This document shows positions 1 through 28,722 of a DNA stretch of 28,722 bases, piece after piece. The notes under the pieces were generated by a model. The model was not told the DNA's origin. It saw only the letters and a list, made by a program, of their open reading frames with translations, and searched no databases. The number at the start of each line of letters is the position of its first letter. Position 1 is the stretch's first letter. Source of the DNA: a virus; IMG/VR virus record IMGVR_UViG_3300017771_000075, positions 1-28,722 of that record; one strand, 5' to 3'. Made by a program: the position numbers and the translations under genes.

Positions 1-1657
1 GATAGAAGTTCATTAATGTAGAAAAAGTGTCATTTGCACCATATAATTTATCTCTTAAACCTTCTGATGCTTTAATTTTTAATGCCATGTCTGCTTCTGC
101 TGCAGCAGGATTTGTTTTTTTTAGTGTTTCATAAGCAGCTTTTACTGCATCATCTTTTAAAAAAGTTTCTTTTGTTATAGCTGAACCAAACGAGTTAAGA
201 TCATTTTCTAAAGCTTCTCTTATAGACCATAGGGTCGGTCTTATATTGTCATAAGTTGTTTCTCCTATGGCTCTGTTTAATGTTTCCATCATTCCTTTGT
301 ATTGTTTCGGTGTTACAAAGTCGTCAATCTTGTTCATGTATCTAAAGAATAAAGCTAATGGATCTCCTGTCCCTGTTAATTTTTCTATAGCTTTCATGTC
401 AATATTACCTACAGTATCTTCTGCGTAACCTCTTATTCCTGGATATTTCATAGAAAGTTCATCCACATAATTTTTAGCCATAAATTTTACATGACCTGTA
501 GGAATAACTTTTGGATTACCAATTGTATCTGCTAAAGTATCAAAAGCTTTGTAGCTTGCATTAATTAAATTACTATTTTGTATAAACGCTTGTTCAGCTT
601 GTTTCCAAACAGTAGCTGATAACATTCCTGTTTTAACAAGTGGACCATATTTTAATACATCATTGTTTAAATAGTTTCTGCCAGCTGCTTGTTCAGCACC
701 TTGTAAAGCTTCTTTACCAATACCATTAATAAAAGGCATAATACCAAGTACCTTAAAATACTTAGCAGCAAAACCACCAAGAAGACCTGTACCTTCTTGT
801 GCCGTCATTACCATAGGAAGTGGTAAACCCTTATCTCTTGCAATGTTTACTAATTCTTTTGCATCTTTTGATTTAGCACCAATCATCAATCTTCCAACTT
901 TACCTAAACCTTTTGTAATAACCGGTGTCAGTGCTGCAGCACCAGCGTTCCATGCTAAAGCTGTAAACATAGAGTCTGCTGCGTTAGCCATCATATCTGT
1001 ATCAACTTCTTTTGGACTCATGTTTTCCATGTCAGAAGCTATTGCATCCATTGCAGCAACTCCAACAGTTTCATTTAACATGTCGTAAGTAATTGAACCT
1101 GCTCCTGCTCCTCCAGTACCCCCTAATACTGAATATATTTCTGCTTTACCTAGAGGACTAGCTATGACTCTTCCGATAGTTGGATCTGCTACTTTAGCAA
1201 GTAACTTTGTAAGGCCACCTAATAATTTAAATCTTCCGGGTAGTTTTGCAGTTAACTTATCTGAAAAGTTGCTAAACATTTTAGTTCTAGCAAACAAACC
1301 TGTATTTTTATCTCCAGGTACTTTTGATTTAGCTGCACTAAATATTTTTTTTCTCATCATAACGTAAGGTGTAATTGATCCTATAAGATCTCCAGCAAGG
1401 ACTGCTTCTGATCTACCATCTAATGAGCTTCCTTGTTGTTGTAATCTAACACCAATAGGATTTTTAACTGCTTCATTCATTGTTGCTGCATCTTTTGCTG
1501 CACCAGCTCTTTCAGTTTGCAATTCAGACATTGAAGGACTTGTGATTAACCCTCTTTTAATAGCTTCGTTTAAGGCTTGTGTTTGTTTTCTATTTAACTT
1601 ACTTGGATCAAAAGTATTATTATTAATTTGTTCTTGGATTTCTTTTATAGTAGCCAT
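1..1657 (-). CDS. Probable internal virion (ejection) protein, C-terminus outside window
   Basis: An open frame runs from an ATG at 1657 to the window edge without a stop, giving at least 552 residues; the 3' end is missing. A purine-rich AAGGG lies about 8 bases before the ATG, which overlaps the upstream stop as TAATG. The protein begins MATIKEIQEQINNNTF and is rich in Ala, Gly, Lys and Met. A glycine/alanine-rich hydrophobic stretch around residues 170-190 (SVLGGTGGAGAGSITY) and others near residues 240-255 and 290-300 could contact membrane. I see no catalytic motif. It follows three other long low-complexity virion-type genes, the place where podoviruses carry proteins ejected with the DNA. 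The internal virion protein role is inferred from context, length and composition. Confidence 0.6.
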   Translation of the reverse strand, partial: MATIKEIQEQINNNTFDPSKLNRKQTQALNEAIKRGLITSPSMSELQTERAGAAKDAATMNEAVKNPIGVRLQQQGSSLDGRSEAVLAGDLIGSITPYVMMRKKIFSAAKSKVPGDKNTGLFARTKMFSNFSDKLTAKLPGRFKLLGGLTKLLAKVADPTIGRVIASPLGKAEIYSVLGGTGGAGAGSITYDMLNETVGVAAMDAIASDMENMSPKEVDTDMMANAADSMFTALAWNAGAAALTPVITKGLGKVGRLMIGAKSKDAKELVNIARDKGLPLPMVMTAQEGTGLLGGFAAKYFKVLGIMPFINGIGKEALQGAEQAAGRNYLNNDVLKYGPLVKTGMLSATVWKQAEQAFIQNSNLINASYKAFDTLADTIGNPKVIPTGHVKFMAKNYVDELSMKYPGIRGYAEDTVGNIDMKAIEKLTGTGDPLALFFRYMNKIDDFVTPKQYKGMMETLNRAIGETTYDNIRPTLWSIREALENDLNSFGSAITKETFLKDDAVKAAYETLKKTNPAAAEADMALKIKASEGLRDKLYGANDTFSTLMNFY

Positions 1658-3861
1658 TAATCTATCCCTTCAAGAATACTATTTATTTCATCAAGACTTA
1701 AATCTTGAGAAAGTTGTGAAGTAACTCCACCTTCTCCTTCAAATACTTCAAAGTTTTTAAGTCTTCTTAAATCTTTAAGAGTGTTTTCTAATCCTCCCGC
1801 AACTGTGTATAAACTTTCTTGTCTTCTAATATCAGATTCAAGCTGTCTTCCAATAGCTTCAATAGAAGCTCTAACGTCTTTAGAAGATCTACCTAATGAG
1901 AATATGTTTACAATTTCTTTAGCAGCGTTAACATCTCTTTGAGTTAATCTATCTTGATCTTTAAATGTGTTTGCTAGTGCGTATGTTAGTGTAACTTCTT
2001 GTACGGCAAGTTTTTCTTGTTCTTCTCTAGATAAACCAGAAAGCATTCCTCTGCTTTTTAATCTAGCTTTAGCTTGTTTAATTAAATTTTTACTATCTAA
2101 ATTTTTCTTAGCTGCTTCTTTACCTTCATCACTTAAATCAGGATCTCTATCAATTGCAGCATACTCATCAGCTTGAAGTTCAGAAACTTTTTGTTCTAGT
2201 GCATCTAAAGACATTCCAGATATTTCAAATCCAAAAACTTCTTTTGCAACACCACTTAATCTTCTAGTAAATTGATCAATTTGTAATCCAGCACCGGCTT
2301 TAACTTTATTACCATCTTGATCAATTTGATTTAATGTTTTTAATACATCTCTTGTAACAGATAGTGCATTGTATCTGTTTCCAAGTACGTCTTGAATATC
2401 AAATAATCTTTTGTCTACACTGTTTTGTTCTAAGAAATTTTCATATTGACCAATGATTTTACCTTCACTATCAGCAATTGGTCCTCCTTGGTTTACTGGT
2501 ACGAATGTTTCTCTACCATCTGCGCCAATACCTGCTGCTATTTGTTTAGTTCCATCTTTTAAACTGTAGCCTTTGTAATTTCTTAATCTACCATCAGCTC
2601 CTCTAATTTGAATTATTCCACCTGTTCTATCCGGTCTATCTTCTACAGCATTTTCATTAACAAATTTCATGTGTTCTACCGCAGCATTTAGTGATGCTTC
2701 TCTATTTCGAGCTCTAAGCTCACCTTCTTTTAATTTTATTGTTGCATAATTATTTACTGCAGGTCCTATTGCTTGACCAAATACTTCCATGGCTCCGCCA
2801 ATACCCGCTTTAGCTGTAGTTCCTGTTAATAACGCCGAAGCAAGGTTAGCTAAAAATACTAATTTAGCTTGTGATCCTTCACCTTTAAATACTTCTTCTT
2901 GATATTTTTTAGCAAGTTTTATTGTTTTATTAAACTCAGCATCATTAGAAGGTCCATCTAATGCAATTTCATTATTTCCTTGAGCAGTGCTTTCTGCTTT
3001 TTGTGCTTTCTTTTCTGTATCAGTTAATAAAGCTTCTGCTTCTCTTCTTTCTCTATCTTCAGATAAAGTGCTTTCGTAATTAGTAATTCCATCTTCCCAT
3101 CTTTCTTCGCCTGAAGGCGGTGGAGTTTCAGCACCTAATGAGTTCTCTTGTACTGAATCTAAATTAGCTATGTCATCTGAATTAGCTACGTTGTCCTGTA
3201 GCAGTGGGTCGCCTTCAGCTTTTAACTCTTTTGATTTGTTTCCGGTAACTCTTCCAGAACCGGGCCCACTTTTTGGTGCAGCCGAACTTCTTGGTTCGGT
3301 TGTTTTAGGTGGTTTTGATACAAACTTTCCAAACTGGTCATTAAAATCTTCATCACTTAAATATGACATTCCAAATTGTTTTGATTTTTCGTAATGAGCT
3401 GCTCTTTCCTTTTCACTCATTTTTTGAATTCTGTCATATTCCATCTTACCGGCAATACCAAGATATAAGGGACCTGCTGCAAGAGCTGCAGAAGTCGCAA
3501 CAGGTAAAGATGCTAAAGCAGGCATTGCTTTAGATGCATAATAAGCTCCCGCTAATCCAAAAGGCATTCGGCCTAAGTCACTTTTAATACCTAAAGCTTC
3601 TCCAACTTTATCACCTGCATAATAACCACCTGCTGCAGGTATATTAGCTATACCTCTAACTAAATTTTTCCCTAATCTTACTGGACCACTTACTTTCATT
3701 CTTTCCATAAATGTAGGTGGTTTTCTAATTGCTGGAACGCCAGGTGCTGTGTATGATGGTCCAACCATAACACCTTCATTTGCATTAATAGTTTTTAAAT
3801 GACCTTTTTTTAATGCAACGTTTCTAAATATTGGTCTGTTTAAAATTTTGTTAATAGACAT
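1657..3861 (-). CDS. Large putative internal virion protein
   Basis: This 734-residue protein has no enzyme motif I recognise. Residues about 60-145 are rich in Gly, Ala and Pro with hydrophobic stretches (AGAYYASKAMPALASLPVAT and following), which may insert into or cross a membrane. Residues 190-320 are acidic, Ser/Glu-rich and probably disordered. The C-terminal half is charged and predicted helical, with a Gly/Ala-rich patch near residues 350-380. The start has an AGAGG about 5 bases upstream, and the stop overlaps the next ATG as TAATG. Length, composition and position between two other low-complexity late genes fit a DNA-ejection or internal core protein. It could also be a tail-lumen protein. 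Confidence 0.6.
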   Translation of the reverse strand: MSINKILNRPIFRNVALKKGHLKTINANEGVMVGPSYTAPGVPAIRKPPTFMERMKVSGPVRLGKNLVRGIANIPAAGGYYAGDKVGEALGIKSDLGRMPFGLAGAYYASKAMPALASLPVATSAALAAGPLYLGIAGKMEYDRIQKMSEKERAAHYEKSKQFGMSYLSDEDFNDQFGKFVSKPPKTTEPRSSAAPKSGPGSGRVTGNKSKELKAEGDPLLQDNVANSDDIANLDSVQENSLGAETPPPSGEERWEDGITNYESTLSEDRERREAEALLTDTEKKAQKAESTAQGNNEIALDGPSNDAEFNKTIKLAKKYQEEVFKGEGSQAKLVFLANLASALLTGTTAKAGIGGAMEVFGQAIGPAVNNYATIKLKEGELRARNREASLNAAVEHMKFVNENAVEDRPDRTGGIIQIRGADGRLRNYKGYSLKDGTKQIAAGIGADGRETFVPVNQGGPIADSEGKIIGQYENFLEQNSVDKRLFDIQDVLGNRYNALSVTRDVLKTLNQIDQDGNKVKAGAGLQIDQFTRRLSGVAKEVFGFEISGMSLDALEQKVSELQADEYAAIDRDPDLSDEGKEAAKKNLDSKNLIKQAKARLKSRGMLSGLSREEQEKLAVQEVTLTYALANTFKDQDRLTQRDVNAAKEIVNIFSLGRSSKDVRASIEAIGRQLESDIRRQESLYTVAGGLENTLKDLRRLKNFEVFEGEGGVTSQLSQDLSLDEINSILEGID

Positions 3862-3869
3862 TCAAACCT

Positions 3870-4724
3870 CTATTGTCCTTGAGGTTGTTGTCCTTGATAA
3901 GCAGCAAATGCTCCTATACCAGTACCGATTGATTGAGCTAACGGACTGGTTGAGGGTGATGTTTTCATTGTAACTTGTGAAGAAGACTTAGGTCCCGCAG
4001 CATACAAGTTAGCTAAAAACTCAGCTCTTTGATAAGGTTCATATTGTTGTTGTAATGTAGATTGTCTTGTTGCATCAAGTGCTTGTTGTGCAAGTTGTCT
4101 TTGAACACCACCTGCTGCCATTAATTGATTAATATCTCCTTGAGCCATTTGTTGTTGTCCTAAACCTAATTGACCTAACTGCTGACCTGCAGCAAGACCA
4201 ACTTGCTGTTGTCTTTGAGCTGCGCCTAATGCAGTATTAAAACCTTGTTGTTGAGCTTGTCCCATAGCACTTAAAGCTCTTCCTTGTAGTTCTGCTTGTT
4301 GAACACCTTCTCTACCCCCACCAAAAGCTCCTGCATTAACTGCGTTAGCTGATATTTGATTTCCTTGAATTCCCGCTTGTCTTGCAATTTCATCGGTTAC
4401 GTATGATTGATATGGATTTAAATATTGTTGAATTTGTGATGCACCAATAGGTGCTGCTGAACCTGTTACTTGGTTAATACCTTGTTGAATAGTACCGGCA
4501 CCAACGCCAGTAGTTCCGGCTAAATTCATACCTTGTTGCTCTAAGGCACCTAATCCAGCTGTTTGATAGTCAGGTAAATTAATAGGTTGTTGTGCGACTT
4601 GTCTCGCAATATCCATCAACTCTATTTTTCGTTCTTCAATACCAGGTGCTTCTCTTACAAACGATGTTTGTGTGGAAGGTGTTGCGGGTGGTGCTGATCT
4701 AGATCCTCCTCCAAAAAAACTCAT
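3870..4724 (-). CDS. Gln/Ala-rich putative DNA ejection protein
   Basis: This 284-residue protein begins MSFFGGGSRSAPPATPST and is strikingly rich in Gln, Ala and Gly. A central segment (LNPYQSYVTDEIARQ, then NAGAFGGGREGVQQAE) matches the pattern I know from marine phage proteins annotated as DNA ejection or internal virion proteins: a 'NPY...VTD' stretch followed by 'AGAFGG.R'. The rest is a long Gln-rich helical region, probably coiled coil, ending in a Gly/Ala hydrophobic stretch and a Gln-rich tail. It sits between the GNAT-like gene, one base away, and the 734-residue protein. Family membership is moderately secure; biochemical function is inferred. Confidence 0.6.
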   Translation of the reverse strand: MSFFGGGSRSAPPATPSTQTSFVREAPGIEERKIELMDIARQVAQQPINLPDYQTAGLGALEQQGMNLAGTTGVGAGTIQQGINQVTGSAAPIGASQIQQYLNPYQSYVTDEIARQAGIQGNQISANAVNAGAFGGGREGVQQAELQGRALSAMGQAQQQGFNTALGAAQRQQQVGLAAGQQLGQLGLGQQQMAQGDINQLMAAGGVQRQLAQQALDATRQSTLQQQYEPYQRAEFLANLYAAGPKSSSQVTMKTSPSTSPLAQSIGTGIGAFAAYQGQQPQGQ

Positions 4725-4725
4725 A

Positions 4726-5187
4726 TTATATCCATTTCTCTAGTTGTACGTGTTTCTTTTTCCATCCCCATTTTTTGGAAACTTTTTCCCAGCCGGGTCT
4801 GGCCATTATACTTAATCTTTTACATTTGTTAGTAATAGCAAAATCTGTGACTGCTTTAATTAAATTGTCTTCCCATAATTCTCTTCTTTTTCCAGTGCAA
4901 ATTATTATTTCGTATTGATTGTAATTTGGCATAATTCCAATTCTACCAACACAAATACCAAAAACTTTATTTTCTTCAAATTCATCTGAACCAAACAGGA
5001 CCCAACATTGCATAGTATCCTTTTTAAGTTCATCCATAACCCAAGCAGAGTCTGCATATTTACCAGAAAAAGCTAAAGCCTCAGCCACCATAAATTCAGC
5101 TAACGGCCAAAATCTTTCTATATCCTTAGGTTCTAAGGGAAGAATACTTACTAATGGTTTAATTTGTTTTTTGTTCGCTGTTGCCAT
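4726..5187 (-). CDS. GNAT-like acyltransferase fold protein, T7 gp13-like position
   Basis: This 153-residue protein has the length and layout of a GNAT domain: an N-terminal helix region (KDIERFWPLAEFMVAEALAF), a central beta segment (VFGICVGRIG) and a C-terminal strand-helix (KRLSIMARPGWEKVSKKWGW). The ending 'ARPGW...KKWGWKKKHVQLEK' is typical of small phage proteins called acyltransferase or internal virion protein A, including relatives of T7 gp13. The acetyl-CoA loop (Q/RxxGxG/A) is not clear, so catalysis is doubtful and a structural role is possible. The start is supported by AAGGATAGAA just before the ATG. It overlaps the upstream gene by 29 bases, the longest overlap in the window. 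Confidence 0.6.
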   Translation of the reverse strand: MATANKKQIKPLVSILPLEPKDIERFWPLAEFMVAEALAFSGKYADSAWVMDELKKDTMQCWVLFGSDEFEENKVFGICVGRIGIMPNYNQYEIIICTGKRRELWEDNLIKAVTDFAITNKCKRLSIMARPGWEKVSKKWGWKKKHVQLEKWI

Positions 5188-6112
5188 TTCTATCCTTTAA
5201 TAAATCAAATACACGTTTGTATCTTTTTTGTTGTTCATAGAAATATTGGGCACCTTTTTCTCTCATGTCTTTCATGCTATTTGGATTTCCTCCAGCTATG
5301 ATTCCAGCACCTAATACTCCATCTGCTCTTGTTACAAACTCTCCGTCTGCTAATTGAGCTAACATTGTATCCTCGTCCTTATCTCCTACGCCTGCTCCGT
5401 CCTCTACATAACCTAATGCTCTTACATAGTTGTTTGCATCGTTTTCGTCATGCGAAACTTTTGATGGAAGATAGTTTACACCACCTTCATTAAATTTTTT
5501 AATTTCTGCTATACCACCTACTTTCAATCTTTGTTGTACCATAGAGTACGGACCCATTTGTCTATCGCCTTTTCCTTGTTCTTCTGGAGAATAAACTTTT
5601 TTATATTCTTTTTCTTCTCCTGTTGTTGGATCTATATAAGTATAGCCAGGTCTATTTTCTTTCATGTTTAAATAACTCATATTATAACCAGGCATAAAAA
5701 TATCTGTGGGTTGATTGTCAAAAGCACCGCTTAAATAAGCGCCTCCAGCGATTGCAGTTGAAACTCTTCCTGGAGAAAAGTCAGCACCGGACTCTCCACC
5801 TTTTCTTAAAATATCTAAAATACCTTTATTTTGAACTTGATCATCTATGATCTGTGGACTAGCTAGCATTTTAGTTTGTTGTCCAGGTAAATTTTGAAAC
5901 ATTGGATATTTCTGACCAAGTTGAGAATATTTAGTAAAGTCTTGTCCAGCAAGATTCATGCCGGCAGATCCTAAAGTATAACCAGTGTAAGCACCTCCGA
6001 CACCACTTAAGATACTTTGTAATCCTGATTGTCCAGTCTCTCTTGCCCCTTTGTATCCTTGGTAACCTCCGTAAGCTCCTAAGACGTATGGTATTAATGC
6101 TAATGGGTTCAT
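5159..6112 (-). CDS. Putative internal virion/structural protein with a 'DGEFVTRADGVLGAG' motif
   Basis: This 317-residue protein opens with a Gly/Ala/Tyr-rich hydrophobic region (MNPLALIPYVLGAYGGYQGY and on to about residue 60), a plausible membrane-interacting segment. Residues about 245-275 carry a pattern common in marine phage proteins: an acidic 'GDKDEDTMLAQLADGEFV' followed by 'TRADGVLGAG'. I recognise this as a recurring block in uncultured marine phage structural proteins but know no biochemical activity for it. The start has AAAAGGAG upstream. It precedes the GNAT-like and Gln-rich genes, so a role in the ejected protein set is likely but inferred. Confidence 0.55.
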   Translation of the reverse strand: MNPLALIPYVLGAYGGYQGYKGARETGQSGLQSILSGVGGAYTGYTLGSAGMNLAGQDFTKYSQLGQKYPMFQNLPGQQTKMLASPQIIDDQVQNKGILDILRKGGESGADFSPGRVSTAIAGGAYLSGAFDNQPTDIFMPGYNMSYLNMKENRPGYTYIDPTTGEEKEYKKVYSPEEQGKGDRQMGPYSMVQQRLKVGGIAEIKKFNEGGVNYLPSKVSHDENDANNYVRALGYVEDGAGVGDKDEDTMLAQLADGEFVTRADGVLGAGIIAGGNPNSMKDMREKGAQYFYEQQKRYKRVFDLLKDRNGNSEQKTN

Positions 6113-6158
6113 TTAAATAAATTCTCCTTTTAAGATCTAAGTATTGAATAATACCATT

Positions 6159-7040
6159 TTAGTCAGCTAATTTCAACTCGTCTCTAAAACATCCTTCGTA
6201 TTGATGTTCTCCAACATGGATGATTGGGTCATTCACAAAGACATAACATTTTCCTCCGATATCTTTCCAAAGCTTACAAAAAGAAAAATCTTCACCTAAA
6301 TATGTCTTAGTATCAGGGTCATGTATACAATCAAAAAAGTTCCATAAATGAGGTCTGTCCACATACTCACCATTTATGACTGTCTTTTGAACTATGTTTT
6401 TATCTGGATATTTTTCTATCATCTTGTCAAACACTGATCTTTTAATTAACATACATCCTGTAGGACTATGTGTAACTTCCATAACACCACTGTCTAAAGT
6501 TATCTTATTAACGTCTGCTACTTTCATTGGGTATGTGTTTAGCCATCTATGTATATCTCCAGCGTTTTTAACTTCACCATCATTCCATTTTTTATAAAGT
6601 TTATCCCACATCATAGTTTTAAGGGGATAGGGAATAGATATTAGTTCTTTGTCTAAATCCAGCATTTTAATAATAGATTCTGCTCTAAAATATATATCGG
6701 AGTCTACAAATAACATATGTGTGCAGTTAGATTCTAAAAAAGCTGAAACACATAAGTTTCTTCCTTGAGTAACCAAAGAAGATTTTAATAAAGTAAAGGT
6801 AATTCTTATTCCTTTTTTTATACAAAGTTGTTGTAATTCTAAAAGTGCTTGTGTGTAATGCATAGTTACACCACTATGACAAGGTGTACAAATCATAATG
6901 TTATAAGGGGACTTAGTTGTTTTCTTTTCTTCTTTTTGTCCGGTGTCCGGTTTCCACATAGGAAGAGTAGCTTTTTCGTATGGTGTTACTTCAACTTCTT
7001 TTAATGTTTGATAAGTGTCTTCATTTACTGTTTCTTTCAT
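6159..7040 (-). CDS. GT-A fold glycosyltransferase
   Basis: This 293-residue protein begins with about 45 charged residues and continues into a GT-A fold: an opening strand (YNIMICTPCHSGV), an 'SSLVTQGRNLCVSAFLES' helix and a DxD-type metal/nucleotide-sugar site in MLFVDSDIYF (D113, D115). A later PTGCMLIKRSVFDKM and GEDFSFCKLWKDIGGKCYVF are the usual acceptor-side and closing segments of such phage enzymes. It should transfer a sugar from a nucleotide-sugar donor; donor and acceptor are not readable from sequence. It overlaps the upstream GT4 gene by 20 bases, so the two are probably made together. An N-terminal 45-residue extension is unusual for a minimal GT-A. Confidence 0.8.
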   Translation of the reverse strand: MKETVNEDTYQTLKEVEVTPYEKATLPMWKPDTGQKEEKKTTKSPYNIMICTPCHSGVTMHYTQALLELQQLCIKKGIRITFTLLKSSLVTQGRNLCVSAFLESNCTHMLFVDSDIYFRAESIIKMLDLDKELISIPYPLKTMMWDKLYKKWNDGEVKNAGDIHRWLNTYPMKVADVNKITLDSGVMEVTHSPTGCMLIKRSVFDKMIEKYPDKNIVQKTVINGEYVDRPHLWNFFDCIHDPDTKTYLGEDFSFCKLWKDIGGKCYVFVNDPIIHVGEHQYEGCFRDELKLAD

Positions 7041-7956
7041 TTAAAGCTCCTTTCAAAAAGTTTGTCCATTCTATACCCTTTTTTTCCCAGTTATAAAATC
7101 TCTTATAAAAGTCTTGTTGATGTTGTAGGTGTTCTTGCATAAAATTTTCATGTAAATAAGATGCTGCAACATTGATAGCCGCTCCTGTATCTTGTGCCAT
7201 CTGTTCATAATTTTTTGAGTAATTAATATATACTGGCCACTCTGCACAAGTCTCATATAAAGCTCCAAAATTATTAGTTATTACATGTACACCAGATGCT
7301 AAAGCTTCTAAAGCTGATGCACAAGAAGTTTCTTCAAATATAGATGGGTACACAAACATATCATAATTAGGCATCATTTCTTTTATGTATTCATGAGGTT
7401 TGTAACCAATATAATTTACGTTAGGTAGTTTCTCAGCCTGTTTATATAATCCTTCAAAATCTTTTTCAGTGTTATCTGAAAACTCAGATCCATAGACTTT
7501 ACAAGAACTATATACATCTAATTTTATATGAGGGTTATCTATCTCCTGCATTGCACGTAACAATACATTTAAACCTCTCCATGGAGTGCAGTGATGTATT
7601 AATTTTATTGGAGTTCCTCTTTTATAAATTTTTCTTATAGGAAAAGTATCAATACCATTTTTAATAACTAAAGATTTTTCAGTAGGGATATCAAAAGCAT
7701 ACCTAAACTTTTCGTAATTCCAATGACTATTAAATACATACCAATCATATTCACCATGTCTTTCTTTATTAGTAAAAAATTCTTGTAGGTTAGGTTGGTC
7801 CCAAGAATTTTTTTGCCAGAGAATATTTAATTTTTTTGGATCTAATGAAACTTTACCAGGGATAGAGGTACAGATTTGAACTTGGTCTAACAACTCTTTT
7901 GAAACATGCTTTTGAAGCATTTCCATCTGTAGCTCAGTAGCTCCTCGGGGTTGCAT
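7021..7956 (-). CDS. GT4-like (GT-B fold) glycosyltransferase
   Basis: This 311-residue protein has the C-terminal half of a GT-B glycosyltransferase: KLIHHCTPWRGLNVLLRA (residues about 118-135) is the hinge and start of the donor domain. SIFEETSCASALEALASGVHVI holds the E-x7-E donor-binding motif (E209, E217) typical of GT4. The N-terminal acceptor domain is short (about 115 residues), so the protein is smaller than usual GT4 enzymes of 350-400 residues. Its ATG overlaps the upstream stop as TAATG. It is followed directly by a GT-A enzyme, suggesting that two sugars are added to one acceptor. Family call is firm; substrate unknown. Confidence 0.82.
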   Translation of the reverse strand: MQPRGATELQMEMLQKHVSKELLDQVQICTSIPGKVSLDPKKLNILWQKNSWDQPNLQEFFTNKERHGEYDWYVFNSHWNYEKFRYAFDIPTEKSLVIKNGIDTFPIRKIYKRGTPIKLIHHCTPWRGLNVLLRAMQEIDNPHIKLDVYSSCKVYGSEFSDNTEKDFEGLYKQAEKLPNVNYIGYKPHEYIKEMMPNYDMFVYPSIFEETSCASALEALASGVHVITNNFGALYETCAEWPVYINYSKNYEQMAQDTGAAINVAASYLHENFMQEHLQHQQDFYKRFYNWEKKGIEWTNFLKGALNERNSK

Positions 7957-8156
7957 TATTTTTTAGTTAAAGCTCCAATTTCACCAGCTTTTGTAACTTT
8001 AATTTCAAGGTCTTGTCTAAAGTCATCCACAGTAGTATCAGTATTGGCATCAGCAACATCATTATCAAAATCAGCTTTACTAGCATATACTTTACCTGTT
8101 CTTTTATGTTTAATAATTTCTTTTGCTTCTGCGGGTATTTTAATTAAATCACTCAT
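7956..8156 (-). CDS. Small conserved phage protein
   Basis: A 66-residue acidic-to-neutral protein with the central pattern KHKRTGKVYASKADFDNDV followed by a Thr/Asp-rich stretch and FRQDLEIKV. I have seen similar small proteins beside tail genes in uncultured marine phages but know no function. Its ATG overlaps the upstream stop in the ATGA form, and its stop overlaps the GT4 start as TAATG, so it is translationally linked on both sides. No signal peptide or membrane segment is visible. Confidence 0.6.
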   Translation of the reverse strand: MSDLIKIPAEAKEIIKHKRTGKVYASKADFDNDVADANTDTTVDDFRQDLEIKVTKAGEIGALTKK

Positions 8157-8287
8157 TGTCTACGTCCTTGTCTATTATATTTTTTATTGTGCTGCAACTT
8201 CTTTTTTTTATTAAGACTCTTACAATGTCTTCTAGGCCTTTTCCTAGGTTGATCTCTTTCAACAAAATCTTTAAATTTTCTAGCCAT
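8153..8287 (-). CDS. Very basic 44-residue protein
   Basis: Read directly from the gap between two larger genes: ATG at 8287 and TGA at 8153-8155 give MARKFKDFVERDQPRKRPRR followed by a Lys/Arg-rich tail, 44 residues in all. It overlaps the stop of the upstream gene by 8 bases and the next ATG by 4 (ATGA). The coupling, the lack of any other coding solution for this stretch and the strong basic bias support a real gene, possibly nucleic-acid binding. No family is recognised. Confidence 0.55.
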   Translation of the reverse strand: MARKFKDFVERDQPRKRPRRHCKSLNKKKKLQHNKKYNRQGRRQ

Positions 8288-8615
8288 TTTCCTGTGATCG
8301 GTCTATGAGAGCGTAACTTACAACACCTGTAATTTCATTGGCGGTGCCTGCTTGCATTGATAAAACATCACTTGCTTCCATAGCTAAAGTTTCTTCTACC
8401 ATGTTAGCTTGAGCTTTATTAAGTTCTTTGTAACCTATTTTTATAGCTGAGCCACCCGACTTTGTTAACAAAGCGTGAGTATCAACATTACTTGCTGTAT
8501 CATGAACTGCTTGTAAGCTTTTAACAAGTAAAGTTGCATCTGCTGGGCACGTTAAAACTGTAGTAACGTTTGTTGTAGTTAAATTAAATGTATCGCTTTT
8601 GTATCTAATCGTCAT
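8280..8615 (-). CDS. Small putative virion protein
   Basis: A 111-residue protein dominated by Thr, Ser, Ala and Val in short alternating stretches (TIRYKSDTFNLTTTNVTTVL, then VLSMQAGTANEITGVVSYAL), as expected of an all-beta structural subunit. The pattern 'ATLLVKSLQAVHDT' in the middle resembles small beta-sandwich proteins found among marine phage tail genes. Its ATG overlaps the preceding stop in an ATGA junction. It lies between gp10-like tail gene products and the glycosyltransferases. A decoration or minor tail role is inferred. Confidence 0.55.
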   Translation of the reverse strand: MTIRYKSDTFNLTTTNVTTVLTCPADATLLVKSLQAVHDTASNVDTHALLTKSGGSAIKIGYKELNKAQANMVEETLAMEASDVLSMQAGTANEITGVVSYALIDRSQENG

Positions 8616-8776
8616 GAGATAAACCAGGTAAATGTATCTTGTTCATTTTTAAATTCTTGTTGATAAGAAGTGTTTAACTTATCTTGCATCGTTCGTAAAG
8701 ACTGAGTTACTTGTCTTTGATTTTCCTCTGTATATTTAGGTGTCGGTTCAGGAATTACTATATCTACTCTAGCCAT
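8612..8776 (-). CDS. Small conserved phage protein, 54 residues
   Basis: Read from the gap: ATG at 8776 overlaps the upstream stop (TAATG), and TGA at 8612-8614 overlaps the next ATG (ATGA). The product starts MARVDIVIPEPTPKYTEENQ and ends DTFTWFIS. The pattern 'P.PTPKYTEENQRQ...L..MQDKLN' followed by an aromatic-Ser end recurs in small proteins of marine podoviruses beside the tail genes, so I regard it as conserved. The central part is probably helical. Function unknown; a tail assembly or structural role is a guess from position. Confidence 0.65.
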   Translation of the reverse strand: MARVDIVIPEPTPKYTEENQRQVTQSLRTMQDKLNTSYQQEFKNEQDTFTWFIS

Positions 8777-9360
8777 TATTTACCATGAAAAGTAGAACCA
8801 AAACTAGAAGAATCTCTGTAACTAGTAGCTCTTTGAGCAGCTTTAGATGGCCCTGGGTTATTTGTAGGATTTCTACCTCTTTCTTGATTTGTCTGAATAT
8901 TTGAAGGTCTCATATCTATTTGTTTTTGAATAGCTCTAGCTTCTCTCATGTTTTGTTCAGCAGCTCTTTGTCTAGCATCAATTCCACCAAATTGTCTAGC
9001 ATTTAAATAATCCGCTAAACTGCTTGATCTACCAAAATCAGAATTTTGTAATCCTGTATGTAATGCTTTAGCTCCTCTAAAAGCAGCGCCTACAGGGCTA
9101 AAACGTCTGTACAAATCAAATATATCTTTTAAACCAAATTTTGTATTATTTTGTTGTTCATTTATGTCTACTGGGTTTACTCCAGGTGGAAGCAAAGGTT
9201 GAATACCTATATTTTGTCCCTGCATGGTATTAAAACTTAGAGGAGAGATCTGGTTATTTACTTGAGCAATACCCGCATCATTGTTTAAATATGCTCCTTG
9301 AGCTTGTGCTGCTGTGTCTGCTAACTGTGAGTTATATTGTTGTAATAAAAAATCTTCCAT
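8776..9360 (-). CDS. Hypothetical, Gln/Asn/Arg-rich virion-associated protein
   Basis: A 194-residue protein with a Gln/Asn/Ala-rich N-terminus (MEDFLLQQYNSQLADTAAQA), a short folded-looking centre (GLKDIFDLYRRFSPVGAAFRG) and a disordered C-terminus rich in Arg, Ser, Asn and Pro ending FGSTFHGK. Starts and stops are both in TAATG overlaps with the gp10-like gene upstream and the 54-residue gene downstream. I recognise no domain. Composition resembles scaffold-like or internal virion proteins; position directly after a tail stabilisation protein suggests a virion role. Confidence 0.5.
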   Translation of the reverse strand: MEDFLLQQYNSQLADTAAQAQGAYLNNDAGIAQVNNQISPLSFNTMQGQNIGIQPLLPPGVNPVDINEQQNNTKFGLKDIFDLYRRFSPVGAAFRGAKALHTGLQNSDFGRSSSLADYLNARQFGGIDARQRAAEQNMREARAIQKQIDMRPSNIQTNQERGRNPTNNPGPSKAAQRATSYRDSSSFGSTFHGK

Positions 9361-11516
9361 TATCCTCTCATACCATCAAGTTGTACATCAGCTCTAAAAG
9401 TTCCAAATCTCCAATTTTCGTCTGTACTAGTGTTTGCAATTTTTAAACTAGCAAATCTTGCTCTAGCTCTCGTGTCTATCTTATCAGTAGTTGATGTTAT
9501 TGTAAAAGGTCCTAGCGGTGAGGATACCTCGGCGTCACTTGGATAATCTCTTAATTGAATAGTAACTTGTGCATTACCTTGAAGTAATTTAAAATCTGGT
9601 ACAAATCTTCTCATACTCATGAAAAATTCTGCATTAGTTCCGTCAGGGTTTAAACTAAAGTCCCCAGATTCTATAAATGCTGGGATTATAGTCTTCGCAC
9701 CTGCGGTATCTACTTGATCTGTTCCAACTTCGTGAGCGTAATAAATACTTCCACCGTTTATATTTGTTACACCCTGTATTAAAGGAAAGGTTGGTGTTGT
9801 TGTTGAGTTAAATTCAGTTGCATAAGGAACATCATATAAATTAGCATCTGTCCAAGTAGTCCTCGATAAGGATCCCGTTGTCCAAGTTGCGCTTTGATAA
9901 TTATAAGTAACACATCTATCATTAAATGATGAACCTGATTTTGGATAAAACCAAGTAAGTTCTTCATATAAATGATTAAGACCTACATATACTGATTCAC
10001 CGTTTTGATAATTAACTCCAAGGTTATCTCCCTTATTTGTGAATACAAAGTTTTCGACTTGGCATGGTAAAGATTTAACAGTACCATCGTAAGTAAAGAA
10101 TCCACCAGATTCTCCCATCCAATAAACAGCACCATTAACATATTTAATAGAATGCTGTCCAATTGCTCCACAGTTAGAACCTACTTGTCTTATTGAGAAA
10201 GTAAACGGAGGTCCTACAAATTGAATTACGTAAGCTGAGTTATCAGTTAAAACAAAAGTATAATCTTTTCCTTTTACAGCTCCTACTATTTTTGTACCAG
10301 CATCTATTCTAAAGGTACCTGCAGTGTTTACTGAAGTTGGTGAGTAGTCACTTATATTTTCTTGGTCACTAAATCTTATAAACATCTTGTCTTGAGTAGA
10401 TTCATCTCCAATAGTTGTTTCTGTACCTAACATTAATAAATGTCTATCTCTATCCGATACTAAAGACATCACAGATGCTGTTGGTGAACTACTTACAATA
10501 GTTGCTCTTGTACTTAAGGCATTAGGGTTTGAGTTGATTGGATTCCATTCAAATGTTTTACCATTTTTAATAGTAGCTATTAATTTTTCTCCAAAATTAT
10601 CTAAAGACCAAGATGCAGGATCTATTGTTAAACTTGAAGATAAAGAAGCTTCTCCCCAACCAGTGTAATATTCAACACCAGACCCAGACGTATGAGCAGA
10701 TCTAGTGCCTCCAGCACCTCTGGTAATCCCTGTTAGATCATTTGTTGATATGCCTGTATAAGATATAAATTCTGTTCCAACTTTAATTGTTCCTGATGTT
10801 GGAAAACCAGTTGTTGATGCAAGTGTAATCGAAGTCCCAGATCCTCCAGTACCTGCTGTGTCATCTAATAAATTTCCGTTAAGAGTTCCAAATACTTGTT
10901 GTCCTCCGGCCCATAATCCTGTTCCCCAACCAAAACCGTAAGTAAATCCTAAAGCACCTGCACTAATGTACGGATTGATTGTTGCAGATCCACTTCCGTT
11001 TACCGTTGTCCCTGCTGCGCTAGCCATTGTAATAGTAAAAGAATCACTATCGGGAACAGTGACTACTTGAAAAGTATTTGTTTCAAAATCTGAAGAACTG
11101 TATCCAGCACCTGTTGGAGGTGTCACTGAAGTAAATGTGAAAAGATCTCCAGGTTGTAATGTGTGTGCTGCTTTGTTGATAGTAACGGTAGCCGAAGTAT
11201 TTACAGTGTCGAATGTACAACCGGTAATAGCTGTGCCTAAAGGTGTTATGTCGTAAAAAGCACTTTCATAATAAATAATTAAAATTTTGTTTGTGCCTAT
11301 TGCAGCATATCTTCTGCCGTCTAAATCAGCCCAAATAAACTGTTCTCTTGCTGCACCTACTAAAGATGCGTTAACAAGTTGCTCCCAACCACCTATTTTT
11401 TCAGGTAATCCATATCTAAACCTTACAAAGTCTCCGTCAGTCCACTTACCTTCTGCGCCTGTTGCGGTTACTTGTTTGTTAAATCCGGGTGCTATTTGTA
11501 CTTTTGTTAGAGGCAT
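9360..11516 (-). CDS. P22 gp10-like tail stabilisation protein
   Basis: This 718-residue protein starts MPLTKVQIAPGFNKQVTATG, then EGKWTDGDFVRFRYGLPEKIGGWEQL, an opening I associate with marine phage tail proteins related to the P22 packaged-DNA stabilisation protein gp10. Repeating beta blocks (REQFIWADLDGRRYAAIG; DRDRHLLMLG; DYTFVLTDNSAYVIQF; GAVYWMGESGGFFTYDG) fit a beta-propeller-like plug. Residues about 95-180 are a Ser/Thr-rich beta insertion. It probably closes the portal channel and joins capsid to tail. It lies immediately after the enzyme cassette and before small tail-type genes. Homology level is moderate; no motif is catalytic. Confidence 0.7.
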   Translation of the reverse strand: MPLTKVQIAPGFNKQVTATGAEGKWTDGDFVRFRYGLPEKIGGWEQLVNASLVGAAREQFIWADLDGRRYAAIGTNKILIIYYESAFYDITPLGTAITGCTFDTVNTSATVTINKAAHTLQPGDLFTFTSVTPPTGAGYSSSDFETNTFQVVTVPDSDSFTITMASAAGTTVNGSGSATINPYISAGALGFTYGFGWGTGLWAGGQQVFGTLNGNLLDDTAGTGGSGTSITLASTTGFPTSGTIKVGTEFISYTGISTNDLTGITRGAGGTRSAHTSGSGVEYYTGWGEASLSSSLTIDPASWSLDNFGEKLIATIKNGKTFEWNPINSNPNALSTRATIVSSSPTASVMSLVSDRDRHLLMLGTETTIGDESTQDKMFIRFSDQENISDYSPTSVNTAGTFRIDAGTKIVGAVKGKDYTFVLTDNSAYVIQFVGPPFTFSIRQVGSNCGAIGQHSIKYVNGAVYWMGESGGFFTYDGTVKSLPCQVENFVFTNKGDNLGVNYQNGESVYVGLNHLYEELTWFYPKSGSSFNDRCVTYNYQSATWTTGSLSRTTWTDANLYDVPYATEFNSTTTPTFPLIQGVTNINGGSIYYAHEVGTDQVDTAGAKTIIPAFIESGDFSLNPDGTNAEFFMSMRRFVPDFKLLQGNAQVTIQLRDYPSDAEVSSPLGPFTITSTTDKIDTRARARFASLKIANTSTDENWRFGTFRADVQLDGMRG

Positions 11517-11537
11517 AAAGACATTTTACCTTAAAAT

Positions 11538-12167
11538 TTACCTAAGTTCTACTGCACTATCACCCGTACCAATAGTACCAGTAGGTAATAGATTCATAGC
11601 CATTGATTTTCTAATGCTGTTATTTTTATTTTCTAAGATCATATGATGTACTTCTGTTGGAAAAACAATTAACATACCGTTATTTACCTTAAACCCATAT
11701 TCATCAGAATTATATATGTTTTTTTCTTTAGTGCTTAAATTAAAACTTGTTGCCGAATTGTAATTTTTAAATTCAATCTTATTATCTTCAGTTTCTTCGT
11801 TACCCCAATAATACACCATACTGTACATATGGTTTTTATGTGCATGTAACATACTTTCCTGACCTTTATGTGTTTTTGTAAACCAAGAATTAGTTATTAT
11901 AAAATTATTATCATAATGCATAATATTTTTAGAAAAGTTATGGAATCTTTCCATTATTTTTTCTTCTAGAAAAGTTAAGGGATGGCATTGAAACAACCTT
12001 AACTCTTTAGATATTTCACAACTTTTATTATGTTCTGCATTTCTCCTAGCTTTGCTAAACTCTATATTGTCATAGATTTTATTTAATTTACTTTCCTCAT
12101 CCTGATTAAGTATTACATCAGTTACATACATTGTTTTAGAGAATAAGGGCCAAATATCGTTTCTCAT
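11538..12167 (-). CDS. 2OG-Fe(II) oxygenase-like protein
   Basis: A 209-residue protein matching the phage 2OG-FeII_Oxy_5 pattern: 'ITNSWFTKTHKGQESMLHAH' with H108-x-H110 in the position of the family's metal motif, then MYSMVYYW, then NGMLIVFPTEVHHMILEN with H174/H175, and R186 as candidate 2-oxoglutarate ligand. The ending PTGTIGTGDSAVEL is also typical of this family. It should hydroxylate or otherwise oxidise an unknown substrate using 2-oxoglutarate, Fe(II) and oxygen. Its ATG overlaps the methyltransferase stop (TAATG). It is the last gene of the enzyme cassette. The family usually has HxH or HxD; here it is HxH. Confidence 0.72.
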   Translation of the reverse strand: MRNDIWPLFSKTMYVTDVILNQDEESKLNKIYDNIEFSKARRNAEHNKSCEISKELRLFQCHPLTFLEEKIMERFHNFSKNIMHYDNNFIITNSWFTKTHKGQESMLHAHKNHMYSMVYYWGNEETEDNKIEFKNYNSATSFNLSTKEKNIYNSDEYGFKVNNGMLIVFPTEVHHMILENKNNSIRKSMAMNLLPTGTIGTGDSAVELR

Positions 12168-12994
12168 TAGTGAATTATTTTTATTGTAGTTTGAACATGA
12201 TTGCTTCTTCCAACGACAGTAAATTTTCTATTAAATTTTTCTGTCCACTCTAGTAATGCTTTATATATACCCTGTCTCCATTTTGTATAATTAGATAAAT
12301 TTTTCCAATTATAAAAATCATCAAACTGAATTACAGTACCATTTACTATTTGATTGTTTAACTGTTCAAAAATTGTTGACGTACTACTGTACAAATCGCA
12401 ATCAATATGAATAAATTTAATATTATCTTTAAATGTTTTCTTCCACTCGGGTATCGTTTTATGATACCACCCCACCACCAGCTCCACATTAGAATTAACT
12501 TTAGGTAAACTATTTATTTTCATTCTACCTTTTTCAAATACGTTTTCATCTGTAAGATGCCAATCCTCAGGTAATCCTTCAAAACTATCAAAGCCATAAA
12601 CTTTTTGGTTAAGAAAGTTTTTTGCTATTAAATTTAATGTTTTACCTTTTAATACACCAAACTCACAAACAACACCTTCAATAGAACAATTTTTAATTGA
12701 CTCTAAAAGCATGCACTCTCTTTGATAATCTTCCCAAGAATTATTTACAAAAAAAGATATGTCTTGATTAAAATTAATTGTTGCTCTTAAATTATCTTCC
12801 TCAGTATTTTCTTTTGATATTAAAGTTAAAACATTACCTCGAGCCTCATCAAAAAAACAGTTAACACTATCAATAGAACAATCTTTAAATAGTTCTAAAA
12901 ATTTACATTCTTTTTCACAATCTTTCCAATAGTTACCGACAGTTTTAGAATTTGTAAATACATCTAAATTATAATTATTTTTATCAACAATCAT
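12167..12994 (-). CDS. TylF/MycF-like SAM-dependent methyltransferase with duplicated N-terminus
   Basis: A 275-residue protein. From about residue 85 it is a TylF-type methyltransferase: VVCEFGVLKGKTLNLIA (E111, G113, G117) is the SAM loop, VYGFDSFEGLPEDW follows, and FIHIDCDLYSST plus IQFDDF supply the metal-binding acids D198, D200, D225 and D226. TylF/MycF enzymes methylate hydroxyls of sugars, so a glycan O-methylation role is plausible. Oddly, residues 19-62 repeat residues 83-126 at a fixed 64-residue offset, but the copy has lost the SAM loop (CFFDEARG instead of CEFGVLKG). The gene overlaps the upstream fusion gene by 11 bases and the downstream oxygenase as TAATG. Confidence 0.82.
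   Translation of the reverse strand: MIVDKNNYNLDVFTNSKTVGNYWKDCEKECKFLELFKDCSIDSVNCFFDEARGNVLTLISKENTEEDNLRATINFNQDISFFVNNSWEDYQRECMLLESIKNCSIEGVVCEFGVLKGKTLNLIAKNFLNQKVYGFDSFEGLPEDWHLTDENVFEKGRMKINSLPKVNSNVELVVGWYHKTIPEWKKTFKDNIKFIHIDCDLYSSTSTIFEQLNNQIVNGTVIQFDDFYNWKNLSNYTKWRQGIYKALLEWTEKFNRKFTVVGRSNHVQTTIKIIH
12617..12748 (-). repeat. Tandem in-frame duplication inside methyltransferase gene, functional copy
   Basis: This stretch encodes residues 83-126 of the methyltransferase and aligns with 12809-12940 (residues 19-62). At DNA level the 12-base string caatagaacaat occurs at 12679-12690 and again at 12871-12882, exactly 192 bases (64 codons) apart. Shared residues include the two Trp (W23/W87), E-C (29-30/93-94), C-S-I (39-41/103-105) and L-I (58-59/122-123). 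By eye about 19 of 43 residues match. Confidence 0.8.
12809..12940 (-). repeat. Tandem in-frame duplication inside methyltransferase gene, degenerate copy
   Basis: This is the N-terminal copy (residues 19-62). It keeps the helix (NYWKDCEKECKFLEL) and the CSI turn but has replaced the Glu and Gly of the SAM loop (E111 and G113 in the other copy become F47 and D49). It therefore probably does not bind SAM and may serve as a dimerisation or substrate lid element. Confidence 0.75.
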
Positions 12995-13922
12995 TATTCA
13001 TAACTTCTTTTATATTTTGTTTGAGTATAGAAAAACCAAATATCCATAATGTTCTTGGACTAATTCCCTTAACTATATTAGATCCGTGATTAACATCAGA
13101 TACAGGATAAAGCCACATATCTCCTTTGTTTAAATTTATTTCTTTACCTTCAATGATAGGACTACCTCCCACATGATCTGATAATTTTATATTACAATGA
13201 AGTGTTATAGTATCTTCTACCCAAACTGGGTCTTTATGTATATAACAGGTATCTCCAGGCTCTGCATAACTAGCAACCATACCATCTTTAAAATTAGCTA
13301 AATAATAATTTTTTAAATTTAATTTTTTAATAATTTTATTTTGTATTCCATAAGCAAGTTTAGGAAATACAAAGTTATCAGAGTATCTAGTAGTTAATCT
13401 TTTACCTTTCATTTTAGCATCCTTAAAAAAAGTATCGTCCTTATTTTCTATAATCCAATTAGATAAAATATTACACTCTTCAATACTTACAAAGTTTTTG
13501 TAAATTTTATAATTTTTATTTATATTGGATGTTATTTCTAATACCCATTTTTCAACATCTTGTGTTGTTACTTGAAGATCAAATACTTCAGGCTTTACAA
13601 ACATCTTATTAGTATCTTCAAAACGTCCTTCTTTTATTGTATTTACCCAAACTATATAATCAGCAGGAAACAATTCTCTTGTCTCTAGTGTGGGGCAAAT
13701 AAAATCTGCCACAACATACTCTCCTCGATTTTTAAATTTATTTGCTAAAGTTGCCATCCTTTTGGCTTGTCTTACTCTACCTTCGTGAGAAAAATCCCAA
13801 TCATCAAATTCTTTTCTTACTTCGTCTGCGTTTAATATTTTTGCATTAAGCATCGGGCCTAGCTTATTTGCTAAAGTAGTTTTGCCAGATCCCGGTAATC
13901 CCATTATTAAAATAATTTTCAT
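12984..13922 (-). CDS. APS-kinase-like P-loop domain fused to a 2OG-Fe(II) oxygenase domain
   Basis: A 312-residue two-domain protein. Residues 1-130 are a small kinase: P-loop MGLPGSGKTT (8-16), then LNADEVRKEF, DFSHEGRVRQAKRMATLA and VVADFICPTLETRELF, which follow the adenylylsulfate kinase (CysC) order D-x-VR, FSxExR and FISP-xx-xR. The usual KGLY-type lid is replaced by IKEGRFEDTNKMF. CysC makes PAPS from APS and ATP. Residues about 138-312 are a 2OG oxygenase: H229-x-D231 iron motif in YIHKDPVW, H279 in DVNHGSN and R290 in SPRTLW. The gene begins directly after the sulfotransferase stop, with GGAG seven bases before ATG. APS kinase activity is likely but a related small-molecule kinase cannot be excluded. 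Confidence 0.78.
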   Translation of the reverse strand: MKIILIMGLPGSGKTTLANKLGPMLNAKILNADEVRKEFDDWDFSHEGRVRQAKRMATLANKFKNRGEYVVADFICPTLETRELFPADYIVWVNTIKEGRFEDTNKMFVKPEVFDLQVTTQDVEKWVLEITSNINKNYKIYKNFVSIEECNILSNWIIENKDDTFFKDAKMKGKRLTTRYSDNFVFPKLAYGIQNKIIKKLNLKNYYLANFKDGMVASYAEPGDTCYIHKDPVWVEDTITLHCNIKLSDHVGGSPIIEGKEINLNKGDMWLYPVSDVNHGSNIVKGISPRTLWIFGFSILKQNIKEVMNNDC

Positions 13923-14699
13923 TTACTTTCTCCAAAATTCCATTCCTTTATATGTTTGAGTAACCTCATAGGGTAGTAAAATTTCTCTAGGTTTATATTC
14001 TACTTTTCCTGTTACTTTATGTAAATTAGGTGTGTTAATATGTAGATCAAATAAATTATTTGAATATTCTACATTATTAAAATCATGATAAAAATATGGG
14101 TAACCAATAAAATCATAAACACCTTTAATTGTTTTTTCAGGTTCCAAACAAAGATCGTTGTATTCTATTAAATGAATCATATCTTTATTTAAACAAAGAC
14201 CTTCCTTTAACCATAGCCAAGGTTTTATTACTTGTCCTTCTTTTTCTACATCCATTAAAGATTTACATCTGGTTACAACAGAAGGTTCTGCCTCCTTACC
14301 AAAAAAGAAATTTTTGTAATAAATATTTTTATTAAAAACTTTTTCAAAAGAATCAAGTATCCAATTTATATCTCGTACACAGCAAATAATTTTAGTATAT
14401 GGAAATAATGATTTAAGTAACGAAGTATTTCCTGTCCATGCTCTTGATGAATCAAATATTGTTTCATTTACAGTATCTTTATAATACCCCTCAACAATAT
14501 GTTTTAAAACATTTTCACGTTGTTCTGAATTTATATTTATAGAATAATCTGTTTCCGACATATATGTAATAGTATTTTCTAACATATCTTGTAACGGAGA
14601 TGCTATATCAGAATAAAAGTTTGGGTTTTGATTTAAAATAGCTGTTAATAAAGTTGACCCTGATCTAGGTAACCCTGATATAAAATAATGTTTTTTCAT
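13923..14699 (-). CDS. PAPS-dependent sulfotransferase-like protein
   Basis: A 258-residue protein with both PAPS-binding signatures of sulfotransferases: the 5'-phosphosulfate loop FISGLPRSGSTLL (residues 6-18) and the 3'-phosphate motif KIICCVRDINWILDSFEK, with R109 and S117 in the expected places. The C-terminal YNDLCLEPEKTIKGVYDFIG is the usual later helix of the Sulfotransfer_3-type family. It should move sulfate from PAPS onto a hydroxyl or amine of a glycan, lipid, small molecule or tyrosine; the acceptor is unknown. It overlaps the upstream oxygenase by four bases (ATGA) and is followed directly by the APS-kinase-like fusion, which could supply its donor. Confidence 0.87.
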   Translation of the reverse strand: MKKHYFISGLPRSGSTLLTAILNQNPNFYSDIASPLQDMLENTITYMSETDYSININSEQRENVLKHIVEGYYKDTVNETIFDSSRAWTGNTSLLKSLFPYTKIICCVRDINWILDSFEKVFNKNIYYKNFFFGKEAEPSVVTRCKSLMDVEKEGQVIKPWLWLKEGLCLNKDMIHLIEYNDLCLEPEKTIKGVYDFIGYPYFYHDFNNVEYSNNLFDLHINTPNLHKVTGKVEYKPREILLPYEVTQTYKGMEFWRK

Positions 14700-15235
14700 T
14701 TAACTAAAATATTACACACCATTCTTTGCCAGTTATATGTTTCTGACTCAGGAGATTCACCTCGATGAAATTCTTTTGAATCAAATATAATAGCACTACC
14801 TGGTTTATACTTATGTTCTTCACCATCAATATAAAAAGACCCCCTCCAATCTGGCTGCCAAACAGGTGTCATGAATACAACAATTGATTTTGTTTCTGCA
14901 TCTCCATGACCATCATTATGAAGCCAATGTTGAGTTTTCTTTCCGTTGTATGTAGTGTTAAACCACATCCTATTTAACTCAGTTGGTATTCCTATATTTT
15001 TTTCTTCAAGTAATTTAGCGATTCTAAGAACTAAAACTTGTCCCCAAATTAAAAAAGGATAATGTTCTACCATTGAATTTTCTGTTTTTTTAACTACTAG
15101 TATTGGACCTGTTAGAAAACCACGTTGCTCAGTAGATGCGTTATTAACTCTCCAATTAGGGGTGTTTATAATTTCATTGTACATAAAAAATAATTCTTTT
15201 TCTGAAATAAGATTATCCAATACAACTGTTTTCAT
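14696..15235 (-). CDS. 2OG-Fe(II) oxygenase
   Basis: A 179-residue protein with the double-stranded beta-helix signature: H106-x-D108 in HWLHNDGHGD, a following strand SIVVFMTPVWQPDWRGSFYI, then KPGSAIIFDSKEFHRGESP with H157, and R171 in NWQRMVCNILV as the likely 2-oxoglutarate ligand. The order and spacing match prolyl-4-hydroxylase-like phage oxygenases. Substrate unknown; neighbours suggest a sugar, glycan or virion protein. It overlaps the glycosyltransferase stop as TAATG and the sulfotransferase start as ATGA, so the three are coupled. Confidence 0.85.
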   Translation of the reverse strand: MKTVVLDNLISEKELFFMYNEIINTPNWRVNNASTEQRGFLTGPILVVKKTENSMVEHYPFLIWGQVLVLRIAKLLEEKNIGIPTELNRMWFNTTYNGKKTQHWLHNDGHGDAETKSIVVFMTPVWQPDWRGSFYIDGEEHKYKPGSAIIFDSKEFHRGESPESETYNWQRMVCNILVK

Positions 15236-16173
15236 TAAAATTTATGTCTTAATTCTTTATCAATAATATTATTTATTTCTTTTTTCTGTTCTTGATTAAA
15301 TTGCATCATATTATCATTTAATCTAGCAGCAAACATTGCGTCAGGGTCTGCTAGTCTCCAAGGAAAAAATTTTGGAATTGCTTTTCTATATATAGTGAAA
15401 TCTTTTGGATAACTAAAACAAACATCTCCTGTAGCACCCATAATTATTAACCCCTTTTTACCAAATGCTTTTGCAATATGTTGTCCTAAAGAATCGCAAC
15501 CAATAAAATAATCGCATTCAGAAATTAAAGCCATCATAATTCTTAAATAAGGAAGTAAAGGATGTATGTTTTCAAAAGAAACCGAGTCGTCTCCTGTTCT
15601 TTTAAATTTGTCGTGGCTTGCATATAACACTACAGAATCATCTTTTAAATAATTAAGAAGTTCATGGTAATGATCATGCTCTAAACTTCTACTTGTATCA
15701 TCATGTGGAGCACCATCTAGTATCTCAACTCCCGAACCGTAAGGTTGTGTCATTACAACATACTTTTTTCTTTTTTTTAATTTTTCTTCTTTAACATACT
15801 GTTTAGCTGATTTTTTTTCATACTCAGAAAGATAGAGATAGCCCTTATCTTTTAGATCAGAATGATCATGTGTATTATTAATACACACATCAAAAGCTTC
15901 TATTAAAGATATCTTTTCATTAAAAAACTCATGAACATGGTAAGGCTCTACCATGTTAACTTTACTGTTTTTAATTATAATGTCGAATAAACCTTTTTGA
16001 TTTTGATTAAATGTTTTTTGTTGTAAGATTGGATTGCTCCAAAAAAATACATCCCACCCGTGTGTTATTATTTTAAAATCATCGTTAGGATTTAATCTTG
16101 CATATTTTTCTAAAGCTGGAATAGCGCAAACAGTTCTTCCCGCTCCTCCCGTAAGAATAAAAGTAGTATTCAT
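15235..16173 (-). CDS. GT9-like (heptosyltransferase-type, GT-B) glycosyltransferase
   Basis: A 312-residue protein. The N-terminus NTTFILTGGAGRTVCAIPAL resembles the opening strand-loop of ADP-heptose transferases, and residues 219-250 (ECDYFIGCDSLGQHIAKAFG followed by KKGLIIMGATGD) match the GT9 donor site pattern 'D-S-x-x-x-H-x-A-x-A-x-G ... G'. Middle blocks KYVVMTQPYGSG and DSVVLYASHDKF fit the second Rossmann domain. It probably transfers a sugar during lipopolysaccharide-like or virion glycan synthesis. No Shine-Dalgarno precedes the ATG; instead there is a T-run, and no other start is available because an in-frame TAA lies 22-24 bases upstream. It is the first gene of the enzyme cassette. 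Confidence 0.68.
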   Translation of the reverse strand: MNTTFILTGGAGRTVCAIPALEKYARLNPNDDFKIITHGWDVFFWSNPILQQKTFNQNQKGLFDIIIKNSKVNMVEPYHVHEFFNEKISLIEAFDVCINNTHDHSDLKDKGYLYLSEYEKKSAKQYVKEEKLKKRKKYVVMTQPYGSGVEILDGAPHDDTSRSLEHDHYHELLNYLKDDSVVLYASHDKFKRTGDDSVSFENIHPLLPYLRIMMALISECDYFIGCDSLGQHIAKAFGKKGLIIMGATGDVCFSYPKDFTIYRKAIPKFFPWRLADPDAMFAARLNDNMMQFNQEQKKEINNIIDKELRHKF

Positions 16174-16183
16174 AAAAAAATAC

Positions 16184-16211
16184 TTTATACCACTTTATCT
16201 TAGTTTCGCAA
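16184..16211 (-). promoter_or_regulatory. Candidate promoter for the enzyme cassette, possibly leaderless
   Basis: In the only real gap of this part (16174-16222), the minus strand reads TTGCGA (16206-16211), 16 bases, TATAAA (16184-16189). The -10-like box ends 10 bases before the ATG, so a start about seven bases downstream would give an mRNA with almost no leader. This would fit the missing Shine-Dalgarno. In such AT-rich DNA a chance match is quite possible. Confidence 0.3.
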
Positions 16212-16222
16212 CAAATGTATTA

Positions 16223-16885
16223 TTAAGCTCCTGATTGTCTTCTTATTGCTCTAACACAACAAGTACATGTTTTTCTTGGACTAGCACAATCACTCACTGA
16301 ACCAGTTGCAAAACATACTCCCCATCCTCTATAGCCATTTGAAATTTGCGCAGAAGACCAATAACCTCCACTTCCGTAAGCGGGTATACTTCCACAACTT
16401 CTATTAAGCCATTGATTTTGTAACTCTTCACCTGCTGAAAGAGCACCTGATGCATTATACCAATCTGTAAATCCAGCACGACTTAAACTACCTGCGTAAC
16501 ACATGGCTGGATGATCTGAATCTGAATTGTATCCACCATTGTAGGTGTTGGAGTAACCGTCAGTAAAACTAGCTGCACAAGGACTACTTGATAAATTAAC
16601 TTTGTATTGACAACCTACTGTTGTTGTATCTGTGTAAAGATAATATCCTTGAGAAACTCCTGTATAATATCCTCCCCAATCAGAACAATAGACGCCTAAG
16701 TCTGATGCACCTGGTGCGGGAATACTAGCGCATCCATAACCGTCTGTTAATTTAATAGCTCCTGAAGCTACACCGAATAAAGATCTAACTGAAGCCGAGC
16801 CTAAATTAAGAGCAGCTGTTGCACTGTTTCCTAATTCAGTGTTAACATTGCCAAATGTTATTGGTCCTGAAGCTGGAAGTGTCAT
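16223..16885 (-). CDS. Cysteine-rich lectin-like (DUF1566/Lcl_C) putative receptor-binding tail protein
   Basis: A 220-residue protein. Residues 1-50 (MTLPASGPITFGNVNTELGN ... SLFGVASGAIKLTDGYG) form an N-terminal module I know from marine phage tail fibres, probably the virion anchor. The remainder has the DUF1566/Lcl_C C-type-lectin-like order: GFTDWYNASGALSAGEELQN, a glycine-rich GSGGYWSSAQ, GWGVCFATG and the closing CCVRAIRR. It has 11 Cys, many spaced to allow disulfides, unusual for a phage protein made in the cytoplasm. It probably binds a cell-surface receptor. It follows the fibre and DUF4376-like genes and precedes the glycan-modifying cassette. Confidence 0.7.
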   Translation of the reverse strand: MTLPASGPITFGNVNTELGNSATAALNLGSASVRSLFGVASGAIKLTDGYGCASIPAPGASDLGVYCSDWGGYYTGVSQGYYLYTDTTTVGCQYKVNLSSSPCAASFTDGYSNTYNGGYNSDSDHPAMCYAGSLSRAGFTDWYNASGALSAGEELQNQWLNRSCGSIPAYGSGGYWSSAQISNGYRGWGVCFATGSVSDCASPRKTCTCCVRAIRRQSGA

Positions 16886-16886
16886 A

Positions 16887-17903
16887 TTATAATACCGTAA
16901 TTGAGTTATAAATAGTTTTTAATTCATCTGTTGTAGTACACGCATCAATCTCTTGACTTCTAGTGTGTTCTCCATCAAAAATTTCTTGTCTTTTGGACAT
17001 TACAAAATTATTAATAGACATTAAATCAGCTTTAGTTGCAACAATCCAAGAATCTTCTAGTTTCCAATTGACCGTATCTGAATCACTCATTACACTAGCT
17101 CTATTATTAGTAGTAATATTGCTTTGTTCTTCTATGTTAACTTTATGATCAGTTCCGTTTAAAGACATTGTATGTGTTTGAAAAGATAAACCTATTCTTT
17201 CTTCTTTAGCTCTTTCTTTAACCGATGCTTTAACTTCATCCAAAGATTTATTAACTATATTGTAAGTTCCTACACATATTCCAGATGAAGTATCATAAGT
17301 TAAATTTTCTCTAATTTGAGTCAGCTCATCAAAAGTAGGTTGTGCTTGTTCTTGAACTTTATAAATCTTAACATTATCTTTAAGAACTAACGGTTCGTCT
17401 GAAGGTATTAAACCTTTTCTAAAAGCAATCATAGTATCTGGAACAGATAAATCATCAAAACCTCTTAGTTTTAAACCTTCATTTATTTTTACTGAGTTCC
17501 ATCTTAAAGGGCCATATATTTTTTGTAAGTCATTTGGTAAATTATCTATAACAACCATATACTCTTCTGTACCATCTGTAGTTATAGGATATGTCCAAGG
17601 TGGATTTTTTTCTACCATTGATGGAGCTTTATTTTTTTCCAATTTAGCTGTAGCTTGAGCAATAATTGCATCACCATCTTCATGTTCTTTAACCCAATTA
17701 ATAATTGTTTCTTCTGTTAAATCATCATAAGCTGTAAAAGAACCACCTGTAGGTGCTGGAAGTTTTGTGTGACCATACACATCACCATAGTATTTATCTT
17801 CTGTAATTTGAAATCTCCAATTAATTTTATCAACAATATTTGTTAAACCGTCTTTACTTGGAATAGTATAAAGAGAAAGAATTTCCCATGTGTGATTATC
17901 CAT
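16887..17903 (-). CDS. DUF4376-like tail fibre-associated protein
   Basis: A 338-residue protein with two recognisable parts. The N-terminal part (TWEILSLYTIPSKDGLTNIV then INWRFQITEDKYYG and LTEETIINWVKEH) matches a small domain often seen in marine phage proteins that starts 'W.I..L......G....V..I.WR'. The C-terminal third (SLNGTDHKVNIEEQSNITTN, VNWKLEDSWIVATKADLMSI and the ending DACTTTDELKTIYNS) follows the DUF4376 pattern known from tail fibre assembly genes. It overlaps the S74 fibre gene by 8 bases and is followed one base later by the lectin-like gene, so a fibre-assembly or adhesion-complex role is likely. Confidence 0.65.
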   Translation of the reverse strand: MDNHTWEILSLYTIPSKDGLTNIVDKINWRFQITEDKYYGDVYGHTKLPAPTGGSFTAYDDLTEETIINWVKEHEDGDAIIAQATAKLEKNKAPSMVEKNPPWTYPITTDGTEEYMVVIDNLPNDLQKIYGPLRWNSVKINEGLKLRGFDDLSVPDTMIAFRKGLIPSDEPLVLKDNVKIYKVQEQAQPTFDELTQIRENLTYDTSSGICVGTYNIVNKSLDEVKASVKERAKEERIGLSFQTHTMSLNGTDHKVNIEEQSNITTNNRASVMSDSDTVNWKLEDSWIVATKADLMSINNFVMSKRQEIFDGEHTRSQEIDACTTTDELKTIYNSITVL

Positions 17904-18909
17904 TATTTTTCATCTCCTCTATTTTTTTGTTTAGTTCTTTTATGCCTTCAATTAATAAAGGAACTAACTTTTCGTATTGAACTGTTTTGTAGTTTTCTCC
18001 AGAAATTGAGTATTCAGATCCATCTTCTTTTTGACCTATATCAAAAGGAGCTGGTTTAACTATTTCAGGAAGAATACTTTCTACTTCTTGAGCTATTACT
18101 CCTACTTGTCTGTTAGTATTTGAATAACCATGTTTGTGTGCAACTTCATTATTTGTATAATGAACACCATTCAAACTTAAAATTTTTTCTAAAGAATTTG
18201 GTATATTACCAGAAATATTTTTTAATCTTCTATCAGAGTAAAATGCAGTAACATCATTAGTAGCTCTAATTTCACCAGCTGTTCCTGAGGCTGCTGTACC
18301 TACACCAAAAGAATCAAATTGAACATCTGATGCAGTTCCTAATCCTAAAGAAGTTCTAGCAGTAGCTCCTGTTTCAGCAACCCAATTAGATCCGCTTCCA
18401 ACAATTATGTTTGAATCTGTGGTAGCTAATCCTGCAATATCTGTAAGACCAGCATCATAAGCTTGAACATCCGTCCCAACTGTAAGTCCTGTTAATTGAT
18501 TAGAAATTTCTACAATATTAGTTCCATCTGAATAACATAAAGCTATATTTTTTTCTGTAGCTGAAAAAGTAAATCCAGTTCCACCAACAGTTTTAAATGT
18601 AACTGTGTGAGCACCTGTTGTTCCATTTTGAATTACATATGTTTTTTCAATTGAATTTGGAATTGTTACATCAATATTTCCGGTTATTGTACCAGTTAAT
18701 TTTACAACTGCATTTCTTGCATTTGAAATAGTTGCATCAGTCATAGCTAATGCAGTAGCACCTGTACCATTTACTGTTACAGCTTCAAAACCTGCTATAG
18801 CTTGTTGTACTAAATTTAAATTTGCGTTTGTTTTATCTCCCCATGTACCAGCATTTTCACCAGTAACCATAAGTTCTAGTTTAAGATCTGTCGAATAACT
18901 TGATGCCAT
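17896..18909 (-). CDS. Tail fibre with C-terminal S74 intramolecular chaperone
   Basis: A 337-residue protein. The N-terminus (ASSYSTDLKLELMVTGENAG, TWGDKTNANLNLVQQAIAG) is a virion-attachment module common to marine phage fibres. Residues about 60-215 are Thr/Gly-rich repeats typical of a beta-helical shaft. From residue 225 there is a Peptidase_S74 self-cleaving chaperone: SDRRLKNISG holds the Ser225-Lys230 dyad, followed by VGVIAQEVESILPEIV and the ending helix LVPLLIEGIKELNKKIEEMK. The chaperone trimerises the shaft and is cut off at the Ser. The start has an AGGAG upstream. Confidence 0.9.
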   Translation of the reverse strand: MASSYSTDLKLELMVTGENAGTWGDKTNANLNLVQQAIAGFEAVTVNGTGATALAMTDATISNARNAVVKLTGTITGNIDVTIPNSIEKTYVIQNGTTGAHTVTFKTVGGTGFTFSATEKNIALCYSDGTNIVEISNQLTGLTVGTDVQAYDAGLTDIAGLATTDSNIIVGSGSNWVAETGATARTSLGLGTASDVQFDSFGVGTAASGTAGEIRATNDVTAFYSDRRLKNISGNIPNSLEKILSLNGVHYTNNEVAHKHGYSNTNRQVGVIAQEVESILPEIVKPAPFDIGQKEDGSEYSISGENYKTVQYEKLVPLLIEGIKELNKKIEEMKNNG

Positions 18910-18947
18910 AATTTTTTATCTCCTAAATGATTATTATTTTAACTTAT

Positions 18948-20309
18948 CTAAGCAGCTAGATCAACCTCCGACCAAACATTAGTTACATCTGGATTTACTT
19001 CTTGCCATGGAGTTACATTAACACTTCCTGCAGATATAGTCATTTGTATGCCTGTAACGTCTATATTTGCAGTACCAAAAGTTGTTACAGAACCTATGGA
19101 ACTTGTTAATTGTAAACTTCCTACACCTATTATTTGACCAGGAATTTCAGCATGTTGGCCAAGAGACATTGTCAACTGTTGTCCAGTGACTGTTTCAATA
19201 GTAGTTTGTTCGAGGGCAATTGTACCTAAAGTTGATGTTATCTGTATACCAGTTACATCCACAGGTGTTTTTAAACCTCCTGCAGCATTTCCTACTTGAG
19301 AAGTCATAGAACCTGCACTTGTTACTGTAACATTTGCATCTGCTTCAAAAATTACAGAACCAATTGTAAGATCTAATTGATCTTCTGCTGGTAAAACAAC
19401 TATTCCAAAATCTCCAACTAATGAAATTATTCCTTGTGTAGATGTTAAAGTTTGTCCTGTAACACTGACGGTTACATCAGTAAATCCTGCTTCTTCTCCA
19501 ATTGATGATGTTAAAGTTTGTCCTGTTAACGCAACTGAATAATTAACACCCCAAGCAAGACTTCCCCATTCATCTCTACCCCATCCTTCTCCAGTTAGTA
19601 TAGATTCATCTACTGTTGTAGCTCCAATAGAAGAAGACATTGAAATTCCAGAAGTAATTGCACCAATACCTACAACAGTTTGTCCAACTGCCATAGACTC
19701 TAAACTTCCTGTTACTGAGACTAAAGCTGAAGTACCTCCTGCTGCACTACCTATAGTAGAAGTTAGTTGTTGCCCAACTGCAGTTACTTGATGATCAATT
19801 ACGTGAGTTTCATTTCCAATAGTTGATGTTAATGATATTCCTGTTACTGATACATCAATGTGTCCTTGGTCTCCCCAAACACTATTACCCCAAGATAGTC
19901 CACCCCAAACATTTGATTCAATATCAAATATTCCACCCATGCCAATACCATGAACATAACAAAGATAATAAAAATCAGTTGATGAAGATGGTGTTATTTC
20001 TACATAACGAGTAGTAGCAGCATTAAAGCTTGTTGTGTTTACGTAGCTTGCATAGTTAGAGGCACCATCTAAATAATAGGTTACCCCTGATGTAAGGTAT
20101 TGATCTCTACTTGTAGTTGTAGAAAAAATTAATGGGTGATTGTTATTTGATACAGCACTTTGTTCAAATCTTAGGGTTCCACCTTGAACCCAATTTACAG
20201 TTCCAGGACCAGTTGCATTTCTAGCACCGTTTAAATAATAAACGTTACCAGTTCCACCACCGTATAGGTTACCTGAAGCTACGGTTACTGTATAAGTATA
20301 CTCTGCCAT
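18948..20309 (-). CDS. Repeat-rich tail protein with cupredoxin-like N-terminal domain
   Basis: A 453-residue protein. Residues about 30-135 resemble the cupredoxin-like domain found in marine phage virion proteins: GTLRFEQSAVSNNNHPLIFS, then TTRYVEIT and FYYLCYVHGIGMGG with Cys/His/Met in the positions that bind copper in true cupredoxins; copper binding is uncertain. After WGGLSWGNSVWG come about ten degenerate repeats of the type VTGxxLTSxxG, 18-45 residues apart, ending WQEVNPDVTNVWSEVDLAA. The repeats should form beta structure in a tail fibre or tail surface protein. The gene lies between a small virion gene and the S74 fibre. Confidence 0.6.
   Translation of the reverse strand: MAEYTYTVTVASGNLYGGGTGNVYYLNGARNATGPGTVNWVQGGTLRFEQSAVSNNNHPLIFSTTTSRDQYLTSGVTYYLDGASNYASYVNTTSFNAATTRYVEITPSSSTDFYYLCYVHGIGMGGIFDIESNVWGGLSWGNSVWGDQGHIDVSVTGISLTSTIGNETHVIDHQVTAVGQQLTSTIGSAAGGTSALVSVTGSLESMAVGQTVVGIGAITSGISMSSSIGATTVDESILTGEGWGRDEWGSLAWGVNYSVALTGQTLTSSIGEEAGFTDVTVSVTGQTLTSTQGIISLVGDFGIVVLPAEDQLDLTIGSVIFEADANVTVTSAGSMTSQVGNAAGGLKTPVDVTGIQITSTLGTIALEQTTIETVTGQQLTMSLGQHAEIPGQIIGVGSLQLTSSIGSVTTFGTANIDVTGIQMTISAGSVNVTPWQEVNPDVTNVWSEVDLAA
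19441..19526 (-). repeat. Direct repeat encoding VTGQTLTS units
   Basis: The 20-base string gatgttaaagtttgtcctgt (plus strand) is present at 19441-19460 and again at 19507-19526, 66 bases (22 codons) apart, encoding the repeat TGQTLTS in the same frame. It is the clearest DNA-level copy of the repeat series in this gene and suggests fairly recent unit duplication; other units match only at protein level. Confidence 0.8.
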
Positions 20310-20326
20310 AGCTCCAGGACCTCAAA

Positions 20327-20788
20327 TTATGCTAATCTTAATATAGCTGCCGAAGTTGTGAAAGCTGGGAACTGAATAGTAAATGTTCCAGAAGTTGCAG
20401 TCTTGTCACCACCAAAATCTAATACAGCAACTGCATCAGTAGTATTCGAACCACCGTTTGTAGTTGTGTTATAAATTAAAGCACCTCTTGCAGTAAGAGT
20501 TACGTTTTGAAAACTTAAATCAGCAAAATCAGTAATAGCTACTGAAGATGAGACTTTTACACCTTGGTTTACTAAAGCAGATCCACCAGCTGTGTAGTTT
20601 GCTGAAGTAACCTCTGTGTTAGATCCACCACCTGGATTAGTAGAGTAGTTTTCTGTTGATTTTCCTAAAGTTGCAGAACTTGTATACATCGCTAATTTGT
20701 ATGTATCAGTTGATGCATCAAAATCGTGACTTCCTTGTAGTAATTCTTTTTTAAAAGTATCACATATTGCATTTGTTGTTATTGCCAT
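20327..20788 (-). CDS. Small virion/tail protein of all-beta type
   Basis: A 153-residue protein with an N-terminal helix (NAICDTFKKELLQGSHDFDA) then short strands, including YKLAMYTSSATLGKST, 'Y.AGGSALVNQGVKVSSSVA' and a DFADLSFQNVTLTARGALIYNT block, ending in TFTIQFPAFTTSAAILRLA. I recognise this as a family seen in many marine phage structural clusters, next to adaptor and fibre genes. No enzyme motif. Likely a beta-sandwich tail or decoration protein. AGGAG precedes the ATG. Confidence 0.6.
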   Translation of the reverse strand: MAITTNAICDTFKKELLQGSHDFDASTDTYKLAMYTSSATLGKSTENYSTNPGGGSNTEVTSANYTAGGSALVNQGVKVSSSVAITDFADLSFQNVTLTARGALIYNTTTNGGSNTTDAVAVLDFGGDKTATSGTFTIQFPAFTTSAAILRLA

Positions 20789-20803
20789 AATTATTCTCCT
20801 TAA

Positions 20804-21466
20804 TTAATTTGTGTTTGGAGGAGGTGAAGGTATTTGTACTCTAGGTACACCATCATCATACTCCGCTCGTCTTCTTCTACCCATTTGTTGTAGGGCAAAA
20901 TTCTGTACTTCCTCATTATACTTCTTTTCGTAAAGATTGTACATATCCATAGGACCTTTTAAAAATCTAAATGCTTCAGTTAAGACACCATGAAGTAACA
21001 TAGACTCTTGATATTTAGCTATAAAAGTTTCATTAGTAGAAGTAAAATTTGGTGGATCTTTTATATAATTTATTTGTATTTCTAAAGCAGTAGCAGGCAC
21101 TGGTGCAACTAAGATACTAAAATCATCCCAGTTTGCATAATATTTTGGAGTTCCTGTTGCTCCTGTCCCATTAAATTCTGATATATAACTTGTATCTCTT
21201 TTTTCCATGAAAGTTCTATTACCTGAACCATCAATAACTTGTACAGATCTTAATATTAAAGAATCTGCTGGTATAGATACATATCTGTTATTAGCCGTAA
21301 AGTTAGAGGTGGCGTATTTTCTTAAATCATCATAATCAACTTTACCTGCAATATCTAACTCAACCGATCTTATAAAATCCTGAATGATAGCATCAGTTAA
21401 AACATTACTATCTACTTCAGTATAGTTTCTTACTTGTGTTAAAAAATTAGAATGTGTTATTGCCAT
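20804..21466 (-). CDS. Adaptor-like structural protein (head-tail region)
   Basis: A 220-residue protein starting MAITHSNFLTQVRNYTEVDS and containing DAIIQDFIRSVELDIAGKVD, VSIPADSLILRSVQVI, a central KRDTSYISEFNGTG and GTPKYYANWDDFSILVAPVP, and a helical end before a Pro-rich tail. The pattern of N-terminal helices, beta sheet in the middle and a long helix fits the head-tail adaptor type proteins of marine podoviruses. The start overlaps the upstream stop in TAATG. Specific homology to P22 gp4 or to tail tube proteins cannot be settled by eye. Confidence 0.55.
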   Translation of the reverse strand: MAITHSNFLTQVRNYTEVDSNVLTDAIIQDFIRSVELDIAGKVDYDDLRKYATSNFTANNRYVSIPADSLILRSVQVIDGSGNRTFMEKRDTSYISEFNGTGATGTPKYYANWDDFSILVAPVPATALEIQINYIKDPPNFTSTNETFIAKYQESMLLHGVLTEAFRFLKGPMDMYNLYEKKYNEEVQNFALQQMGRRRRAEYDDGVPRVQIPSPPPNTN

Positions 21467-21924
21467 TATGTAATACTTACCGTTACCTTTCCTAAAAATA
21501 AATCTGCTTGTCTACTTCTATTTTGTAAAGATGGATCTTCTGGAATCATACTATGTAAAATTGTGGTTACTCCATCTCTAATTACTTCTACATATTGAGT
21601 TTGAAAAGCAAATTGACCTGGTAATGCTAAATCAGCTATTCCAACCATTGAACCACCAGAACTTACTATTGTATCGTCTTGAGGTGCTTGTGGGTTTATA
21701 GTAGATATATCAACTGGTTGTTGAAATTTCATTGGTCTTGTATTTTGTAAAGCAATTGCATCAGCAGTAAAATGTCTACGTCTTATTTGTGGGTGTTTTG
21801 GTTCAAACTCTGAATAGTGAACTAATGAACCATTCCATTCCTTTACCATTTCAGTATAAGGAAAAGCCATTCCTGATCTATCTGATATTGCTAAACTTCT
21901 TTTACCTGTTGCCCATTTAGCCAT
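21466..21924 (-). CDS. Conserved marine phage structural protein
   Basis: A 152-residue protein that starts MAKWATGKRSLAISDRSGMA and continues FPYTEMVKEWNGSLVHYSEFEPKHPQIRRR. This opening is characteristic of a conserved small protein in marine podovirus structural clusters. The rest contains FQQPVDISTINPQAPQ and a Gln/Val-rich end. Two bases separate it from the adaptor gene upstream, and its stop overlaps the next ATG (TAATG). Function not known; a virion joint protein is likely from position. Confidence 0.6.
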   Translation of the reverse strand: MAKWATGKRSLAISDRSGMAFPYTEMVKEWNGSLVHYSEFEPKHPQIRRRHFTADAIALQNTRPMKFQQPVDISTINPQAPQDDTIVSSGGSMVGIADLALPGQFAFQTQYVEVIRDGVTTILHSMIPEDPSLQNRSRQADLFLGKVTVSIT

Positions 21925-21926
21925 AA

Positions 21927-22622
21927 TTATATTCCATTAGGGTAAAAAGATTGAGGTGTAATATATGTTGAAGCTCTTTGACCATCTTCATCTAATGCTC
22001 TCTTTAGTTGATCTTCATAAATTAATTTATTTTGTTGTACAAGTGTTGGTGCGTTCTTCATCGCTAAATAGTAAGCAAGTCCTGCAACCATACAAGGTAA
22101 AAATCTAAATACCACATCAGCATCATTTGTGTATGCTCCCGAATCTTGTATTCTTTTAATGACATAATATTTCAAAACAGTGTACGTATTTAAATTAGGC
22201 GCTTGATATAAATATATTTTAGGAATTTCTTGTCTATCTACATAATACTGTGACGGTTGGCCTAAAGCTAATTTGTTTGGTAAAGCAGCATAAGCTGATC
22301 TATCTATTTTTGTTAAAGATACATCTTGTGTGTTTACTGTATTTGCACCTGCTGCAGTTGTTGATACAAAAGCTTCAAGAACATCGCTTACTGCTGCATC
22401 TACAGCGTATTCAGCTTGTCCTGAAACTAGAGCGTTTTCATGTAAGGCTACTTTCCAAAGGTGAATTCCTCTATTCGCCCATTCTGCAAATAATAAATTA
22501 AGACTTGTTCTAGCTGACCTTAAACTATGACCACTAGTAGTGGTCATACCACACCGTTCGTAGGCTTCTTGTATTATCTCTTCTATAGATAAATCAAATG
22601 TTGTGGTTCCTGAAGTTGCCAT
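21927..22622 (-). CDS. Head-tail adaptor-like protein (P22 gp4-like)
   Basis: A 231-residue protein with IEEIIQEAYERCGMTTTSGH near the start, then LRSARTSLNLLFAEWANRGIHLWKV, a short beta part (GQAEYAVDAAVSDVLEAFVS), PSQYYVDRQEIPKIYLYQAP and VVFRFLPCMVAGLAYYLAMK. The helical opening 'EE.I.EAYERCG' is common in adaptor proteins that bind the portal ring in marine podoviruses and P22-type phages. AGGATAATA precedes the ATG. Members are often annotated simply as tail or structural protein. Confidence 0.6.
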   Translation of the reverse strand: MATSGTTTFDLSIEEIIQEAYERCGMTTTSGHSLRSARTSLNLLFAEWANRGIHLWKVALHENALVSGQAEYAVDAAVSDVLEAFVSTTAAGANTVNTQDVSLTKIDRSAYAALPNKLALGQPSQYYVDRQEIPKIYLYQAPNLNTYTVLKYYVIKRIQDSGAYTNDADVVFRFLPCMVAGLAYYLAMKNAPTLVQQNKLIYEDQLKRALDEDGQRASTYITPQSFYPNGI

Positions 22623-22641
22623 TATTATCCTTTTTACGGTT

Positions 22642-22662
22642 GTACAATTTCTTCGATTGTAT
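22642..22662 (-). other. Short hairpin between two genes
   Basis: The plus strand reads tacaat (22643-22648), seven bases, attgta (22656-22661), a perfect six-base stem with one wobble extension. It lies upstream of the adaptor start and after the 57-residue gene. It lacks a T-run and is too AT-rich for a convincing terminator; a chance or RNA-stability element is possible. Confidence 0.25.
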
Positions 22663-22672
22663 CACTTTTAGC

Positions 22673-22846
22673 TTAAACTTTGAAGACCTTAGGTTTTTTG
22701 CTATTGGGTTTCTTTTTCGCATGTTCACTATCCTTCATAAGCCTACCGTTTGGCATGTAATGATATCCTGAGGGTGCTTTTTTCTTTCTTGCACCTCTTA
22801 ACTTACCATCTACCTGCGCTGATATTTGTCCTCTTCCAATTGCCAT
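22673..22846 (-). CDS. Small basic conserved phage protein, 57 residues
   Basis: Read from the gap: ATG at 22846 overlaps the endolysin stop (TAATG), and TAA lies at 22673-22675. The product begins MAIGRGQISAQVDGKLRGAR and continues with KKKAPSGYHYMPNGRLMKDS before a Lys-rich tail. Small proteins with the 'MAIGR' start, a basic middle and a GY..MPNGRLM-like stretch recur beside structural genes in marine phages. Function unknown; basic charge suggests nucleic-acid or capsid contact. Confidence 0.65.
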   Translation of the reverse strand: MAIGRGQISAQVDGKLRGARKKKAPSGYHYMPNGRLMKDSEHAKKKPNSKKPKVFKV

Positions 22847-23319
22847 TATAAATCTACTGCCTTTCCTAAAATTGGTTTATACTTAGTTTTACCATCTTGT
22901 TTAAATGCATGCAAGAATTGCTTTCTAGGTTTATCTTCAATATAACTACAATGACACCATCCGCTGTTGGGCTCTCCTTTTTTGTAGAACTCGAGAATCA
23001 TTTGATCATAGTCAAGGTTTATATGTATCCAATCACATAGTTCAGCATTATCGACTCCTGGACATTCAAAATCAACGGCTTCCGCATCACAATGTTGACT
23101 GTTAATTGAACTACCTATTGCAGCTGACAATTCTGGAGACCTGTAGCAGCTAGTCACTGTTACGGGACCAAAATGATCTCTGACGGGTTGTAAAATATTA
23201 TCACAAAGTAATTTAAGTTTTGCTATCTGATCTGAATTAGGATTATTATCTATACCCTTACGTACAGCAGTATCTGATTTAATTAATTCTTGAAGATTAA
23301 AATTTCGACTTATTTGCAT
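22846..23319 (-). CDS. Peptidase M15 (M15_3) putative endolysin
   Basis: A 157-residue single-domain peptidase. It starts with the family's FNLQELIKSDTA opening; the motif VTSCYRSPELSAAIG (Arg60-Ser61) is followed by SSINSQHCDAEAVDFEC with zinc ligands H76 and D83, and SGWCHCSYIED with H123. This order (YRSxxxN, SxHxxGxAxD, WxH) is that of zinc D-Ala-D-Ala carboxypeptidase-like or L-Ala-D-Glu endopeptidase enzymes that phages use to cut peptidoglycan cross-links. It overlaps the halogenase by 10 bases. There is no signal peptide, so it needs a holin or membrane damage for release. Confidence 0.85.
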   Translation of the reverse strand: MQISRNFNLQELIKSDTAVRKGIDNNPNSDQIAKLKLLCDNILQPVRDHFGPVTVTSCYRSPELSAAIGSSINSQHCDAEAVDFECPGVDNAELCDWIHINLDYDQMILEFYKKGEPNSGWCHCSYIEDKPRKQFLHAFKQDGKTKYKPILGKAVDL

Positions 23320-24428
23320 ACATTAACTCCTTCAATCCAATTTTTAATATTAAATAACCCCCATTGAGCATATTTAAAATTACTATCTCTAGTGTAGTGT
23401 TTTTCTTCATTATTAAAATTTAAACTATCTTCTACAACTTTTTGAAGAGAACTTGATTTATTTTTTAAAGATAAATCTTTAGCATATTCCCAAAAAGGAG
23501 TATTAAATTTTGACCCTTTTAAGTAATGCCATAAAATAAATTCCTCCACTTTATTTATATAATCTTTTAATTTTAACCTACTATCTTCTATAGAGCAATG
23601 TCCATCTATTGCACTAGAATATAATTTATTTGCAACAATATAAGTGCCCATGGCAGTTGCTTCCAGGGGTTCTAAGAAAAATAATTTATTACCATTTAAA
23701 AAAATTCTTTTATTAATTATAGGTTCTTTAGCAACGTACTGATTAAATGTAATTGAATGATTAATTTTATTTACCTTAAATCTTTCTTTAAAATCATCCT
23801 CAGCCTCTTGCTTAGAAGTTATATCTGAATTATATAAATAACCTACTGATGTAGTATCAGGTAAGGGTATATAAAAAGTCCATCCATGAGGCGTAGCTAT
23901 ACATCTTGTAAATTCAACATCGTTTTCTTTTTTAGGTAAATTTGAAAGTAGTGCTGCATTTAATGGATTAATTAAAGTATTGTAGTTTTCTAAAGTTTTA
24001 GGGGTTCCTCTACAATCAATAATATAATCAGCATCAATATCGTTACAATCTAAAATATGTTCTTCAGTTTTTTTAAAATTAATTTTAACATTATTGGTTA
24101 TAAAGTCTTGGAAATCTTTTGGAGAACAATGCACACTGTATTGACCAAAAGGAAATGGATGAAAAAAACTGTTTTTAATTTTACCCCAGTTTTCATACAT
24201 AATACCTTTTTTAACTGTAACAGGAAATTTATCCTGCCAATTAGTGCCCAAACATCGCCAAAGTAAATCGGGATAATCTAATGTAGATCCCTGTCCTGTG
24301 GGAACAGGTTGTATAACTGGATCGTAATATAATTCAGTTTCATAATTAGAGTGATAGTGATTAAAATGAACTGCACTTAAACAACCAGCATTACCTTTTC
24401 CAATAACAGCTATTTTTTGTTTTCTCAT
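23310..24428 (-). CDS. Flavin-dependent halogenase-like flavoprotein
   Basis: A 372-residue FAD enzyme of the tryptophan-halogenase family. IAVIGKGNAGCLSAVHF (residues 6-22) is the nucleotide loop; KKGIMYENW places K73 where the catalytic Lys79 of PrnA lies; GWTFYIPLPDTTSVGYLY (182-199) is the WxWxIP region with Phe in place of the second Trp; FLEPLEATAMG (251-261) is the conserved EPLEAT helix. It is much shorter than PrnA (538 residues), lacking the C-terminal substrate region. Viral halogenases are known from cyanophage Syn10 (VirX1). It should halogenate an unknown substrate using FADH2, halide and oxygen, or be a related monooxygenase. It overlaps both neighbours (TAATG upstream, 10 bases downstream). 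Confidence 0.8.
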   Translation of the reverse strand: MRKQKIAVIGKGNAGCLSAVHFNHYHSNYETELYYDPVIQPVPTGQGSTLDYPDLLWRCLGTNWQDKFPVTVKKGIMYENWGKIKNSFFHPFPFGQYSVHCSPKDFQDFITNNVKINFKKTEEHILDCNDIDADYIIDCRGTPKTLENYNTLINPLNAALLSNLPKKENDVEFTRCIATPHGWTFYIPLPDTTSVGYLYNSDITSKQEAEDDFKERFKVNKINHSITFNQYVAKEPIINKRIFLNGNKLFFLEPLEATAMGTYIVANKLYSSAIDGHCSIEDSRLKLKDYINKVEEFILWHYLKGSKFNTPFWEYAKDLSLKNKSSSLQKVVEDSLNFNNEEKHYTRDSNFKYAQWGLFNIKNWIEGVNVCK

Positions 24429-24646
24429 TACTCAAGTATTAACTTTTTAATAGATAAAGATCCATCAATATTTTCCTCAAGTTCTGCCATAGATTTTATG
24501 CATTGATATCTAACATGTCCTTCAGGTTTTAATTGACGTTTAGCTGTACGTTTACCTTTAAGACATTCAGACATAGACTCTTGTATACGTGCTTCCTTGA
24601 TCTCTCCTTGTACAATCATAAGCAGGGCTACTATCATCTCTGTCAT
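24428..24646 (-). CDS. Small conserved protein with hydrophobic start and paired cysteines
   Basis: A 72-residue protein with the short hydrophobic start MTEMIVALLMIVQGEI, then SMSECLKGKRTAKRQ and VRYQCIKSMAELEEN and SLSIKKLI. The pattern of one Cys in 'ECLKGKR' and one in 'VRY.C' is familiar from small marine phage and cyanophage proteins of unknown role; the cysteines may pair after export. Both ends are TAATG overlaps. The hydrophobic start is short for a signal sequence. Confidence 0.6.
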   Translation of the reverse strand: MTEMIVALLMIVQGEIKEARIQESMSECLKGKRTAKRQLKPEGHVRYQCIKSMAELEENIDGSLSIKKLILE

Positions 24647-25023
24647 TAATGAGCTCCGTTTCCGTTAGCTCTTACTTTATCTTTTAATTCTTCTATATCT
24701 TTCAAAGCTTTTTCTAATTGATCTCTTAAAAATTCTATATTGACTTTGTTTGTCATATTCATCTCTTGAGTCTCTTCCATCTTCTCTACAGATTTATATA
24801 AATCTTCTAATAAAAAATGTTGCTCCTGGTCTACAGGAACTTGTTCAGATTTTTTTAACAAATCATTTGTAAATAATTCACGTGATGTCTCCAGTGATAC
24901 GAGTCTTGAAGTCAACTCTGTGTATGCGAACACGCCCATTGCTACTAGAATTATGAGGCTAGCTACGGTCTTCATCGGCATCTGCACAGCTGCAGACTCT
25001 GATATGTTTAATGGTTTACTCAT
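24646..25023 (-). CDS. Membrane-anchored coiled-coil protein (holin/spanin candidate)
   Basis: A 125-residue protein with one hydrophobic segment (TVASLIILVAMGVFAYTELT, about residues 19-38) followed by an about 80-residue charged helical region (EKMEETQEMNMTNKVNIEFL and RDQLEKALKDIEELKDKVRA). This is the shape of an inner-membrane spanin or a membrane tether. It sits upstream of the M15 endolysin, separated by the 72-residue gene and the halogenase. Start overlaps the preceding gene by 8 bases. The lysis role is inferred from topology and position. Confidence 0.55.
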   Translation of the reverse strand: MSKPLNISESAAVQMPMKTVASLIILVAMGVFAYTELTSRLVSLETSRELFTNDLLKKSEQVPVDQEQHFLLEDLYKSVEKMEETQEMNMTNKVNIEFLRDQLEKALKDIEELKDKVRANGNGAH

Positions 25024-25600
25024 CTTTAGGTTTTGGTAGAGGTAGTATATAGTCTTTTGGAGGCATTTTCAATTTGCTTTTATTAGGTCCTATGATCTTA
25101 TCACCCATCAAATTAAGCTCTGGGTTCTCTTTTTTGTAGTCATCTTTCATATCATCCCATAAACTTTTAGAATCAGTAGGTCTAGTGGTGTCTCTTGTAG
25201 GAGTAATACCTCTACATTTAGACACTAATAATCTAAAGTTTTCATTGTATGCAAGACTAGGGTTATTGTTAACCCGACCACACATCTTCATTAATTCTAA
25301 TTGTTGTTTTAATTCTACGTTTTCTTTTATAGTGCTGCAGTCTACACCTAAATATTTTCTGTAAGTAAGACTTAATCTATAATTTTCACCATCACCATCA
25401 TAATTATTACTGTCACTGTAATGTCTATAATCATAATTTCTATCTTCTTTTTCTATTCTAGTTTCAAAATCTCCACATCTTGCACCATACTCATTAAGAT
25501 ATTCATTTCTAGGATACGCGGGTCCACCAAACAAAGCTAGTAGAGTAATCATTATAATTAATATTGCAGTAAATCTGTAATCCATCCTGAGAATCTCCAT
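25016..25600 (-). CDS. Secreted/periplasmic hypothetical protein
   Basis: A 194-residue protein with a hydrophobic N-terminal segment (FTAILIIMITLLALFGGPAY, about residues 10-30), which could be a signal peptide or membrane anchor; no lipobox Cys follows, so it is not a clear lipoprotein. The rest is charged, with four or more Cys (RCGDFETRI, VDCSTI, KMCGRV, SKCRGI) and a Pro-rich end (PPKDYILPLPKPKDE). A second in-frame ATG at 25585 also has a GGAG upstream, so the true start may be six codons in. The Pro-rich end and export signal recall outer spanins, but the length is large. Confidence 0.5.
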   Translation of the reverse strand: MEILRMDYRFTAILIIMITLLALFGGPAYPRNEYLNEYGARCGDFETRIEKEDRNYDYRHYSDSNNYDGDGENYRLSLTYRKYLGVDCSTIKENVELKQQLELMKMCGRVNNNPSLAYNENFRLLVSKCRGITPTRDTTRPTDSKSLWDDMKDDYKKENPELNLMGDKIIGPNKSKLKMPPKDYILPLPKPKDE

Positions 25601-25603
25601 ACA

Positions 25604-25903
25604 TTACCTATTTAAATCCTTAATGTCGTAGCTGTGTTCTCTAACTTGATCGGCTAGTTGTCTATATAAATTTTCTGCCATCTGCCAAGTAGATTCCGCA
25701 GAAGTTAGTCTTGTGTTTTGATCTGTAATTTTTTCTTGTGCAACTTTTAAATCTCTTTGAAGATTTACTATTTCAGTTTGATTGTTGTTGATTGTGTCTG
25801 TTAGATTAACAATATATCTAACACCAGTGAACGTTCCAACTAATACTGAAGCTATTACGGGCACTAATATAAAATTCTTTTTGAACAGTTCTGCAATATT
25901 CAT
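25604..25903 (-). CDS. Membrane-anchored coiled-coil small protein (possible inner spanin)
   Basis: A 99-residue protein with one transmembrane segment (FILVPVIASVLVGTFTGVRY, about residues 11-30) and then a heptad-like helix (LTDTINNNQTEIVNLQRDLK and VAQEKITDQNTRLTSAESTW). Small size, type II-like topology and the periplasmic-type coiled coil fit an i-spanin or holin-associated protein. It precedes the secreted 194-residue gene, separated by three bases, which could be its partner. This is a shape argument, not a sequence match. Confidence 0.5.
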   Translation of the reverse strand: MNIAELFKKNFILVPVIASVLVGTFTGVRYIVNLTDTINNNQTEIVNLQRDLKVAQEKITDQNTRLTSAESTWQMAENLYRQLADQVREHSYDIKDLNR

Positions 25904-25912
25904 TTAACATCC

Positions 25913-26002
25913 TTATTTTTTTTTCTTCTTAAATATATTATGAAGCTTTTCAAATAACTTGTCTATACTACTAAAAAAACTATAAAAAAATTTATCAATC
26001 AT
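25913..26002 (-). CDS. Tiny Phe/Lys-rich peptide gene, possible
   Basis: ATG at 26002 to TAA at 25913-25915 gives 29 residues, MIDKFFYSFFSSIDKLFEKL then HNIFKKKKK. It overlaps the upstream stop by 8 bases and fills an otherwise empty gap of 91 bases. The pattern of alternating aromatic and Lys residues would make an amphipathic, basic-ended helix. Possibly a holin-like or antimicrobial-type peptide, or simply a chance frame in AT-rich DNA; low confidence. Confidence 0.35.
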   Translation of the reverse strand: MIDKFFYSFFSSIDKLFEKLHNIFKKKKK

Positions 26003-26666
26003 TTTCGTAGCTTTTATCTTCTGCTGTTACTTGTTCTTTAACATCGTAGAACATTTTGTCACTGTCTTCTGTAAGCCAATCTTTATTCTCAACATTCCAT
26101 TTTGTAGTTTGAACCGAATAGTCTGGAACCCTGTTACCAACAGTATAGTTAGGAGCGTCCCAAAGAATACGATTATTAGGCTGAGCTGCATAATTGCCTC
26201 CATCAAGAGCCAATATGTGTGCACACTTATGTTCTGCAGGAATTTCAGAGTGCTCGGTATCCAAGATATTACTTTCTGGGTGGCCCCAATCAATGGTAAA
26301 TAAATATTCAAACGGATAATTTTTTTTATCTTTTCCATAATATTTACCTCTTTTTCCTCTTAGAAAACTAAAGCAATGAACACTAGGATAATAACTAAAA
26401 CAATTCCACAACTGAAGCTGGTCGACAGGCATATCGAGCACTTCGGCTCTATCAAACTTTTCTTGAAAAAACGCTGATATAGGCAGTCTCCAAAAACACG
26501 CACCGTTTGGTAGCATGATGTTAAATAAGAGAGCCCTGTCTGTAATAGAGGTAATACCGAAGACACAACATTCTTCACTTTCTCCATGATGCTTTTTAAG
26601 ATCATATAAATACTCCTTTTTTATTTTACAGTATATAGGTGGTATGTCGGCATTCAAGTAGGCCAT
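25995..26666 (-). CDS. Conserved hypothetical protein
   Basis: A 223-residue protein with no known enzyme motif that I can name. It contains YLYDLKKHHGESEECCVFGI, then PNGACFWRLPISAFFQEKFD, SVHCFSFLRGKRGKYYGKDK, FEYLFTIDWGHPESN and HILALDGGNYAAQPNNRILW. The richness in aromatic residues, Cys and His suggests a compact folded protein, and the IDWG.P.....D..HSE....HKCAHI stretch is reminiscent of conserved proteins in pelagiphage-type genomes. It lies just before the small membrane proteins and after the basic 240-residue gene. Confidence 0.55.
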   Translation of the reverse strand: MAYLNADIPPIYCKIKKEYLYDLKKHHGESEECCVFGITSITDRALLFNIMLPNGACFWRLPISAFFQEKFDRAEVLDMPVDQLQLWNCFSYYPSVHCFSFLRGKRGKYYGKDKKNYPFEYLFTIDWGHPESNILDTEHSEIPAEHKCAHILALDGGNYAAQPNNRILWDAPNYTVGNRVPDYSVQTTKWNVENKDWLTEDSDKMFYDVKEQVTAEDKSYEND

Positions 26667-27389
26667 CTAGCATTTCCACCTTCGTCTAGCCTGTCTTAAT
26701 CTAGAATTAGGATCTTTTGCAGCTTTAGGAAATTTTTTCATTTGTCCTAAACTTCTTGCACAATACGATTTTCTTCTAGCCGATCTTTTTTTACCTGGAT
26801 TATCTTCTGTAACAGCAGTGCTTAATTTACTTCCAGGGTTTTTTCTTCTGTATGAAGCAACACCTGCAGCAGTCATACCTGCACCACTTTTTGTAGACCT
26901 AAAATTCTTTTTATTTCTAGCAGGCATGGTATCCCCACCAGATCTAAGACTCATCACACCACCAAGAGCTTTTTTCTTCTTTTTAAAAAAGGAAGACAAT
27001 GGTATTTCTTGAAATCTATCCATATCAGCTCTCCAAGATGCTGCAGAACCTTCACTTCCGTATCTTGACAAACCCATTCCCCTAGCAGAATTTGCTCCAG
27101 GTGTTCTTACGCTATGTGTTTGAAAAGAACTACCTTTTTGTGACTGTTTTTTAATAGGAACCATTTTATCATTTCTAGCTCCTGCTCGAATATTGTAAGC
27201 CCTTAATGATTTAGTACCTTGACCAGCTCTTGCAGCATTTGCTTTAGTTCTTTTTGATGCTAGTTGTTTTTTACTAGGTGTTTGTTTAGCTTTTTTAGCC
27301 TTAAGATTTTTCTTTAAACTTTTAACAATATCAATAAGTTTTTTGCCTGCGTATTTACCGCCTGTATAAGCTAATTTAACTTTGCTCAT
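26667..27389 (-). CDS. Lys/Arg-rich protein with conserved phage C-terminal domain
   Basis: A 240-residue, very basic protein. The first 130 residues are Lys/Ala-rich and low complexity. The last 85 residues follow a pattern found widely in marine phages and cyanophages, where it also occurs as a separate small protein: SGAGMTAAGVASYRRKNPGS, then AVTEDNPGKKRSARRKSYCARSLG and DPNSRLRQARRRWKC. The conserved 'RRKSYCAR' and terminal RRWKC are the main features. DNA binding in the capsid is a reasonable inference. It may be a fusion of a variable basic region to this domain. Confidence 0.65.
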   Translation of the reverse strand: MSKVKLAYTGGKYAGKKLIDIVKSLKKNLKAKKAKQTPSKKQLASKRTKANAARAGQGTKSLRAYNIRAGARNDKMVPIKKQSQKGSSFQTHSVRTPGANSARGMGLSRYGSEGSAASWRADMDRFQEIPLSSFFKKKKKALGGVMSLRSGGDTMPARNKKNFRSTKSGAGMTAAGVASYRRKNPGSKLSTAVTEDNPGKKRSARRKSYCARSLGQMKKFPKAAKDPNSRLRQARRRWKC

Positions 27390-27395
27390 ACTACC

Positions 27396-27686
27396 CTACG
27401 TAAATGAAATTGTTACACCCGCAGTTCCAGCAATAGTTGCATGTATTCCGTCTATAAATAAAATACCTGATCCAGGTAAATACATATCTAAACCTTCAGT
27501 TCCAAACAAATATGTTGCAACCGTTGTGCCAGTTGCTCCACCACTTCTAAAAATGATTGAACCACTTGCATTACCTTTTGCTTGAATAGATGTAAGCCTT
27601 GCTCTTCTTCCTATCGCAACCATTTGTGCTGTTGCTATAGCATGGGCACTCCCTTGATCTGATGTAAAACTTCCTCCACCTGACAT
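27396..27686 (-). CDS. Small beta-rich virion protein
   Basis: A 96-residue Gly/Ala/Thr-rich protein with SIQAKGNASGSIIFRSGGAT in the centre and LPGSGILFIDGIHATIAGTA near the end, ending VTISFT. Short alternating strands and glycine turns suggest a small jelly-roll like virion subunit. It lies two genes after the capsid gene, with the UUCG hairpin 18 bases upstream of its start and AGGAG before the ATG. Confidence 0.55.
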   Translation of the reverse strand: MSGGGSFTSDQGSAHAIATAQMVAIGRRARLTSIQAKGNASGSIIFRSGGATGTTVATYLFGTEGLDMYLPGSGILFIDGIHATIAGTAGVTISFT

Positions 27687-27704
27687 AATATTCTCCTATT
27701 GTTT

Positions 27705-27726
27705 GTGGCTCTCCGAAGAGAGCCAC
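27705..27726 (-). other. Intercistronic hairpin with UUCG tetraloop
   Basis: On the minus strand GTGGCTCTC, TTCG, GAGAGCCAC forms a perfect nine-base stem closed by C(UUCG)G, an exceptionally stable loop. It lies 10 bases after the stop of the 181-residue virion gene and 18 bases before the next start. No T-run follows, so it is not a standard Rho-independent terminator. It may stabilise or process the mRNA, giving different amounts of the flanking proteins. Confidence 0.75.
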
Positions 27727-27736
27727 TAATTATTTA

Positions 27737-28282
27737 TTATTGAGTATCAAAAGGAGTAGCAAGTGTACCTGTTGCATTAGTCAAACCTTGTACAAAATAC
27801 AAGTTTGCTGCAACTGCAGTAAACTTAAGATAAGTTCCTTTTAAACCACCTGTTGTAGCAACAGCTGCTCCAGCTTCTCCATTTAAATTAATTTCATTGT
27901 TTGCTGCTGCAGGAACCCATTGTTTCCCTGCTGTAGAAGCATCAATACCAGCAGTAATCATACCAACAAATTTATCTGCTGTGTTAGCTGTTTTAATTGT
28001 ACCAGTGAAATCATCTGTAAAAAGAATTTCAAAAGTAGTTCCAATAGTATTTGGGTTAGCTGGATCACTTCCTGGTCCTGCGTTTGCTCCATCTGCTGTT
28101 GAAACAATTGCGGGAATTGTAATTGCAGTTGGTGTACCTGCTGGATCCATAAGCATTATTCTTCCAGCATTATTAGCTACTGTCATGTTAGTTGCTAAAG
28201 TGTTTGCGTCTACCGCACCTGGTCCTAAGTTGATAAAACCGTTTTTTGATCTAACTGGTCCTTCAAAAGTTGTGTTTGCCAT
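27737..28282 (-). CDS. Putative capsid decoration protein
   Basis: A 181-residue Ala/Gly/Thr-rich protein: MANTTFEGPVRSKNGFINLG at the start, then NNAGRIMLMDPAGTPTAITI, TTFEILFTDDFTGTIKTANT and a C-terminal KGTYLKFTAVAANLYFVQGL. The order and the location directly after the major capsid gene fit a decoration or capsid stabilising protein. AAAGGAGAAACT precedes the ATG. It would be the first gene expressed from the promoter at 28377-28405. It could also be a head fibre base. Confidence 0.55.
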   Translation of the reverse strand: MANTTFEGPVRSKNGFINLGPGAVDANTLATNMTVANNAGRIMLMDPAGTPTAITIPAIVSTADGANAGPGSDPANPNTIGTTFEILFTDDFTGTIKTANTADKFVGMITAGIDASTAGKQWVPAAANNEINLNGEAGAAVATTGGLKGTYLKFTAVAANLYFVQGLTNATGTLATPFDTQ

Positions 28283-28309
28283 AATAGTTTCTCCTTTGTA
28301 TAGCTTTTA

Positions 28310-28352
28310 ATTTTGTAGTCTCTATACCGTCTGCCTAGTCAGTCTACAAAAT
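28310..28352 (-). promoter_or_regulatory. Inverted repeat in the leader of the decoration gene
   Basis: Plus strand attttgtag (28310-28318) and ctacaaaat (28344-28352) are perfect nine-base inverted copies with a 25-base loop. In the loop, ctgcctagtcag (28331-28342) is itself nearly palindromic, differing at two symmetric bases around CTAG. On the minus strand the arms fall about 20-60 bases into the predicted transcript. This could be an mRNA stem, a protein-binding operator, or part of a phage RNA polymerase promoter. Confidence 0.45.
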
Positions 28353-28376
28353 AATTTATTTTTTCTAGGTCTTTGT

Positions 28377-28405
28377 ATTATACATAAAAAAAGGGGCGAT
28401 GTGAA
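28377..28405 (-). promoter_or_regulatory. Sigma70-like promoter overlapping terminator
   Basis: The minus strand reads TTCACA (28400-28405), exactly 17 bases, TATAAT (28377-28382): five of six and six of six matches to the bacterial consensus with ideal spacing. The -35 lies in the loop of the terminator hairpin and the T-run is in the spacer. A start near 28370 would give an about 88-base leader before the ATG at 28282. Confidence 0.55.
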
Positions 28406-28419
28406 CACCGCCCCTTTTT
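28386..28419 (-). terminator. Rho-independent terminator after the major capsid gene
   Basis: An 11-base perfect stem: AAAAAGGGGCG, loop of 10 bases, CGCCCCTTTTT, with seven T on the minus strand. It starts 30 bases after the capsid stop. The A-run on the other side means it could also act on plus-strand transcription. The stem's GC core is strong against the AT-rich background. Confidence 0.85.
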
Positions 28420-28449
28420 AGTAACCCTGAGGGTTAAATATATTGACTA

Positions 28450-28722
28450 TTAACTAGTCGGTAAGTTTCCGTTACCAAATATACATCTTGGGTCTGACCA
28501 ACCAAAGCTGTATCTTTCTCTAGCTTTAAATCTCATATTACCTGTATCGAAGTCACCTTCCATTGCAGTTTTGATAGGTGATCTAACGAAATATTTTAAT
28601 CCGTTAGGCACATCAGTTAACAAGAAGAATGAGTCTGTGTCAGTTAAAAAGTTATTAACTCTGTAACCTTCAGGAACCATTCCCATGTTATTAATTGCAT
28701 TGATGTCATTGTCGGCAGTTCC
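28450..28722 (-). CDS. Major capsid protein, C-terminal fragment (5' end outside window)
   Basis: The reading frame is open to the window edge; before the first internal Met it continues GTADNDINAINN. The visible 90 residues are the C-terminus: NFLTDTDSFFLLTDVPNGLKY, FVRSPIKTAMEGDFDTGNMR and FKARERYSFGWSDPRCIFGN. The pattern 'F..TD.P.G......R.......DFDTGN.R.KA.ERYSFGW.DPR...G' is characteristic of major capsid proteins of marine phages with HK97-like fold. The strong terminator directly after the stop and decoration-type genes next in order support the call. Confidence 0.8.
   Translation of the reverse strand, partial: GTADNDINAINNMGMVPEGYRVNNFLTDTDSFFLLTDVPNGLKYFVRSPIKTAMEGDFDTGNMRFKARERYSFGWSDPRCIFGNGNLPTS

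Follow-up and report, generated by a model that had tools for sequence, protein, structure and literature searches.

A compact SrpI-like halogenase-family gene in the late block of an HTVC023P-type pelagiphage, a candidate brominase of peptides or proteins

A pelagiphage related to HTVC023P carries, in its late block of tail and lysis genes, a compact gene of the flavin-dependent halogenase family. We give slightly better than even chances to the reading that its SrpI-like product acts on, and most likely brominates, a peptide or protein. Halogenation as such and the preference for bromide are predicted, and the kind of substrate is suggested by kinship with the SrpI group and by the absence of a substrate module. 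What appears to be new is an abundant clade of compact phage proteins that is set apart from the long halogenases and placed beside the SrpI group. The function of phage 'tryptophan halogenases' was previously left open (PMC2984593) or sought in metabolite chemistry (PMC10452541). Short sizes of 1104–1167 bp for compact cyanophage genes can already be found in a table from 2010 (PMC3037559), and in the cyanophage papers cited here compact and long halogenases are not separated.

Results

The gene and its virus

The window, i.e. the whole 28.7-kb IMG/VR record analyzed here, has pelagiphage HTVC023P as its best DNA match, and at least ten of its proteins are 60–79% identical to HTVC023P proteins; from this kinship only, the host is presumably Pelagibacter-like. 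A halogenase-like gene had been predicted from the bare sequence, and the Pfam and PHROG matches of this intact, ATG-initiated frame are indeed far beyond chance (Table 1). The predicted overlaps on both sides are also present: the start codon has 1 nt in common with the stop codon of the upstream 72-aa gene, and the 3' end is overlapped by the M15 gene over 10 nt. Two other IMG/VR contigs carry the same gene (100% identity) next to the same M15 neighbor, and an assembly chimera was therefore rejected. Genes for tail, lysis and coiled-coil proteins make up the neighborhood in the window, and no flavin reductase gene was recognized among the scanned window ORFs. Since the halogenase is absent from the endolysin flank of HTVC023P, a phage also missing from the phage tblastn matches, the gene is an addition in the lineage of the window phage.

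Two other regions of the window deserve mention. The ORF at 25995–26666 matches phrog_3704 ('ferredoxin', 1.6e-80), a label that looks doubtful as there is neither a Pfam match nor a clear Fe-S cysteine motif. Between structural genes, positions 11538–16173 hold a run of 2OG-Fe(II) oxygenase, TylF-type methyltransferase, kinase-like, sulfotransferase, cupin-like and heptosyltransferase-like genes that looks like a surface-modification cassette.

Table 1. The halogenase-family gene, its neighbors and its sequence features in the window
Feature	Coordinates	Strand	Basis or remark
M15 peptidase endolysin	22846..23319	-	PF08291 3.6e-16; phrog_894 endolysin; 76% identical in HTVC023P
Compact flavin-dependent halogenase-family gene, 372 aa	23310..24428 (stop included)	-	PF04820 1e-32; phrog_2928 1e-74
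Tunnel/halide loop F251-LEPLEATA259, incl. E256	23652..23678	-	Profile alignment; EPLEATA also in SrpI group
W183-T-F-Y-I-P188, WxFxIP instead of WxWxIP	23865..23882	-	Phe in 140/141 homologs; same variant in SrpI group
F92-H100 short link, stands for ~67 substrate-module residues of long halogenases	24129..24155	-	Profile alignment
K73 codon, aligned with PrnA K79 (catalytic Lys)	24210..24212	-	Profile alignment to PrnA
FAD-binding GxGxxG (GKGNAG), residues G10-G15	24384..24401	-	Translation
72-aa conserved gene phrog_24646	24428..24646	-	Upstream of halogenase
125-aa predicted membrane/coiled-coil gene phrog_20984	24646..25023	-	Counterpart in HTVC022P and 023Pt_psg01

Fold and catalytic residues

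Structure prediction had been proposed as a check of the assignment, and the AlphaFold2 model based on 69 homologs (pLDDT 94.3, pTM 0.93) has a halogenase fold. The best 48 PDB entries for the model all belong to the tryptophan-halogenase family (Z 31–40), headed by SttH (5hy5; Z 39.9, 359 residues, 2.8 Å) and including VirX1 (Z 31.1); CndH (28.4) and CmlS (28.0) rank behind them. The protein scores 114 bits with PF04820, whose curated cut-off is 21, and a profile search of the PDB returned halogenases down to E=0.03, the first non-halogenase being a phenol hydroxylase at E=0.34. Clustering with non-halogenating monooxygenases, one outcome named beforehand as adverse, was thus not seen in either the fold or the profile search. 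Taken together, family, modeled fold and catalytic residues support membership of the window protein in the flavin-dependent halogenase family.

The FAD loop, K73, the WxWxIP region with phenylalanine at the second tryptophan, and EPLEAT, all listed in the original prediction, were found in the translation. All 133 homologs that are aligned over the FAD loop have G10, G12 and G15. K73, the proposed catalytic lysine, falls on PrnA K79 and is kept in 141 of 141 aligned homologs. E256 aligns with E346 in the sequence of the PrnA crystal structure (Glu in 139/141), and the same profile alignment pairs T258/A259 with PrnA T348/G349 and W183/F185, preceded by G182, with both tryptophans of WxWxIP. 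The conserved H90-x-F92 pair corresponds to HPF in the tryptophan halogenases, and a C-terminal GS-x-YDT-x-FW motif is strongly conserved among the compact phage members. In the copies of S-SSM7 (L009:3001-4104) and a Campylobacter phage (L011:3001-4200) glutamine replaces the catalytic glutamate, and for this reason their halogenase activity may be altered or lost.

QhpG is a flavin monooxygenase that hydroxylates peptidyl tryptophan. A similar hydroxylation of an aromatic residue by the window protein, with no halide chemistry involved, is improbable in our view. It would fit the alteration to WxFxIP of a tryptophan motif that is said to block monooxygenation, the replacement of the halide-loop glycine by alanine or serine in 139/141 homologs, and a trace match to the NCBIfam QhpG profile (E=0.004); at 16.1 bits, however, this match is far under the cut-off of 240 bits, and a QhpG-type enzyme was rejected on that ground. 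Moreover, the lysine and glutamate of halogenases are kept in 99–100% of the homologs, the top PDB profile matches are halogenases, both motif variants recur in the SrpI group, and BrvH is active with serine at the glycine position (PMC5945002). WxFxIP and F-x-EPLEATA need not signal a loss of halogenation, since both altered motifs also occur in the SrpI group; with BrvH active as well, the phage protein is most likely a halogenase and probably a brominase.

Absence of the substrate module

The long tryptophan halogenases PrnA, RebH and PyrH possess a module of ~70 residues after the HPF motif that the window protein lacks; PyrH residues 97–165 (about 70) are without counterpart. The link found in its place comprises 8 residues in 138/141 aligned homologs and corresponds to the leader-binding loop region of SrpI (loop from PMC10858898). 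Also missing are the strict WxWxIP and the C-terminal tryptophan-recognition motif (YYHG..YS, PMC8269204), the latter not seen in residues 323–372, and identity to the long enzymes is ~20%. Features common to the window protein and PrnA, RebH, PyrH and SttH are the fold (Z 33–40), the equivalents of K79 and E346, and the HxF pair. The claim that this 372-residue protein does without the large substrate part was therefore correct, and its shortness is common to the clade, intact homologs usually having about 368–382 aa. The compact phage genes are under purifying selection, dN/dS among near relatives being 0.06–0.23. Given this low ratio, the clade-wide length and the intact frame, a pseudogene or truncation was rejected.

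VirX1 of cyanophage Syn10 is usually pictured as the product of an auxiliary metabolic gene. A corresponding role for the window protein, i.e. halogenation of a small aromatic metabolite, such as indole, a phenol or a heterocycle, that occurs in the host or in seawater, is conceivable but rather unlikely, because the protein lacks the module by which small substrates are enclosed, no tryptophan-recognition motif was seen toward its C terminus, and the sister SrpI group is dedicated to a peptide. What speaks for such a substrate is the match of H90-x-F92 to the HPF motif, the many small heteroaromatics accepted by VirX1 (PMC8407142) and the bromination of free indole at C3 by SrpI in vitro (PMC10286304).

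Relationship to VirX1 and to the SrpI group

The careful tree resolved three clades, namely the long halogenases including VirX1 (100/99), the SrpI group (100/100) and the compact phage proteins (99/96), which are thus monophyletic. Rooted on the long forms, the tree has the SrpI group as sister of the compact phage clade; the root is assumed and the branches are long. VirX1 (here identical to syn9 gp42) had been taken as the precedent for the window protein. A phylogeny with VirX1 and bacterial halogenases upheld the grouping with the halogenase family and not the kinship with VirX1, and a position in a VirX1 subclade was rejected by the trees. Both proteins are phage-borne and share the FAD fold and the Lys-Glu pair, but VirX1 is longer, at 531 aa, and has the full substrate module together with the canonical WxWxIP and ESTG. 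The accompanying suggestion of a different substrate is upheld in that free tryptophan is probably not used, judging by the absent module and the grouping with the SrpI group; its comparison with VirX1 is not.

SrpI residues named in the literature are K84, Y102, Y110 and the loop P105-Q-Q-V-S109 (PMC10858898, PMC10286304). A genome scan found SrpI-group halogenases in the bacterial loci L178–L184; those of L181 and L184 are accompanied by a YcaO cyclodehydratase gene, and those of L179–L183 by NHLM exporters. All eight residues (K84, Y102, P105, Q106, Q107, V108, S109, Y110) occur at exact spacing in L179 and L184, seven in L181 and L183, and at most three in any phage protein. SrpE-type precursors ending ITEEQLEAISAGLCCCW, or ISEEQLEAVSAGLCCCW, adjoin the SrpI-group genes and match SrpE with its core LCCCW and leader motif NLTEEQL (PMC10858898, PMC10286304). 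Because of these residues and the adjacent GLCCCW precursors, L178–L184 most probably are srp-type clusters whose halogenases are SrpI or close orthologs. Unannotated precursors ending GLCCCW lie at L178:2512(-), L181:4644(-), L182:1038(-) and L184:2511(-) (approximate starts), in Defluviicoccus, Rhodobacteraceae and Gammaproteobacteria MAGs.

SrpI brominates, and never chlorinates, the C-terminal tryptophan of leader-borne peptides; this obligate brominase rejects free tryptophan but also acts on a fusion to maltose-binding protein (PMC10286304). Like the window protein it is compact, lacks the ~67-aa module and has the catalytic lysine; WxFxIP, EPLEATA (F-x-EPLEATA) and GS-x-YDT-x-FW are common to the SrpI group and the compact phage members. 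Nevertheless, identity between the SrpI group and the window protein is only about 26%, with long branches, and the window protein has FPFGQYSVH where SrpI has its PQQVS leader-binding loop, which argues against its being an SrpI ortholog. No RiPP precursor or maturation genes were found in the window, whereas SrpI sits in a YcaO/NHLM RiPP cluster. MppI, a relative of SrpI, requires its Lys73 (PMC11791876); its likeness to the window protein is known here for the Lys73 position only.

Distribution of the compact clade

Scans of viral contigs yielded at least 534 relatives for one query and 73 for a second, with more than 500 matching contigs in IMG/VR; plasmid matches were distant and partial only. 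Cultured members of the clade include S-ShM2, S-RIM4, Sf-CH8 and S-SSM7, to which the single-cell virus AG-345-E15 can be added. The 'tryptophan halogenases' of S-ShM2, S-SSM7, S-SSM5, S-RIM4 and Sf-CH8 (T4-GC 212 in part) thus belong to the same compact clade as the window protein, and that of S-RIM4 (L008:2995-4158, QBQ74919.1) is still annotated as a hypothetical protein. Some contigs carry two copies. At L163:2916-5092 tandem genes for 362 and 364 aa directly abut and are mutual nearest relatives in trees. A second, distant copy of 391 aa, related to that of S-SSM5, lies on the opposite strand about 0.7–1.2 kb from the first at L025:2453-3625(-), L028:2527-3699(-) and L032:5565-6737(-). 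A phage-type gene close to the S-ShM2 copy in the tree was found at L174:4682-5788 on a 121-kb bacterial contig of the BD1-7 clade; it may belong to the host or stem from a former prophage.

Gene context among relatives

Context was counted within three genes in 103 dereplicated loci with enough flank. The original prediction had linked the gene to virion release, a link that does not extend to the relatives: an M15 endolysin gene is near in only 6 of the 103 loci, compared with 18 for the gp23 major capsid gene (directly upstream in 14), and further neighbors are tail-tube (21/103) and 2OG-Fe(II) oxygenase genes (46/103). A dedicated lysis gene was rejected because relatives adjoin capsid, tail, DNA-metabolism or transaldolase genes and because HTVC023P has the M15 endolysin without the halogenase. 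A structural or lysis neighbor is present in 53/103 loci, which would suit late expression of the compact halogenase. Cargo genes of phages commonly occupy late structural or lysis positions, and the late context is therefore no proof of a virion substrate.

The site beside the endolysin in a late block, together with the self-bromination of SrpI at tyrosines close to the active site (PMC10286304), would also be compatible with an enzyme that makes hypohalous acid in a loosely coupled way and has no specific substrate, the acid leaking out in late infection and harming the host cell or its envelope. We consider this highly improbable, as the lysis link is absent from most relatives and the conserved active-site residues and GS-x-YDT-x-FW suggest a specific reaction.

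2OG-Fe(II) oxygenases make up 12.0% of near and 5.7% of far neighbors (Fisher p=2e-4; neighbors are not independent), an excess we treat as a lead only, and HTVC023P carries such genes without a halogenase. Genes for proteins with a C-terminal tryptophan are not enriched near the halogenase (6.3% of near versus 9.3% of far genes), and the product of the 72-aa upstream gene, with zero tryptophans, was rejected as substrate. A tryptophan-rich phrog_7759 protein (L032:8080-8508) and its 36 relatives mostly have 5–12 tryptophans in about 130–230 aa, and in 13 loci their gene immediately precedes that of the compact halogenase. The phrog_7759 proteins may thus offer a lead to the substrate.

Discussion

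Flavin-dependent halogenases use FADH2 and O2 to form a hydroperoxide that oxidizes halide, and the resulting HOX is passed to the lysine with assistance by the glutamate (PMC5945002). For the compact phage enzyme, we propose that a host flavin reductase would supply FADH2 and that the flavin hydroperoxide formed from O2 would oxidize halide, most likely bromide. K73, with the help of E256, would then receive the HOX and halogenate an aromatic side chain, in all likelihood a tryptophan, of a peptide or protein. Such a large substrate may reach the active site because the lid-like module is absent.

We know of no virus-encoded protein bromination so far. More tentatively, and at less than even odds, we suggest that a large marine phage lineage possesses dedicated protein halogenases which would brominate proteins of the virion or the host at aromatic residues in late infection. 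The compact phage proteins may thus represent a large overlooked group that brominates proteins during infection. With the compact clade beside a known peptide enzyme, the question of function can be reduced to a simple test, namely for brominated tryptophan or tyrosine. SrpI is already in use for protein labeling, and the compact phage clade would add a large natural supply of small enzymes of this kind for that purpose.
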